Source of the DNA: Desulforegulaceae bacterium
GTDB lineage: Bacteria; Desulfobacterota; Desulfobacteria; Desulfobacterales; JACKCP01
DNA: 64,000 nucleotides
NCBI GenBank assembly: GCA_034006035.1
Contig: JAVETN010000004.1
Span: 1-64,000 of the forward strand
Reading direction: 5' to 3'
Within the stretch, counting starts at the first letter, position 1. The number at the start of each line of letters is the position of its first letter. Below the pieces are notes generated by a model. That model worked only from the letters and a program-made list of their open reading frames with translations, did no database searches and was not told the DNA's origin. Of the stretch, positions 1-64,000 are shown piece by piece. The translations under genes and the position numbers were made by a program.

Positions 1-1
1 A

Positions 2-343
2 TGGCAGTGGTTTTTCCCTTCAAAAGAACTTACCCTTGTACCGGATTCTAAAGAGTTAAGGAGATATCATCTTCACGAAACCCATGTACAAAAGGCTATT
101 AAGATGGGAGTAAGAAAGTCTAAACTTGAAAAACGTGCGTCAGCCCACACTTTCCGCCATTCATTCGCAAGCCATCTTCTGGCTGCAAATGTGGATTTGC
201 GGACCATACAGGAGCTTCTCGGTCACAGCAATATACACACTACAATGATTTATAAACAGACAGTTCAGTCTACAACTATCAGGGAAAAGATAAGTCCTCT
301 GGATTTTGATGATAGTTTTTTCAAGTCTTTGAAGTACTCTTAA
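2..343 (+). CDS. Integron-type tyrosine recombinase, C-terminal part (5' end outside window)
   Basis: This is the catalytic C-terminus of a tyrosine recombinase, a site-specific DNA strand-exchange enzyme. The frame is open from base 2, so the gene begins left of the window. Visible catalytic motifs are [12 protein letters not shown] (His-x-x-Arg), the LGH box and the tyrosine of TTMIYKQ. The opening segment WQWFFPS, followed by [14 protein letters not shown], is the pattern of integron integrases (IntI) rather than of XerC/XerD, which lack this phrasing. In a standard integron the attI site and cassettes lie on the 5' side of intI, here outside the window. The downstream broken toxin-antitoxin pair resembles typical cassette cargo, but I found no attC site. 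Family assignment is firm; the IntI subtype is likely. Confidence 0.8.
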
Positions 344-510
344 TTTATAAAGCCCAAAGTTTTTTATTGTTTATATAATTATTTCAGTTTGTTGTTTTGG
401 TCTGACCCCGTTAGTTTAGCAGAATTTAGGTTGAAGTAAAAACTCACTATGTCTTGTTAAACGGGTATTAAGCAGTTATAATATTTTTTTAAAAAGGAGA
501 TAAAATTTAT

Positions 511-723
511 GAACAAGCCCTGAATCTACCTGTTGAAGATAGGGTTTCTCCCATCGACAAGCTTCTTGAAAGTACAAATTTTTCTTTAAAAAAAGATGTT
601 GAAGAGGCTTGGATAGAGGAAGTTGAAAAACGATATAATGATTTCAAAAGCGGAAAGACTAAGCTTATTTCAGGAGAAGAAGTTTTTGAAAAAATAAGAA
701 AAAGATTTGGAAATGATATATAG
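511..723 (+). pseudogene. Antitoxin of the PF09720/TIGR02574 addiction-module type, 5' end lost
   Basis: A reading frame without an in-frame start gives EQALNLPVEDR, then EEAWIEEVEKRYNDF and ends VFEKIRKRFGNDI. This is the pattern of the small 'addiction module component' antitoxins that pair with RelE/ParE toxins. A good ribosome-binding site (AAAAAGGAGAT, from 491) and an ATG at 509 precede it, but that ATG is in another frame and reaches TGA after four codons. The simplest reading is a deletion that removed roughly the first ten codons and shifted the frame. The stop overlaps the toxin start at 713. Family assignment rests on sequence pattern and on the neighbouring toxin. Confidence 0.7.
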
Positions 724-1000
724 TTTTCATGAGGAAGCAGAAAAAGAACTTTTTTTAACAGTTGACTACTATGAAAAACTTCAAAAAGGTTTAGGGTTGA
801 GGTTTTCAAAGCAAGTATCTGATGCCATAAAAATAATTTGTGAATTTCATTTAGCTTTTCCAAAAAATGATTTGAAAACAAGAAGATGTCTGGTAAATAA
901 ATTTTTTTTTGGAATACTTTATTAAACTAATAAAGAAAATATCAGAATTATTGCTGTAATACATTTACACAGAAAACCTGATTATTGGAAAAATAGATAA
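713..1000 (+). pseudogene. RelE/ParE-family toxin interrupted by a nonsense codon
   Basis: The frame encodes a ParE/RelE-like toxin: an N-terminal FHEEAEKELFLTVDYYEK helix region, a central GLRFSKQVSDAI helix and the terminal HLHRKPDYWKNR signature of this family. A TAA at 923-925 interrupts the frame right after FFFGILY. The same frame continues for 24 more codons (TNKENIRIIAVIHLHRKP...) to the natural stop at 998-1000. One base change, for example from AAA or GAA, explains the break. The start at ATG 713 overlaps the end of the antitoxin frame, as usual for these modules; an upstream TTG at 707 is a weaker alternative. Loss of the C-terminal strands should inactivate the toxin. Confidence 0.75.
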
Positions 1001-1003
1001 TTT

Positions 1004-1342
1004 ATGAGTTTTATAAAAGAAAATCAGCTTGTTTTTGAAAATTCAAGCGACTCGATAATCGTTCTTCAAGACGGTTTGTTAAAATATATAAATTCAAACG
1101 GATTTAAAATTATAGGATATGAGTCTGAAGAAATAATAAATCATCATTTCACCAAATTTGTATACAAAGAAGATATTTCCCTTGTTGAATCAAGATATAA
1201 ACAAAGACTTAACAACGAGCCTATTCCGGAAGTTTACCCTTTCAGACTTGTTTCAAAAACCGGAGAAAATGTCTGGTTTGAAATCCATGCAATAGAGATT
1301 GTGTGGGAAGAAAGACCTGCTCACCAGAAGAAAGCTTGCTGA
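1004..1342 (+). pseudogene. N-terminal PAS-domain fragment of the sigma-54 activator, split off by a frame break
   Basis: This frame starts at ATG 1004 and encodes one PAS sensor domain (FENSSDSIIVLQDGLLKYIN, then the F-R-L-V-S-K-T-G-E strand) up to VWEERPA near 1321. It then drifts out of frame and ends at 1342. The activator frame resumes at 1323 with TRRKLAEVALSKRE. In related PAS proteins this joint normally reads x-L-x-F-x-x-D-I-T followed by RRxxE, so about eight codons are missing together with a frame change. A deletion close to 1321-1325 accounts for both. The fragment might still be translated, but without an output domain. Confidence 0.65.
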
Positions 1343-2699
1343 AGTTGCTTTAAGCAAGAGAGAATCCCAGATAAGAGCTGTTTTGAACGCAGTTCCGGAT
1401 ATGCTTTTCCAGGTAAGAAAAGACGGGACAATTTCAAGTTTTCGTTCTGCCAAGGTTACAAAAACATCATATCCCGATGATTTTACAGGAAAGCATATAG
1501 CAGAAATTATTCCTTCAGAGCTTTTTGACGATTGTTTGAATAAAATCAATGAGGCTTTTAATACAAAAGAGGTGATTGTTTTTGAGTTTCCTGTTGAAAA
1601 TTTTAAAAGGAAAAGATTTTACGAGGCAAGAATTGTTGCATACAGCTATAATGAAGTATTGGCCCTGATACGTGATATTACAAAGAGAAAGCTTAAGGAG
1701 GAAACCCTTAAAAAAAATCAGGAATTGCTGAAACAAGAGCTGAAAAGGCTTAAAACAAGTATTAAAGGTCGAAATCCTTTTGAGGGAATAGTCGGACGAA
1801 GTAAGAAAATGCTGGATGTTTTTGATGAGATTTTAAAAGCTGCATCAGGTTCTGCCCATTTATTGATTCATGGTGAATCAGGAACAGGTAAAGAACTTGT
1901 AGCCCGTGCTGTCCATGATTTGAGTGATAGAAGTTCAAAGGGCTTTGTTCCTGTAAATTGTGGAGCAATCCCTGAAAATCTTCTTGAAAGTGAGTTTTTT
2001 GGATACAGAAAAGGAGCTTTTACTGGAGCTGTATCAGATAAAAAAGGATTTATGGAGCTTGCAGATTCTGGAACTCTTTTTATGGATGAAATTGGAGAAA
2101 TAAATCTTAATATGCAGGTAAAGCTTCTTCGTGTAATTGAAGGAGGAGGATTTACTCCTGTTGGAGGAGTTGAGCTTCTTGTTCCTGATATAAGAATAAT
2201 AGGTGCAACCAATAAAAATCCTTTTGAACTTGTAAAACAAAAACTTTTAAGACAGGATTTTTTTTACCGTATAAATATAATTCAGATAATCCTTCCTCCT
2301 TTGAGAGAACGCCTTGAAGATCTTCCTCTTCTTGTTTATCATTTTCTTGAAAAATTTGGAAAAGGAGTGAATTTTCCCTCAATTCCTTCAAAAATAATGG
2401 ACAGGTTTTTATCCCATTCCTGGCCTGGTAATGTGCGTGAACTTGAAAATGCTGTTCACAGATATGTTACCATGGGAAAAATTGAACTTTCCACAATGGA
2501 TGGTTTGCCAAAAAAGGAAGAAATTGAATGTGAAAATACTTTGGGAACTGATTTAAAGACGGCTTTAAATGATTTTGAAAGACGGCATATTTTAAAAGTT
2601 CTTGAATTAAATAAATGGCAAAAGGGTAAAACTGCATCACTTCTTGGGGTACACAGAAAAACCCTTTTCAGAAAACTAAAAGAACTTGGAATAGAATAG
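1299..2699 (+). CDS. Sigma-54-dependent transcriptional activator (PAS, AAA+, Fis-type HTH)
   Basis: This is a bacterial enhancer-binding protein that uses ATP to remodel sigma-54 RNA polymerase. Order of parts: a PAS domain (about residues 20-130), a coiled linker, the AAA+ domain with Walker A GESGTGKE near residue 192 and the sigma-54-contacting GAFTGA loop near 239, and a C-terminal Fis-like helix-turn-helix ending in LLGVHRKTLFRKLKELGI. The only start in this frame is a TTG at 1299 with no good ribosome-binding site; the natural protein probably began at 1004 and was disrupted (see the upstream fragment). The AAA+ and DNA-binding parts are intact. Two inverted repeats and a -24/-12 promoter directly downstream make the CoA-transferase operon its likely target. 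Confidence 0.85.
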   Translation: MCGKKDLLTRRKLAEVALSKRESQIRAVLNAVPDMLFQVRKDGTISSFRSAKVTKTSYPDDFTGKHIAEIIPSELFDDCLNKINEAFNTKEVIVFEFPVENFKRKRFYEARIVAYSYNEVLALIRDITKRKLKEETLKKNQELLKQELKRLKTSIKGRNPFEGIVGRSKKMLDVFDEILKAASGSAHLLIHGESGTGKELVARAVHDLSDRSSKGFVPVNCGAIPENLLESEFFGYRKGAFTGAVSDKKGFMELADSGTLFMDEIGEINLNMQVKLLRVIEGGGFTPVGGVELLVPDIRIIGATNKNPFELVKQKLLRQDFFYRINIIQIILPPLRERLEDLPLLVYHFLEKFGKGVNFPSIPSKIMDRFLSHSWPGNVRELENAVHRYVTMGKIELSTMDGLPKKEEIECENTLGTDLKTALNDFERRHILKVLELNKWQKGKTASLLGVHRKTLFRKLKELGIE

Positions 2700-2707
2700 T
2701 CTAAAAA

Positions 2708-2725
2708 TGTGTCAATTTTGACACA
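2708..2725. promoter_or_regulatory. Upstream activator site 1 (inverted repeat)
   Basis: TGTGTCAATTTTGACACA has perfect 8-bp arms around a TT centre. It lies nine bases after the activator stop codon and about 180 bp upstream of the predicted sigma-54 start site, a normal distance for an enhancer bound by a Fis-type activator. A second copy (2777-2794) matches at 15 of 18 positions. Confidence 0.7.
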
Positions 2726-2776
2726 AGCTTGTTTGAGCCCTTTAAAACACCCTCCTTGATAGAAATATCTACTTGA

Positions 2777-2794
2777 TGTGGCAATTTAGTCACA
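2777..2794. promoter_or_regulatory. Upstream activator site 2 (imperfect inverted repeat)
   Basis: TGTGGCAATTTAGTCACA matches site 1 at 15 of 18 positions and keeps 6 of 8 arm pairs. The centre is 69 bp from the centre of site 1 and about 113 bp upstream of the predicted transcription start. Paired sites of this kind suit cooperative binding of an activator oligomer. Confidence 0.65.
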
Positions 2795-2872
2795 AAAAAG
2801 AGTTTTTCATTTTACACTGAATATAATCAAAAAATATATAAATTTAAGATAGTTATCTTCGGTTTTTATCGG

Positions 2873-2888
2873 TGGCATATCCTTTGCT
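2873..2888 (+). promoter_or_regulatory. Sigma-54 (-24/-12) promoter of the CoA-transferase/FadL operon
   Basis: TGGCATATCCTTTGCT matches the sigma-54 consensus, with GG and GC separated by exactly 10 bases. Transcription is expected to start about 12 bases after the GC, near 2899, giving a leader of about 50 bases before the ATG at 2950. Confidence 0.8.
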
Positions 2889-2949
2889 TTAGATTAGTTA
2901 ATAATGAATACAAAGAATAAAAAATCTAAAAGTATGAAAGGGTATAAAA

Positions 2950-4293
2950 ATGGATTTTTCGGCAGAATACAAAAAAAAGTGCGTTGAAGCGTCAGAAGCT
3001 GTAAAAGTAGTGAAATCGGGAGATATTGTTGACTATGGCTTTTTTAACGGACGTCCGGTTGTCTGTGACAAAGCTCTTGCAGACAGACATGAAGAATTAA
3101 AAGATGTTTTAGTTCACGGAGCTGTAACCCTTCCCCCTGTTCCGGAAGTTGTTCAAAAACCCGGCTCATTTATTTATCATGATCTCCAGTTCAGCAAGAT
3201 TTCAAGGGTTCTTCAAAAGGACTACAATCTTTGTTATTATTATCCAATCATGTATCATCAGGCTCCTTCATGGTTTAGAGACAAGATTGCTCCCAAAAGA
3301 AATGTTGTTATTTGTTCTGTGTGTCCAATGGATAAAAGCGGATATTTTAATATCGGGCCCCATAACTCAGCGTCATTGGCTGCAATGGAAGAATCTGATT
3401 ATGTAATTGTTGAAGTTAATAAAAACATGCCTGTATCCCTTGGGGGAGCAGAAGAATCAGTTCATATTTCAGAAGTGGATTTCATTGTTGAAGCTCCAGC
3501 AGATCTTACTCTTGTTGATCTTCCTGTTCCAGAGGCTTCAGATGCTGACAGAAAAATTGCAGAGCATATAGTTGGATTTATTAAAGACGGCTCTTGTATT
3601 CAGCTTGGAATAGGTGCAATGCCAAGTGTTGTTGGAAAAATAATAGCTGAATCAGATCTTAAAAATCTTGGCGGACATACAGAAATGCTTTCTGATGCCT
3701 ATGTTGACATGATTGAGTCGGGAAGAATGAACGGCAAGATGAAAAAATTTGATAAAAACAGAGTTCCCTATACTTTTGCACTTGGAAGTAAAAGACTTTA
3801 TGATTTTATTGATAATAACCCGGCAGCAGCTTCATATCCTGTAAATTATACAAATGATCCCAGAATTATTGCAGAACTCGATGATTTTGTTTCAATAAAC
3901 AATGCCCTTCAGGTTGACCTTTATTCCCAGGTTAATGCTGAAAGTCTTGGAATAAGCCAGGTTTCAGGAAACGGTGGAATGTGGGACTTTGTAATTGGAG
4001 CTCAATGGTCTAAAAACGGAAAAAGCTTTATCTGTCTTACTTCAACATTTAAAAATTCCAAGGGTGAAGAAAAATCAAGAATTTTGCCTGTTTTTGAACC
4101 AGGTTCAATAGTTACAATTCCAAGACATCAGGTAGACTATATTGTAACAGAATTTGGAGCGGTTCAGGTAAGAGCCCAGTCTACATGGAAAAGAGCGGAA
4201 CTTGTCATAAGCATAGCTCATCCTGATTTCAGGGAAGACCTTATCAAGGAAGCTGAAAAAATGAAGATCTGGAGAAATTCAAATAAAAAGTAA
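2950..4293 (+). CDS. Acyl-CoA:acetate CoA-transferase (butyryl-CoA / 4-hydroxybutyrate CoA-transferase family)
   Basis: The protein has 447 residues, the usual length of the butyryl-CoA:acetate and 4-hydroxybutyrate CoA-transferase group (acetyl-CoA hydrolase/transferase family). The opening YKKKCVEASEAVKVVKSGD is typical of this group. Visible motifs are the glycine-rich CoA-binding loop QLGIGAMPSVVG (near residue 218) and the GHTEMLSD segment with the catalytic glutamate near residue 245, which forms the glutamyl-CoA intermediate. It probably activates a short-chain fatty acid by CoA exchange in the cytoplasm; the exact substrate cannot be read from sequence. It is the first gene after the sigma-54 promoter and is followed by a FadL-type porin, consistent with uptake and activation of a fatty acid. 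Confidence 0.85.
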   Translation: MDFSAEYKKKCVEASEAVKVVKSGDIVDYGFFNGRPVVCDKALADRHEELKDVLVHGAVTLPPVPEVVQKPGSFIYHDLQFSKISRVLQKDYNLCYYYPIMYHQAPSWFRDKIAPKRNVVICSVCPMDKSGYFNIGPHNSASLAAMEESDYVIVEVNKNMPVSLGGAEESVHISEVDFIVEAPADLTLVDLPVPEASDADRKIAEHIVGFIKDGSCIQLGIGAMPSVVGKIIAESDLKNLGGHTEMLSDAYVDMIESGRMNGKMKKFDKNRVPYTFALGSKRLYDFIDNNPAAASYPVNYTNDPRIIAELDDFVSINNALQVDLYSQVNAESLGISQVSGNGGMWDFVIGAQWSKNGKSFICLTSTFKNSKGEEKSRILPVFEPGSIVTIPRHQVDYIVTEFGAVQVRAQSTWKRAELVISIAHPDFREDLIKEAEKMKIWRNSNKK

Positions 4294-4356
4294 GATTTTT
4301 TAATTTTTTTTAAACCTGAATTGAGCAATTTTCAAATTATTATGGAGAGAAGAGAT

Positions 4357-5535
4357 TTGAAAAATTTAAAAATATTTGTTTTTGCATTTTGCCTGTTGAT
4401 TTTTCCAATGGGGGTATCAGCAACATTTATTGATAACAATACAAATTTAAGTGCTGAATGGACAAGAATGCAGGCAAGAACAGGGTCTTTTGATTCTATG
4501 GACGCAATTACATACAACCCGGCCGGAACTGTTAAAATGGAAGATGGTTTTTATTTAAGTCTTCAAAATCAGGTTCTTCCCAAAGCCTACTCCCATAAGT
4601 ATAACGGGGAAAAATATGAGGCAGACAATACAACTTTTTTTGTTCCGGGTTTTTTTGCAATGAACAAAAAAGGTAAATGGTCACAGTTTGCAGGCATAAA
4701 CGTCATTGGAGGAGGAGGTTCACTTGAGTATCCTGACAGTATTTATACAAAAAAGGGTACTGATGCTGTAAACCTGACTCCTGGAAAGGAAAGTATTTAT
4801 ACAAGTGTTTATATGGGAGTAATTGCCGGAGGAGCTTTAAATATAAATGATAAGCTTTCTGTTTCCCTTGCAGGACGGCTTGTGTATGGCCTTAACAGTC
4901 TTGAAATTGAAGATGGTGATATGTTTGAACTTGAAAAAACAGCCATTGGGTTTGCACCGATAATTGGTCTTAATTATCAGGTAAATGAAAAGCTTAATAT
5001 TGGATTCAGACATGAATTTAAAACATCCCTTGAATTTGAAGTTGATGAAATGAAAGGTGCTATGGCTCAAAAGATGCAAGCTATGACAGGGCTTAAAAAA
5101 GGAAATAAAAGCAGAAAAGATTTTCCCGCACTTTCAGCTCTTGGAGCAGCTTACATGGTAAATAAAAAGCTGAAAATTGCAGCAGATTTTACATATTGCT
5201 GGAATGAAGAAGTAAAATGGGATGAAGATCCAAAAGGCGATAATGCCTGGGAATTGGGTCTTGGGGTTGAATATGAAATAAAGGAAGGCCTTAAGATAAG
5301 TTCAGGTTATTCCTATGTTGATGCAGGTCTTGACGTGGATGATTATTCAACAGCAATTGGAAAAAACCCTTATCATCTTATTGGGGGTGGTTTTATGATA
5401 TCTCCCATGGAAAATATGAAACTTAATTTTGGTGCAAGCAGGCTTTTTTACGACGAAAAAACAGATTCCGGAGGAATAAAGTATGAAAAAGAACTCTGGA
5501 TTTTAGGAGCAGGAATTGAATACAGGTTTGATTAA
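4357..5535 (+). CDS. OmpP1/FadL-family outer-membrane transport protein
   Basis: This is a predicted outer-membrane beta-barrel of the FadL/TodX family, which moves hydrophobic compounds such as fatty acids across the outer membrane. I chose the TTG at 4357: it gives the signal peptide MKNLKIFVFAFCLLIFPMG ending VSA, and GGAGA at 4344-4348 sits at normal spacing. The ATG at 4342 overlaps that ribosome-binding site and would add five charged residues. The mature protein begins FIDNNTNLSAEW and contains the family hallmark DAITYNPAG. Alternating amphipathic strands run to the end, which closes with GIEYRFD, an aromatic barrel C-terminus. It follows the CoA-transferase by 63 bp and probably shares its promoter. 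Confidence 0.85.
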   Translation: MKNLKIFVFAFCLLIFPMGVSATFIDNNTNLSAEWTRMQARTGSFDSMDAITYNPAGTVKMEDGFYLSLQNQVLPKAYSHKYNGEKYEADNTTFFVPGFFAMNKKGKWSQFAGINVIGGGGSLEYPDSIYTKKGTDAVNLTPGKESIYTSVYMGVIAGGALNINDKLSVSLAGRLVYGLNSLEIEDGDMFELEKTAIGFAPIIGLNYQVNEKLNIGFRHEFKTSLEFEVDEMKGAMAQKMQAMTGLKKGNKSRKDFPALSALGAAYMVNKKLKIAADFTYCWNEEVKWDEDPKGDNAWELGLGVEYEIKEGLKISSGYSYVDAGLDVDDYSTAIGKNPYHLIGGGFMISPMENMKLNFGASRLFYDEKTDSGGIKYEKELWILGAGIEYRFD

Positions 5536-5565
5536 TATCTAAACCGGAGTTTTTTTAAAAAATAA

Positions 5566-5606
5566 ATTTAAACCAGAATAGAAATTTTTATAATTTTGGT
5601 TTAAAT
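5566..5606. repeat. Inverted repeat downstream of the FadL-type gene
   Basis: ATTTAAACCA (5566-5575) pairs perfectly with TGGTTTAAAT (5597-5606) across a 21-base AT-rich loop. It lies 30 bp past the stop codon. It could stabilise the 3' end of the mRNA; it lacks a following T-run. Confidence 0.4.
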
Positions 5607-5662
5607 GGATAATAAGGTTTGCCGGATTTGGAAAAGTCCGTATTAACCCGCCTCTTTTATAT

Positions 5663-5697
5663 AAAGGCCGGCTTTTTGCCGGCCTTTAATCTTTTTA
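5663..5697. terminator. Bidirectional rho-independent terminator
   Basis: AAAGGCCGGC and GCCGGCCTTT form a perfect 10-bp stem around a TTTTT loop, followed by a T-rich stretch on the plus strand and preceded by A-rich bases that serve the minus strand. It separates the convergent FadL-type gene and the 5701-6468 gene. Confidence 0.85.
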
Positions 5698-5700
5698 AAA

Positions 5701-6468
5701 TTAAGAAAAAAGTCTTTTTTCAAAACGGTTTTTAAGATTGTCCAAAAAATTATCCCAGGGATTTTTATTTTCTTTGTTTCTTTCTTCCATCTGAGCCTTC
5801 ATATCTTCAAAAAGTCTATTTATGGTAGAAAGAACATTGTCCTTTGGAACTTCAGTATTTTTAGCAGTATCTGCAAGTTCATCTGTCAGTCTTTGAAGAA
5901 GAGATTTACTGTTATCAGAAATTTTAGTGTCAGCTTTTGACTTATCTGATGTATCAGGTCTTTGAAAGGTTGATTTTTCAATATAATCATATTGTTTTGT
6001 AGCTGAATATCTAAGATTTGCTTCAAAACCTCCAATTGTGTCAAGTCCTGAAATAGATACTGCATTATCAACTGCTTTATCCATGTTTCCCCTTGAAAGA
6101 TGCTTCATTGATTTTTCAAGTTTTGATATTGCCTTGTTTATATCCCTTAATTCTTCCTTGCTGAAGTCTCCTTCAAGTGAAATTTCATAGGAGCTGCTGT
6201 AGTTAATATTTGCTGAAAAACCAGCCATGGAAGCTGCTGAGTCATTGGTCTTTTTAAATGCTGAATAAGTTGTCATTTCAGAATCATAGGCAGAAGCAGC
6301 TCTAAGTGTTACAATATCGCCTTCTTTGGTGGTAAGCTTCAGTTCTGTTTTTTTTGATTCAGACTGAGCAATTCTTCCGGCACTGGCAGATTGGGTTTTT
6401 ATAAGATTTTGATCCCCACGGGACTGCTCCTGAAAAGGCAGGTTGTTGGGTATAAAATTCAGCTCCAT
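5701..6468 (-). CDS. Hypothetical protein with a duplicated F-x-A-N-x-x-Y-S motif
   Basis: I do not recognise this 255-residue protein with certainty. It has no signal peptide or membrane segment and is rich in Ser, Lys and Asp. Two similar segments, GFSANINYSSSYEISLEG (about residues 82-99) and GFEANLRYSATKQYDYIE (about 152-169), flank a helical stretch (EELRDINKAISKLEKSMKHL). The C-terminal third is polar and probably disordered apart from a last amphipathic helix. Overall it resembles the uncharacterised cytoplasmic DUF5610-like proteins, but I would not rely on that. A ribosome-binding site (AAGGAG) precedes the ATG. It ends at the shared terminator and is transcribed alone. Confidence 0.7.
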   Translation of the reverse strand: MELNFIPNNLPFQEQSRGDQNLIKTQSASAGRIAQSESKKTELKLTTKEGDIVTLRAASAYDSEMTTYSAFKKTNDSAASMAGFSANINYSSSYEISLEGDFSKEELRDINKAISKLEKSMKHLSRGNMDKAVDNAVSISGLDTIGGFEANLRYSATKQYDYIEKSTFQRPDTSDKSKADTKISDNSKSLLQRLTDELADTAKNTEVPKDNVLSTINRLFEDMKAQMEERNKENKNPWDNFLDNLKNRFEKRLFS

Positions 6469-6997
6469 GGTTTTTTCTCCTTAATTTATTCTGAATTGAG
6501 GGGTTATTGACTTTTCACCCTTTGGTTTATTTGTATTTCGGCTTAAAAAAATAAAACTTTATTTTGTTTTTAAAAAATGCTGATTTTCCAATAAATATTT
6601 TCTGGTTTATAAAACTTTTCTTGGTTTTTCAAAACTGTGGCTTATCAGATTTTGAAATGATAAATTGGGAAGAAATATAAACTGCTTATGTTTACAAATA
6701 TCCCATTTTAATGGTGGAGGCTCTCAAGAAATCAGTTCTTTATAACAAAGGCAGAAAAGAATTTTACCTAGCTGGAACAAGAATTCTTTCAGCCTAAATT
6801 TAAACCCATTTAGGTAAAAACATAAATTTAAAAGTGATAATTTTTTAGATGACACCAGGCCCTTTTGCTGGTATTCTGTAGTGCTTTTAAAAAAGAGACC
6901 TTTCAAATTTTTAAAAATCAGACATTTTGAAGAGGTTTATTTTTTATGCTTTTCATCCATTTGCAGTATTTAAGTTAATATAAATAGAGGTAAAAAA
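6469..6997. other. 529-bp intergenic region
   Basis: Divergent spacer between the hypothetical gene (minus strand) and aspA (plus strand). It must hold both promoters, but I see no confident -35/-10 or -24/-12 pair. A 60-codon minus-strand frame at 6724-6906 has no ribosome-binding site or recognisable content and is not called. Confidence 0.4.
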
Positions 6998-8404
6998 ATG
7001 AGCACAAAAACAAGAATAGAAAAAGATTTTCTCGGGGAAAAAGAAATACCGTCAGATGCATATTACGGGGTTCAAACACTGAGGGCCCAGGAAAATTTTA
7101 AAATAACAGGGATCCCAATTAGTTCTGAGCCCAGGATGATTGAAGCACTAGGTTTTGTAAAAAAGGCGACTGCATTGGCAAATATGGATTTGGAAGTGCT
7201 TCCCAGGGAAATAGGAACTGCAATTTGTTCTGCTTGCGATGAAGTAATAGCTGGAAAATTAAATGATCAATTTGTAGTTGACGTAATCCAGGGGGGTGCA
7301 GGAACCTCAACTATAATGAACGCTAACGAGGTGATTGCTAATCGTGCCATTGAAATTTTAGGCGGAAATAAGGGTGAATATAATCTTGTACATCCAAATA
7401 ACCATGTAAATTGCTCCCAGTCTACAAACGATGCTTACCCTACATCATTAAGAATTGCTTTGGTAAGGATCATTCCTGATCTTATGGAGTCTCTTCAGTC
7501 ACTATCAAAGGCGTTTAGTGAAAAAGGTGAAGAGTTTTCCAATATTTTAAAACTTGGGCGGACCCAGATGCAGGATGCAGTTCCAATGACATTGGGCCGT
7601 GAATTTAAAGCATTTGCTAAAGCCATTGGCGAAGATGTTGCTCAATTGGAAAATGTTGGGAAACTTTTTTTAGAAATTAATATAGGGGCTACTGCCATAG
7701 GCTCTGGTTTAAATACTCCCTCAGGATATAAAGAATTGACAGTTGGCTATCTAAGTGAGCTGACCGGGTTGGAACTTAAGTCAAGCGAGGATCTTTTTGA
7801 AGCAACCTGGGATACAGGTGATTATGTTCAATTGTCCGGGGTTTTAAAGCGAATTTCGGTTAAGTTGTCAAAAATTTGTAATGATCTAAGGCTTCTTTCA
7901 TCTGGTCCCCGTGCCGGGTTTAATGAAATTAATCTTCCCAAAATGCAGCCTGGTTCTTCAATTATGCCTGGAAAGGTAAATCCTGTTATTCCTGAAGTGG
8001 TAAATCAGATTGCATTCCAGGTTATTGGAATGGATTTAACAGTGACCCTTGCAGCAGAATCAGGACAGCTTCAGCTTAATGCAATGGAACCTGTGATGGC
8101 TTTTGACTTGTTTTCCATGCTTGATATGCTGAAAAAAGGTTGTTCTGTACTTGAAGAGCGCTGTGTTAAAGGGATAACTGCCAATGCTCAAAATTGCCGG
8201 GATCATGTTTTTAACAGCACAAGTATTGTAACAGCACTTAACCCTATTATTGGTTATGAAGCTGCTGCTTCAATTGTCAGTGATTTGTTGAAAACCAACA
8301 AAAGCGTTAAAGAGCTGGTGATTGAAAGAAATCTTGTATCAGCAGAAGTTTTGGATGAAATCTTTTCAACAGAAAACCTTATGAATCCAAAGTTTTTCAA
8401 ATAG
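6998..8404 (+). CDS. aspA: Aspartate ammonia-lyase (aspartase)
   Basis: Converts L-aspartate to fumarate and ammonia, feeding the TCA cycle. The protein has 468 residues, the usual length for AspA, and the fumarase/aspartase signature GSSIMPGKVNP lies near residue 318. The opening IEKDFLGEKEIPSDAYYGVQTLRA is typical of aspartase, as are the HPNNHVNCSQSTNDAYPT substrate loop and the GRTQMQDAVPMTLG segment. Fumarase C shares the fold, but the QTLRA start and the substrate loop favour aspartase. GAGGTAAAAAAATG gives a reasonable start. The gene stands alone, followed by a hairpin before the convergent RND operon. Confidence 0.9.
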   Translation: MSTKTRIEKDFLGEKEIPSDAYYGVQTLRAQENFKITGIPISSEPRMIEALGFVKKATALANMDLEVLPREIGTAICSACDEVIAGKLNDQFVVDVIQGGAGTSTIMNANEVIANRAIEILGGNKGEYNLVHPNNHVNCSQSTNDAYPTSLRIALVRIIPDLMESLQSLSKAFSEKGEEFSNILKLGRTQMQDAVPMTLGREFKAFAKAIGEDVAQLENVGKLFLEINIGATAIGSGLNTPSGYKELTVGYLSELTGLELKSSEDLFEATWDTGDYVQLSGVLKRISVKLSKICNDLRLLSSGPRAGFNEINLPKMQPGSSIMPGKVNPVIPEVVNQIAFQVIGMDLTVTLAAESGQLQLNAMEPVMAFDLFSMLDMLKKGCSVLEERCVKGITANAQNCRDHVFNSTSIVTALNPIIGYEAAASIVSDLLKTNKSVKELVIERNLVSAEVLDEIFSTENLMNPKFFK

Positions 8405-8464
8405 AAATATGCTTACCAAGGCTTAAATTAAATCTTAGCCCTGGTTAAGCCTGAATCTTGTAAA

Positions 8465-8496
8465 TTGTATCAGGCTGAAAATCAGTCTGATACAAG
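8465..8496. terminator. Hairpin terminator between aspA and the RND pump gene
   Basis: TTGTATCAG-G-CTGA and TCAG-T-CTGATACAA form a long stem with one internal mismatch and a tiny AAA loop, then a T-rich stretch (GATTATTTT). It lies between convergent genes and can serve either strand, better for aspA. Confidence 0.6.
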
Positions 8497-8502
8497 ATTA
8501 TT

Positions 8503-11500
8503 TTAGTATTCCTGGTAGTTTACCCTGAAAAATATTTTGTAAAGTGTAGGTACAAAAATAAGGGTAAGTACAGTTGCAAACATAATACCGAAAATTATTG
8601 AAATAGCCATTGGTTCCCACATAAGCCCGCCTCCAAGCCAGAGTGGAACAAGTCCAAGTGAGGTGGTTATTGTTGTCAGAAGAATGGGGCGGAGCCTTTG
8701 AATTCCTGAATCAACAATTGCGTGGAAAGTATCCTTGTTGTTTTCTGTTTCTTCAATATTTATTCTGTCAATAAGAACAATTCCATTGTTTATTACTATT
8801 CCTCCAAGGGAAATAATTCCGAGAAATGCCATGAATCCAAAGTATGAGCCCGTAATGTAAAGGCCTGCAATGACTCCTACAAGACCAAGGGGAATGGTTA
8901 AGATTATTATCAGAGGTTTTCTTATGGAATTGAACTGGGCTATTAGGAATATGATTATAATAAAAAAGCAGATTGGGAGTTTTTTTGCCACAGCACCCAT
9001 TGCATCAGCACTTCCTTCTGCGTCTCCTCCAAGTTCAAAGCTTATGTTTTTTTGTTTCAGATTTTGGTTGTTATTAAGCCAGGGAGAGATTGCTCTTGTA
9101 ATTTCAGCAGCTGTGTAATTTGTTTTTACATCCGAAGTTACTGTTATGGTTTTTGTAAGATCCCTTCTAAGCACTTTTGTAGGCTGCCATTCAACTCTTA
9201 TTTCTGCAACCTGGGACAGAGGAACACCTTTTCCTGATTGCTGAGCATAAATATTTATTGTTTTAAGGTCTTCAATTTTAAGCAAATCAGCTTTTTCATT
9301 TTTCATTACTATGGGAATAGTTTTGTCACCCTCCCTAAAGCTGCCTGTTCCTACTCCTGAAAGGATTGTCTGAAGTGAAACTGCAATATCTTGATTTGTT
9401 ATTCCTGCCATCTGTGCAGCAGCAGGATTAATTTCTATTACAAGTTTTTTAGTTTTCATTCCCCAGTCATCGTCAACATTTTTAGCTCCTGGTATTGTGC
9501 GAAGTTTTTCTTTTATTTCTTCTGCAGCAAAATATAAACTTTCTATTTCATCACCTGAAAGTCTTATCTCCACAGGGTTTGCAGAGCCGCCTCCGCTTAA
9601 AAGCCTTGAGACTGTATAAGTTGCGTCAGGGAAATTATTGAAAATAAATGAATCAACTTTTTCAATAATATAGTCGTTTATATTGTCTGAGGTGGTGTTT
9701 AAAAGAAGATGGGCAGAGTTTGGATTTGATTCTGGGGGCAAATATCCAAGATCATATTTTGGAGCACCTTCTCCAATATAGGAAGACCAGTTTATAATTC
9801 CTTCTTTTCCAGACTGGACAAGAAGGTTTTCTTTTACAAACTCTTCAATATTTACAACAACTTGTTCAGTTCTTTCAATTGTAGTGCCAATAGGAAGCTC
9901 TAGGTTTACTGTTACAAGAGCCCTGTCGCTTTTTGCCATGAAAATAAAAGGGATTTTTGTTCCCAATATAAAGGAAAGCAAAAATACAAAAACAATTGTT
10001 GCTACGGTTAATTTAGAATATTTAAGGCAAAAGATAAGAGCTTTTTTATATTGGGAAGCTATTTTTTCAAAAAATGAATTTTTCTTGTTTTCTGATTTTG
10101 AAGACGATTTTATTCCGTATACACAGAAAAGAGCAATTATTGTAAGAGTTAGGATCCATGAGCTTAAAAGAGAATAACTCACAACTATAAAAATATTACC
10201 CATAATTTCGCCCATTACAGAATCCGCAAGAAAAAATGCCATAAAAGCAGCTGAGGTGGTAATAGATGATGTAAAAAGTGGAAACATAAGTTCTTTTGCC
10301 GATTCTATGGTTGCATCAAGAGAACTTTTTCCCTCATCAATTTTAAAAAGAACTGATTCTGACATTACTATTCCGTTGTCAACAAGAATTCCCAGGGCAA
10401 TTATAAGAGCAGCAAGGGAAACTTTGTTTAAGCCCACGTCTGTAAGGGATATCAAAAAAATTGTTGTAATCATTGCACAGGGAATAAGTGAAGCAACAAT
10501 AAAACCTGTTCGCAAGCCAAGAAATAAAAGCATGAGTACGAGAACAACAACAACAGACTGAAGAAGATTGCCCACAAAATCATTTACTGATTTTTCAACA
10601 ACAAAATCCTGGGAGGCAACCCTTTCAAACTCAACTCCATGGGGATATTTTCCCCTTAAACTATCAAGCTTTTCATCAATCTGAAGGCCTAAGTTGATTG
10701 TATTTCCGCCTTTTTTCAGGTTTACTCCAATTGCAAGTCCTTGAACTCCGTTTATTCTTACAATATTTGTCTTTGGTTCCTCATATCCTCTTCTTATTGT
10801 GGAGATATTTGAAAGTTTTATGATTTTACCCTCATTTGAGGATATAATCATATTTTTAAGATCCTCAATGTTTTCGAAATTTCCTGTGGGCTCAAGGATT
10901 ATTCTTTGTTGACCGACTTTTATTTCCCCTCCCGGAATTATTATATTTGTTCTTTCAATTAAATTGCTCAGACTGCTTTTTGTAATCCCAGTTTCAAGAA
11001 GCCTTGCATCATCAAATTCCACATAGATTTTTTCTTTTTGTTTTCCTGCAATTTCAACTTTTGCAGCATCAGGAAGTTTGATAAGTTCATCTCTTATTTC
11101 ATCTGCAATATCATTGATTTCAGCATAGGAGTGCCCTTCGGCTGTAAGGCCCACAATAATTCCAAAAACATCTCCTACTTCGTCATTTATTTCTACATGA
11201 GCTCCTTGAGGAAGTTCTTTTTGTACATCTTCAACCTTTCTTCTTATTCGGTCAAAAATTGGCTGAAGCTCATAAACATTTTCTTTTAAAGAAATATTGA
11301 CTATGGAAATTCCTGTTCTTGATTCGCTTGTTATATAGTCAACTTCGGGTATTTCCTGGACAACTTTTTCTATTTTGTCAGAAATAAGATTTTCAATTCG
11401 ATCCGGGCTTGCTCCTGAATATGCGGTGACAATGCTTATATATCTTATAAGAAAAGGCGGCATATCATCGCGGGGCATTGAATTAAAAGAAGAGATTCCG

Positions 11501-11568
11501 CTTATGAGCACAACAGTAAGGATGGAAAGGGTTAGTACATAATTTTTTATTGAAAACTTTGTAAGCAT
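8503..11568 (-). CDS. RND-family efflux pump inner-membrane transporter (AcrB/HAE type)
   Basis: A 1021-residue proton-driven export pump of the AcrB/MMPL (RND) superfamily. It has the standard layout: an N-terminal membrane helix (VLTLSILTVVLISGIS), a large periplasmic loop, a six-helix block, a helix near residue 520 (LTVATIVFVFLLSFILGTKI), a second large loop and a second helix block. The fourth helix carries the family pattern GILVDNGIVMSESV with the acidic proton-relay residue. Its periplasmic adaptor gene lies 17 bp upstream. Substrate is unknown; the composition does not point to heavy-metal (CzcA) pumps. The outer-membrane partner encoded at the head of the operon is broken, so a working complex would need another TolC. 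Confidence 0.92.
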   Translation of the reverse strand: MLTKFSIKNYVLTLSILTVVLISGISSFNSMPRDDMPPFLIRYISIVTAYSGASPDRIENLISDKIEKVVQEIPEVDYITSESRTGISIVNISLKENVYELQPIFDRIRRKVEDVQKELPQGAHVEINDEVGDVFGIIVGLTAEGHSYAEINDIADEIRDELIKLPDAAKVEIAGKQKEKIYVEFDDARLLETGITKSSLSNLIERTNIIIPGGEIKVGQQRIILEPTGNFENIEDLKNMIISSNEGKIIKLSNISTIRRGYEEPKTNIVRINGVQGLAIGVNLKKGGNTINLGLQIDEKLDSLRGKYPHGVEFERVASQDFVVEKSVNDFVGNLLQSVVVVLVLMLLFLGLRTGFIVASLIPCAMITTIFLISLTDVGLNKVSLAALIIALGILVDNGIVMSESVLFKIDEGKSSLDATIESAKELMFPLFTSSITTSAAFMAFFLADSVMGEIMGNIFIVVSYSLLSSWILTLTIIALFCVYGIKSSSKSENKKNSFFEKIASQYKKALIFCLKYSKLTVATIVFVFLLSFILGTKIPFIFMAKSDRALVTVNLELPIGTTIERTEQVVVNIEEFVKENLLVQSGKEGIINWSSYIGEGAPKYDLGYLPPESNPNSAHLLLNTTSDNINDYIIEKVDSFIFNNFPDATYTVSRLLSGGGSANPVEIRLSGDEIESLYFAAEEIKEKLRTIPGAKNVDDDWGMKTKKLVIEINPAAAQMAGITNQDIAVSLQTILSGVGTGSFREGDKTIPIVMKNEKADLLKIEDLKTINIYAQQSGKGVPLSQVAEIRVEWQPTKVLRRDLTKTITVTSDVKTNYTAAEITRAISPWLNNNQNLKQKNISFELGGDAEGSADAMGAVAKKLPICFFIIIIFLIAQFNSIRKPLIIILTIPLGLVGVIAGLYITGSYFGFMAFLGIISLGGIVINNGIVLIDRINIEETENNKDTFHAIVDSGIQRLRPILLTTITTSLGLVPLWLGGGLMWEPMAISIIFGIMFATVLTLIFVPTLYKIFFRVNYQEY

Positions 11569-11585
11569 GCTTTTCTCCGAAATCT

Positions 11586-12674
11586 TTACTCAAATCTAAC
11601 TTTGAGTCCATTGGATAGTTTTGAAATACCTGCTGTTACTATAAATTCACCGCCTTTAACTCCGCTTATTATTTCAAATCCTCTGTCAGTTATCCCCCCT
11701 GTTTGAACAATCCTTTTTTCAACTATTCCAAGGCCGTTTGTATCAGGCTTTAATATATAGACAAAATTACTCGAACTATCTTCTCCAACTGAATGAACTG
11801 GAACCATAAGGTGTCCACCCGATGAAATGTTTTTAAAATCAAATCTTACATCAGCAGGCATTCCTGGTCTTATTTTTTTTGTGGGGTGAAGAATTTTTAT
11901 TTTTACAGGATAAGTAGAAGATTTACTGTCAAGGCTATAGGAAACTTCTGTAACTTCTCCATTGAAAACTTTGTCTTTAATGGAGTTGAACTGAATTTCA
12001 ACCAGATCTCCTTTTTGTACAGAAGATATATATATTTCAGGAATTCCCGAACTTATTTCCATTTTCTCAAAGGATTGAATTTCAAGAAAAACCTGACCTG
12101 CTTTAATGTTTTCCCCTTCTTCAGCGGATTTGTTTGATACAATACCTGAAACAGGAGCAGTTAACTTGTAATATCCCAGTTCTCTTTTTTGAAGCTCTGC
12201 ATTTCTTTTATCAGCAAGCCAGGTGGCATTGGCATTTGCAAAGTTATCTTTTGCAGCTTCATATTCATTAAGGGAAATATTGTTGTTTTCATAAAGACTT
12301 TTAAGTCTTTCAAGATTTGATTTAGCAGTTTTTCTATAAACCTGGGATCTGTTTAGGGAGGCAAGCATTTTTTCATACCTGAGTTTTGCATCTGAATCAT
12401 CGAGGACTGCAATTAATTCTCCCTGGTTTGTTTTGTCGCCTTCTTTTACATTGATTTTTTCAATTTTTCCTCCAACTCTAAAGCTTAGTCTTGATATTCT
12501 TCCAGATTGTGAAACACCTGAAAAAGTTCTTGAATGCATCTCGTTGGATTTAAAAACCTGAATATATTTTACAGGTCTTACTACCTCTTGTTCTTCGCTT
12601 TGTTTTTCTTCGGCACATGAAAAAAAACCAAGAAACAAAGCAAAGATAATTGCTATTTTAAGTTTTGAGTTCAT
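11586..12674 (-). CDS. RND efflux periplasmic adaptor (membrane fusion) lipoprotein
   Basis: Links the inner-membrane pump to an outer-membrane channel. The true start is ATG at 12674-12672, preceded by CAACAAGGAG; the frame stays open further upstream only because it crosses a 74-bp tandem duplication. The product of 362 residues begins with a lipoprotein-type signal, IIFALFLGFFSC, with Cys20 as the probable lipidation site. Then come barrel-sandwich halves (SFRVGGKIEKINVKEGD and APVSGIVSNKSAEEGENI) around a helical hairpin, and beta-barrel and membrane-proximal domains. It is the second gene of the efflux operon. A minicistron created by the duplication lies directly upstream and may affect its translation. 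Confidence 0.9.
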   Translation of the reverse strand: MNSKLKIAIIFALFLGFFSCAEEKQSEEQEVVRPVKYIQVFKSNEMHSRTFSGVSQSGRISRLSFRVGGKIEKINVKEGDKTNQGELIAVLDDSDAKLRYEKMLASLNRSQVYRKTAKSNLERLKSLYENNNISLNEYEAAKDNFANANATWLADKRNAELQKRELGYYKLTAPVSGIVSNKSAEEGENIKAGQVFLEIQSFEKMEISSGIPEIYISSVQKGDLVEIQFNSIKDKVFNGEVTEVSYSLDSKSSTYPVKIKILHPTKKIRPGMPADVRFDFKNISSGGHLMVPVHSVGEDSSSNFVYILKPDTNGLGIVEKRIVQTGGITDRGFEIISGVKGGEFIVTAGISKLSNGLKVRFE

Positions 12675-12828
12675 TTTTTCTCCTTGTTGAAACCTGAACA
12701 GAGCGTCCCATATTTTTGGAATTAGTTGTTTTGTATATAATCTTTCATTTTTTCTCCTTGTTGAAACCTGAACAGAGCGTCCCATATTTTTGGAATTAGT
12801 TGTTTTGTATATAATCTTTCATTTTTTC
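12671..12828. repeat. 74-bp tandem direct duplication (about 2.1 copies)
   Basis: Two head-to-tail copies of a 74-bp unit occupy 12671-12744 and 12745-12818, followed by the first 10 bases of a third. Each unit spans the last codons of the tolC-like gene, its stop, the spacer and the ribosome-binding site of the next gene. The copies appear identical, so the event is recent or the copies are kept uniform. Confidence 0.95.
12722..12748 (-). CDS. Eight-codon minicistron MKDYIQNN created by the duplication
   Basis: The repeat copy nearest the adaptor gene contains ATG AAA GAT TAT ATA CAA AAC AAC TAA, a copy of the last codons of the tolC-like gene, preceded by its own AAGGAG ribosome-binding site. 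The codons are seen directly. Whether ribosomes use it is inference; it would act as a leader cistron 47 bp before the adaptor start. Confidence 0.35.
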   Translation of the reverse strand: MKDYIQNN

Positions 12829-14145
12829 ATTAAAATTTTGGTTTTCTTGATCTGAATAAAAAAAAGAATATCTTCCAATTGTTCTCTGAAGCTTAAGCGT
12901 TGTTGATAAAAAATCGTAAACTGAATTCATCTGACTTAGATCTGCACTTAATGATTCATTTTGTGCATTCACAAGCTCAGTAACAGAGACCTTTCCCCTG
13001 GCATAGAGATCTTGAACAAGGACAAGGCTTTTATTTGCATAGTCGGCTGAAGTTTTAGATGCTTCAAGGTTTATAATTTTGTTTAAAAGTTCAAGAATTG
13101 CCGCTCTTACATTGACTTCAATTGTGTTTGAGATGATTTTTCTTTCTTCTTGAAGCTTGTCAAGGTTGAGCTCGGTTTTTTTTCTGTCAAGATTTATTCT
13201 GCCCTTTGAATAAAGAGGCCATGAAAGGTTTAATGCAATAGTCCACTCATTATCTTCAAGATCTTTGTTGGGAATACTTGAACCCTCACCGCTTCTGTCA
13301 AAAATATGTAAAGCTTCTCCCGCAACTGAGGCAATAGGAAGAAACCTTTCCCTTTTGTACCTTTTAAGTTCCCTTGAGTAGGCTTTTTCGATAAAATTAA
13401 TTTGTTTTATTTCCGGAGAGTTTTCCAGGGCTTCTTTTACAAGGAAGTCGGAAAATTTTTTAAATGTGGAAGGGTTGTTTATATATTTGTAGGATTCTTT
13501 TGATTTATAATTTTTGAAAAGTTCACCTTCCAAAGATTCATCCACAAGATAAATTTTTTCCCTAAAAGCTCTGTTAAGTATTTTATTCAGGTTTAATATC
13601 TGAAGCCTGTGGGTGTTTGAGGCTTCAAAAAGGTCCTTTGCATCTGTTGCTACTGAACTTTTCCACCTGTAAACATCTGATTTTCCTGAATAGCCGGCAA
13701 CTTCCCTTTGCTCTGAAATTGAAAGGTGCTTTTTTGTAAGCTGAAGGTTGTCTTTTCTTATTTTTGCTATGGTTTTTGCTTTTAACACATTGAAATATGC
13801 TGTGGCTGCCTGGTTGACAATGTCTAGTTGTTTTGTTTCAAGAGCACTTTTCTGGGCTTTAAGATAGTTTCTGCTTGCTTCCTTTCCAGAACTTATTGGT
13901 TCGGAAAAAATAAGCTGTTCTACCCTGACAGAAGTGGAGGCAGTTCTTTCTGCTGCTGTTCCCATGGAGTTTTCAGCTCTTTTTGAGTCTATTATTGTTT
14001 CTCCTGCATTAAGACTTAAGGAAGGAAAATATTGTGATTTTGCAAGTTTGTAATCCTGACCTGAAATATCGGTTTCAAGGGATGATACTTTTAGATCAAG
14101 ATTGTTTTTTAAGGCCTGCTCAACAACATCTTTAAGACTTAACAA
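12796..14145 (-). CDS. TolC-family outer-membrane efflux domain (C-terminal part of a broken fusion gene)
   Basis: This open frame holds a complete TolC-type domain of 449 residues: LKDVVEQALKNNLDLKVSSLE at the start, two repeats of long periplasmic helices, the family's SLNAGETI strand and an ALNLSWPLYSKGRINLDRKK strand region. It lacks a signal peptide. The same frame continues upstream for another 331 codons through a TAA at 14209-14211 and a TAG at 14950-14952 to a real signal peptide at 15138. Thus the domain is the C-terminal half of an interrupted larger protein. Initiation at the ATG at 14145 would give a channel protein that cannot be exported. It is the outer-membrane gene of the RND operon. 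Confidence 0.75.
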   Translation of the reverse strand: MLSLKDVVEQALKNNLDLKVSSLETDISGQDYKLAKSQYFPSLSLNAGETIIDSKRAENSMGTAAERTASTSVRVEQLIFSEPISSGKEASRNYLKAQKSALETKQLDIVNQAATAYFNVLKAKTIAKIRKDNLQLTKKHLSISEQREVAGYSGKSDVYRWKSSVATDAKDLFEASNTHRLQILNLNKILNRAFREKIYLVDESLEGELFKNYKSKESYKYINNPSTFKKFSDFLVKEALENSPEIKQINFIEKAYSRELKRYKRERFLPIASVAGEALHIFDRSGEGSSIPNKDLEDNEWTIALNLSWPLYSKGRINLDRKKTELNLDKLQEERKIISNTIEVNVRAAILELLNKIINLEASKTSADYANKSLVLVQDLYARGKVSVTELVNAQNESLSADLSQMNSVYDFLSTTLKLQRTIGRYSFFYSDQENQNFNEKMKDYIQNN

Positions 14146-15138
14146 TGATTCTTGGTCAATTATATGAGTGTCGATGACTTCAGCTTCTGAAAGAACTGCA
14201 AAGGAAGGTTAAAATCCAAGTTTTGAAGCTGTTTCCATGTTGATTACAAATTTTTTCTCAAGGTCCATTTTCACAGGGAGTTGGGATAATTTATTTCCAC
14301 CTAAATAAGATTCAATATTAAGTGCTATTCTTCTTATGGTTCTTATATGGCTTTCCTCAGGATAAAGGGCTGCGATTGCACCTGAATTTATATCTGAACT
14401 TGAAGAGCCGAAAGCTAAAATACCAAGGTTTGAAAGAGCAAGCAGGTAAAAAAGTTTTTTTTCGTTTCCAAATCTTCCAAAATACCCAAGATAAACACTG
14501 TCATAGTCTGATATTCTAGTTAATACATCATTAATTCCAGTGGTAAGATGGATAACTCCTATTTCAGCTCCAAAGGATTTTGCTGATTTTTTAAGAGGTT
14601 CTAAATTATTTATAACTGAATCAATAATTTCGCTTTGTGCAACTATTGCAAGCTTTTTAAAGGGGTAAACCTTGTGAAAAGTTTTAATGTCTCCTTCAAA
14701 ATCTTGATTAAAAAGAATGTATGTGAAATTTTTAACTCCGGATTTGTTTTTGTTTGAAACATCAAGCCCTTGAATAAGAGGATCAATTATTCCAACAGCT
14801 ATTACAGGTTTTTTAAATTCTTTTTCCGAAGAAATAACCGCACTTGAAAGAACGCCTATGCTGATAATAAAATTTACCTGGTTATTGTTTAAAAGTAATT
14901 GATAGTTTTCCTTTGCTTTTTTGGCACTCCAGTCAGATGAAAGAATCAGCTAGTCTTTGATTACAATGCTGTCTGTAATAAGAGCTTTGACTTCTTTTTT
15001 CAACAGGCTGATAAAGGGCTCCGACATTTTTGGTAAATCATCAACAATTATTCCAGGTACTATTATTTGAGGGGCTGAATATGAAGTGTTTGCAAAAATG
15101 ATAAAGACAAATAATGATAAAGCGATTATTTTTTTCAT
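14146..15138 (-). pseudogene. ABC-type substrate-binding-protein-like domain, N-terminal half of a TolC fusion, with two in-frame stops
   Basis: Begins with a clear signal peptide (MKKIIALSLFVFIIFANTSYS, cleaved near Ala). After 62 codons comes TAG (14950-14952). The same frame then reads DWSAKKAKENYQLLLNN, FIISIGVLSSAVISSEKEF, KKPVIAVGIIDPLIQGLD and GYFGRFGNEKKLFYLLALS, meets TAA (14209-14211) after TASKLGF, and runs on without a shift into the TolC domain. The middle part looks like the periplasmic substrate-binding fold of the PF04392 type. No indel is needed: two point changes turn a fusion gene of about 780 codons into a pseudogene. The TAA sits where Ser (TCA) would fit. Confidence 0.75.
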
Positions 15139-15160
15139 TTTATTTCCTTAAATTAAGGAC

Positions 15161-15207
15161 AATAAAAGCCTAGGTTGATAATTGGTCTGAATCTTCCAAG
15201 GCTTTAT
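15161..15207. terminator. Inverted repeat after icd
   Basis: AATAAAAGCCTAGG (15161-15174) pairs with CCAAGGCTTTATT (15195-15207) with a small bulge. It lies just past the icd stop codon (minus strand) and before the efflux operon, so it probably ends the icd transcript. Its T-run is weak. Confidence 0.5.
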
Positions 15208-15235
15208 TAGTATCATCCTTTTTCAACTAAAATTA

Positions 15236-17461
15236 TCAGATGGAATCAATGATTGAGTTAAAGGTATTGCTGGGACGCATTGTTTTTTCAAGTTTTTCTC
15301 TGTCAGGCTTATAGTAGCCTCCGATATTGGCAGGTTTTCCCTGGGCATTGCTTATTTCTTCAATTATGATTTTTTCATTTTTTTTAAGTTTTTCTGAAAT
15401 TTTTTCAAATTTTTCTTTAAGCTCAATATCAATATCTTGATCTGCAAGAGCTTTTGCCCAGTAAAGGGCAAGATAGAAATGACTTCCCCTTGTATCCAGT
15501 TCCTTAACTTTTCTTGAAGGTGATTTTTCATTCTCAAGGTGGATTCCTACTGCTTTATCAAGGGTAGCTGCAAAAATTTCAGCTTTTTTATTTTTAAATT
15601 TTCTTCCAAGATGTTCAAAGGAAGCAACAAGGGCACAGAATTCTCCAAGAGAATCCCATCTTAAATGACTTTCTTTTAAAAACTGATCAACATGCCTTGG
15701 AGCTGAGCCGCCTGCTCCTGTTTCAAAAAGACCTCCGCCTTTCATAAGGGGAACTATTGAAAGCATTTTGGCACTTGTTCCAAGCTCTAGAATTGGAAAA
15801 AGATCTGTAAGATAATCACGTAAAACATTTCCTGTTACAGAAATAACATCTAGTCCTTTTCTTATTCTTTCAAGGGAAAATTTCATTGCATCATCAGGAT
15901 TCATTATTCTTATATCAAGGCCTGAAGTGTCGTGCTCTGGAAGATATTGTCTTACTTTTTTAATAATTTCCAAATCATGGGCTCTTTTTTCATCCAGCCA
16001 GAAAATGGTGGGAAGGTTAGTTATTCTTGCCCTTGTAACAGCAAGTTTTACCCAGTCATAAATTGGAGCATCTTTTGTCTGGCAGGCTCTGAAAATATCC
16101 CCTTTTTCAACCTTTTGCTCAAGAATGGTATTTCCGTTTTCATCAATTATTTTTATAATTCCATTTTCAGGGGCTTCAAATGTTTTGTCATGGGAACCGT
16201 ATTCTTCAGCTTTTTGAGCCATAAGGCCTACATTTGAAACGCTTCCCATGGTTGAAGGATCAAATTCTTTGTTTTTATTGCAGTCATCTATCACTGCCTG
16301 ATAAATGCCGGCGTAAGATCTGTCAGGAATCAAAGCTATGGTGTCATGGAGCTTGTCATCAGGGCCCCACATTTTTCCGCCGTCACGAATCAATACAGGC
16401 ATTGAGGCATCTATTATTATATTGTTTGGAACATGGAGATTGGTTATTCCTTTGGTTGAATCAACCATGGCAAGTTTGCAGCCTTTTTCATATGAAGCCA
16501 GGAGATCTTTTTCTATTTCATTTTTTTTGTCTTTATCAAGGGTTTCAATTCTTTCATAAAGATCATTAATTCCATAGTTTTCATTAAATCCCAAAGATTT
16601 GAGAGTTTCTTTGTGTTTTTCTAAAGCATCTTTATAAAAAACAGATACACAATGCCCAAACATTAAGGGGTCAGAGACTTTCATCATTGTCGCCTTCAGA
16701 TGAAGGGATAAAAGAAGGTCATCTTTTTTAGCCTCAAGAATTTGGTCTTCATAAAACTTTCTCAAAGCTTTTACATTCATTGTTGTTGAATCAATAATTT
16801 CGTCTTTAAGAAGGGCGGTTTCTTCCTTGAGAATGGTTGTTTTTCCAGCCTCATCAATATGTTTGATTTTTACTGTGCATTCTTTGTTTATCAGAGCAGA
16901 TTTTTCATTTGAATAAAAATCCCCCTCAGTCATATGGGCAACTCTAGACTTTGAGTTTTGGGGCCAGGGTTTGATAAGTTTATGGGGCTTTTTTTGCCCA
17001 AAATCCTTTACAGCTGCAGCAGCTCTCCTGTCCGAGTTTCCTTCTCTTAAAACTGGATTAACTGCACTTCCAAGAACTTTTGCATATCTTAAATTAATTT
17101 GCTTTTCTTCTTTTGTTTCAGGTTCTTCAGGATAATCTGGAATATCATATCCTTTTTCCTGAAGTTCTTTTATTGCAGCTTTAAGCTGTGGAATTGAGGC
17201 ACTTATATTGGGAAGTTTTATTATATTTGTTTCTGGTTTTTTTACAAGGTCTCCAAGTTCTGCAAGAAAGTCTGGAATTTTTTGATCTTCTCTTAATTTT
17301 TCGGGAAAATTTGCAATAATTCTTCCGGAAAGGGAAATATCCTTTTTTTCAAAAATAATTCCGCTATCTTTTGTAAATGCCTGGAGAATAGGCAGGAGCG
17401 AATAAGTGGCAAGGGCTGGTGCTTCGTCTATTTCCGTATAGATAATTTTTTGGTCTGTCAT
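15236..17461 (-). CDS. icd: Isocitrate dehydrogenase, NADP-dependent, monomeric type
   Basis: Oxidatively decarboxylates isocitrate to 2-oxoglutarate with NADP in the cytoplasm. The 741-residue length and the opening [20 protein letters not shown] are characteristic of the monomeric (about 80 kDa) class, unrelated in length to the homodimeric enzyme. Further family landmarks are [31 protein letters not shown] and [16 protein letters not shown]. The gene is single with its own spacer on each side. Start ATG follows AAGGATTAAAA. In a sulfate reducer this enzyme serves the oxidative TCA cycle or glutamate supply for the gln genes in this window. Confidence 0.95.
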
Positions 17462-17641
17462 TTTTAATCCTTAAATTTAAGCTGGTTATGGAAAAATATT
17501 TAAAAAATTGTCCAAAGCTGAAAGCCTGGTTCTTTATTTGTAAAAAAATTAAAGAAATTTTAAAAAAATTACCATATAGTTCAATCTATTGCAATTGTCT
17601 TGATGTATTGTAAAGATTTTCAATTTTGCTGAAAAATTAGT

Positions 17642-18805
17642 TCAAGTTATTTTTTTTATTGAATTTTTAAGGTCGTTTTTAAGGTCTTTTCTGTCTTCAA
17701 GTCCTGTGCTTATTCTTATAATAATTTTGTCTTTATATTCAGAAGAAAGGTCTCTTCTTACTTTTCCAGCGGAAGCAAGACTTTTATAGCCTCCCCAGCT
17801 GAATCCCAGTCCGAAAAGTTTTAAAGAGTTGAGAAATTTTGAAATTTTATCAAAACAGATCTCTTCCTTAAATATAAATCCGAAAAGTCCTGAACTTCCT
17901 TTAAAAAATTTTTTATAAAGCCCATGCTGAGAGTGGGATTTGAGGGCTGGATGAAGAACTTTTTCAATGATCTTTTCTTTTTCAAGCCAGGAAGCCAGAT
18001 AAAGAGCGGTTTTTTCATGCTCTTTTAGTCTTAGTTTTAGTGTTTTAAGTCCTTTTAATGCAAGAATACAGTCTTTTGCAGAATTACAAACTCCCATTAA
18101 AGAGTAGTATTTATCAAAATAATCAGAATGTTTTTTATTTATAGAAGCACTTCCCATTAAAACATCAGAATTGCCTGAAATATATTTTGTGATTGATTGG
18201 ATTGAAATATCAATTCCATTTTCAAGGGGTTTAAAATACAAAGGAGTTGCCCAGGTATTGTCCATTATTGTTATTAAATTATGTTTTTTTGCAGTTTGAA
18301 CTGTTTTTTCTATATCTTGAATTTCAAAGGTGATTGAGCCAGGAGATTCAATAAAGACTGCTTTTGTGTTTTCTTTTATAAAGTCTTCAATGTTTTCTGA
18401 ATCTGAAGGAAGATAATCTGTTTCAATATTAAATTTTGGTAGAAAAAATTTACATAAAAGTTTAGTTGGCCCATAAACATTGTCACAGACAAGAATATGA
18501 TCACCGGATTTTAAAAAGGCTAAAAGAACATGTCTTATTGCACTTATTCCTGAAGGGAAAATTCTTGTGATTGAAGCATTTTCAAGAATATTTAAACTTT
18601 CTTCAAGTTCCCTTTGGTTTGGCATCCTGTTTGTTCCATAATAAATCCCAGTATATTTTCCCTCTTCAGCAAGAATCATCTCTTCATGGGAATTGTATAG
18701 AATTGTTGATGCTTTGTATTCAGGTGAATTTATTGTGCTTACTCTTTTACCTCCTATTATATTGTGATCGAAATCAAGATTTATAATTTTTGTGAAATCA
18801 TCCAA
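17642..18805 (-). CDS. metC: Cystathionine beta-lyase / Cys-Met metabolism PLP enzyme
   Basis: A 387-residue PLP-dependent enzyme of the Cys/Met metabolism family. The PLP-binding lysine lies in QSITKYISGNSDVLMGS. GISAIRHVLLAFLKSGDHIL and DNTWATPLYFKPLENGIDI are the standard cofactor and substrate segments. The SITKYxxGNSD form of the lysine box is closest to cystathionine beta-lyase (MetC), which makes homocysteine from cystathionine; cystathionine gamma-synthase or methionine gamma-lyase remain possible. It is monocistronic, with AAAGGTAAATTAAATTGG before the ATG. Confidence 0.8.
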   Translation of the reverse strand: MDDFTKIINLDFDHNIIGGKRVSTINSPEYKASTILYNSHEEMILAEEGKYTGIYYGTNRMPNQRELEESLNILENASITRIFPSGISAIRHVLLAFLKSGDHILVCDNVYGPTKLLCKFFLPKFNIETDYLPSDSENIEDFIKENTKAVFIESPGSITFEIQDIEKTVQTAKKHNLITIMDNTWATPLYFKPLENGIDISIQSITKYISGNSDVLMGSASINKKHSDYFDKYYSLMGVCNSAKDCILALKGLKTLKLRLKEHEKTALYLASWLEKEKIIEKVLHPALKSHSQHGLYKKFFKGSSGLFGFIFKEEICFDKISKFLNSLKLFGLGFSWGGYKSLASAGKVRRDLSSEYKDKIIIRISTGLEDRKDLKNDLKNSIKKIT

Positions 18806-19007
18806 TTTAATTTACCTTTCTATTTTAGTTTAAAGGCTGAAAGATACCATATCAGGTAATTTGTTATATTATAAAAAACTTTATATATATGAAGATAATG
18901 ATTTTGTATTCAGAGTCTTTGAATTTATAAATTTACCCTTTCAAAGTTTGAAAAAAAAGACTATTGCTTAATCCATTTTCATATTAACTTAATAAAATGG
19001 TGTAAAA

Positions 19008-20342
19008 ATGACAGCAAAAACACAAAATCATCCTATCCAAAGCGGTATAGCTCTTCTGCCTTTGGGTCTTTTTATTCTTATTTTTCTTGGAAGCGGTATT
19101 TTTTTTCATTTAAGGGAAACCCCCTATGCCTTTTATCAGCTTTCAGCTCCTGTTGCTATTTTACCTGCAATTATTCTTGCAGTAATTTTAAGCAGCCAGC
19201 GTCTTGGAAAAACAATTAATTCTTTTTTGACGGGAATGGGCGACACAAATATAATGGCAATGTGTATGATTTATCTTCTTGCAGGGGGATTTAGCTATGT
19301 TGCAAAGGAAACAGGGGGAGTTGATGCAACTGTAAATTTTGCCCTTGATATTATTCCTTCAGGTTTTATTCTTCCCGGAATTTTTATAGTAGGAGCCTTT
19401 ATTTCAACTGCAATGGGAACATCAATGGGAACAATAGCTGCAGTTGCTCCTATTGCCCTTGGGATTGCTCAAAAAACCGGAATTCCTCTTCCATTAATGG
19501 CAGGAACTGTGCTTGGAGGAGCAATGTTTGGAGACAACCTTTCCATTATTTCAGATACAACAATTGCTGCCACAAGAACCCAGGGTTGTAATATGAGAGA
19601 TAAGTTCAAAATGAACATTTTTATTGCACTTCCAGCGGCAATTATAACAATTTTATATCTTTTCTTTGCAAAGTCAGGAACATCTTCAGTAGTTCCCATT
19701 GGTGATTATAATTTTTTTCAGGTTATCCCATATATAGTTATTCTGGTTATGGCAGTTTCAGGAATTAATGTATTTGTAACTCTTTTTACAGGAATAATTC
19801 TTGCTGGTATTTTAGGTTTTTTCACAGTTGACACCTATAACCTTCTTATTTTTTCAAAGGATATTTACGGCGGTTTTACTTCCATGCAGGAAATTTTTCT
19901 TTTGTCCATGCTCATAGGCGGGCTTAGTGCTTTGATGAAAAAAGACGGGGGACTTAACTTTGTAAGTTCAAAAATTGAAAAAATGATTAAGTTTTTTTCC
20001 AAAGGCGGTAAAAGCAATAAAGCAGCAGAGCTTGGAATAGGATTAATGGCTTTTTTTACAAACCTTTGCACTGCAAACAACACTGTATCAATTATTGTTA
20101 CAGGAAGTGTTGCCAGAGAAATTGCAGAAAACAACAATATAGAGCCCAAAAGATCAGCAGGTATTCTAGATATTTTTTCCTGTATTTGTCAGGGGCTTAT
20201 TCCTTATGGCGCCCAGGTTCTTCTTGCAGCTTCAATTTTTAAGATTTCTCCTGTTTTTGTTACAGGAAATGTTTTTTACTGCATGATTCTTGCTGTTTGT
20301 GTAGTTATTGCAATTATGTTCAGAAAAAATGCGGATAATTGA
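19008..20342 (+). CDS. NhaC-family Na+/H+ antiporter
   Basis: A 444-residue membrane protein with about eleven helices. Family features of NhaC/ion-transporter proteins are MGDTNIMAMCMIYLLAGGF, AFISTAMGTSMGTIAAVAPI and GTVLGGAMFGDNLSIISDTT, the last containing the Asp residues of the ion-binding core. It probably exchanges Na+ for H+ across the inner membrane; some relatives carry organic anions or amino acids. ATG follows GGTGTAAAA, a weak ribosome-binding site. A broken GNAT gene follows. A short degenerate copy of part of this gene occurs 1.7 kb downstream. Confidence 0.85.
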   Translation: MTAKTQNHPIQSGIALLPLGLFILIFLGSGIFFHLRETPYAFYQLSAPVAILPAIILAVILSSQRLGKTINSFLTGMGDTNIMAMCMIYLLAGGFSYVAKETGGVDATVNFALDIIPSGFILPGIFIVGAFISTAMGTSMGTIAAVAPIALGIAQKTGIPLPLMAGTVLGGAMFGDNLSIISDTTIAATRTQGCNMRDKFKMNIFIALPAAIITILYLFFAKSGTSSVVPIGDYNFFQVIPYIVILVMAVSGINVFVTLFTGIILAGILGFFTVDTYNLLIFSKDIYGGFTSMQEIFLLSMLIGGLSALMKKDGGLNFVSSKIEKMIKFFSKGGKSNKAAELGIGLMAFFTNLCTANNTVSIIVTGSVAREIAENNNIEPKRSAGILDIFSCICQGLIPYGAQVLLAASIFKISPVFVTGNVFYCMILAVCVVIAIMFRKNADN

Positions 20343-20355
20343 TAAGAGCATAAAT

Positions 20356-20657
20356 ATGAATATGTATTTAAATGTTGATTTAATTCAGGATAATGACTGG
20401 GCTGAAATAATGAAGCTTCAAAATAAGGCCTATGATACAATTGAACCCGAAACAAGCGAAGTTCTTGGTTTAAAAAATAAAGTGTCAAAAAAACCTGTTT
20501 TGTTCTTAAATATAAAAAAGAGTTTGCAGGATATTTTTTATCGCTTCCTTATCCTGAATTTAAAACACCATCAATGGTTAAGCCTGAAATAAAAGCTTAT
20601 AGGTCTTCAAATCTTCATCGGAGGATGCCAAGTAAAACGAGTAATAAAATTCAATGA
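20356..20657 (+). pseudogene. GNAT acetyltransferase remnant, frameshifted and truncated
   Basis: The first frame gives MNMYLNVDLIQDNDWAEIMK and continues to EVLGLKNKVSKK. At a run of seven A (20487-20493) the coding signal moves to another frame: KTCFVLKYKKEFAGYFLSLP, then YPEFKTPSMVKPEIKAYRS, ending at TGA 20655-20657. Joining them restores the N-terminal half of a GNAT N-acetyltransferase; loss of a single A explains the shift. The acetyl-CoA-binding C-terminal half is missing altogether, so the gene is not only frameshifted but also truncated. Confidence 0.7.
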
Positions 20658-20699
20658 AAATATAGATGTTTCTTTGTCTTTAAAAAATAGTGCTCTATA

Positions 20700-20741
20700 T
20701 AAAAAAAGGCAGATCCTGTGAAATGGAACTGCCCTTTTTTG
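20700..20741. terminator. Bidirectional terminator
   Basis: A-rich AAAAAGGCAG pairs with CTGCC(C)TTTTTT across a 16-base loop, with one bulged C and T-runs on both strands. It lies between the GNAT remnant and the convergent PEP-CTERM gene. Confidence 0.7.
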
Positions 20742-20768
20742 TATTAACTTTTTGAGAACATTTTTGTT

Positions 20769-21605
20769 TTAGTTTTGTTTTTTCCTCATAAATGAACAAA
20801 GTCCTAGTATTCCAAGACCAAAAAGAATTAATGTTGAAGGTTCAGGAACAGGATCAAGAGTGTTTGAAAAAGAGCCTGCTTGAATGAATACGCCTGAGTC
20901 ATAAGCGTAGTCTCCGGCATCTGCAATTGCAAGCTTTAGATTATAGGTTTCACCTGGAGTAAGGTCATTTATGTTAACTGTAAACATGGACGTAAACCCA
21001 TCGTATTCAAACATGTAGTCTCCGTTTTCATTGTCAAAATAAAATGAAGAATTTCTGTTGTTATTGACGTTATTGATTGAAACAGGAGTTTGTGTTCCAG
21101 GTATAAGAGCATAGTTGATATCGTTCATAAAAAAGCCGAATACATCGTTAAAGCTACTGTCTACATATTCGTTGTATTCATCTGATGCAAATATATAGTT
21201 GAAATATGCATTTTCCCCTGAACTTTGAAAATCTATTGACAGTATTGTTGCATCAAAGGTTTCATAGCCAGGAATAAGATCGTCAAGTATAGATGAGCCG
21301 GGCAAATTGTTATTTCCGGTTATTGAGTCACTTGTATTTACTGTTCCGTTAGCATTTAAAGCAAAACCAGATGTTAAAAGAATTCCTTTGTCAATTTCAA
21401 GTCCTGATAAAAGGCCATCTGAAAAATATCCCGAGGCTTCATTTGCTCCGGTATAAGATGTCCCAACGATTGTAATTCCTGTGCCTAAAAGTGTTTGTGC
21501 CATATTATCCGAATTGTCAAAAGGAGTGATTGTTACAGCACCTGCATTTACTGAAGACATTAAAAATAAAAAAAATATTAAAAATAATGCTTTTGCTTGT
21601 TTCAT
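20769..21605 (-). CDS. Choice-of-anchor L-type surface protein with PEP-CTERM sorting signal
   Basis: A 278-residue exported protein. It has an N-terminal signal peptide (ALFLIFFLFLMSSVNAGA) and a C-terminal PEP-CTERM tail: VPEPSTLILFGLGILGL followed by a basic RKK cluster. That tail is removed by an exosortase during export to the cell surface or exopolysaccharide matrix. The body, with SDGLLSGLEIDKGILLTSG and FNYIFASDEYNEYVDSSFND, matches the choice-of-anchor L domain, which is found with several alternative C-terminal anchors. Many Asp/Asn residues suggest calcium binding. It is monocistronic. No exosortase gene is in the window, so it must lie elsewhere if the tail is functional. Confidence 0.88.
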   Translation of the reverse strand: MKQAKALFLIFFLFLMSSVNAGAVTITPFDNSDNMAQTLLGTGITIVGTSYTGANEASGYFSDGLLSGLEIDKGILLTSGFALNANGTVNTSDSITGNNNLPGSSILDDLIPGYETFDATILSIDFQSSGENAYFNYIFASDEYNEYVDSSFNDVFGFFMNDINYALIPGTQTPVSINNVNNNRNSSFYFDNENGDYMFEYDGFTSMFTVNINDLTPGETYNLKLAIADAGDYAYDSGVFIQAGSFSNTLDPVPEPSTLILFGLGILGLCSFMRKKQN

Positions 21606-22039
21606 AATTACCTCAATTCGTTAGTTGTTGATATGTGATGAAAAATTGTCTTGTTTTTAAAGTTTCACCTCCCACTGTAATTATATAGTTTGAGAAAAAA
21701 TCCGTAATTCAAACACTTTGTTTTAAAATATTAAAACTAAAAATAAATTGGGAATTTGTTTTAGAAATATAATATGAATTTATTTCTAAAGTAAATATTT
21801 TTTTAAACAAAATAATTCCGGGCTTTGTATTTCAAACAACACTGTATTAATTAATTATTGTTACAGAGTTGCCAAGCCCTGAATTTAAAATACTATTAAT
21901 CCATCCTCAGGTTTTTTTGGAATATAAAATGTTTAAACAATTAATTTAGCGGGTCAGAGCAAACAAGAGAACTTTATCTTTTTAACTAGCTAAGGTGCTA
22001 GGTTAATGGGAAGTTTTTTGTGTTCCCAGATACTTTTAG
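21606..22039. other. 434-bp intergenic region with relic sequence
   Basis: No gene is visible. The part near 21823-21900 resembles pieces of the nhaC and GNAT genes (see findings). GGGAA...TTCCC at about 22010-22027 is a weak hairpin just past the next minus-strand gene. The PEP-CTERM gene promoter should lie here; no clear boxes were seen. Confidence 0.45.
21823..21903. repeat. Degenerate duplicate of nhaC and GNAT fragments
   Basis: CAAACAACACTGTATtAATT and ATTGTTACAG here match the nhaC coding segment at 20073-20102, with a 4-base insertion. CCTGAATTTAAAA followed by TACTATTAAT matches the GNAT remnant near 20552. Order is kept but most of the sequence between is gone, so this looks like a decayed duplicate. 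Confidence 0.5.
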
Positions 22040-22600
22040 TTATTTTCTTTCTTTTTGTCTTGTCCAAGCATTCATGGGGCTGCGTAGGGGCTTTAGTGCA
22101 TGGCCCATGGCCCGGGCAGGCTCTATTATGTAAAAAACCTTGGGGTCTATTTTTTTAACTTCTAGCAGAATCCACCTTAAATCTCTTCGATTGCATACAA
22201 GGTAGAGCTCATTGATAATTCCTTCAATTCCCTCGCCTACATATGTAGTGACAGGCAGTCCTTTTGATCTTAAGAAGTTTACCATTTCATTGCTGGAGCT
22301 CCTTGTCAGTAATTTTAAAGCAACAATTCCAAAGGCCAGCCTACGTTCGACAAGAATGCCAACTGCGTTACCAGTTGCATATCCAAAGGAATAAAAGATA
22401 ATTAGAATAGGTTGTTCATTAATCTGGCTGAGGACTGTGCTCACAGCAAAAAGCCAGATGGTAATTTCAAACAATGCTAAAACAAATGCGATGAGAGGTT
22501 TTCCCTGAACAGTCATCATTATTCGCATGGTTCCTATGGTAAAATCACACATTCTTGCAAAAAAAATAAACACTCCGGTTAAGATTATACCAAACTCCAT
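22040..22600 (-). CDS. DUF5698/DUF2179 (UPF0316) membrane protein
   Basis: A 186-residue protein with three N-terminal membrane helices (IILTGVFIFFARMCDFTIG, LIAFVLALFEITIWLFAVS, then LIIFYSFGYATGNAVGI) followed by a soluble C-terminal DUF2179 domain (VTTYVGEGIEGIINELYLVC). This is the architecture of the UPF0316 family. The phrase IGTMRIMMTVQGK after helix 1 is well conserved there. Function is unknown; the soluble domain resembles small regulatory ligand-binding folds. It is monocistronic. Confidence 0.85.
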   Translation of the reverse strand: MEFGIILTGVFIFFARMCDFTIGTMRIMMTVQGKPLIAFVLALFEITIWLFAVSTVLSQINEQPILIIFYSFGYATGNAVGILVERRLAFGIVALKLLTRSSSNEMVNFLRSKGLPVTTYVGEGIEGIINELYLVCNRRDLRWILLEVKKIDPKVFYIIEPARAMGHALKPLRSPMNAWTRQKERK

Positions 22601-22712
22601 CTTGCTCTCCTATGAGGCTAAGTTAAATCATTAGAAAAAAAACAAACCAACTCTGGTTGAAAGAACAGGATCAGCTGAAGGTTTGTAAGTTAATTTGTTA
22701 AGTTCTGTTTTT

Positions 22713-23423
22713 TTATAAAAAGAAATTACTTATTTGTCCAAGTTTATCAGCAATAAGTACAATTCCTAAAAGAATTAAAAATACTCCTGCAAAAACATTT
22801 AAAAATCTTATAAACTTTCTTGTTTTCTGCATAAAACTTAAAAGAAAATGAATGAAAAAAGAAAGAATAAAAAAAGGAACTGCAAGGCCAAGAGAGTAAA
22901 TCAAAAGAAGAAATCCTCCTTGAGTCATTGTTTCCTGGGAACTTGCAATAACAAGAATACTTCCAAGAATTGGCCCTATACAAGGAGTCCAGCCTGCTGC
23001 AAAGGCATTGCCGGCAAAAAAAGATCCAATCAGATGGACAGGTTTTTGTTTTAATTCTATTCTTTTTTCCATCTGAAGAAATCTAAGCTGGATAATTCCT
23101 GTTAAATGAAGCCCTAAAATTATCACAACGGTTCCGCCGATAATTCTTAGATAATTCCCAAATTTTGAAAAAAGTCCACCTGCAGCTGTTGCAGAAAATC
23201 CCATGAGAACAAAAACAAGGGTAAAACCTGAAATAAACATTAAAGTGGATAAAATTATCTGTTTTTTAAGGGCACTGTCCTTTTCACGTTCAAGTAGCTC
23301 TTCAATGGAAACCCCTGTGATAAAAGAAAAATATGCAGGCAGAAGCGGAATTATACAAGGAGAGAAAAAAGATAAAAGTCCTGCTCCAAATGCTGCCGGG
23401 ATAGTTATTGTCTGTTCAAACAT
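22713..23423 (-). CDS. ccdA: Cytochrome c biogenesis / thiol-disulfide transporter CcdA
   Basis: Moves reducing equivalents across the inner membrane for cytochrome c maturation and periplasmic thiol repair. The protein has 236 residues with six helices. The two redox cysteines are in FFSPCIIPLLPAYFSF (near residue 23) and AAGWTPCIGPILGSI (near residue 147), the defining CcdA/DsbD motifs. There is no thioredoxin-like domain, so it is CcdA rather than full-length DsbD. GGAGGAATATG gives a strong start. It lies about 70 bp downstream of proC on the same strand and may be co-transcribed with it. Confidence 0.9.
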   Translation of the reverse strand: MFEQTITIPAAFGAGLLSFFSPCIIPLLPAYFSFITGVSIEELLEREKDSALKKQIILSTLMFISGFTLVFVLMGFSATAAGGLFSKFGNYLRIIGGTVVIILGLHLTGIIQLRFLQMEKRIELKQKPVHLIGSFFAGNAFAAGWTPCIGPILGSILVIASSQETMTQGGFLLLIYSLGLAVPFFILSFFIHFLLSFMQKTRKFIRFLNVFAGVFLILLGIVLIADKLGQISNFFL

Positions 23424-23493
23424 ATTCCTCCGGAATCAAGTTTTAAAGTTTAATTTTATCCTTGTGAGACTGGAATTAAATTAGGGTTACAAT

Positions 23494-24333
23494 TTAGTTT
23501 CCGCTTAATTCAATACTTTTGTCATGGGCGGCCTTAACTGCTTTTTCAACAATTTTTTCCATATTTTCAGAAACAAACTTATTAAGGGCAGCTTCTGTTG
23601 TTCCTCCCTTTGAAGTTACTTTTTGTCTTAAAACTTCAGGATCTTCACCTGTTTGTTCCATAAGTGAAATAGAACCTTTGGCTGTTTGAAATACAAGTTC
23701 AAAAGCCTGGTCTTTGGTAAGTCCAAGTTTTTTTCCGGCATTAACAAGGGTTTCAATAAAATAGAAAAAATAGGCAGGCCCTGATCCTGAAACAGCTGTT
23801 ACAGAATCCATAAGGTTTTCTTCAACAACAATTGATTTTCCCATGGAATCCATTATTTTTTTTGCTGTTTTAAGGTCTTTTTCATCTGGGTTTTTTCCTT
23901 TGCAGATTCCGCTCATTCCCATTCCTGAAAGACAAGGTGTATTTGGCATTACTCTAATTACAGGGAAATTTTTTTCGTTTTTTTCATTTGTAAAAGAATA
24001 GATAATGCTTTCAATGGTTTTAGTTTTTATTCCAGCTGCAATGGAAATTATAAGTTTTTTTTGGGTAAAATTAGTTTTTTTAAAAGACTCTTTTAAAACT
24101 TCATCAAGAACCTGGGGTTTTACAGCAAGAATTATTATATCTGATTTTTCAATTACTTCATGATTAGATGAGCAAAGACTTAATCCGTATTTGTTTTTCA
24201 TGTATTCTTTACGCTTGGAACTTAAATCATTTGCAAACAAAAAGTCTTTTGCTGCTATTTGTTTTTCAATCATGGATGAAATTATGGCTTCCGCCATATT
24301 CCCAGTTCCTATAAAACCTGTTTTGAAAAGCAT
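23494..24333 (-). CDS. proC: Pyrroline-5-carboxylate reductase
   Basis: Last step of proline synthesis: reduction of pyrroline-5-carboxylate with NAD(P)H. It has 279 residues, normal for ProC. The Rossmann motif GFIGTGNMAEAIISSM lies at the N-terminus. AVSGSGPAYFFYFIETLVNA and QKVTSKGGTTEAAL are the substrate-binding signatures near the C-terminus. A ribosome-binding site (GGAAAAAAATG) precedes the ATG. The phnA/yjdM gene ends 45 bp upstream on the same strand, so the two may be co-transcribed. Confidence 0.93.
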   Translation of the reverse strand: MLFKTGFIGTGNMAEAIISSMIEKQIAAKDFLFANDLSSKRKEYMKNKYGLSLCSSNHEVIEKSDIIILAVKPQVLDEVLKESFKKTNFTQKKLIISIAAGIKTKTIESIIYSFTNEKNEKNFPVIRVMPNTPCLSGMGMSGICKGKNPDEKDLKTAKKIMDSMGKSIVVEENLMDSVTAVSGSGPAYFFYFIETLVNAGKKLGLTKDQAFELVFQTAKGSISLMEQTGEDPEVLRQKVTSKGGTTEAALNKFVSENMEKIVEKAVKAAHDKSIELSGN

Positions 24334-24377
24334 TTTTTTCCTTTCCCAGACGGTGAAGTTTTTATTTACTAAAGTTT

Positions 24378-24722
24378 TTAAATTTTTTTAACAAACTCTG
24401 ATTTGAGTTTCATTGGGCCAATTCCCTCTATTTTGCAGTCAATATTATGGTCGCCATCAACCAGCCTGATGTTTTTTACCTTGGTTCCCACTTTTACAAC
24501 CGAAGAAGAGCCTTTGATTTTTAAATCTTTTAAAACACTTATGGTGTCACCGTCATTAAGGGTGTTTCCGTTTGCATCAACAATTCTTTTTTCCTTGGTT
24601 TCTTTTTCTTCAGCAGGGGCTTCTTTTGACCATTCATTCCCGCATTCAGGGCAGACAAACATTATTCCGTCATCATAGGTATATTTTGAACCGCATTTTT
24701 TACAATCTGGAAGGTTGTTCAT
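24378..24722 (-). CDS. PhnA/YjdM-family zinc-ribbon protein
   Basis: A 114-residue cytoplasmic protein with an N-terminal zinc ribbon ([13 protein letters not shown] and CPECGNEW, two CxxC pairs) and a C-terminal SH3-like domain ([20 protein letters not shown], ending with [13 protein letters not shown]). This is the PhnA/YjdM family. Despite the historic name it is not the phosphonate C-P lyase. Cellular role unknown. It lies upstream of proC with 45 bp between. Confidence 0.9.
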
Positions 24723-25006
24723 TTATAAATCCTTATTTTTATCGGGTTATTTGTTTATTTATATCTTAATAGGCGAGGGTGGTTAGGGTTTTTGCAAAAA
24801 ATTATAATAAATCTCTATATCAGATGAACTGGATTTGTCACACTTGAATCTTTGATTTTATACTTAACAGCAAAAAAAGAATATTGAAAAATATGAAAAT
24901 TAATTAGAAGATGGTTTTATTCATAAATAAAGGCATTAGATTTTTTTTGAAAAATTTTTATAATCAAAGCTTATGGTGAGTTTGACAATCTAAAAGGAGA
25001 TAAATA

Positions 25007-25750
25007 ATGGAAAGTTTGATTTTTAAAAAAGAAGGCAAGATAGGACGGGTTACTCTTAACAGGCCTGATAAATATAATTCTTTTAACCTTGAAATGGTAA
25101 ATGAGTTTGATTCTCTTCTAGATAAGCTCAGATATGACGAAGAAACCACAGTTATTGTTCTTGACGGAGGTGATGCCAAAGGTTTTTGTGCAGGACTTGA
25201 TACTGAAAAATATGTAAATGATATTTTTGCAATGAATCCTGTAAAAGCTTATGATGCCCAGGCAAGAATGAGCAGACTTTTTCTTAAAATGCGTCAGATT
25301 CCCCAGCCGATTATTTGCTGTGTTCACGGTGCTGCTGCAGGAATCGGCTTTTCCCTTGCAATGGCATCTGATTTAAGAATTATTTCAGATAATTCAAAAT
25401 TTTCAGCAGCTTATATAAATATTGGTCTTGGCGGAGCTGATATGTCTTCAAGCTATTTTCTTCCAAGGCTGATAGGAGCAGGACGGGCCTATGAATATCT
25501 TTTGACAGGCAATTGGATGAGTGCTGAAGAATCAATGAGCCTTGGTTTTGCCTCACGCCTTGTTTCAAAGGAAGAGCTTGTTCCAACAGCAATGGAGATT
25601 GCCAAAACAATGACTACAAAAAACCCCATGGGAATAAGGATGACCAAAGAGGCAATTAACGTAAACCTTGATTGTGCTGGACTTGAAGCTGCTCTTCTCA
25701 TGGAAGACAGGAATCAGATGATGATTACCTACACATATAAAATGAAATAA
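25007..25750 (+). CDS. Enoyl-CoA hydratase/isomerase family protein
   Basis: A 247-residue crotonase-fold enzyme. Family features: GRVTLNRPDKYNSFNLEM at the start, the oxyanion-hole segments VLDGGDAKGFCAGLD and CCVHGAAAGIGFSLAMASDL, and FSAAYINIGLGGADMSSSYF where many hydratases carry the catalytic Glu. Here the second acidic position appears to be Asp in GGADMSS, so isomerase or other crotonase chemistry is possible. AAAAGGAGATAAATAATG gives a strong start. It probably acts in acyl-CoA metabolism. The small DUF6489-like gene follows by about 100 bp. Confidence 0.85.
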   Translation: MESLIFKKEGKIGRVTLNRPDKYNSFNLEMVNEFDSLLDKLRYDEETTVIVLDGGDAKGFCAGLDTEKYVNDIFAMNPVKAYDAQARMSRLFLKMRQIPQPIICCVHGAAAGIGFSLAMASDLRIISDNSKFSAAYINIGLGGADMSSSYFLPRLIGAGRAYEYLLTGNWMSAEESMSLGFASRLVSKEELVPTAMEIAKTMTTKNPMGIRMTKEAINVNLDCAGLEAALLMEDRNQMMITYTYKMK

Positions 25751-25852
25751 GGGCTGAATAAAAGTTTGAGATTTTTAAGCTCTTAAGTGGATTGAGAGAT
25801 TAAATTCTGAATTGTTGCCAAGAAATTGTCACCAAGAAAAAAGGAGATTAAA

Positions 25853-26113
25853 ATGAAAATAAATATCACTTTGGATATCACCCCTGAAGAGTTGAGAAAA
25901 GCTTTTGGACTTCCGGATCTTAATTCTTTTAATGAAAATATTATGAAAAAAATGATTGAGGGAATTCAGTCGGGAAAATTTGCTCCAGAAGAGCTTTTTA
26001 AAACCATGAATCCGGCATCAAACCCAATAGGCAGGATGTTCATGGACTTTGCCATGAAAAATATGGATATCATGGGTAAAAAATCAACAGATAGAAAAGA
26101 AGAAAGCAATTAG
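25853..26113 (+). CDS. Small protein of DUF6489 type (tentative)
   Basis: An 86-residue protein starting at ATG 25853 after a perfect AAGGAG; an earlier TTG at 25826 has no ribosome-binding site. MKINITLDITPEELRKAFGL followed by PDLNSFN is the pattern of DUF6489 proteins, which are small and uncharacterised. The rest is an amphipathic helical stretch rich in Met (KTMNPASNPIGRMFMDFAMK). No signal peptide or membrane segment. It follows the enoyl-CoA hydratase and may be co-transcribed. In other bacteria similar proteins occur near PHA-granule genes, but that is only suggestive here. Confidence 0.7.
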   Translation: MKINITLDITPEELRKAFGLPDLNSFNENIMKKMIEGIQSGKFAPEELFKTMNPASNPIGRMFMDFAMKNMDIMGKKSTDRKEESN

Positions 26114-26261
26114 TTTGTTTAGAGATTTAGAATAATTTATGTTTGATTTTCAGATTTGGGAGAGGTTTTGGGAAATAAATTTTCAGCTGGGCAGAGCTTC
26201 AAATCTCTTTTTAAAAAATCAGGAAAATAAAAGTTTTAATTTTGGAAATTATCTGAAATAC

Positions 26262-26290
26262 AAACCGCCTGAAAATGGCGGTTTTTTTTG
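26262..26290 (+). terminator. Rho-independent terminator
   Basis: AAACCGCC pairs with GGCGGTTT (26277-26284) around a 7-base loop, followed by more T. It ends the enoyl-CoA hydratase/DUF6489 transcript. Confidence 0.8.
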
Positions 26291-26360
26291 TCTAATTTTT
26301 AAAATTTACACTTGCCTTTAATAAATAATCCCCTATCATAAAGCTTTCATAATCAGATTA

Positions 26361-26382
26361 TAAGTACTAATATAAGTACTAA
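26361..26382. repeat. Direct repeat TAAGTACTAA x2, period 12
   Basis: TAAGTACTAA occurs at 26361-26370 and 26373-26382, about one helical turn apart and about 105 bp upstream of the 26489 gene. Such phased half-palindromes (AGTACT core) may be an operator. Confidence 0.5.
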
Positions 26383-26488
26383 AATGATAAAGTTAATCAA
26401 GATGGTTCAATTAGGTGTTTAGTTTTTGAATAAATCAAAGACTAGGGTAGGTTTTGCAAACTGACTTGAAAGCAGGATAAATATTCCA

Positions 26489-27187
26489 ATGGATAAAAAC
26501 ATAAAAATAATCATAATTTCAGCAGTAATTTTAGTTGTTGCAGGGGTAATAATTTTTATTTTCATGAACAGGCCTGAGTTAACACTTCCTGAAAAGGCAA
26601 ACTCTGACGCTCAGCTTGGAATAACCTTTGAAAATATGGGTGAAGATTTTGTTTTTTCTTCTTACAAAAAAAATGAGCTGGAAAAAAAATATGGAAATGG
26701 GGTTCTTGAAGCTTGGACTCCTATAAATTTTGACGATTTTTCCAAAGAATTTTTAAACAAATTTCTTCCAGATATCTATTTTGTCTCACAAAAATTGGAA
26801 GACCCAAAATTAAGGGAAAAAGTTGGTAAAAACTCAATTAAAATAAAATATCCATATTCCCAGAGAAATACAAAAATTATTAAAGATATCCATTTTACTT
26901 TTTCTGGATTTACCAAAACTCCGCTTCTTTTCAGAGTGAGTGGCTATGACCATAAAAACTTCTTAAAATCCCTTAATAAAAATTTTTCTGAACCCAAATC
27001 AATAGTTTTTAAAGATAACAATTATTATTTTTGGGAAAAAGACAATTCTATAATGATAGGCGAAATAAAACAGGACAGGCTTACCAATCCTTACCTTTCA
27101 TTAGTTATTTATTATACTGAAAACATTAAAGATTTTTTTAATTCCGTTGAAGTTTCCAGCTCAAAAGGCATTGAGGATTTTTTTTAG
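26489..27187 (+). CDS. Hypothetical membrane-anchored protein
   Basis: I do not recognise this 232-residue protein. One N-terminal membrane helix (IIIISAVILVVAGVIIFIFM, about residues 7-26) anchors it, and the remainder is a soluble domain rich in Lys, Phe, Tyr and Asn, presumably in the periplasm. Segments such as IHFTFSGFTKTPLLFRVSGY and DNNYYFWEKDNSIMIGE suggest beta structure. There is no cysteine lipobox and no recognised catalytic motif. Monocistronic, with gaps on both sides. Confidence 0.7.
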   Translation: MDKNIKIIIISAVILVVAGVIIFIFMNRPELTLPEKANSDAQLGITFENMGEDFVFSSYKKNELEKKYGNGVLEAWTPINFDDFSKEFLNKFLPDIYFVSQKLEDPKLREKVGKNSIKIKYPYSQRNTKIIKDIHFTFSGFTKTPLLFRVSGYDHKNFLKSLNKNFSEPKSIVFKDNNYYFWEKDNSIMIGEIKQDRLTNPYLSLVIYYTENIKDFFNSVEVSSSKGIEDFF

Positions 27188-27331
27188 ATCTAATTTTTTC
27201 TTCCATTAATATCTTCTTGGAGTTTCGTGGCTGAAGCTTAGATTAGTCTAAGTTAGCTCTTGCGAAAGTTTTTTTGATTTCCTAAAATTTAAAATAGTTA
27301 AATAACTCTCAAATTTATAACGGAGGAATAA

Positions 27332-29032
27332 ATGTCTGATCATAAAGTTGTTGTCATAGGCGGAGTTGCCTGCGGACCAAAAGCCGCTGCCAGGGTTAAA
27401 AGACTCAATCCTGAAGCTGATGTAACCCTTATTGAAAAAGGAGAGCTTTTGTCCTATTCAGGATGCGGAATGCCTTTTTATATTTCAGGCGAAGTTCATG
27501 ATCATAATGAACTTATGGAAACCCCCGCTGGAGTTGTAAGAGATACCCATTATTTTAAAGCTGTAAAAGATATAAGTATTTTTAATAGAACTCTTGCTCA
27601 AAAAATTGACAGAGAAAATAAAGTTGTCCATGCACTTAGAATTGACTCAGGAGAAAAGTTTGAATTTCCATACGATGATCTTGTTATTGCAACAGGGAGT
27701 GAAACTGTAAAGCCACCCATCCCAGGAATTGATCTTAAGGGGGTGAATATCTTAAGCACAGTGGAAGATGCAAGGGAAATAAGAGACAGGGTTTCAAGGC
27801 TTAAAGGTAAAAATGCAGTTATAATCGGCGGAGGACTAATTGGGATTGAGGTTACAGAAGCATTTGTTATTCAGGGAATGAATGTAACTGTAATAGAAAA
27901 AGAGGATCAGCTTTTAAAGTATTTAGTAGATCCTGAAATTTCAATTCATGTAAAACGGGAACTTCAAAGAAACGGGGTTAACCTTGCAATCGGTCAGACA
28001 GTCACAGAGATCAAAGGCGATGACTTAGGTGAGGTTTCAGCTGTTGTAACTGAAGAGGGAACTTTTCCTGCCGACATTGTTTTGGTTTCTGTGGGAGTAA
28101 GGCCTAATGTCAAGCTTGCAAAAGATTGTGGGCTTGAAATTGGAGCTACTGGTGCCATTGTTACAGACGAATATTTACGAACAACTGATAAAAGTGTTTA
28201 TGCAGGCGGAGACTGTGCTGAAAATAAAAACAGGCTGACAAACGAAGCTATTTATACTCCCATGGGTTCTACTGCAAACAAGCAAGGAAGAGTAATTGGA
28301 GATAATATCTGCGGAAGGAATACAAAGTTTCCTGGAGTTCTTGGAACTGCAATCTGCAAGGTTTTTGATCTTACAATTGCAAGAACAGGGCTTACAGAAA
28401 AAGAATCTAAGGAAAAAAACTTCAATTATGTAACAGTGCTTACCCCTGCTCCTGATAAACCCCATTTTCTTGATGATGCAAAACTCATAATAATTAAACT
28501 TATTGCAGAAAAGCCCTCTGGTAAAATTCTTGGATGTCAGGTCACAGGCTTTGGTGAGGCTGCAAAAAGGCTTGATATAGTAGTGGCTGCAATGTGTCAT
28601 AATGCCACGGTTTATGATCTTGAATATTATGATCTTGCCTATGCCCCTCCTTATTCGCCGGCTATGGATAATATTATTGTGGCTGCAAATATAGCGGAAA
28701 ATAAAATTACCAACACAGGAATGTCATCCACGCCCGCAGAAGTAAAAGAAAAAATTGACAATGAAAATGATTTTGTATTTCTTGATGTAAGATCTCCCCA
28801 GGAATATGAAATGTCAAGAATTGAAGATAAAAGAGTTAAGCTTCTTCCCCTTGGAGTTTTAAGGGAAAAATTATCTGAATTGCCAAAGGATAAGGAAATT
28901 ATTGCTTTTTGTAAAATTTCTTTAAGAGGATACGAAGCCCAGAGAATTCTTGAAGGAGAAGGCTTTACAAACGCAAAATATATGGACGGCGGTGTTTTGT
29001 GCTGGCCCTATGAAAAATATCTAAAATCTTGA
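27332..29032 (+). CDS. FAD-dependent CoA-disulfide / persulfide reductase with C-terminal rhodanese domain
   Basis: A 566-residue flavoprotein of the CoA-disulfide reductase/NADH oxidase family. It has an N-terminal FAD motif (VVVIGGVACGPKAAARVKRL), a single redox Cys45 in LLSYSGCGMPFYISG, a central NAD(P)H-binding motif (VIIGGGLIGIEVTEAFVIQG), the dimerisation domain, and a C-terminal rhodanese domain (FLDVRSPQEYEMSRIEDK, probable active Cys in IAFCKISLRGYEA). Cdr-rhodanese fusions of this kind include NAD(P)H-dependent persulfide or polysulfide reductases. In a sulfate reducer it may handle sulfane sulfur or CoA disulfide; the substrate is not settled by sequence. Start ATG follows ACGGAGGAATAA. 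Confidence 0.88.
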   Translation: MSDHKVVVIGGVACGPKAAARVKRLNPEADVTLIEKGELLSYSGCGMPFYISGEVHDHNELMETPAGVVRDTHYFKAVKDISIFNRTLAQKIDRENKVVHALRIDSGEKFEFPYDDLVIATGSETVKPPIPGIDLKGVNILSTVEDAREIRDRVSRLKGKNAVIIGGGLIGIEVTEAFVIQGMNVTVIEKEDQLLKYLVDPEISIHVKRELQRNGVNLAIGQTVTEIKGDDLGEVSAVVTEEGTFPADIVLVSVGVRPNVKLAKDCGLEIGATGAIVTDEYLRTTDKSVYAGGDCAENKNRLTNEAIYTPMGSTANKQGRVIGDNICGRNTKFPGVLGTAICKVFDLTIARTGLTEKESKEKNFNYVTVLTPAPDKPHFLDDAKLIIIKLIAEKPSGKILGCQVTGFGEAAKRLDIVVAAMCHNATVYDLEYYDLAYAPPYSPAMDNIIVAANIAENKITNTGMSSTPAEVKEKIDNENDFVFLDVRSPQEYEMSRIEDKRVKLLPLGVLREKLSELPKDKEIIAFCKISLRGYEAQRILEGEGFTNAKYMDGGVLCWPYEKYLKS

Positions 29033-29039
29033 TTAGCAA

Positions 29040-29066
29040 CAGCCTGGTTTTCAGGCTTTTTTATAA
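29040..29066 (+). terminator. Terminator-like hairpin between the two flavoprotein genes
   Basis: AGCCTG and CAGGCT form a 6-bp stem around a short T-rich loop, followed by TTTTTT. It lies in the 55-bp gap between two same-strand genes and may lower read-through into the second. Confidence 0.6.
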
Positions 29067-29087
29067 ATATAAAAATTGGGAGGTTTC

Positions 29088-30431
29088 ATGAAAATTTTAA
29101 TTGTTGGAGGAGATGCAGCAGGAATGAGTGCTGCAAGCCAAATCAAGAGAAAATATCCTGAAAATCATGTAGTAGTTCTTGAAGCCACTCAGGATGTTTC
29201 GTATTCGGCATGTACAATGCCATACAGTATTGCAGACCCTGACGATGATATAGAAAGACTTATTGTCAGGGCTCCTAAAGAGTTTAGAAAAATAGGAATA
29301 GAACTTCACCTGGGTCATTTTGTTGATAAAATTGACAGGGATAAAAAAACAGTTTCAGGGAGAACTACCAAAGGAGAAGAGTTTTTATTTTCCTATGATA
29401 AACTTTTTATTGCAACAGGGAATCGGCCCTTTATGCCCCCTATAAAAGGTCTTGATCTTTATGGGGTATTTCCTCTTAAGTCATTGGAGCATGGAAGACA
29501 AATAGACAAATACCTTGAAGAAAACACTGTGAAACGTGCTGTAATAATAGGGATGGGGTATATTGGCCTTGAAATGTGCGAAGCTCTTTATTCAAGAAAT
29601 ATTGAAGTCACCATGGTTGAAGCTGCACCTGAAGTTCTTGGCTGGCTTCACAAAGACCTGAGAAATCCTGTGAAAAAAGAGCTTGATGACAAGGGGATTG
29701 ATTATTTTATAAATACAAAAGTAATTGAAATTCAAAAGTCAGGAAGTTTTTTCACAGTTAAGACAGAAGACAAAAACTTTGAAACAGATTTAGTAATTGC
29801 TTCCATGGGAGTTGTTCCAAACAGTGAAATTGCAGAAAAAGCAGGGCTTGAGCTTGGACCTTCAAAAGCCATAAGAGTTAATACTTACATGCAAACAAGC
29901 GATCCAGATATTTACACTGCGGGCGATTGTGCCTGTGCAAGACATATAATTACTAAAAAATGTGTTTGGATTCCCCTTGCTCTTACTGCCAACAGAGGAG
30001 GAAGGGTTGCTGCAAAAAATATTGTGGGAGAAAAGGCAGAATTTCCCGGTATTCTTGGAACAGCTGTGTTTAAGGTTTTTGATTATGAAGTTGCAAGAAC
30101 AGGATTTAATTTTGATGAAGCAAAGGAATCAGGGTTTGATCCTGTGGAAGTTCTAATAACAACAATATCAAAGGCCCATACTTGTAAAAATTCACAAAAA
30201 ATCTATGTAAATATGATTGCAGATAAAAAAACAGGGCAGGTTCTTGGGCTTTTTATGGTGGGTAAAGAGGGAGTGGCCAGAAGGATTAACTCCGGGGCTG
30301 TGGCACTTCATGCCGGAATGAAAGCAGACGAGCTTGCTGAGGTTGATATGGCCTATGCACCGCCTTTTAGTCCTGTATGGGATCCTGTTATTCTTGCAGC
30401 AGGGGAGCTGGTTAAAAAACTAGAGCCTTAA
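29088..30431 (+). CDS. FAD-dependent CoA-disulfide reductase-like protein (no rhodanese domain)
   Basis: A 447-residue paralogue of the preceding protein. ATG 29088 follows a strong GGGAGG. It has the FAD motif ILIVGGDAAGMSAASQIK, redox Cys42 in SYSACTMPYSIAD, the NAD(P)H motif AVIIGMGYIGLEMCEALYSR and the C-terminal dimerisation domain ending AYAPPFSPVWDPVILAAGE. It keeps the single-Cys chemistry of CoA-disulfide reductases but lacks the rhodanese module, and the neighbourhood of the redox Cys differs (ACTMPY against GCGMPF). The two genes form a likely operon and may share substrates, with the first handling sulfane sulfur. Confidence 0.88.
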   Translation: MKILIVGGDAAGMSAASQIKRKYPENHVVVLEATQDVSYSACTMPYSIADPDDDIERLIVRAPKEFRKIGIELHLGHFVDKIDRDKKTVSGRTTKGEEFLFSYDKLFIATGNRPFMPPIKGLDLYGVFPLKSLEHGRQIDKYLEENTVKRAVIIGMGYIGLEMCEALYSRNIEVTMVEAAPEVLGWLHKDLRNPVKKELDDKGIDYFINTKVIEIQKSGSFFTVKTEDKNFETDLVIASMGVVPNSEIAEKAGLELGPSKAIRVNTYMQTSDPDIYTAGDCACARHIITKKCVWIPLALTANRGGRVAAKNIVGEKAEFPGILGTAVFKVFDYEVARTGFNFDEAKESGFDPVEVLITTISKAHTCKNSQKIYVNMIADKKTGQVLGLFMVGKEGVARRINSGAVALHAGMKADELAEVDMAYAPPFSPVWDPVILAAGELVKKLEP

Positions 30432-31664
30432 TCAAATGCTGTAAATTCTTTTCACCCTGTCTGCTACATGAGGATGTGAGTAGTTTAAAAACACATTAAG
30501 CGGATGGGGTGAAAGATTTGAATAATTATCTGCTGAAAGTTTTTTTAAGGTGTTTGCCAAAACATCTTTATTCCCAGTGGATTCAACTGCAAATCTATCT
30601 GCTTCATATTCGTTTTTTCTTGAGAATCTAAGCATTATAACTCCAAGGAAAAGATCAACAGGAGAGTAAAGAAAGCCAAAAAACACAAGGCCGGCATAAA
30701 CAGAAACCTGTTCAACATAAAAAGCATTAAAAAGATCTTCAAAGCTTATAAAAAAAGACAAAAGATAAAACATAACCCCTGTCTGGATAATTCCAAGAAA
30801 TGTTGCAGTAAGAATATGCTTTTTTTTGTAATGCCCTGTTTCATGGGCAACAATTGAAACTATTTCCTGGGGAGAATGTTTTTTTATTATTGTATCAAAA
30901 AGAACAAGTCTTTTGGATTTTCCAAAACCTGAAAAAAAGGCATTTGACTTTTTGCTTCTTTTTGAGCTGTCCATTATAAAAATGTTTTCAATGGGGAAAT
31001 TGTTTTTTCTTGAATAATCCATTACTTTTTGTTTTAGTTCTCCATCTTCAAGGGGAGTGAATTTATTGAAAAGTGGCATTATCCACAAAGGTACAATTAT
31101 TTGCATTGAAAGAATTAAAACAGTTACTCCGGCCCAACATAAAATCCAGGCAAAATTTCCAGTGTATTGAAAAAAACCAAGGATAATTCCAATAATAGGA
31201 AGCCCTATTACCAATGTAATTATAATCATCTTGATTTTATCAAAGGCATAAAGTTTTGGGCTGGTTTGATTGAATCCGAATTTTTCTTCAATCACAAAGG
31301 TTGAATAAAGTGAAAACGGAAGATTTATAATGAATTTAGCTAAAAGGAGAAGAGCTATATAAATTACCCCTCTTAAAATTTCCCATGAAAAAATGGAAGT
31401 AAGTAAATTATCCAGGTAGCCAAATCCCCCTGAAAACCAAAAGACAATAAAAACTACAAGATTTAAAAAGCTGTGGATTATTTCAAGTTTTGAATTTTTT
31501 AAAATATAGTTTTGAGAATTTTTATATTTTTCTTTATCAAAATAATCTTCAAAACCTTCTGGGATTTCAGCGTTTAAATTTTTAAGGTTAAGAAAAAAAG
31601 ATAAAAGGTTCAGTGAAAAATAAATAAGAACAGCTGAGAGAATAATAATCTGAATATATGTCAT
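30432..31664 (-). CDS. M48-family zinc metalloprotease (Ste24/CAAX prenyl protease 1-like)
   Basis: A 410-residue inner-membrane metalloprotease. The zinc-binding motif is IVAHETGHYKKKH (HExxH), with the third ligand in RKNEYEADRFAVE. Several membrane helices precede and surround the catalytic site, as in Ste24. IVEEKFGFN-type phrasing (here VIEEKFGFNQTSPK) is diagnostic of this clade. In bacteria these enzymes take part in membrane-protein quality control; prenyl substrates are not expected. It is convergent with, and directly abuts, the flavoprotein gene. Confidence 0.9.
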   Translation of the reverse strand: MTYIQIIILSAVLIYFSLNLLSFFLNLKNLNAEIPEGFEDYFDKEKYKNSQNYILKNSKLEIIHSFLNLVVFIVFWFSGGFGYLDNLLTSIFSWEILRGVIYIALLLLAKFIINLPFSLYSTFVIEEKFGFNQTSPKLYAFDKIKMIIITLVIGLPIIGIILGFFQYTGNFAWILCWAGVTVLILSMQIIVPLWIMPLFNKFTPLEDGELKQKVMDYSRKNNFPIENIFIMDSSKRSKKSNAFFSGFGKSKRLVLFDTIIKKHSPQEIVSIVAHETGHYKKKHILTATFLGIIQTGVMFYLLSFFISFEDLFNAFYVEQVSVYAGLVFFGFLYSPVDLFLGVIMLRFSRKNEYEADRFAVESTGNKDVLANTLKKLSADNYSNLSPHPLNVFLNYSHPHVADRVKRIYSI

Positions 31665-31855
31665 TTATAAAGTATCCAAAAGTTAAGTGTTTTAGTTCTT
31701 AAGATATATTAGTTTTTCTCTGATTTTAAGAATATAAAAATATTTCGCAGTTTTTACAATCAAATTTAAATTCTATTTTTTTCTTTTTAAAATTTTTATA
31801 AAAAATTAATATACGAATTTAAATAAACTAGCTTAGAACTTTTTGAAATAAATAA

Positions 31856-31871
31856 ATGGTGCACTGCAAAA
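31856..31871. repeat. TGC-rich repeat 1 (putative operator)
   Basis: ATGGTGCACTGCAAAA, 14 of 16 identical to the copy at 31954-31969. It lies just upstream of the -35 box of the phasin-like gene. TGC-rich sites of this look are bound by PhaR-type regulators at phasin promoters in other bacteria. Confidence 0.5.
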
Positions 31872-31879
31872 AGAGCTGT

Positions 31880-31909
31880 TTGACAATTTGTTTTTACGCC
31901 TTATGTTAT
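31880..31909 (+). promoter_or_regulatory. Putative sigma-70 promoter of the phasin-like gene
   Basis: TTGACA (31880-31885), an 18-base spacer and TGTTAT (31904-31909). Transcription would start near 31916, between the two TGC-rich repeats. Confidence 0.5.
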
Positions 31910-31953
31910 ATGTGTAGTAAGTTCAGGTTGATGTCTAAATCTGACTTAACAAA

Positions 31954-31969
31954 ATGATGCATTGCAAAA
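31954..31969. repeat. TGC-rich repeat 2 (putative operator)
   Basis: ATGATGCATTGCAAAA, second copy, in the untranslated leader a few bases before the ribosome-binding site (AAGGAGG). A bound protein here would block both elongation and, in RNA, access to the start region. Confidence 0.5.
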
Positions 31970-31982
31970 TAAGGAGGTTTAA

Positions 31983-32234
31983 ATGAACCAAAAAGAAATG
32001 TTTAAAAATATTTTAAGTTTTAATGAAGAAGTTTTAGGTAATATTTACAATTCAATGGTCATAATTCAGGATAAAACCCAGAAGGCTGTTGAAGAGGCAA
32101 TGGAAAAAGCTTCTTTTCTTCCTGAGGAGATGAAAACTTTAAGCAGGCAATATTTTGCTGGTGTTGCACAAACCAGGGAAAGTATTAGAGAAGCTGTATT
32201 AAAGGGCCAGGAACAGATGAAAACTTTTGTATAA
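31983..32234 (+). CDS. Small helical phasin-like protein
   Basis: An 83-residue, nearly all-helical protein (FNEEVLGNIYNSMVIIQDKT, VEEAMEKASFLPEEMKTLSR) without Cys, signal peptide or membrane segment. Size, composition and heptad pattern resemble short phasins, the amphipathic proteins that coat polyhydroxyalkanoate granules, but family membership is not certain. ATG follows a perfect AAGGAGG. It is monocistronic with its own promoter and terminator, and the TGC-rich repeats around the promoter fit phasin-type control. No PHA synthase is in the window. Confidence 0.7.
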   Translation: MNQKEMFKNILSFNEEVLGNIYNSMVIIQDKTQKAVEEAMEKASFLPEEMKTLSRQYFAGVAQTRESIREAVLKGQEQMKTFV

Positions 32235-32241
32235 AAAAATC

Positions 32242-32273
32242 AACCTCCCTTGATTTTTAGGGAGGTTTTGTTT
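32242..32273. terminator. Bidirectional rho-independent terminator
   Basis: AACCTCCC (32242-32249) pairs perfectly with GGGAGGTT (32260-32267) and is followed by TTGTTT. It serves the phasin-like gene and the convergent 32276 gene. Confidence 0.8.
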
Positions 32274-32275
32274 AA

Positions 32276-32635
32276 TTACTTAAGTATTCTAAATGAAACT
32301 CCAGATATGAAGTTTGCCAGATCAATAAATTCTTCCGAGATTTCAAGTGAAAGCATGAGCTCATAAGAATCATTGTCTAAAACTATCTGGTTTTGTTTTT
32401 CAGTGTAGCTTCCTTCCCATTCCACGCAGGCATTATGACTTGCCAGCACCATCCAGAGATTAAACATCCTGTCTTGATTGTCATCCCATAATAAATCTAG
32501 TTCAGTTTCAAAATCAAGAACTGTTCCAAGGGGTTGCCAATGGGTTTTTTTGGCAAACTCAAGGGCTTTCAACCATTTTTCTTCTGAAATTATAAATTTT
32601 TCTTTTGTAATAAGGCTTTCTAAGTGATAATTCAT
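32276..32635 (-). CDS. Hypothetical protein, 119 aa
   Basis: I do not recognise this protein. It is cytoplasmic, acidic and Trp-rich (SEEKWLKALEFAKKTHWQPL, LLWDDNQDRMFNLWMVLASH), with no signal peptide or membrane helix. The composition and length suggest a compact single domain. ATG lacks a strong ribosome-binding site (GAGTTAAAAATG). It lies between two plus-strand genes and ends at the shared terminator. Confidence 0.65.
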   Translation of the reverse strand: MNYHLESLITKEKFIISEEKWLKALEFAKKTHWQPLGTVLDFETELDLLWDDNQDRMFNLWMVLASHNACVEWEGSYTEKQNQIVLDNDSYELMLSLEISEEFIDLANFISGVSFRILK

Positions 32636-32661
32636 TTTTAACTCAATTTCGGGGTAAAGAT

Positions 32662-33813
32662 TTGCTTAATGAAAATTATACTAAACTAAATATATCGGCC
32701 CAGTATTTTATATATTTTTCAATCTTAGGAGTTTTTCTTCCATATTTCAATCTGTATTGTCACAGAATAGGCTTTTCAAGCTTTGAAGTAGGGGCCATAG
32801 CTTCACTTAAAACTTTTTCTATAATAGTTTTTCCTCTTTTCTGGGGTTTTCTTGCCGATAGATTTTCCATAAGAAAACAAATATTTATTATTGTAAATAT
32901 TTTCTCATCATTAATCTGGGGTTTGTTTTTTTTTACATCTGATTTTTATCCCATGATGATTATAATGTTTTTTTATTCACTTTTTCATTCTCCTATTGTT
33001 TCATTCCTTGAAGCTTTTACTGTTGATGTTTTGGGAAAGGACAAAAATAATTATGGTAAAATCAGGCTCTGGGGCTCAATAGGGTTTGTGATTTCTGTTT
33101 TTGCCTCAGGCTATCTTTCCGATAAACTGGGAATATTTTCAATTGTTGTTATGATTTTTGCAGGCTCTTTGATTCATTCTTTTCTTTCCCTTAAAATTCC
33201 TGAAATTGCAAAGGAAAAAACCAGTCGGAAAAATTTTGATTTGTCTTTTATCTTTAATCCCAGGGCGGCTTTATTTCTTTTTGCTGCTGTTCTTATGCTT
33301 GGAAGCCATAGTCCTTATTATACTTTTTTTTCAATTTATCTTTCTGATCTGGGTTATGCCGATATTTTTATCGGTGTATCCTGGTCTATTGCTGTATTTG
33401 CAGAAATAACCATGATGCACAGATCTGGATATATTTTCAAAAAGTTAAGTCCTGAAAAAGTTCTTGTTTTTTCAATGTTTGCCGCATCTTTCAGGTGGAT
33501 TGTCTTGTTTTATTTTAATTCAGGCTTTGTCATTCTTATTTCCCAGGCTCTTCATTGCTTTTCTTATGCAACTTTTCATATGGCTTCAATTCTTTATATT
33601 GACAAGCTCACACCAGCAGGAAGAAAAACAACGGGTCAGGCTCTTAACAATGCTCTTACCTACGGGCTAGGGCTGATGGTAGGAAATTTTGCAAGCGGAT
33701 ATTTTTACGATTTTTCAGGAGGGGATCTTCTTTTTCTTGGGGCTGCCCTTACAGCCTTTGCAGGGGCTTTTATAATGCTTTTTTCATTGAAGTTTAAATT
33801 TAAATTGGATTAA
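32662..33813 (+). CDS. MFS transporter of the MFS_1-like (HcaT/nucleoside-symporter) group
   Basis: A 383-residue protein with twelve predicted membrane helices. The first motif, SAQYFIYFSILGVFLPYFNL followed by YCHRIGFSSFEVGAI, and the FWGFLADRFSIRK loop (motif A) are typical of the PF12832 subgroup, which includes the 3-phenylpropionate permease HcaT. Start is TTG at 32662 preceded by GGGGTAAAG; I see no better ATG. Substrate unknown. Next to pyrE but convergent, so there is no operon link. Confidence 0.82.
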   Translation: MLNENYTKLNISAQYFIYFSILGVFLPYFNLYCHRIGFSSFEVGAIASLKTFSIIVFPLFWGFLADRFSIRKQIFIIVNIFSSLIWGLFFFTSDFYPMMIIMFFYSLFHSPIVSFLEAFTVDVLGKDKNNYGKIRLWGSIGFVISVFASGYLSDKLGIFSIVVMIFAGSLIHSFLSLKIPEIAKEKTSRKNFDLSFIFNPRAALFLFAAVLMLGSHSPYYTFFSIYLSDLGYADIFIGVSWSIAVFAEITMMHRSGYIFKKLSPEKVLVFSMFAASFRWIVLFYFNSGFVILISQALHCFSYATFHMASILYIDKLTPAGRKTTGQALNNALTYGLGLMVGNFASGYFYDFSGGDLLFLGAALTAFAGAFIMLFSLKFKFKLD

Positions 33814-33928
33814 CTGCTAATTGCATCAGGCCTTTTTGTTTGCTCCTGATGCAATATATTTATTTGTTAGAAGGGCTGTGAAAATTCAAAGTTAAGAGGG
33901 CTTGATGGCAGTTTTTACACATTATTTT

Positions 33929-34468
33929 TTAAATGAGATCGGATTTTTTTAAAATCTTTCGTACAATGGGCACATGAATTGAAATATTTTCAATTCCTCC
34001 TTCTTCCCTGTCCACAAGAATTACGGCTGCAACAACATTTAGCCCTTCCAATTTTGCTCTTTCTATGGCTTTAATTGTAGATCCTCCTGTGGTGGCAACA
34101 TCATCTATAATTACAACTCTTTCTCCTTTTTTAACATCCCCTTCTATCCATTTGCTTATCCCATGGTCTTTTTTTTCTTTTCTTATGGAAAAAGCTTTAA
34201 AAGGTTTTTTCGATGAATAAGAGGCAAATGATGCTGCTATTGAAACCGGGTCTGCACCAAAGGTAAGTCCTCCAATTGCATCTATTTCCAGGTCAACAAC
34301 CTCCTGGAAAACAAGGTTGCCTACAAGATAAAGTCCTTCTGATCTTAAAACAGCCGGCTTGCAATTTACGTAGAATCTGCTTTTTGTCCCTGAAGCAAGG
34401 GTAAATTCTTCAGTATCTGAATATTTTACCGAATATTTTTTTAAAAGTTCAATAAGCTGGTTTTTCAT
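33929..34468 (-). CDS. pyrE: Orotate phosphoribosyltransferase
   Basis: Transfers phosphoribose from PRPP to orotate in pyrimidine synthesis. The 179-residue protein has the PRPP-binding motif VVIIDDVATTGGSTIKAIE (near residues 117-135) and IRKEKKDHGISKWIEGD, the catalytic loop of OPRTases. ATG follows GGGAAATCCA, a modest ribosome-binding site. It is monocistronic. The 410-bp region upstream contains an unexplained structured segment. Confidence 0.92.
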   Translation of the reverse strand: MKNQLIELLKKYSVKYSDTEEFTLASGTKSRFYVNCKPAVLRSEGLYLVGNLVFQEVVDLEIDAIGGLTFGADPVSIAASFASYSSKKPFKAFSIRKEKKDHGISKWIEGDVKKGERVVIIDDVATTGGSTIKAIERAKLEGLNVVAAVILVDREEGGIENISIHVPIVRKILKKSDLI

Positions 34469-34879
34469 TGGATTTCCCTGATTTTCTCATCTTGGAATAA
34501 ATGGTGAATTTTTGAATATTTAACAAATTTTTAAAAGAGATTGCAAACCCCTGCTGATTTTTAGGAAGAAGCGTTTTCGGGTAATCAGCAGAGGTCTGAG
34601 CGGAAAAAACCAGGAGCCCTTCCCGCTTTGAAGTGACTATCAGAAAGACAGGACTATGACAACGGGAAAAAAAATGCTAATTATAAATTTATTAAAAACT
34701 GGAGTTGTTCGATAGGTAATATTAAGCTGTTTTTTTGAACCTGTTGAATAAGCAAGTTTAATTATCTCAGTTTTTGAGTGGTTTTTGATTAAACTTTTGA
34801 ATCTTAAGTTAAAATGGAATAAAAAGCGGTTATCATTATTGAAGTTTGTCAGAGATATTTCATCAGCCCGGAGGTAAAA
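34469..34879. other. 411-bp divergent intergenic region with inverted repeats
   Basis: Lies between pyrE and ftsE, which diverge. CTGCTGATT (34551-34559) pairs perfectly with AATCAGCAG (34583-34591), extending to 13 pairs with one mismatch, and AGCGG/CCGCT pair just after. The segment 34551-34670 is noticeably richer in G+C than its surroundings. No ORF, tRNA or known riboswitch pattern was recognised. See findings. Confidence 0.5.
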
Positions 34880-35563
34880 TTGACTATTTTAGGCTCTCAG
34901 CCAATAATCAGAATGTTCAATGTTTACAAGCGTTATGATAAAATGTCTGCTCTTTCTGACATTTCCATTGATATAAATTCTGGAGAGCTGATTTTTATCA
35001 CTGGGCCAAGCGGAGCTGGAAAAACCACGCTTTTAAAACTTTTTTATAAGGCTGAAACAGTAACTGCAGGACAATTGCTTATTGGAGGGCTCAATCTTTC
35101 AAGGGTAAGGCCTTCAGCTCTTTATAAGCTTAGAAGGAAATTTGGAATAATTTTTCAGGATTTCAAGCTTATTCCTTCAATGACTGTTTTTGAAAATGTG
35201 GCCATAGTTCTCGAAGCTTCAGGTGAAAAACAAAGGATAATTGAAAGAAAAGTTTCAAAGGTTTTAAGAACAGTTGGAATAGAAGACAAAAAAAATCTTT
35301 ATCCCCCCAGCCTTTCAGGAGGGGAACAGCAAAGGGCGGCAGTTGCAAGGGCAGTTATTGGAGAGCCGGAAATTATCATTGCTGATGAACCAACAGGCAG
35401 CCTTGATCCTGAATCTGCAAGAATTATTATTGAACTTTTAAGGGAATTCAATGAAAGAGGAACAACTCTTATTATAGCAACCCATAGTCAGGAGCTTATA
35501 AAACAGAACAGAGGCAGGGTGATAAGGCTTAAAAAAGGACAAATTGTGGAAGCTTTGACATGA
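34880..35563 (+). CDS. ftsE: Cell-division ATP-binding protein FtsE
   Basis: ATPase of the FtsEX complex, which couples the divisome to peptidoglycan hydrolysis. It has 227 residues, with Walker A GPSGAGKTTLL, signature LSGGEQQRAAVARA and Walker B IIIADEPTGSLDP. The opening RMFNVYKRYDKMSALSDISI is the typical FtsE form. Start is TTG 34880 with GGAGG six bases upstream; no nearby in-frame ATG fits. It overlaps ftsX by four bases (ATGA), a sign of translational coupling, and heads a four-gene operon with the murein-hydrolase activator and CtpA protease. Confidence 0.92.
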   Translation: MTILGSQPIIRMFNVYKRYDKMSALSDISIDINSGELIFITGPSGAGKTTLLKLFYKAETVTAGQLLIGGLNLSRVRPSALYKLRRKFGIIFQDFKLIPSMTVFENVAIVLEASGEKQRIIERKVSKVLRTVGIEDKKNLYPPSLSGGEQQRAAVARAVIGEPEIIIADEPTGSLDPESARIIIELLREFNERGTTLIIATHSQELIKQNRGRVIRLKKGQIVEALT

Positions 35564-36450
35564 TAATAAATTCTTCAAGTTTTAAAAGATGTTCAAATGA
35601 TATAAAAAACAACAAGTTTTTGCATGCGATTACTTTTATAACAGTGGTTTTGTCAATTCTTATTGTGGGAACTTTTGTTCTTTTTGCTTCAAATGCCCAG
35701 GAGCTTCTTGACAGGTGGAAGTCAGGAATAAAAGTTATAGTTTACCTTGAAAACAATATCTCCTCTTCAGAAAAAACCAGGACAAGGCTTGAAATAAGAA
35801 ATTTTGAGGAAGTTGAAGATGTTTTTTTTGTTTCCGGTGAAAAAGGTCTTGAAGAGCTTAAAAATCAAATGACAAGACAAAAGGCGATTTTTGAAAATCT
35901 CAAAACAAATCCCCTTCCTGACTCTTTGGAAGTTTTTCTTAAAAAAGATAGAAAAGACCTTGAATCCCTTGAGTCTCTTGCCTCAAAAATAGAGCAGTTC
36001 CAGTCTGTAGGTGAAGTCGAATATGGGAAAGAATGGATAGGAAGATTTGTCAAAATCATTTCCCTTTCAAGACTTGCTGCAATTTCAATGGGTGCTGTGT
36101 TTTTTATGGTGACTGTGTTTATTATTGCAAATACAATAAGACTTGCTCTTTATTCTCGAAAAGAAGAAATAGAAATTATGCAACTTGTAGGTGCTGATGA
36201 CAGGTTTATCAAGTCTCCTTTTTATATTCAGGGTTTTTTGCATGGGTTTCTTGGAGGTATTGGAGGTCTTTTGATCTTGTTTTTGCTTTTCTTTATATTT
36301 TCAGTAAATATAAGCCAGGATTTATCTGCTTTTATAATAAAGATTAAGTTTATGTCTTTAAAATCTGTTTTTATAATTTTATTTTGTTCTACACTTGTTG
36401 GATGGCTTGGATGCTATATTTCCTTGAAGCAATTTTCAAAAAACTCATAA
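35560..36450 (+). CDS. ftsX: Cell-division permease FtsX
   Basis: Membrane partner of FtsE. The 296-residue protein has an N-terminal helix (HAITFITVVLSILIVGTFVLF), a periplasmic loop (about residues 50-165) that contacts the hydrolase activator, and three C-terminal helices, including the FtsX signature ALYSRKEEIEIMQLVGADD. ATGA overlap with ftsE and a 40-bp overlap with the envC-like gene mark tight coupling. It transmits the ATPase cycle of FtsE to the periplasmic protein. Confidence 0.92.
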   Translation: MIINSSSFKRCSNDIKNNKFLHAITFITVVLSILIVGTFVLFASNAQELLDRWKSGIKVIVYLENNISSSEKTRTRLEIRNFEEVEDVFFVSGEKGLEELKNQMTRQKAIFENLKTNPLPDSLEVFLKKDRKDLESLESLASKIEQFQSVGEVEYGKEWIGRFVKIISLSRLAAISMGAVFFMVTVFIIANTIRLALYSRKEEIEIMQLVGADDRFIKSPFYIQGFLHGFLGGIGGLLILFLLFFIFSVNISQDLSAFIIKIKFMSLKSVFIILFCSTLVGWLGCYISLKQFSKNS

Positions 36451-37802
36451 AATCAGCTTTTACAGGAGTTTTCTTGATTGTTTTAACCTGTGCAGAAGCT
36501 TATAGTGCCAAAGCTGTTGTTAAATCTTCAAAGCTTAATATGAGAGAGGGCTCATTGTTTGGAGCTCCTGTTACAGCTGTCCTTTCGAAAGGGGATATTC
36601 TTGAAGTTTTGGGGCCAGATGACGGCAAATGGCTGAAAGTAAAGCTGAAAAATAAGATTGGGTACGTAAGAAATAGACCAATTTATGTTGAAATTATTGA
36701 TGGTAAAGAAAAAATTGATACAACCAGTGTTTTGTATAAAGAAAAAAAAGATGAAATTGAAAAAAGAATTAAAAAAGAAAGAAAATTTTTAAAAGAATAC
36801 CGGGAAAGAACAAAAACTATTTTAACCGGGCTTGATGAAATTGACAGGGCTGTAAATAATTCTGAAAACAGATTGTCTTCAGTAAAAAAAGACTATAAAG
36901 ATTTAATTGATAAAATTCGTGAGGAAAAAAGAAAAATTGAAGATACTGAAAAAGAAATTAAAGAGCTTCAGCCTTTTGTAGATAAAAGGATTGTATCTCT
37001 TTACAAGCTTTCAAGAGTAGGTCAGATGAACCTTCTTTTTTCAGCAGACTCAGTTGTTGATTTTATAAAAAGGCAAAAAGCTTTAAAAGATATAATAAGT
37101 GCTGACTTGTCACTTATCGGCAGATATTCGTTTTATAGAAATGAATATCTTGAATTAAAAAAAAGTCTTGAACTTGAAAAGGAAAAGCTTGGCGAACTTT
37201 CAGACCAGATTGCCAAATATTTGAGAATTAAGGAAATAGAAAAGGAAAAGAAAAAAGCTCTTTTAAAAGAAATCAAAGAAAAGGAAGCAATGAAGCTTTC
37301 TCTTATTGATTCTTTGAAAGAAGCAAGTTCAAAGCTTGATGAAGAGCTGAAAATTCTTGAGCAGAAGTCAAAAGTTAAAAAGGATAAAGAATTAAAATCC
37401 TTTGCTTCATTTAAGGGACTTTTGAATTACCCTGTAAATGGTAAAATTATATCTGGTTTTGGGGGAGGCCGTAGTGAAGATGGAGGAGTTTATGCCCATA
37501 AAAGTGGAATCGGGCTGAAAGCCGATTTGGGAGAGCCAGTTCATTCTGTATTTTCCGGGAAAGTAGCTTTTGCGGACTGGTTTAAGGGTTACGGTAATAT
37601 GATGATCATTGATCATGGGGATAGTTATTTTACTATTTACGCTCATGTTCAGGAATATTTTAAGCAAAAGGGTGACAGTGTCAGAAAGGATGAGGTAATT
37701 GCAACAATAGGTGAAACCGGTTCTATGAGTGGACCTTTCCTTCATTTTGAAGTTCGGCACCATGGAACAGCCTTAAATCCCCTGAGCTGGATAAAAAAAT
37801 AA
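36411..37802 (+). CDS. envC: EnvC-like murein hydrolase activator (SH3b, coiled coil, degenerate LytM)
   Basis: Exported protein of 463 residues. I start it at ATG 36411, inside ftsX, giving signal LIKSAFTGVFLIVLTCAEAYS; ATG 36402 is possible. Order of domains: an SH3b domain (KSSKLNMREGSLFGAPVTAV), two long coiled coils (about residues 100-330) and a C-terminal LytM/M23 domain. Two zinc positions seem lost: canonical HxxGxD reads HKSGIGL (Asp to Gly), and canonical HLHFE reads FLHFE (His to Phe). This is the state of EnvC, which activates amidases instead of cutting murein. The ftsEX neighbours support that role. The SH3b domain is an addition absent from E. coli EnvC. Confidence 0.85.
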   Translation: MLYFLEAIFKKLIKSAFTGVFLIVLTCAEAYSAKAVVKSSKLNMREGSLFGAPVTAVLSKGDILEVLGPDDGKWLKVKLKNKIGYVRNRPIYVEIIDGKEKIDTTSVLYKEKKDEIEKRIKKERKFLKEYRERTKTILTGLDEIDRAVNNSENRLSSVKKDYKDLIDKIREEKRKIEDTEKEIKELQPFVDKRIVSLYKLSRVGQMNLLFSADSVVDFIKRQKALKDIISADLSLIGRYSFYRNEYLELKKSLELEKEKLGELSDQIAKYLRIKEIEKEKKKALLKEIKEKEAMKLSLIDSLKEASSKLDEELKILEQKSKVKKDKELKSFASFKGLLNYPVNGKIISGFGGGRSEDGGVYAHKSGIGLKADLGEPVHSVFSGKVAFADWFKGYGNMMIIDHGDSYFTIYAHVQEYFKQKGDSVRKDEVIATIGETGSMSGPFLHFEVRHHGTALNPLSWIKK

Positions 37803-37816
37803 ATTAAGGAGCATAA

Positions 37817-39145
37817 ATGAAAGATATTAAAAAATCCTGGAAGGCTTTTTTTCTTTTTGTATTTATATCAGGGCTGGTGCTGACAGGTTCCGGCGTTTAC
37901 CAGACTTTGAATGCAAAATCGGGGGACATTCCCTATCGTGAGCTTGAGGTTTTTTCTGATGTATTAAACCTTATCCAAAACAATTATGTTGAAGATGTTG
38001 AGGCCAAAGAGCTTATAGAACATGCAATTGAAGGAATGGTAAACGGTCTTGATCCCCACTCTGCATATCTTCCTCCAGAGGCTTTTGAAGAGCTTCAGGC
38101 CGATACAAAAGGCGAGTTTGGAGGCATTGGTATTGTTATAACAAAGGAAGATGGTAAAATTACTGTTATTTCTCCTGTTGAAGGGACACCTGCCTATGAG
38201 GCGGGAATTGAAACCGGAGATTCAATAATTGGTGTGGATGATAAATCCACAAAAAACATGAGTCTTTGGGAAGCTGTAAAGCTTATGAGAGGTCCTGTCG
38301 GAGAACCTGTCAAAATTACTATTTTCAGAGAAGGTGAGAAAGAAGCCCTGGTTTTTGATTTAAAAAGGGACCTTATCCCTGTTAAAAGCGTTAAATACGC
38401 AATGCTTTCCAATGATTGTGGATATATAATGATAACAAGCTTTAAGGAAAAAACCATAGAAGAGCTTAAAAATGCCTATAATGAGCTTGTATCAAAAAAA
38501 GAGCTTAAAGGTCTTGTTTTAGATCTTCGTTCCAACCCAGGCGGACTTTTGGATCAAGCTGTAAGTGTCAGTGATTTTTTTCTAAAAAAAGGAATCATAG
38601 TATCAATTAAGGGAAGAGATTCAAAAGATGTAACTGAATACAATGCCCAAATCAACGGCACTGAGGGTGAATATCCCATGGTTGTCCTTATAAACGGGGG
38701 AAGTGCTTCAGCCTCTGAGATTGTTGCAGGAGCTCTCCAGGATCATAAAAGAGCTGTTATTCTTGGAACTTCCTCCTTTGGAAAAGGCTCAGTTCAGACA
38801 GTAAGGCCCCTTAAAAACGGTTCTGCATTAAAGTATACAATTGCAAGATATTATACCCCAAGCGGACGTTCAATTCAGGCAGAAGGAATAACTCCTGATA
38901 TAAAGCTCGAATATATAAGAGCTGAAGAAAAAGAAGAAAAAAATGATTTGAAAATTTTAAAGGAAAGTGATCTTGTAAATCATCTAGAGTCTGAAGATGA
39001 AAATAAAGAAAAGGAAAAAGATAAGAAAAAAGACGAAAGTCTTGTCCACAGTGACGATATAAAAATAGAAGTTCTTAAAAAGGACAATCAGGTTCAGCAT
39101 GCATTGAACATGCTTGTAGGTTTTCATCTTTTCAAGAGGCAGTAA
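37817..39145 (+). CDS. ctpA: S41-family carboxyl-terminal processing protease (CtpA/Prc)
   Basis: A periplasmic serine protease of 442 residues. An N-terminal signal/anchor (AFFLFVFISGLVLTGSGVYQ) is followed by a PDZ domain (GIVITKEDGKITVISPVEGT) and the S41 core. Catalytic Ser is in GGSASASEIVAGAL near residue 296 and Lys in SSFGKGSVQTV near 324, the Ser-Lys dyad of CtpA. The C-terminal tail is strongly charged (about residues 375-420). It lies 14 bp after the envC-like gene; CtpA proteases often degrade or trim murein hydrolases and their partners, so the linkage is functionally sensible. ATG follows AAGGAGCATAA. Confidence 0.93.
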   Translation: MKDIKKSWKAFFLFVFISGLVLTGSGVYQTLNAKSGDIPYRELEVFSDVLNLIQNNYVEDVEAKELIEHAIEGMVNGLDPHSAYLPPEAFEELQADTKGEFGGIGIVITKEDGKITVISPVEGTPAYEAGIETGDSIIGVDDKSTKNMSLWEAVKLMRGPVGEPVKITIFREGEKEALVFDLKRDLIPVKSVKYAMLSNDCGYIMITSFKEKTIEELKNAYNELVSKKELKGLVLDLRSNPGGLLDQAVSVSDFFLKKGIIVSIKGRDSKDVTEYNAQINGTEGEYPMVVLINGGSASASEIVAGALQDHKRAVILGTSSFGKGSVQTVRPLKNGSALKYTIARYYTPSGRSIQAEGITPDIKLEYIRAEEKEEKNDLKILKESDLVNHLESEDENKEKEKDKKKDESLVHSDDIKIEVLKKDNQVQHALNMLVGFHLFKRQ

Positions 39146-39167
39146 AATTTTAGGTTAGTATCAAATA

Positions 39168-39203
39168 AAAAAACCGGTTTATAAACTTAAACCGGTTTTT
39201 TTA
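39168..39203. terminator. Bidirectional rho-independent terminator
   Basis: AAAAACCGGTTT pairs with AAACCGGTTTTT around an 8-base loop, with A- and T-runs on both sides. It closes the ftsEX operon and the convergent 39224 gene. Confidence 0.85.
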
Positions 39204-39223
39204 TTTATAAGGATATTAACTTT

Positions 39224-39931
39224 TTAGAAGCTTTTTTTGTAACCTTTTATTTTTGTTGGATCATAAAGAGAATCATCTGTATTTGCATTAAGTTTTACAG
39301 ATTTTAAAGTGCTTGTTTCTATTGTCTGTCCATCTTCTATTGACTGAGACTTGAAAGGTATTAAAATTCCTGAAACCTCACGAAAATCAGAGTTTATTTC
39401 AACTATACTTCCATTTTCCATTGATTCTTTTACAAGGAGAAAGTCATTTACAGAAATCCACATTTCTGATTTTTCCCCGTACTTAAAGTTTGCTTCAATT
39501 TTATAGCATTCAAGGCCTGAAACAGTTTCTTTAGAAATAAAGTTGACTGAAAGAGGTTTTGAGTCCTCATCGTCATCCTCATCTTCTTCCCCTCTAGGAA
39601 AAGAGTAAAATTCTCCTTCAGAAGAAAAAGTTGAAACATTTTTTCCGTCATCTATCATTATTGTTTTATGCCCTTTTTTTACCATTGCCGACTCTGGGCT
39701 TTCCATAATTGTTGATTCAACCCTGGATTTGTTTTCTTTAATATAAATTTTCCCGCTTATGACTATTCCTCCAGTTATTGACTCATGTTCAAGTATTGCA
39801 TTTCCAAATTTGTTCTTATTTTTTTTCTCGTTTTTCATATATTGATTGTAAATTTCCATTCCGTTCATTGCCGATGAAAAAGATGGAAAAACCAGTAAAA
39901 ACATGATGATAGCGGGAAAGAGTTTTTTCAT
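39224..39931 (-). CDS. Exported LolA/DUF4412-like protein
   Basis: A 235-residue secreted protein with signal peptide KKLFPAIIMFLLVFPSFSSA. The mature part has the half-barrel pattern of LolA-type or DUF4412 proteins: YIKENKSRVESTI, KTIMIDDGKNVSTFSSEGEF, GLECYKIEANFKYGEKSEMW and WISVNDFLLVKES. An acidic run (EEDEDDDEDSK) sits in a loop near residue 120. LolA-like folds bind lipids, but no lipoprotein-sorting role is shown here. Monocistronic, with AAAAGGAGATAAC before the ATG. Confidence 0.7.
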   Translation of the reverse strand: MKKLFPAIIMFLLVFPSFSSAMNGMEIYNQYMKNEKKNKNKFGNAILEHESITGGIVISGKIYIKENKSRVESTIMESPESAMVKKGHKTIMIDDGKNVSTFSSEGEFYSFPRGEEDEDDDEDSKPLSVNFISKETVSGLECYKIEANFKYGEKSEMWISVNDFLLVKESMENGSIVEINSDFREVSGILIPFKSQSIEDGQTIETSTLKSVKLNANTDDSLYDPTKIKGYKKSF

Positions 39932-40101
39932 GTTATCTCCTTTTGGGATTTGTATTTTAAAATTAAAAGGAGTTTACAATTTTATTTTAATTTTAGAAAT
40001 ATAATTGTTGAAAAAATATAACCACAGTTTCTAAAGACTGAAGTTTTAAGAACAGATCAAGTTTTAAATTTATAAAATATGGGGATAAAAGGAATTGAAC
40101 T

Positions 40102-40143
40102 AGTGATTGGCAGGGATATCTTTTTTTGCCAATCACTGGTTTG
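40102..40143 (-). terminator. Terminator downstream of tkt
   Basis: AGTGATTGGCA (40102-40112) pairs perfectly with TGCCAATCACT (40127-40137), an 11-bp stem. It lies just past the tkt stop on the minus strand. The T-rich part lies in the loop, so it may act more as an mRNA 3'-end stabiliser than as a strong terminator. Confidence 0.6.
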
Positions 40144-40149
40144 ATTTGA

Positions 40150-42147
40150 TTATTTACTATTCAAAATTGTTTGTGCAAGGTTGATTATATTTACAGTAAA
40201 AAAGCCGAATTTTTTAAGTACAGTGCTTCCCGGGGCAGATGCTCCAAAAGAGTTTATTCCAAGTATTTTTCCTTGATCTCCTGAGTACTTTTCCCATCCT
40301 GAGGATGAACCTGCTTCAACCACAAGCCGTTTTTTAATTTTTGAAGGGATAATTTTTTCCTTATAGTCTTTATCCTGTTCTTCAAAAATTTCTTTTGACA
40401 AAAGGCTGACCACCCTTATTTTGCTGCCTCTTTTTTCAAGCTCTTTTTTTGCTTCAATGCAAAGATGAACCTCAGAACCTGTTGCTATCATTATAAGATC
40501 AGGGTCACCTTCACAATTGTCAACAATATATCCTCCAAGATCAGGCTTGCCCTCCTGATTTGAGCTGTCAAGAACTGGAAGTCCTTGTCTTGAAAGAACT
40601 AGAGCTGTTGGGCCTGTTGAATTGTTTATTGCTCTTTCCCAGGCTGTTCTTGTTTCGTTGGCATCAGCAGGCCTTAGAACTGTAAGTCCGGGGATAAGTC
40701 TTAAAGACTGAATATGTTCAATTGGCTGGTGAGTTGGTCCGTCTTCGCCTACAGCTATTGAATCATGGGTAAAAACATAGATTACAGGAAGTTTCATTAT
40801 ACTTGCCATTCTTATTGCAGGCTTCATATAATCTGAAAACACAAGAAATGTTCCAGCATAAGGCTTAACTCCTGAGTGAAGAAACATTCCATTAATTATT
40901 GCTCCCATTGAATGCTCTCTTATTCCAAATCTTATGTTTCTTCCGTTGTAGCTGTTTTTTGAAAAATCTTTTTCATTTTCAATTTCTGTTTTATTTGAGG
41001 GGGCAAGGTCTGCCGAACCACCTATAAGTGTTGGAATTAATTTGGCAATTTGATTTAAAATTATTCCAGAAGCTTTTCTTGTTGCAATTTTTCCATCTTC
41101 AGGGGTAAATTTTTTCAGGTTTTTATTCCAATCCCTGTCAAGGAAGCCGGTAATTGCATTTATAAGATTATTTGCTTTTTCTTTGTCTGATTTGTTGAAT
41201 TCTTGAAATTTTAAATTCCATTGATTTTCGTATTCTTCAAATCGTTTGGCAGTTTTTGTAAAGTAAGTTTTAACTTCTTCAGGAATGAAAAATGGTTCTT
41301 CAGATTTCCATCCCAGGGCTTTTTTGGTAATCTTTATTTCTTCTTCCCCAAGGGGAGCTCCGTGTGCTTTTTCTGAACCTTCAAGATTGGGGCTTCCATG
41401 GGCAATTTTTGTTTTTATTTTTACAAGGCTTGGCTTATTTTGTTCACTTTTAGCTTTATTTACTGATTTTTCAATAAGATCAAGGTCAGTTCCGTCTGCT
41501 ACTTCAATAACCTGCCATCCTGCTGCCTCAAATCTTTTTACCACATCTTCTGTAAATGAAAGCTTTGTGCTTCCTTCGATTGTGATTTCGTTGTCATCAT
41601 AAAGGCAGATGAGTTTTCCAAGCTCAAGGTGGCCGGCAAGAGAGGCGGCTTCATAGGAAATTCCTTCCATCAAGTCTCCGTCTCCGCAGAGTATATAAGT
41701 AAAATGATCAATAACTTCAGGGTACTTTGAATTAAGATGGGCTTCAGCCATTGCCATTCCCACTCCATTGGCAAAACCCTGGCCAAGGGGACCTGTTGTT
41801 GTTTCAACCCCTGGGGTATGGCCAAATTCTGGATGTCCCGGAGTTTTGCTTCCCCATTTTCTGAATTGCTTGAGATCTTCTATTTCAAGGCCGCCTTTGG
41901 AAAGGGCAATAAGTGAATAGAGAAGGGCTGAAGCATGTCCTGCTGAAAGAATAAATCTGTCTCTATTGATCCATGCGGGATTTTTTGGGTTGTGCTTCAT
42001 TATTTTTGTCCATAGAACAAAGGCTGCGGGAGCCATTCCCATTGGAGCCCCGGGATGCCCGGAATTTGCCTTTTGTACAGTGTCCATGGCAAGTGTTCTT
42101 AGTGTATTTACTGCTGTTTCTTCAATATTTAAGCTTAGTTCTGACAT
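40150..42147 (-). CDS. tkt: Transketolase
   Basis: Thiamine-diphosphate enzyme of the non-oxidative pentose phosphate pathway. It has 665 residues, the full-length single-chain form. Landmarks: ANSGHPGAPMGMAPAAFVLW at the N-terminus, the TPP motif GDGDLMEGISYEAASLAGH, HDSIAVGEDGPTHQPIEHI (catalytic His region) and LRPADANETRTAWE. ATG follows AGGAGAAGGG, a good ribosome-binding site. It is monocistronic, downstream of the radical SAM gene on the same strand, with a palindrome-rich 195-bp spacer between. Confidence 0.95.
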   Translation of the reverse strand: MSELSLNIEETAVNTLRTLAMDTVQKANSGHPGAPMGMAPAAFVLWTKIMKHNPKNPAWINRDRFILSAGHASALLYSLIALSKGGLEIEDLKQFRKWGSKTPGHPEFGHTPGVETTTGPLGQGFANGVGMAMAEAHLNSKYPEVIDHFTYILCGDGDLMEGISYEAASLAGHLELGKLICLYDDNEITIEGSTKLSFTEDVVKRFEAAGWQVIEVADGTDLDLIEKSVNKAKSEQNKPSLVKIKTKIAHGSPNLEGSEKAHGAPLGEEEIKITKKALGWKSEEPFFIPEEVKTYFTKTAKRFEEYENQWNLKFQEFNKSDKEKANNLINAITGFLDRDWNKNLKKFTPEDGKIATRKASGIILNQIAKLIPTLIGGSADLAPSNKTEIENEKDFSKNSYNGRNIRFGIREHSMGAIINGMFLHSGVKPYAGTFLVFSDYMKPAIRMASIMKLPVIYVFTHDSIAVGEDGPTHQPIEHIQSLRLIPGLTVLRPADANETRTAWERAINNSTGPTALVLSRQGLPVLDSSNQEGKPDLGGYIVDNCEGDPDLIMIATGSEVHLCIEAKKELEKRGSKIRVVSLLSKEIFEEQDKDYKEKIIPSKIKKRLVVEAGSSSGWEKYSGDQGKILGINSFGASAPGSTVLKKFGFFTVNIINLAQTILNSK

Positions 42148-42237
42148 TCCCTTCTCCTGAAGTTTATCCGGTGACTGCGATTTTTATTTTCGCTTGTCAT
42201 CATGAATTTTAATTCAAATTACTTTTCATTTTAAAGG

Positions 42238-42319
42238 TTTGATTACCTCTAAAATTTTAGATATGCAAGGAAATTTCATGGCTTTTATAAAAGCTACGGC
42301 CGTCAAGGCCGTAATCAAA
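42238..42319. repeat. Cluster of nested palindromes
   Basis: Outer arms TTTGATTAC (42238-42246) and GTAATCAAA (42311-42319) enclose the palindromes TCTAAAATTTTAGA (42248-42261) and GCTTTTATAAAAGC (42281-42294) and the hairpin ACGGCC-GTCAA-GGCCGT (42296-42312). It lies between the radical SAM and tkt genes, both minus strand. Confidence 0.65.
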
Positions 42320-42342
42320 TCCCGATGACAAGGTTCAAGAAC

Positions 42343-43212
42343 TTACAAGGCTCTCATATGTTCGGGTTTGAGTTTTACTTTGCCTTTTAAAGCCTTTTCA
42401 ATAAGTTTTAATGTTTTATCTTTGTCTTCAGGAAGCTTTGCCCTTATGGGAAGGTAATTTGAAGCATGGTTTGCATGAAAAAGACCGTCCATATCTGTGT
42501 GTGCAATCATTATTCCAATTTCTTCAAGAAGTTCCTGGGGGCTTAAAATTTTAAACTCTCCCCTTGAGTATTCTTCTTTGTACAAAGGTGTCCCAGGGGT
42601 GATCATAAAACTTAGAGCTCCAACAAAATCAGGCTTCATTTCACTTAGAACTTCCCCTGTTCTTTTTGCGTGGATATGGGATCTTTCCTTACTTCCAAGC
42701 CCGTTTAAAACAGTTACTGAAAGCTTGATTCCCGCTTCTTTAAGTTTTTTTGCCATTTCAATCATGGTTTTAGTGTCTGCACCCTTGTGCATCTGCTCAA
42801 GGATAACATCATCCCCAGATTCAAGGCCCATATATGCAATCTCAATTCCAAGTTCTTTAAGTTCTTTAAGATCTTCAACAGACTTCATTTTTATGCTTTT
42901 AGTATTTGCATAGGTTCCGACCCTTTCAATCCAGGGCATTTTTTCCTTTATTCTTTTTAAGATTTTCACCAGCCTTTTCTGGGGAACTATAAGGGCATCT
43001 CCATCGCATAAAAACAGTCTTTTAATATGTTGATAGTCCCTTGCAGCTTCATCTATATCAGCAAAAATCACTTCATCTGGTTTTATGGTAAACCTGTTGG
43101 TTTTATACATTTCGCAAAATCTGCATTTATTATGTGAGCATCCTACTGTGATCTGGAGAAGAACGCTATATGCTTCGCTGGGTGGTCTGAAAATTGGTTC
43201 TACATAATCCAT
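42343..43212 (-). CDS. Radical SAM protein
   Basis: A 289-residue radical SAM enzyme. The [4Fe-4S]-binding motif is CSHNKCRFC, near residue 25. After it come DALIVPQKRLVKILKRIKEK and GIEIAYMGLESGDDVILEQM, the strands of a partial TIM barrel of the Elp3/B12-lacking group. There is no B12-binding, SPASM or TRAM domain. Its reaction is not known; relatives are often loosely annotated as coproporphyrinogen oxidase-like. The N-terminus begins at ATG 43212 after AAGGAATATTTAA. Probably monocistronic or weakly linked to tkt. Confidence 0.85.
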   Translation of the reverse strand: MDYVEPIFRPPSEAYSVLLQITVGCSHNKCRFCEMYKTNRFTIKPDEVIFADIDEAARDYQHIKRLFLCDGDALIVPQKRLVKILKRIKEKMPWIERVGTYANTKSIKMKSVEDLKELKELGIEIAYMGLESGDDVILEQMHKGADTKTMIEMAKKLKEAGIKLSVTVLNGLGSKERSHIHAKRTGEVLSEMKPDFVGALSFMITPGTPLYKEEYSRGEFKILSPQELLEEIGIMIAHTDMDGLFHANHASNYLPIRAKLPEDKDKTLKLIEKALKGKVKLKPEHMRAL

Positions 43213-43333
43213 TTAAATATTCCTTTTTTTTATTTTAAATCTGAATTACCCTTTTAATACTGATAGTACTATAGTTAATACATAAATTAAAAATTGCAAA
43301 AATTAATTTAAAAAGAAGATGGTTTAGTAACTT

Positions 43334-46213
43334 ATGAATTGTTATATTGAAGATTGTTTTGCCTCTCCTTTAAAGGACATTGAAAAGCTTGAACAAAAAT
43401 TTTCCCTTGATAGTAAATTTTCAATTCTTCTCATGGAACTTTTGGATTCAGGGGTGGATCCAAAACTTGTTGATGAGCTTAAGATCTGCGGGTTTTACTC
43501 TTCTTTTTTTCAAAAGACTTTTTTAATTCCCAGGAATTACTTTGATCTGGAAAAAACAGCAAAGGGTCTTTTTTTAAAAACAGATAAAGCTTCTTTTAAT
43601 TATATAAAAGAATACCAGGTTTCTTCATATGAAGAATTGAAACTTTTTCTTTTTATTTCAGTACGAAAAGAGCTTGGGAAAATTGCCTTCAGGGATATCC
43701 TGGGAAAGGCAAGCCTTGATGAAACCCTGAAAAATCTTTCATTTCTTGCAGACTCCATTGTTAAAAAAGCTGTTAGTTTTCTTCATGAGGATTTGAAAAA
43801 AACATACGGGACTCCAAGAAATAGAAATGGTGAAGAACAAAAGCTTATTTCTGTTGCCATGGGGAAACTTGGAGCTTTTGAGCTTAATTTTTCATCAGAT
43901 ATAGATCTTGTTTTTGTTTATCCCCAAAACGGGGAAACAGATTTTAAAAACTCTATAAGTTCAGAAGAGTTTTTTACAAAGCTTGCCAGAAAGTTTGCAG
44001 CTCTTTTTAAAGGAGAACTCCCAGGAGAAGATATTTATATTGTTGATTTAAGGCTTAGACCTTTTGGAAGTTCTGGGCCCATTGTAATCAGCATAAAAGC
44101 TATTGAGCATTATTATCAGACCCAGGGCAGGGAATGGGAAAGATATGCTCTTATAAAATCAAGGTGCATTACTGGAAGAAAATCAGATATAAACAAGTTT
44201 TATAAAAGTATAAAACCTTTTGTTTTCAGGCGTTATCTTGATTATGGAGCTTTTGATTCCATGAGGGAGATGAAACATAAAATTATTTATGAAATCAAAA
44301 GAAAAGATAATGAAAACAATTTAAAAAACGGTTTTGGTGGGATCAGAGAAATTGAGTTTTTTGGTCAGATTTTTCAGCTGATCAGAGGGGGGATAGATAA
44401 AAGATTCAGGGAAAAAGGGATAATAGAAATTTTAAGGCTGATTGGCCGTGAAGAAGTGATTCCTGAAAATACAGCCAAAGGCCTTGAGAATGCTTATGTT
44501 TTTTTGAGAATGGTTGAAAATAGAATTCAGCAGCTTGAAGGAAAGCAGACCCACAATCTTCCTGAAAAAAAATCAGAATTAAAAAAAATTGCCTTTAGTC
44601 TTGGATTTGGTTCGCTTGAAGAGTTTGTTTTGAAACTTGATGAGTATAGAAAATATGTACATTCACATTTTATGGCTGTTTTAAAGGATGAATCCGATCT
44701 TGAAGAAGATGATGAAAGCTTTTTGTTCAAGGCTTTTTGGGACTCCCCGGAAAAAACTTTTAAAAAATCTCCAGAGTTTCTTTCTGAAGCTGAGTTTGGC
44801 TCATCTTCTCATCTTTTAAAAATAATATCTGATTTTAAAAAAGAAGTAGAAAATTCAAGAATAACCAGGGAAACTCTTTTTAGAATCAACAAGCTGATGC
44901 CGGTTTTAATAAAAGAAATGGTCAAGGCCGACTTAGGTTCAGGAGCTGTGTCAGGAATTATAGGGCTTGTTTCTGTGATAATAAAAAAAAGCTGCTATCT
45001 TTCTCTTCTTTTTGAAAATCCTTCAGCTGTTTATCAGCTTGTAAAATTGTTTGGGCAAAGCTCGTGGGTGGGAAATTACCTTAAAAGGTATCCTGTTTTA
45101 CTAGATGAGCTTCTTGACTCAAGAACACTTTACTACCCTCCTGAAAAAGACGAGATGTCCCTGATTCTTGATTCAAGGATCAGAGGAGTTGATTTTGGAG
45201 ACACTGAAAGGCTGCTTGAAACAATCTGCATTTTCAGACAAAGCATGATTTTAAGAATTGCTTCAGCAGAGATTTCGGGTGAATATCCTCTTATGAAAAT
45301 CAGTGACAGGCTTACAGAGCTTGCAGAGGTTATACTTGAAAGAGTGCTTCAAAAGTCCTGGGTAGAGCTTGTTGGGCGATACGGCTATCCTGAAGATGAG
45401 TCTGGGAGAAATCTTTTAAGCCCGGGAATTGCGGTAATTGCCTATGGAAAGCTTGGTGGAATTGAACTTGGCTACGGCTCTGATCTGGATCTTGTTTTTG
45501 TTCACAATGATTCAAAAGGTTCAACTTCAGGCCAAAGAAGCATTTCTTCTATTCAGTTTTATACAAGACTTGCTCAAAAGGTCTTGTCTTATTTAAGTGT
45601 GAGAACATCTGCTGGAAGAATGTATGAAATTGATCTCAGGTTAAGACCGGGGGGAAATTCAGGTGTGATTATTGCTCCTTTCAAGGCTTTTTCAGAATAT
45701 TTTTATTCAAAAGCGTGGACTTTTGAGCATCAGGCTTTTGTTAAGGCAAGAATGGTTTTTGGATATGAAAAAGCTGAGCAGGAATTTTTTAAACTTCGGG
45801 AAAATATTCTTGGTATAAAAAGGGATGAAAGGGAGTTGAAAAATGAAATCAAGGAGATGAGACAAAAAATTTTAAAAACCCATGGGTCAGGTAAAAAAGA
45901 CGTTTTTAATCTGAAATACGATCAAGGTGCCATGATGGATATTGAGTTTCTTGTCCAGTATCTGGTTTTAAAAAATTCCCATAAAAATAAAAATATTGGT
46001 GCTTTTACAGATATTGTAAGAATTCTTTCTTCTCTTGAAAGGGAAAAGATTATATCCCGTAAAGAGGCTTCTTTTTTAAGGCAGGCTTATCTTGTCTACA
46101 GGTCTATGGGACATAAGCTTGATTTGATGGAAGCAAAGCCTGAATTGGAAAATGGAAGGTTTGATGAATTAAGAAAAGGTGTAAGGTCTCTCTGGGAAAA
46201 TCACCTTGAATAA
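43334..46213 (+). CDS. glnE: Glutamine synthetase adenylyltransferase / deadenylylase
   Basis: Adds and removes AMP on glutamine synthetase, the last step of the PII signalling cascade. It has 959 residues, with the two expected nucleotidyltransferase domains: GKLGAFELNFSSDIDLVFVY near residue 177 (deadenylylating) and GKLGGIELGYGSDLDLVFVH near residue 705 (adenylylating). Both keep the G-S-x-D-x-D metal motif in recognisable form. Its target enzyme GlnA and the regulators GlnD and GlnB follow on the same strand, so the covalent cascade is clustered. The start ATG 43334 has a poor ribosome-binding site; no better start was seen. Confidence 0.93.
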   Translation: MNCYIEDCFASPLKDIEKLEQKFSLDSKFSILLMELLDSGVDPKLVDELKICGFYSSFFQKTFLIPRNYFDLEKTAKGLFLKTDKASFNYIKEYQVSSYEELKLFLFISVRKELGKIAFRDILGKASLDETLKNLSFLADSIVKKAVSFLHEDLKKTYGTPRNRNGEEQKLISVAMGKLGAFELNFSSDIDLVFVYPQNGETDFKNSISSEEFFTKLARKFAALFKGELPGEDIYIVDLRLRPFGSSGPIVISIKAIEHYYQTQGREWERYALIKSRCITGRKSDINKFYKSIKPFVFRRYLDYGAFDSMREMKHKIIYEIKRKDNENNLKNGFGGIREIEFFGQIFQLIRGGIDKRFREKGIIEILRLIGREEVIPENTAKGLENAYVFLRMVENRIQQLEGKQTHNLPEKKSELKKIAFSLGFGSLEEFVLKLDEYRKYVHSHFMAVLKDESDLEEDDESFLFKAFWDSPEKTFKKSPEFLSEAEFGSSSHLLKIISDFKKEVENSRITRETLFRINKLMPVLIKEMVKADLGSGAVSGIIGLVSVIIKKSCYLSLLFENPSAVYQLVKLFGQSSWVGNYLKRYPVLLDELLDSRTLYYPPEKDEMSLILDSRIRGVDFGDTERLLETICIFRQSMILRIASAEISGEYPLMKISDRLTELAEVILERVLQKSWVELVGRYGYPEDESGRNLLSPGIAVIAYGKLGGIELGYGSDLDLVFVHNDSKGSTSGQRSISSIQFYTRLAQKVLSYLSVRTSAGRMYEIDLRLRPGGNSGVIIAPFKAFSEYFYSKAWTFEHQAFVKARMVFGYEKAEQEFFKLRENILGIKRDERELKNEIKEMRQKILKTHGSGKKDVFNLKYDQGAMMDIEFLVQYLVLKNSHKNKNIGAFTDIVRILSSLEREKIISRKEASFLRQAYLVYRSMGHKLDLMEAKPELENGRFDELRKGVRSLWENHLE

Positions 46214-46392
46214 TTGGTTTTCACTAAGATATTCTTGTAATTTAAAAATTAATATTTATTCTGTTTGATTCTGGATAAATATATTTAAAAGATTGGAAGT
46301 TTGTTGTTTTTGTGATTGAGGTTTGATTTTTCCAGTCTTTATTAAGATACTCTTCTATAAGATAATTTACTAAAATATTTGGAAATATCTAG

Positions 46393-49339
<2,947 letters not shown>

Positions 49340-49590
49340 TTGGAATCTTTCAAAGTTTGATCTTTTGCAAATTGTCAATTATTCAGTGATTTGGTAAAAA
49401 ATAAATTTATCTTTAGTCAGTGTGATAAAAATTAAGCATTTTCATGATAAAGTTTTGACTGCCGGCTTAGAAATAGATAAAAAAGACTTTGGTTCTTCAT
49501 CTGAAAAAAATAAAGAACCACAAACAAAGACAAGGTTGACCTGATATTTTTGTACGGTGAAAGTAATTATAGAAAACAAGGAGATTTTAA
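49340..49590. other. 251-bp glnB-glnA spacer with a hairpin
   Basis: Searched for a sigma-54 -24/-12 element, which often controls glnA, and found none. GGTTCTT (49491-49497) pairs with AAGAACC (49513-49519). That hairpin lacks a T-run and may instead be an mRNA leader structure or an operator. Confidence 0.4.
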
Positions 49591-51003
49591 ATGACACCAA
49601 CTCAGGTGTTGGAATTTGCCAGAGAAAAAGGGGTAAGGGTAGTAGATATAAGATTTATGGATTTTCCGGGAATCTGGCAGCATTTCTCGGTGCCTTTAGC
49701 TGAGCTTGATGAAGGAAGTTTTGAAGACGGATTTGGATTTGACGGGGCAAGCCTGAGAGGATGGAGGGCAATTCATGAAAGTGATATGATAGTGATTCCT
49801 GATCCATCAACAGCAAAAATTGATCCTTTTTTTGAGCATCCCACTCTTGTTCTTATAGGAAATATTGCAGATCCCATAACCCACGAACCCTATGATAAGG
49901 ATCCAAGATATATTGCCCGGAAAGCAGAAGCTTTTCTCAAAAGTACAGGAATAGGTGATCTTTGTTTTATTGGTCCTGAACCCGAGTTTTTTATTTTTGA
50001 CGATGTAAGATATTCAAGTGAGGCTCATAATAGTTTTTTTTCAATTGATTCAGTTGAGGCAACTTGGAATACAGGCAGGGAAGAATTTCCCAATCTTGGC
50101 TACAAGCCAAGAAATAAAGAAGGTTATATACCTGTTCCTCCATCAGACAAACTTCATGACTTAAGAAGTTCAATGATGCTTGCTTTAGAAGATATTGGAA
50201 TAGAGATGGAATGCCATCATCATGAAATTGCTACAGCAGGTCAAAGTGAAATAGACATGAGGTTTAAGCCTCTTCTTGAAATGGGTGATCAGCTTGTATG
50301 GTTTAAGTATATAATAAAAAATATGGCATACCTGAATGGCCGTTCTGCTACATTTATGCCCAAGCCTATTTTTGATCACAGTGGTTCTGGAATGCATATT
50401 CACGCGAGTATATGGAAAGAGGGGAAGCCTTTATTTGCAGGAGATTTATATGCAGGTATATCCCAGGAAGCTCTTTATGCAATCGGTGGTATTTTAAAGC
50501 ATTGCGGGGCTTTGTGTGCAATAACAAACCCTACAACAAATTCATATAAAAGACTTGTTCCTGGACATTCAGCGCCTGTTAATCTTGCATATTCAAGCAG
50601 TAATAGAAGTGCAGCTGTGCGAATTCCAATGTATGCAACTTCACCAAAGTCAAAAAGGCTTGAGTTTAGAACTCCAGACCCTTCTTGCAACGGATATATG
50701 GCGTTCTCAGCTATTTTAATGGCGATGATTGACGGAATTGAAAACAGAATAGATCCAGGAGATCCTCTTGATAAAAATATTTATGATCTTCCTTCTGAAG
50801 AATTAGCTCAGATTCCTTCTGCCCCTGCTTCTTTGGATGAAGCTCTTGATTGTCTTGAAAAAGACAATGAGTTTCTTTTAAAAGGGGGAGTTTTTACAGA
50901 GGATGTGATAAAAACCTGGATAGATTATAAGCGGGAAAAAGAAATAAAAGCTGTTAATTTACGACCTCACCCCCATGAGTACATGCTTTACTACGATGTT
51001 TAA
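49591..51003 (+). CDS. glnA: Glutamine synthetase, type I
   Basis: Makes glutamine from glutamate, ammonia and ATP. It is 470 residues long, with FIGPEPEFFIFDDVRY and ECHHHEIATAGQSEIDMRF at the active site, plus the ATP-binding LVPGHSAPVNLAYSSSNRS. The adenylylation Tyr lies near residue 398 in NIYDLPSEE, so it belongs to the regulated beta subtype and can be modified by the GlnE encoded upstream. ATG follows CAAGGAGATTTTAA, a strong ribosome-binding site. It probably has its own promoter in the 251-bp spacer. Confidence 0.97.
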   Translation: MTPTQVLEFAREKGVRVVDIRFMDFPGIWQHFSVPLAELDEGSFEDGFGFDGASLRGWRAIHESDMIVIPDPSTAKIDPFFEHPTLVLIGNIADPITHEPYDKDPRYIARKAEAFLKSTGIGDLCFIGPEPEFFIFDDVRYSSEAHNSFFSIDSVEATWNTGREEFPNLGYKPRNKEGYIPVPPSDKLHDLRSSMMLALEDIGIEMECHHHEIATAGQSEIDMRFKPLLEMGDQLVWFKYIIKNMAYLNGRSATFMPKPIFDHSGSGMHIHASIWKEGKPLFAGDLYAGISQEALYAIGGILKHCGALCAITNPTTNSYKRLVPGHSAPVNLAYSSSNRSAAVRIPMYATSPKSKRLEFRTPDPSCNGYMAFSAILMAMIDGIENRIDPGDPLDKNIYDLPSEELAQIPSAPASLDEALDCLEKDNEFLLKGGVFTEDVIKTWIDYKREKEIKAVNLRPHPHEYMLYYDV

Positions 51004-51130
51004 TAAGGAGTTGGGTGATTTTTAAGTTTTTTCCTGGAAAATTTGATTTATCTCAGCATTGATTTGCGGCCGATGGGATTTAAGATTAGAAAATTAATTT
51101 ATTTAAAATTATAAAAATCAGGAAAAACTA

Positions 51131-52090
51131 ATGATTACAGCCTTAGCTGCTCTTTTTTTAGGTTTGATTCTACTTTTGTGGGGTGCAGACAAGTTTGTTG
51201 AAGGAGCTTCAGGAGTAGCTGAATATTTAGGGGTAAGTCCTTTTCTCATAGGTATTTTAATTGTAGGATTTGGAACATCTGCCCCTGAACTGGTAGTTTC
51301 ATTTACAGCTGCATTGAATAAAAGCACCTCAATTGCAATCGGCAATGCCTACGGCTCAAACATTGTTAATATTGGGCTTATACTTGGAATTACAGCTTTG
51401 ATAAAACCTGTGAAGGTTAGAGCAGGTGTACTTAAAAAAGAGATTCCCATTCTTTTTGCAATCACATGTTTTTCATATCTTCTTATTGCAGACAGCAGAA
51501 TATCAAGGATAGAAGGTTTTATCCTTTTGATTCTTTTTTTTGTTTTGATGGGTTGGAGTGTTTTTCAGGACAGAAAAAAAAGAAGGAATAATTTTGACCT
51601 TGAAATAAAAGAGTCTTTGGAACTAGTCAAAGTCAGTTTAAAATCATCTGTATTTTATACAATAATTGGGCTTTTGCTTTTGGTTGTTTCTTCAAAGCTT
51701 CTTGTTTTTGGTGCGGTTTTTTTTGCAAAAAAGGCAGGAATAAGCGAGCTTGTAATTGGATTAACAATAATTGCTCTTGGGACATCTCTTCCTGAACTTG
51801 CATCGTCTTCAGCAGCGGCTTTCAAGGGAAAAAATGATATTGCCCTTGGAAATATAATAGGTTCAAATCTTTTTAATACCCTTGCAGTCACAGGACTTGC
51901 CTTTTCAGTTTATCCTTCTAGTTTCCCGAAAGTCTTGGTGAGCCGTGACTTTATGTTTATGCTTTTTTTGACTGCAATGATTTTTGTTACCGGGTTTGGT
52001 TTTAAAAAGCAGGGAGAAATAAACAGGATTAAAGGTTCTTTTTTAATTGGTGTTTATATTTTATATCTTTCTATTCTTGTTTTGAAATGA
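51131..52090 (+). CDS. CaCA-family sodium/calcium exchanger (YrbG type)
   Basis: A 319-residue inner-membrane antiporter with ten helices in two inverted halves. Each half carries the alpha-repeat: GILIVGFGTSAPELVVSF with GNAYGSNIVNIGLILG, and GLTIIALGTSLPELASSS with GNIIGSNLFNTLAVTG. These are the ion-binding repeats of the Ca2+:cation antiporter superfamily. ATG follows AGGAAAAACTA. It lies between glnA and the MscS gene with short gaps, possibly co-transcribed with the latter (33-bp gap). Confidence 0.92.
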   Translation: MITALAALFLGLILLLWGADKFVEGASGVAEYLGVSPFLIGILIVGFGTSAPELVVSFTAALNKSTSIAIGNAYGSNIVNIGLILGITALIKPVKVRAGVLKKEIPILFAITCFSYLLIADSRISRIEGFILLILFFVLMGWSVFQDRKKRRNNFDLEIKESLELVKVSLKSSVFYTIIGLLLLVVSSKLLVFGAVFFAKKAGISELVIGLTIIALGTSLPELASSSAAAFKGKNDIALGNIIGSNLFNTLAVTGLAFSVYPSSFPKVLVSRDFMFMLFLTAMIFVTGFGFKKQGEINRIKGSFLIGVYILYLSILVLK

Positions 52091-52123
52091 ACAAAAGGCT
52101 TACAAAAATTTTAAAGGATTTTT

Positions 52124-54604
52124 ATGAAGAAAACTCTTCTTATTATTTTTATAATTTTATTAAGTGTTAATGTTTTTTCTGAAGACTCACAATTTTCTTA
52201 TGATGAAAACTATTTTATCGATCATTTTGAACAGGTGCTTGAAGGTGCAAAAAAAACAAAAACAGCTTATTCTGGTGACTTTGAAATTGAGAAAAAAGCC
52301 TATGACGAGTTAAAAAAACAAGTTGATGGTTATCTTGAAAAAATAGATATTTATAAAAATCTTTTAATCCTTCCTGATGTGAGCATTTCTGTTCTTGAAA
52401 AAAGTTTTAATGAGATAAATGTTCAATTATCAACAATAAATTCAAGAATTTCAGCTCTTAAATCCAGGCTTGACAAAATTGAAGAACAGCTTGTTTCTGT
52501 TGAAGATAAAATTAGATTCAGTTCGGAAATTATCAAAAGCAGATCAAAAGATAATAAGGACAACCTCTATATTGAAGAAATAAAAAACTACAACTCAATT
52601 TTGCAGGAACAAAAAAAACTTTTACTCTCAGTAAAAAACTTTATTAATTCAAGAGTCAAGCTCCAAGAATCTCTTTATTCTTCTCTTGGGGATTTGCAGC
52701 TGATTTTTGAAAAAGATATTAAAGATAAAAAAGATGTAATTTTATTCCAAAAAGAAGAAATTTCACTAAAAATTTTTTCTTTTAAAGTTATTTACAATGA
52801 TTTTATAAAAATTTTTGAAATTTTTTCATCATATTTTACCCATTCTACTTTATTAAAAAAACAAAATCTTTTGAAAGAGCATCTTAATACTGGTCATTTT
52901 GTGGCTGTTTTTGCTTTTTTAATTTTAGCTGTCTTTTTTTTAAGCATAAGAAAATATTTATTAAAAAATGAAAAATACAAAAGTTTAAAGCAGATGCAGT
53001 GCGGTTATCCTCTTGATCTTATTGAAAGCTCTATGTTTTTAATTCTTCTTCTTTTTTTGGTTGAGGTTTTCATCAGATCAAAACTCTACATTGTTTTTCC
53101 AGATGTTTTAAAGTTTTTAAGGGGTTTTACCCTTGTATTACTTTTTACAAGATTAGGCTCTGTTTCCCTACGGCTCATTTCATTGAAAACTAATGTTTTT
53201 TATGTGATGTCTTTATTTGGGTGGAGAAATTTTTTAGTATGGGGAGTAAGGTTTTATGCACTGATTTATCTAGGCTTAAGCAGTTTTGCTTCCTTTGAAA
53301 ACACAATCCTCCTTGCCTTGAGAGTTGTATTTGAGCTTTTTTTGTGCATAGTTGTATTTTTATTTTGGTTTGTATGTAAAAGGTCTGAAAAATATAAAGA
53401 AAATCATCCATCTAAAGTTATTGAATGGTGGTCTAAAGGGATTGTTGTTTCAGGTCTTTTACTTGAAGTTGCGGGATTTAGATATTTGACTTCCTGGTGG
53501 TTTATTTCATGGGGGAAAACTATAATACTTATTTGTGTTGTTTTTATTTTTTATCAAGCACTTGAAAGTTTGAGAAAGCAAATCCATGAAAATAAACCCG
53601 ATGAAGATGTTGAAAAAGAGGGTGATAAAAGTTCCTACTACTGGCTTTTTTCAAAGGGAGCCTATTTTCTTATAGTTTGTTTTTTTATTTCAGGAATTGC
53701 ATTTGCCTGGGGAAAAGGAGAGTCTTTTCTTGATTGGATTTTTGTTCTTTTCAGTAAAAAATATATAATAGGAAAAATAGAACTTAGTTTTGCAGGTTTT
53801 TTTTATTCAGGTGTAGTAGTTTTTTTAACCTATATATTTACCGCTTTCTGGAAAAAAATGATGAAAGAATATTTTTTTAAGGAAAGTGGATTATCTGAAG
53901 GGGTAAAAGATTCAATAACAACAATTTCTGTATATCTTGTCTGGACTGCCGGTATCTTAATAAGCTTCAGTGTTCTGGGATTTAATTCAACCTCCATGGT
54001 CTTTGGTTTTGGTGCCCTTGGTATTGGTCTTGGTTTTGGGCTCCAAAATATATTTAATAATTTTATAAGCGGGCTCATTCTTTTATTTGAAAGACCTATT
54101 CAGGTTGGAGATGTTGTTGAAGTAGGGGGAGTTTGGGGCGAAGTTGTTAAAATAAATGTAAGATCAACTCTTGTGCAAACCTATACCCATTCATCTCTGA
54201 TTATCCCAAACTCAGAATTTATAAGTGCCCAGGTAATAAACTGGAGTCATAGGGATCCTTTTATCAGAAGGGATCTGAATGCCAGGGTTTCATACTCATC
54301 AGATACTGCACTTGTGGAGAAGGTTCTTCTTCAAGCGGCAAATAAGGTGCCGGAAATAAGGCTTTATCCAAAAAAACCAATAGTTCAGTTTATAGCTTTT
54401 GGTGAAAGTGGAATGGAGTTCAGGGTAAGATTTTGGTCAACAATTGATGATTTTCTTGTTGCGGAAAGTAAGCTTAGGTTTGCGATTGCAAAAATTTTCA
54501 AAGAAAATAACATTGAAATTCCTATTCCTAAAAGAGACATTTACATAAAGTCAGACTCAGTTGGAGATCTGGCTGAAGTTTATGTTGACCAACAGGTCCC
54601 ATAA
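52124..54604 (+). CDS. Large MscS-family mechanosensitive channel (MscK/MscM-like)
   Basis: An 826-residue protein. A signal peptide (KTLLIIFIILLSVNVFS) leads into a periplasmic coiled-coil region (about residues 20-240), then many membrane helices, then the MscS core: the pore helix GFGALGIGLGFGLQNIFNNF, followed by GLILLFERPIQVGDVVEVGG and the cytoplasmic vestibule. The N-terminal extension and extra helices place it with the large KefA/MscK-like members rather than the small MscS. It protects against hypo-osmotic shock. ATG follows AAAGGATTTTT, 33 bp after the CaCA gene. Confidence 0.9.
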   Translation: MKKTLLIIFIILLSVNVFSEDSQFSYDENYFIDHFEQVLEGAKKTKTAYSGDFEIEKKAYDELKKQVDGYLEKIDIYKNLLILPDVSISVLEKSFNEINVQLSTINSRISALKSRLDKIEEQLVSVEDKIRFSSEIIKSRSKDNKDNLYIEEIKNYNSILQEQKKLLLSVKNFINSRVKLQESLYSSLGDLQLIFEKDIKDKKDVILFQKEEISLKIFSFKVIYNDFIKIFEIFSSYFTHSTLLKKQNLLKEHLNTGHFVAVFAFLILAVFFLSIRKYLLKNEKYKSLKQMQCGYPLDLIESSMFLILLLFLVEVFIRSKLYIVFPDVLKFLRGFTLVLLFTRLGSVSLRLISLKTNVFYVMSLFGWRNFLVWGVRFYALIYLGLSSFASFENTILLALRVVFELFLCIVVFLFWFVCKRSEKYKENHPSKVIEWWSKGIVVSGLLLEVAGFRYLTSWWFISWGKTIILICVVFIFYQALESLRKQIHENKPDEDVEKEGDKSSYYWLFSKGAYFLIVCFFISGIAFAWGKGESFLDWIFVLFSKKYIIGKIELSFAGFFYSGVVVFLTYIFTAFWKKMMKEYFFKESGLSEGVKDSITTISVYLVWTAGILISFSVLGFNSTSMVFGFGALGIGLGFGLQNIFNNFISGLILLFERPIQVGDVVEVGGVWGEVVKINVRSTLVQTYTHSSLIIPNSEFISAQVINWSHRDPFIRRDLNARVSYSSDTALVEKVLLQAANKVPEIRLYPKKPIVQFIAFGESGMEFRVRFWSTIDDFLVAESKLRFAIAKIFKENNIEIPIPKRDIYIKSDSVGDLAEVYVDQQVP

Positions 54605-54611
54605 ATTCAAA

Positions 54612-54712
54612 CTGCTGAATTGATTTAAGAAATGCTGAGCAAGGAACTGATAATTTAATTGAAAAATTTCCAGGTTTGCCTTGTAGATGTGGCAAAATTG
54701 GAAATTCAGCAG
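54612..54712. repeat. Nested inverted-repeat element
   Basis: Outer arms CTGCTGAATT (54612-54621) and AATTCAGCAG (54703-54712) are perfect 10-bp complements. Inside, AATTTCCAGGTTTGCC (54665-54680) folds back on GGCAAAATTGGAAATT (54691-54706) over a 10-base loop, 16 pairs with two G-T. It lies between convergent mscS and sulP genes. Confidence 0.65.
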
Positions 54713-54787
54713 GGTTTTATAGGTTGATCTAATAGCCTGAAATTCATTGTAATTGCTTAATTTGAAAATATGAAACCCTTAATTAAT

Positions 54788-56527
54788 TTAGGTTGTAGTT
54801 TCTTCGTTTAAGTTCAAGGCAGGTTTGGTTGAAGACTGCTTTTTTTTAAATATACTTTCTTTTTTATAAGTTTTTATTCTTGAGGCTGCTTCAGCCAATG
54901 CAGGCTCAATAGATTCAAAAACATTGTTTACTCCTATTTTGTCAATTATTTTACTGGCCTTTAAGATTCTTTCAACCTGAGGCTGCATCCCTGTAATAAA
55001 AATTGATGTTTTATCTTTTTGAGTTTTTTCGATCATTTCTTCAAATGCCCTAATTCCGGTAGCATCTATTGCAGGTACATGACCCATTCTTATCAAAAGA
55101 ACTTTTGGTTTTTCTGTTACTATTTTTAAAGTATCTTTGAATTTGTTGGCAGCTCCAAAGAAAAAAGGTCCGTGTATTTCAAAAACAAAAACTCCTTTTG
55201 GTATGTTTTTCTTATTAATTTGCTGAAAGTCAGGTCTTTTTAATGTGCGCATATCCTTTTCAGAAGAAATGGATTTAAAGTGAGTAACCTCTGTCATTCT
55301 TTTCATAAAAAGAAAAGTAGATAAAATAAGTCCTACTAATATTGCAGTGGTAAGATCAAAAAAGATTGTTGTAAAAAATGTTGAAAGCAAAACAGCAACA
55401 TCTGATTTTGGTGAACGAAAGAGCCTTATAAAATATGAGATATTACTCATATGATAAGCTACAATGATAAGAATTGCAGAAAGAGCTGCAAGGGGTATAA
55501 AAGCTACTAGCTTTCCTAGAAAAAGTAGGGTGCATAAAAGTACAAAGGAATGAAAAATTCCTGAAAGAGGAGTTCTTCCTCCATTTTTTATATTTGTGGC
55601 TGTCCTTGCAATAGCACCTGTAGCAGGAATCCCCCCGAAAATTGGAGACGCAATATTGGCAATTCCCTGGGCAATAAGTTCTTTGTTTGAATTATGTCTT
55701 TCTCCTGTCATTCCGTCTGCAACAACGGCTGAGAGGAGGGATTCTATTGCTCCAAGCATTGCAATTGTAAATGCTGGCATAATGAGTTCTGTTATTGGTA
55801 TCTTTGTGAAATCAAAAACAGGAATTGCCGGCATGGGAAACCCCGAGGCTAGTTCACCAAACCTACTGCCAATTGTTGGGGTATTGATATTGAAAATTGC
55901 TACAATTAAAGAGGTTGCAATAATTGCAATCACTGAACCAGGGATGATTTTGTTGTAATTTTGCCAGACAATGATGAGAATTATGGAAAATATCCCTATA
56001 AAAGCAGTTGCTGGATTAATATAAGATGAAAAATTTAAGACATTATTTAAATTGAATCCTGAGTCTGGGATGGTTATTCCAAAAAAATCATTAAGCTGGC
56101 TAAAGGCTATTATCACAGCTATTCCTGAAGTAAACCCTATTGTTAAAGGGTATGGAATATATTTTATTACAGAACCTAATTTGAAAACTCCAAAAGCAAT
56201 GAGCATTATTCCTGCCATTAAGGTTGAAATGGCCAGGCCTGAGTAGCCATATTTCTGGACAATTCCTAAAATGATTATAATAAAAGCACCTGTGGGCCCT
56301 CCTATTTGAACTTTGGAGCCTCCAAATGCTGAAATTATAAAACCTGCGACAATCGCAGTATAAATTCCTTGTTCAGGCTTTAGACCTGATGCTATGGCAA
56401 ATGCAATTGCCAGTGGAAGTGCAACAATTCCTACGATAAAGCCTGATGTGAGCTCATTTGAAATTTCTTTGAAGCTCAGGCTTCCTTTTATGTTGATAGA
56501 TTTAAAAAAATTGAAAATAGCAAGCAT
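54788..56527 (-). CDS. SulP-family anion permease with STAS domain
   Basis: A 579-residue inner-membrane transporter of the SLC26/SulP family. It has a multi-helix transport core beginning FIVGIVALPLAIAFAIASGL with the QIGGPTGAFIIIILGIVQKY substrate region, and a C-terminal STAS domain (about residues 430-550; LLIRMGHVPAIDATGIRAFE). SulP proteins carry sulfate, bicarbonate or other anions. In a sulfate reducer sulfate is an attractive guess, but bicarbonate carriers are equally common. ATG follows GGCGGAGGATATTGC. A consensus sigma-70 promoter lies about 110 bp upstream. Confidence 0.92.
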   Translation of the reverse strand: MLAIFNFFKSINIKGSLSFKEISNELTSGFIVGIVALPLAIAFAIASGLKPEQGIYTAIVAGFIISAFGGSKVQIGGPTGAFIIIILGIVQKYGYSGLAISTLMAGIMLIAFGVFKLGSVIKYIPYPLTIGFTSGIAVIIAFSQLNDFFGITIPDSGFNLNNVLNFSSYINPATAFIGIFSIILIIVWQNYNKIIPGSVIAIIATSLIVAIFNINTPTIGSRFGELASGFPMPAIPVFDFTKIPITELIMPAFTIAMLGAIESLLSAVVADGMTGERHNSNKELIAQGIANIASPIFGGIPATGAIARTATNIKNGGRTPLSGIFHSFVLLCTLLFLGKLVAFIPLAALSAILIIVAYHMSNISYFIRLFRSPKSDVAVLLSTFFTTIFFDLTTAILVGLILSTFLFMKRMTEVTHFKSISSEKDMRTLKRPDFQQINKKNIPKGVFVFEIHGPFFFGAANKFKDTLKIVTEKPKVLLIRMGHVPAIDATGIRAFEEMIEKTQKDKTSIFITGMQPQVERILKASKIIDKIGVNNVFESIEPALAEAASRIKTYKKESIFKKKQSSTKPALNLNEETTT

Positions 56528-56641
56528 GCAATATCCTCCGCCATTAAAAAGTTAGTTGTTAATGGAATTAGATATCAAGTGGTCATTCGTCTTTCTTTCT
56601 GAGGGATAAGTCGAGCCAGATGATAGTATCTTAAAACGATA

Positions 56642-56670
56642 AGTATAGAGCTGAAAGCTTTAATTGTCAA
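56642..56670 (-). promoter_or_regulatory. Consensus sigma-70 promoter of the SulP gene
   Basis: On the minus strand: TTGACA, exactly 17 bases, TATACT. This is a near-perfect housekeeping promoter, giving a transcript start near 56635 and a leader of about 108 bases before the SulP ATG. Confidence 0.75.
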
Positions 56671-56726
56671 GGGTACTATCTTTTTCAGGTGAGCTTGGTG
56701 CTTTTTTCAATCGTACTTTTTTTATT

Positions 56727-58067
56727 TTATAAGATTATTTTTCGGCATTCCATGTAAAATCTTTTATCATCAGCTTCTCCCATGGAAAAAGTTTTTCTGG
56801 GGAAAGTTCCATCCATGATAATTGTTTTAAAAAAGTTATTTTTTTCAACAGATGGTAGAAGAAAGCCAAGGTTCTTTTTTTTGGTTGAAAGTTCTTCCAA
56901 GTGCTTTTTGCCGTGAATATAGTCTATTTTTAAAGGTAAAATTTTTTCTGAGATCTGTTTAAGTCCGTCATCTAACTCACCTGCTGCCAGATTTCTTTGG
57001 GGAGATTTGATTTTTAAAACCCCTTTTCCATTGCTGTGGCAAAAAGGAATTTCAAAGGTATTTTCCAAATTTTTTTCAGGGTTTTCAAAGTTGCTGAATT
57101 TGATAATGGAAACTTTGGATCCTCTTTGTTCATAAAAAAGCTTGAGCTCGTCTAGAATCTTTTGGGGATCAATATCGAACAAAACTCTGTGAATAGGTTC
57201 AAATTCAAGACTTTTGTCATGGATATTGACTATTTCAACTAAAGCCCACCTGGCAGGGTGGTTCATTATGTTTTCATTGTTTTTGTTTTCATTTTTTATT
57301 TGTTCCCAGAAAGTTCTTGCTGTTGCAAAGGAGTGGTTTCCGTCGCCCATTGCATAAAGAAGAGGATCTTTAGCAGAATTAAGTCCGTATTTTGAGCAAT
57401 ATGAGGTTTCTTCTATAAGCAGAAAAAGTTTTTCCATCATTTTATCAATAACTTCTTCATTGTCATTGATAAAACCGGTGAGCTTTCCTGAGTTATTCAT
57501 AAGTTCAAAGTCATAGAGCTTTTTATTGTCTTTAAGCTCAAATAAAGGCTCAATAATTTTTTTTTCCGGGTCATCAATTAAAACCATTATGTGAGGTGTT
57601 TCAAGGGAAGCTTTTTGTCTTACTTTGATCCTTGGCGGTATTCTTTCAAGTATTGTGCTTTCTGTGGGTCTGATAAGTGATTTTGAGTCTTTTGAATAGT
57701 CATAATGTTCAAGATCAAGGCAGCAGATAATTCCTTTTCTTTTATTGCCTGTGGTCAAAGTTCTTTCACAGATGAAAATTCCTGGGCCGTGCTTTTCAAG
57801 AACATTGTTTTCCAGGTAGATATCCATTGATGAATGGATGTTTTCAATAAGAATTTCCTCTTTTTCAGAATCAAGAAAAACTTCAGGAAAAATTATATTA
57901 AGAGTTGAAGGTAAATCTCCAACATATTTTGCTATTTTTTCCCAGTATTCGGGATGGGAAGTATATTGATCGCAGGCTATTACCGACCATTTTTCAGGGT
58001 CAGTATTTTTTGAGGGTAGATATACCTCGGGCAATTTAAGGGCAACTTTATTAAAAACTGTTTTCAT
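56727..58067 (-). CDS. DUF1015-family protein
   Basis: A 446-residue cytoplasmic protein of the PF06245 (DUF1015) family. Recognisable segments are VIACDQYTSHPEYWEKIAKY near the N-terminus, LLYAMGDGNHSFATARTFWE in the middle and IHGKKHLEELSTKKKNLGFL near the C-terminus. The MGDGNHSFATA motif is the family's most conserved stretch. Its function is unproven; it often lies near amino-acid metabolism genes, and here a dapA-like gene is 91 bp upstream. It is possibly co-transcribed with dapA despite the hairpin in between. Confidence 0.88.
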   Translation of the reverse strand: MKTVFNKVALKLPEVYLPSKNTDPEKWSVIACDQYTSHPEYWEKIAKYVGDLPSTLNIIFPEVFLDSEKEEILIENIHSSMDIYLENNVLEKHGPGIFICERTLTTGNKRKGIICCLDLEHYDYSKDSKSLIRPTESTILERIPPRIKVRQKASLETPHIMVLIDDPEKKIIEPLFELKDNKKLYDFELMNNSGKLTGFINDNEEVIDKMMEKLFLLIEETSYCSKYGLNSAKDPLLYAMGDGNHSFATARTFWEQIKNENKNNENIMNHPARWALVEIVNIHDKSLEFEPIHRVLFDIDPQKILDELKLFYEQRGSKVSIIKFSNFENPEKNLENTFEIPFCHSNGKGVLKIKSPQRNLAAGELDDGLKQISEKILPLKIDYIHGKKHLEELSTKKKNLGFLLPSVEKNNFFKTIIMDGTFPRKTFSMGEADDKRFYMECRKIIL

Positions 58068-58128
58068 TTGTCCACCAAAATTAAATTTAAATAAGAAAAT
58101 TTTATAAAGGAACTCTGGAAGAGAACTT

Positions 58129-58151
58129 AAAGACCGGTAATACCGGTCTTT
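58129..58151. terminator. Hairpin between dapA and the DUF1015 gene
   Basis: AAAGACCGGT-AAT-ACCGGTCTTT, a perfect 10-bp stem with a 3-base loop, directly after the dapA stop (minus strand). The following T-run is short, so partial termination or 3'-end protection is likely. Confidence 0.6.
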
Positions 58152-58158
58152 AGGTTGT

Positions 58159-59196
58159 TTAAATATCCTGATAAATAAGGTGTTGGAAAAGATCTGGAGA
58201 ATTCAGTCTCTTTTCAATATCAACATCAAAAAAATCTGAAATGGGGTTGAAAATATGAGGTGATTTTTTGAATGTTCCTTTTGCAATTTCAAGAACTTTT
58301 TCAGCCCCTTTGGGAGACATTTTGCCAAGAGGCCTTCTGCATTGACCACCGGGCATACCTAAAATTCCCATAAGTGTTTTAATTGGAAGAGGGTTTTTTT
58401 GCTTAAATTCAACTTCACCATAGGGGGTATTTTCATAAGTTATTACAGCAACCAGCTGAAAAAGAGGTTCAATCTCTTTTAGAATTTTTAATGCATTATT
58501 ATTGTTTCCCTTAGATAATTCCATTGTTAACTCTGTTAGAAAATAAGGGATTATATTTGATGCCACAGAAATGATTCCTGAACCTTTAATCTGTGGGTTT
58601 GACATGAGCTCAAATCCAAGGGAGTCATCTCCTGAATAAATTTTGAATTCATCTCCACAGACTTTTCTTGTTCTTTTCATATTTTCAATGTCGCCGGTAG
58701 CTTCTTTGACACATGAAATGTTTGGGCAGTTTTTATTTGCAATGGCAATATCTTCGGGGAGGAGCTTGCTGCCAGTTCTTCCTGGAATAACATATGGAAT
58801 TATTGTTGTATCCGGACATTGTTTTGCAATAGGTTCTAGATATTCTTTTCTTATACTCATTGAGCCTGGGTTGTTGTAGTAAGGATCTACAAGGAGAAGA
58901 GCCTGAGCCCCGGATTTAACAGCACGTTGGGATGCGTTTAGAGCTTCGTCAGTGTTGTTACTCCCTGTTCCTGCTATGCATATACATTTTCCTTTTGTTT
59001 TCTGTGCTGTAATTTCAATTACCTTGTTGTGTTCTTCCCATTTAAGAGTCGGGCTTTCGCCTGTTGTTCCAACAGCAAGAATTCCAGTTATATTGTTTTT
59101 AAGCTGAAAGTCTATAAGTTTGTCTAAACCTTTTAAATCAAGGGATCCGTCTTGTGCAAAAGGAGTTGCTAATGCCGTATAGCAGCCTGGTATCAT
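58159..59196 (-). CDS. dapA: 4-hydroxy-tetrahydrodipicolinate synthase (DapA) with C-terminal extension
   Basis: Condenses pyruvate with aspartate semialdehyde in the lysine/diaminopimelate pathway. Catalytic features are present: Thr44-Thr45 in AVGTTGESPTLKW, Tyr in IIPYVIPGRTGSK, and the Schiff-base Lys in ISCVKEATGDIENMK. At 345 residues it is about 50 longer than E. coli DapA; the extra part lies mostly after GQCRRPLGKMSPKGAEKVLE and ends with FFDVDIEKRLNSPDLFQHL. Other members of this lyase family share the lysine and differ in substrate, so DHDPS activity is likely but not certain. ATG follows GGAGATATT. Confidence 0.85.
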   Translation of the reverse strand: MIPGCYTALATPFAQDGSLDLKGLDKLIDFQLKNNITGILAVGTTGESPTLKWEEHNKVIEITAQKTKGKCICIAGTGSNNTDEALNASQRAVKSGAQALLLVDPYYNNPGSMSIRKEYLEPIAKQCPDTTIIPYVIPGRTGSKLLPEDIAIANKNCPNISCVKEATGDIENMKRTRKVCGDEFKIYSGDDSLGFELMSNPQIKGSGIISVASNIIPYFLTELTMELSKGNNNNALKILKEIEPLFQLVAVITYENTPYGEVEFKQKNPLPIKTLMGILGMPGGQCRRPLGKMSPKGAEKVLEIAKGTFKKSPHIFNPISDFFDVDIEKRLNSPDLFQHLIYQDI

Positions 59197-59445
59197 AATA
59201 TCTCCATATAATAATTTGATATAGTTACAATTTTTATTGGCTTTAACATAAGTTTTCCAGATTTACAACTCTAACCAAATAAAAAAAATATAATAAAGAT
59301 TTATACTTGAAATTATCTGAATAATTGCAATATTTAAAATCCGTATTTGAATAAAACACTTTAATTCAAGTTGAATCAAAAAACAAGAAAAGGACAGTGA
59401 AGATAAATTTGTCCTAAAACAAATAATTTTTATGACGGAGGAAAG

Positions 59446-60075
59446 ATGGCACCAATCGCAAGAGATGTTGATGAATATATAGCAATTCAAAGGGGAGCGA
59501 TTGCTCAAAATCCCGACTGCGGAAACTCTCATTATAATCTTGCTGTAGCTTTGATGGGACTTAAAAAATTGGATGAAGCTGAGGCTGAACTTCATACCGC
59601 ACTAGATTGTTCTCCTTCACTGGCTGAAGCTTATGTTCAGCTTGGTGCTATATGTATGCAAAGAGGGGATCTTGAAGGAGCGATTTATTACAATAAATCC
59701 TCGATAAAGGTAAGGGCTGGGTTTGCTCCTGGATATGCTAATCTAGGTTTTTTTCATCTTCAGCAGGGGGAGGTTGAAGAGGCAATAAAAAACCTTCAAA
59801 AAGCAATTGTATATAACTCCAAGTTTGTGCAGGCATATACAACTCTTGGAAACGCCTATCTCATGAAAGGCCTTGTTGATGAGAGTATAGAGGCAAATAA
59901 GAAAGCCATAGAAATTCAGCCTGAATTTCCGGTTTCTTATTATAATTTAGGATTAGGTTACCTTGAAAAGGGTGAAGTCGGTCTTGCCTCTGAAAATATC
60001 GAAAAGGCAGCTTCAATGGGATATGAGGTTCCTGAAAAAATTTTAGAGGAACTAAAAGAACTGAAATCTAAATAA
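59446..60075 (+). CDS. TPR protein next to dsrAB
   Basis: A 209-residue cytoplasmic protein built of about five tetratricopeptide repeats, for example DCGNSHYNLAVALMGLKKLD, YANLGFFHLQQGEVEEAIKN and YYNLGLGYLEKGEVGLASEN. TPRs are protein-protein contact modules. There is no signal peptide or other domain. TPR genes are found close to dsrAB in several Desulfobacterota, so a role around sulfite reductase assembly or regulation is plausible but unproven. ATG follows CGGAGGAAAG, a strong ribosome-binding site. A terminator separates it from dsrA, so it is not in the dsr transcript. Confidence 0.85.
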   Translation: MAPIARDVDEYIAIQRGAIAQNPDCGNSHYNLAVALMGLKKLDEAEAELHTALDCSPSLAEAYVQLGAICMQRGDLEGAIYYNKSSIKVRAGFAPGYANLGFFHLQQGEVEEAIKNLQKAIVYNSKFVQAYTTLGNAYLMKGLVDESIEANKKAIEIQPEFPVSYYNLGLGYLEKGEVGLASENIEKAASMGYEVPEKILEELKELKSK

Positions 60076-60097
60076 AGATTTGGTCACTTAATTAGGC

Positions 60098-60126
60098 ACT
60101 GAACAAAATTTAATTTTTTGTTCAGT
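60098..60126 (+). terminator. Terminator after the TPR gene
   Basis: ACTGAACAAAA pairs perfectly with TTTTGTTCAGT around a 7-base AT loop (11-bp stem). T's lie in the 3' arm rather than after it, so it is a moderate terminator. Confidence 0.6.
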
Positions 60127-60290
60127 ACCTTAAAACGAACTTAATATCGTCTGTAGCATAGTTTTTTTAAGGTTGCTTTTTTTAAATTAAGAATCTCATC
60201 GTGAACTAGTAAATAAAATTTAAGCTTAAAAATATTTTAGTTTTTTGAAGATTAATATTTAATCAGGATAATAGACTTTTTGCTTTTGTA

Positions 60291-60319
60291 TTGACAAGAA
60301 AACTCATTCGTCCTATATC
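60291..60319 (+). promoter_or_regulatory. Sigma-70 promoter of the dsrAB operon
   Basis: TTGACA (60291-60296), exactly 17 bases, then TATATC (60314-60319). Start site expected near 60326, leaving a leader of about 250 bases. It fits strong, constitutive expression of an abundant enzyme. Confidence 0.65.
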
Positions 60320-60498
60320 TTTAAACTGACAGTATTTAATTGACGCTCTTTAAGGTCTGATGTTTAAGTTAAGCTTTTAGTCCAGGCTCTGTGGTTTAGT
60401 TTTGTTTTAACCATAATTTCAGGGGTTTAAGTTTGAGAACGCAAGTTCAGGTTTTTTTAGTAATAGAAAAACTTCTTATTTGTTTATTTTAGAAGCAT

Positions 60499-60517
60499 GT
60501 ACTTTATATTTAAGTAC
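60499..60517. promoter_or_regulatory. Inverted repeat in the dsrA leader
   Basis: GTACTT-TATATTT-AAGTAC, 6-bp arms around 7 bases, about 60 bases before the dsrA start codon. It may be an operator or a leader hairpin; the sequence does not decide. Confidence 0.4.
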
Positions 60518-60574
60518 TTGAAAAGTGAATTAAGTATATAATTAATCAATCTTTATCTTTATGGAGGTAAGGCG

Positions 60575-61894
60575 ATGGCAAAACACGAAACTCCCATGCT
60601 GGATCAACTAGAATCCGGTCCATGGCCAAGTTTTGTTTCTGACATGAAGCAAGAAGCGGAAGCAAGAGCTAAAAATGTGAATAATGTTGAATATCAGGTT
60701 CCCGTAGATGTTGTGGATGATTTACTTGGTGTTCTTGAGCTTTCCTACAAGCATGGAAGAACTCATTGGAAGCACGGCGGTATTGTTGGTGTTTTTGGTT
60801 ATGGCGGCGGGGTTATAGGCCGTTATTGCGACCAGCCAGAAGTGTTTCCTGGTGTAGCACACTTTCATACAGTACGTGTTAATCAGCCTGCAGGCAAGTA
60901 CTACACAACCGAATATCTTAATCAGCTTATGGGTGTGTGGGAGATGCGTGGTTCAGGACTTACAAACATGCATGGTGCAACAGGCGATATTGTTTTTCTT
61001 GGTACAAGAACTGAGCAGCTCGAAGAAATTTTCTTTGAACTTACTCATAAATATGACACAGACCTTGGCGGTTCAGGCTCAAACCTTAGAACACCAGCGG
61101 ATTGTATAGGTTCTTCAAGATGTGAATATTCATGTTATGACACAAACTCACTATGTCATTTCTTGACAATGGAATTCCAGGATGAGCTTCATCGTCCTGC
61201 TTTCCCTTATAAGTTTAAATTTAAGTTTGACGGATGCCCAAATGGTTGTGTTGCTGCAATGGCACGCTCTGACATGGCTTTTGTTGGAACTTGGAAAGAC
61301 GATATAAGAATTGATCAGGAAGCAGTGCAGGCTTATATCGGTGGCGAACTCGTTGCTGATGGTGGTGCACATTCAGGCCGTGATTGGGGTAAGTTTGATA
61401 TCGAGAAAGATGTTATTGGTCTTTGTCCTACCGAGTGTATGTGGATGGACGGGAAAGAGCTTAAAATCAATAATAAAGAATGTAATCGTTGTATGCATTG
61501 TATCAACGTAATGCCTCGTGCCTTGAGAATCGGCGAAGATACAGGAGCCTCAGTTCTTGTTGGTGCAAAAGCTCCTATTCTTGATGGTCAGCAGATGGGT
61601 TCACTTCTTGTTCCTTTTATTGAGGTCAATCCTGACAATGATTATGAAGCAATCATTGACCTAATTGATAAGATTTGGGACTGGTGGATGGTAGAAGGTA
61701 GAAACCGTGAGCGTCTTGGTGAAACTATCCGTCGCTTAAGCTTCCAGGGACTTCTTGAAGCTTGTGATATGGAAGCTGATTCACGTCATGTGTTACATCC
61801 CCGTGAAAACCCATACATCTTTTGGAAAGAAGAAGAAGTACCTGGCGGATGGGAAAGAGATATCAACGAATTTAGAAAATATCATCAGAGATAA
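60575..61894 (+). CDS. dsrA: Dissimilatory sulfite reductase, alpha subunit
   Basis: Catalyses six-electron reduction of sulfite in the cytoplasm, as an alpha2beta2 enzyme with DsrB. The 439-residue protein carries the siroheme-[4Fe-4S] ligands Cys177 and Cys183 (CIGSSRCEYSC) and Cys221 and Cys225 (CPNGC), at the same numbers as in characterised DsrA. A ferredoxin domain follows with CPTECMW and CNRCMHCINVM. Reductive-type DsrA is expected from the adjacent dsrD. ATG follows GGAGGTAAGGCG. CGT arginine codons are frequent here, unlike most genes of the window, in keeping with high expression. A sigma-70 promoter lies about 280 bp upstream. Confidence 0.98.
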   Translation: MAKHETPMLDQLESGPWPSFVSDMKQEAEARAKNVNNVEYQVPVDVVDDLLGVLELSYKHGRTHWKHGGIVGVFGYGGGVIGRYCDQPEVFPGVAHFHTVRVNQPAGKYYTTEYLNQLMGVWEMRGSGLTNMHGATGDIVFLGTRTEQLEEIFFELTHKYDTDLGGSGSNLRTPADCIGSSRCEYSCYDTNSLCHFLTMEFQDELHRPAFPYKFKFKFDGCPNGCVAAMARSDMAFVGTWKDDIRIDQEAVQAYIGGELVADGGAHSGRDWGKFDIEKDVIGLCPTECMWMDGKELKINNKECNRCMHCINVMPRALRIGEDTGASVLVGAKAPILDGQQMGSLLVPFIEVNPDNDYEAIIDLIDKIWDWWMVEGRNRERLGETIRRLSFQGLLEACDMEADSRHVLHPRENPYIFWKEEEVPGGWERDINEFRKYHQR

Positions 61895-61912
61895 GATAGG
61901 GAGGAAATATAA

Positions 61913-63061
61913 ATGGCATTTGTATCTTCAGGTTACAATCCCGATAAGCCAATGGAAAACCGTATCACAGATATCGGTCCAAGGCATTTTGAAGAGTTTT
62001 ATCCTCCGGTCATTAAAGCCAACAAAGGTAAGTGGCTATACCATGAAATACTTGAGCCGGGTGTACTGGTTCATGTTTCAGAAACCGGAGACGAAGTTTA
62101 TACAGTACGTGTAGGTGGTGCTCGTCTTATGAGTGTTACCCATATTCGTGAAATATGTGAAATTGCTGACAAGCATTGTGATGGACATCTTCGTTTCACC
62201 ACACGTAACAACATCGAATTTATGGTTGATTCAAAGGATAAAGTTGAAGGGTTAAAAAAGGATCTTGCTTCAAGAAAATTTCCTGGTGGCTCCTTCAAGT
62301 TTCCAATCGGCGGTACTGGTGCAGGTGTAACCAACATCGTTCATACACAGGGATGGATTCATTGTCATACCCCTGCTACTGATGCATCTGGCCCTGTTAA
62401 AGCTACTATGGATGCACTGTTTAAAGATTTTCAGGACCACAGACTTCCTGCACAGCTTAGAGTTTCCCTTGCTTGCTGTCTTAATATGTGTGGTGCAGTT
62501 CATTGTTCAGACATAGCTATTCTTGGATATCACAGAAAACCTCCAATGATTGACCACGAATACGTAAGCAAAAACTGTGAAATTCCCCTTGCTGTTGCAT
62601 CATGTCCTACTAATGCTATCAGACCTGCAAAGCATGTTGCTGGGGATGGAACAGAATACAAATCACTTGCAGTTAACAACGATCGTTGTATGTATTGTGG
62701 TAACTGCTATACAATGTGTCCTTCAATGCCTCTTGCTGATACAGAAGGTGACGGTATTGTTCTAATGGTAGGCGGTAAGGTTTCAAACCGTATTAGTAGA
62801 CCAAAATTTTCTAAAGTTGTTGTTAGTTTTCTTCCAAACGAAGCTCCAAGATGGAAAAGCACAACTGATACAATTAGTAGAATTGTAGAAGCTTATGCTA
62901 ACGACGCAAGAAAATACGAAAGAGTTGGCGACTGGGCAGAAAGAATTGGCTGGGAGCGTTTCTTTGATAAGTGTGAAATTGATTTTACCCATCACCTTAT
63001 CGACGATTTCCGTGACCATGCTTACTATACATGGCGTCAGACTACTCAGTTCAAGTTCTAA
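61913..63061 (+). CDS. dsrB: Dissimilatory sulfite reductase, beta subunit
   Basis: Partner of DsrA that carries the catalytic siroheme. It has 382 residues, with Cys151 ([14 protein letters not shown]), Cys188 and Cys189 (ACCLNMC) and Cys193 as cluster ligands at canonical numbers. The [13 protein letters not shown] strand and a C-terminal ferredoxin domain ([18 protein letters not shown]) complete the fold. GGGAGGAAATATAA precedes the ATG, 18 bases after dsrA, so the two are co-translated. Codon use matches dsrA. A strong hairpin follows before dsrD. Confidence 0.98.
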
Positions 63062-63091
63062 TCAAGTTCTGAGTTAAAGATTTTTATATCT

Positions 63092-63126
63092 AGCCGGAGG
63101 TTTTTTAACCTCCGGCTGAATTATTT
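63092..63126 (+). terminator. Strong hairpin between dsrB and dsrD
   Basis: AGCCGGAGGTT pairs perfectly with AACCTCCGGCT around TTTT (11-bp, G+C-rich stem), then GAATTATTTTT. It lies inside the dsr operon, so it is probably a partial terminator or an mRNA 3'-end protector for dsrAB. Confidence 0.75.
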
Positions 63127-63147
63127 TTCCTGATTAAGGAGGAAATT

Positions 63148-63375
63148 ATGGCACTTCCAGATAATGCAAAAGATATTATAGTTGAAGAATTGACAAAAAA
63201 ATCAAAATCCAAATCAAAATTTTACTTTAATGACCTTTCAAAAATGTTTCCTGGTGAAAGCCCGAGAACAGTTAAAAAACTTGTTAATGAAATGGTTAGC
63301 GAAGGTGTTCTTGAGTACTGGTCAAGTGGAAGTACAACTATGTACGGCCTAAAAGGAATGGGTGACCTTGGGTAG
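63148..63375 (+). CDS. dsrD: DsrD, dissimilatory sulfite reductase activator
   Basis: A 75-residue winged-helix protein: KDIIVEELTKKSKSKSKFYF, then SPRTVKKLVNEMVSEGVLEY and WSSGSTTMYGLKGMGD. DsrD is found in organisms that reduce sulfite and is reported to stimulate DsrAB activity. Its presence supports the reductive direction of this locus. ATG follows AAGGAGGAAATT. It is separated from dsrB by the hairpin and from the next gene by 24 bp. Confidence 0.95.
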   Translation: MALPDNAKDIIVEELTKKSKSKSKFYFNDLSKMFPGESPRTVKKLVNEMVSEGVLEYWSSGSTTMYGLKGMGDLG

Positions 63376-63399
63376 TATTCTTTCTGGAGCTTTTTAGTA

Positions 63400-64000
63400 A
63401 TGCCTAAAAATTCAGAGTGTAGTTCTTTAGTTACAATTGCAGGTTTAAGAGGTGGTTCAGGTAAAACCTTTGTATCTCTTGGACTCGTGTCTTTACTCAG
63501 AGGCATTGGTAAAAAAGTATCTCCTTTTAAGAAGGGTCCTGATTATATTGATGCCGGCTGGTTGGCTCTTGCCTCAGGCCGGCATTGCTATAATTTGGAC
63601 ACGTATATGTGTACCAATGAAATTGTTAAACAATCTTTTGGTTATCATTCCCAGGGCTCTGATTTTGCACTTATTGAAGGGAACCGAGGGCTTTTTGATT
63701 CAATAGATGTTGATGGACTTACCAGTACTGCAGAAATAGCAAAGCTCCTTAATTCTCCTGTAATCGTCTGTATTGACTGCACAAAATGTACAATGACAAT
63801 AGCTGCAATTGTTATGGGACTAAGAGCCTTTGATCCTGAACTTGAACTTTCAGGAGTGATTTTCAATAGAGTTGCAGGGCCAAGACATGCAGGCAAGCTT
63901 ACAAAAGCTGTTGAGCATTATACTGATGTTCAAGTTATTGGTGCTCTTCCTAAAGTAAAGAAATTTGATTTTTCCGAAAGGCATATGGGACTTGTACCAA
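63400..64000 (+). CDS. cbiA: Cobyrinate a,c-diamide synthase / DsrN (3' end outside window)
   Basis: The first 200 codons of a CobB/CbiA-type glutamine amidotransferase. ATG 63400 follows CTGGAGCTTTTTAGTA. Visible are the ATP-binding loop AGLRGGSGKTFVSLGL, FKKGPDYIDAGWLALASGRH, CYNLDTYMC and LIEGNRGLFDSIDVDGL. This family amidates cobyrinic acid; the copy in dsr operons, DsrN, is thought to amidate siroheme for sulfite reductase. Position 24 bp after dsrD favours the DsrN role. The glutaminase domain lies beyond the window. Confidence 0.92.
   Translation, partial: MPKNSECSSLVTIAGLRGGSGKTFVSLGLVSLLRGIGKKVSPFKKGPDYIDAGWLALASGRHCYNLDTYMCTNEIVKQSFGYHSQGSDFALIEGNRGLFDSIDVDGLTSTAEIAKLLNSPVIVCIDCTKCTMTIAAIVMGLRAFDPELELSGVIFNRVAGPRHAGKLTKAVEHYTDVQVIGALPKVKKFDFSERHMGLVP

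Follow-up and report, generated by a model that had tools for sequence, protein, structure and literature searches.

How should we read a gene that joins a periplasmic binding domain to an outer-membrane channel in a single frame, stands at the head of an RND efflux operon and is crossed by two in-frame stop codons? An earlier note on this DNA took it for an unusual fusion, decayed by point changes. The reading that we consider quite probable is that it belongs to a conserved exported family, in which a TrpX-type binding domain lies N-terminal to a TolC-type outer-membrane factor, and that it was inactivated only recently.

The gene occupies positions 15138-12796 on the minus strand of the window, by which we mean the whole stretch of 64,000 nucleotides that was analysed. 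It forms one frame of 780 codons, ending at its natural stop TAA (12796..12798, minus) and interrupted by a TAG at codon 63 (14952-14950, minus) and a TAA at codon 310 (14211-14209, minus); the frame, the strand and both stops had been placed exactly in the earlier note. The start codon is preceded by a Shine-Dalgarno-like AAGGA (15145..15149, minus), recognised in the sequence 6 nt upstream of the ATG, and is followed by what by eye appears to be a signal peptide (MKKIIALSLFVFIIFANTSYSA; 15073..15138 with the start codon, minus). Hydrophobic leaders also open the relatives of the gene. With the natural stop included, the fusion frame contains three stops in 781 codons. The remaining five frames of this stretch contain 38-62, and random sequence of like composition would contain about 47-56, with a minimum of 24 in 2000 Markov shuffles. 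Both internal stops replace what are sense codons in the relatives: the TAG falls at a variable position, and the TAA falls in a conserved motif that closes the binding domain. Codons 1-780 enter a single alignment, in which the relatives align nearly full-length and in one frame, and no frameshift is present, so that the claim of point changes without a frameshift stands. Next to the TAG the copy has a gap of two residues, which we do not take for a damaging deletion, as the nearest intact relative shares it.

Two domains are recognisable in this frame, as the earlier note had supposed. The outer-membrane channel domain (TolC/OEP, 12853..14142, minus, limits approximate) is complete, and Pfam OEP (PF02321) matches it above cut-off at 6e-45 in two stretches that correspond to both repeats. 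It has no signal peptide of its own, and the one at the head of the gene is severed from it by the two stops, which leaves the channel without a contiguous export signal. Upstream, and with both stops inside it, lies a type I periplasmic binding domain of the PF04392 or TrpX-like kind (14179..15066, minus, limits approximate), matched in the same frame as OEP by Pfam ABC_sub_bind (PF04392) at 1.1e-7, with 31.8 bits against a cut-off of 25.9. Among the intact relatives, PF04392 recognises only six out of 17 at E 0.001, and we therefore regard the binding domain as a divergent branch of PF04392.

Structural comparison supports both assignments. For it we used an AlphaFold2 model of L050, the closest intact relative at 39% identity, built from a 17-sequence alignment; the window copy was not itself folded. 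With a mean pLDDT of 85.9, the model consists of two confident domains. Residues 25-324 of the relative match TrpX-type binding proteins over nearly their whole length (3lkv, Z 27.1 with 287 residues aligned; 3lft, Z 25.6; 6hni, Z 25.1), and residues 334-762 match TolC at Z 27-30 over about 400 residues, with a Z of 28.3 for E. coli TolC (1ek9). A profile of the binding domain only also finds 3lkv (1.6e-10), 3lft and 6hni by sequence. One of these structures, 3lft, was solved with L-Trp.

An important aspect of this locus is that the fusion is not an isolated case. Among 389 genomes of the order, 55 contain relatives, spread over 32 of its 150 genera, and a sample of 395 genomes from across the phylum yielded 25 with a match; most matches are a single open frame that spans both domains, the few partial ones lying at contig ends or containing TolC only. 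The family that fuses a binding protein to an efflux channel is thus recurrent and widespread in sulfate-reducing and related bacteria. Among named records, relatives occur for instance in metagenome-assembled Desulfobacteraceae, Desulfobacula, Desulfatitalea and one Candidatus Eisenbacteria genome. Sulfuricurvum kujiense DSM 16994 has one as well, of 803 aa and encoded on plasmid pSULKU01 (WP_041667226.1; locus L086 5035-12291), whose sole annotation is 'ABC transporter substrate binding protein'. The genome under study itself encodes an intact paralogue of 824 codons (L023 9081-11555, contig G000:C1), which has its own adaptor and RND gene and is highly divergent, with a tree branch of 3.65. 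The earlier note had held that its reading would fall if intact two-domain homologues were nowhere to be found; many exist, one of them in the same genome. Its reading is supported, with the qualification that the arrangement is a recurrent family instead of a one-off. Nearly all relatives have an adaptor and an RND pump as neighbours. At 44 of the 50 fusion loci that we examined, an RND gene lies on the same strand no more than 3.5 kb away, and two gene orders occur, namely fusion-adaptor-RND, as in the window, and adaptor-RND-fusion.

Apart from its two stops, the window copy evolves like an intact gene. It retains 53 of 62 conserved columns; for the nearest intact relative the figure is 56 of 64, and for the intact paralogue 50 of 66. 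In a quick tree the branch of the window copy measures 0.88 against 0.86 for its intact sister. The codon-position G+C pattern of its two longer pieces resembles that of the neighbouring genes. Since there is no frameshift and the gene has evolved no faster than its sister, the inactivation, if real, would be very recent, although an undegraded body is also expected of an intact gene with sequence errors, a polymorphic gene or a gene that is read through. To describe the copy as decayed, as had been done, is right with regard to the stops and overstates the age of the break.

According to the main rival explanation, with which this undegraded body would agree, the gene is intact in the population, and the two stops arose through faulty consensus calling or assembly of a genome from a metagenome, or represent a minority variant in it. 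Several observations are consistent with it: the gene shows no other decay, no second gene interrupted in the same frame was found in the window, and an assembly join could explain the exact tandem duplication of 74 bp near the gene's end (see below). Another family member, in a different genome (L069, contig G008:C155), is likewise full length but for a single in-frame TAG, at about position 2878 within its TolC domain; this may be a further case of loss or of error. On the other hand, a single gene would have to have acquired two independent stop-creating substitutions while its neighbours stayed clean, and few substitution errors get through consensus calling. We thus consider it unlikely, while preferring it to the other alternatives.

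Programmed or suppressor read-through at both stops, yielding or regulating a full-length fusion, would likewise account for a frame that continues intact past both stops with normal conservation. The base after both the TAG and the TAA is a C, and a C after a stop codon can favour read-through in some systems. However, the two stop codons are different, relatives have sense codons at both sites, and no suppressor tRNA (anticodon CTA or TTA) occurs among the 43 tRNA matches in the genome, which is 97.7% complete. PylS is not found in the genome above cut-off either; its one match scores 24.6 bits against a cut-off of 178, and we rejected this weak match as a general aminoacyl-tRNA-synthetase signal because 13 of 14 control genomes also match, one of them above cut-off. 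Read-through therefore seems to us very improbable. Scarcely any credence is due to a split of the fusion into separately working genes, in which internal starts would give a channel on its own and perhaps also a separate binding protein. While the second stop does coincide with the junction of the domains and leaves TolC whole, the first stop falls within the binding domain, and neither downstream piece looks translatable into a working protein: in the 246-codon piece between the stops (14209..14949, minus), codon 225 is the earliest at which an ATG, GTG or TTG occurs, and the first start open to the TolC piece, which lacks a signal peptide, is a TTG some 21 codons past the second stop. With no usable start in the one and no signal peptide on the other, no working product is expected without read-through. 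Recent inactivation remains our preferred reading, and the broken copy is in itself a case of ordinary gene loss.

The rest of the operon is in good order, as had been stated in the earlier note. Behind the fusion gene at its head follow its own periplasmic adaptor, an RND membrane-fusion protein that is full length and has a lipoprotein-type signal (11586..12674, minus, with the likely start at ATG 12674), and an RND permease of 1021 aa with a full-length ACR_tran match (8503..11568, minus). A hairpin 3' of the RND gene (8465..8495, listed on the plus strand) is a possible terminator. What had been missed at the junction of the TolC and adaptor genes is an exact tandem duplication of 74 bp (12670..12828, minus; 2.1 copies, 100%), which runs from the TolC 3' end across the gap between the genes to the adaptor start, and adds a second TolC 3' end and a second ribosome-binding region for the adaptor. 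It also produces an upstream start at 12785, and for this reason ORF callers open the adaptor at a false ATG. The duplication, too, looks recent. Elsewhere in the window, at 20769-21605 on the minus strand, a predicted secreted protein ends in what by eye resembles a PEP-CTERM-like sorting motif (PEPSTLILFGLGILGLCSFMRKK).

In the genome under study, the two stops leave a peptide of 62 residues only; the channel chain should not reach the outer membrane, and presumably no protein product results. The remaining adaptor and pump could then use another outer-membrane factor of the genome. Other OEP genes are present on contigs C1, C2, C3 and C19, and the TolC piece, used as a single-protein query against the genome's own contigs, gave no match, its relatives probably being too distant for exact patterns.

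For the intact members, we can only sketch how such a protein might work. As the binding domain precedes the first TolC helix, the order of the folds and the known topology of TolC would place it in the periplasm, beside the channel, so that three binding domains may surround each trimeric channel. There they could catch a small ligand, perhaps one that is amino-acid-like, and either deliver it to the adaptor and RND pump or make docking or opening of the channel depend on it. The fusion is conserved in its pairing with an exporter, which speaks for a function of the family in efflux. We tentatively propose that the intact family may be an undescribed class of outer-membrane factors, whose binding domain would capture or sense a substrate and couple it to a dedicated RND, or sometimes ABC, pump, in a binding-protein-dependent efflux rather than uptake, and of which the window copy would be a natural loss.

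Substrate pick-up in tripartite efflux pumps is usually placed at the inner-membrane transporter and the adaptor. A family that has a binding protein on the exit channel and is kept together with one pump suggests that capture or gating can also take place at the outer-membrane component. Because the binding domain is small and akin to binding proteins of solved structure, the idea of ligand capture is directly testable, and the broken copy, whose pump genes and whose paralogue elsewhere in the genome are intact, offers a natural case of loss. The channel and the binding protein are each of known kinds, and their fusion is already present in public records; we found no description of a binding-protein/TolC fusion in the open-access literature searched.

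How, then, does the family compare with known systems? It shares with the TolC and OprM outer-membrane factors (PF02321, OEP) a complete two-repeat OEP domain, the TolC fold with its expected long-helix topology, as judged from the intact relative, and an operon with an adaptor and an RND permease; it differs from them in that about 300 additional residues form a domain N-terminal to the channel, and the window copy differs further in being interrupted. With the TrpX-type binding proteins (PF04392; PDB 3lft, 3lkv and 6hni, the last being CD0873) it has in common the fold of a whole domain and a profile match in sequence, but here the domain is joined to an efflux channel, and what the fusion operons that we looked at encode beside it is an RND pump, replaced in Sulfuricurvum by an ABC exporter with HlyD, and no ABC importer. 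The Sulfuricurvum kujiense protein WP_041667226.1 combines the same two domains in one chain and is encoded in an operon with an HlyD adaptor. In contrast to the window copy it is intact and adjoined by TetR regulators, and the engine of its locus appears to be an ABC exporter (RbbA-like together with an ABC permease) instead of an RND pump.
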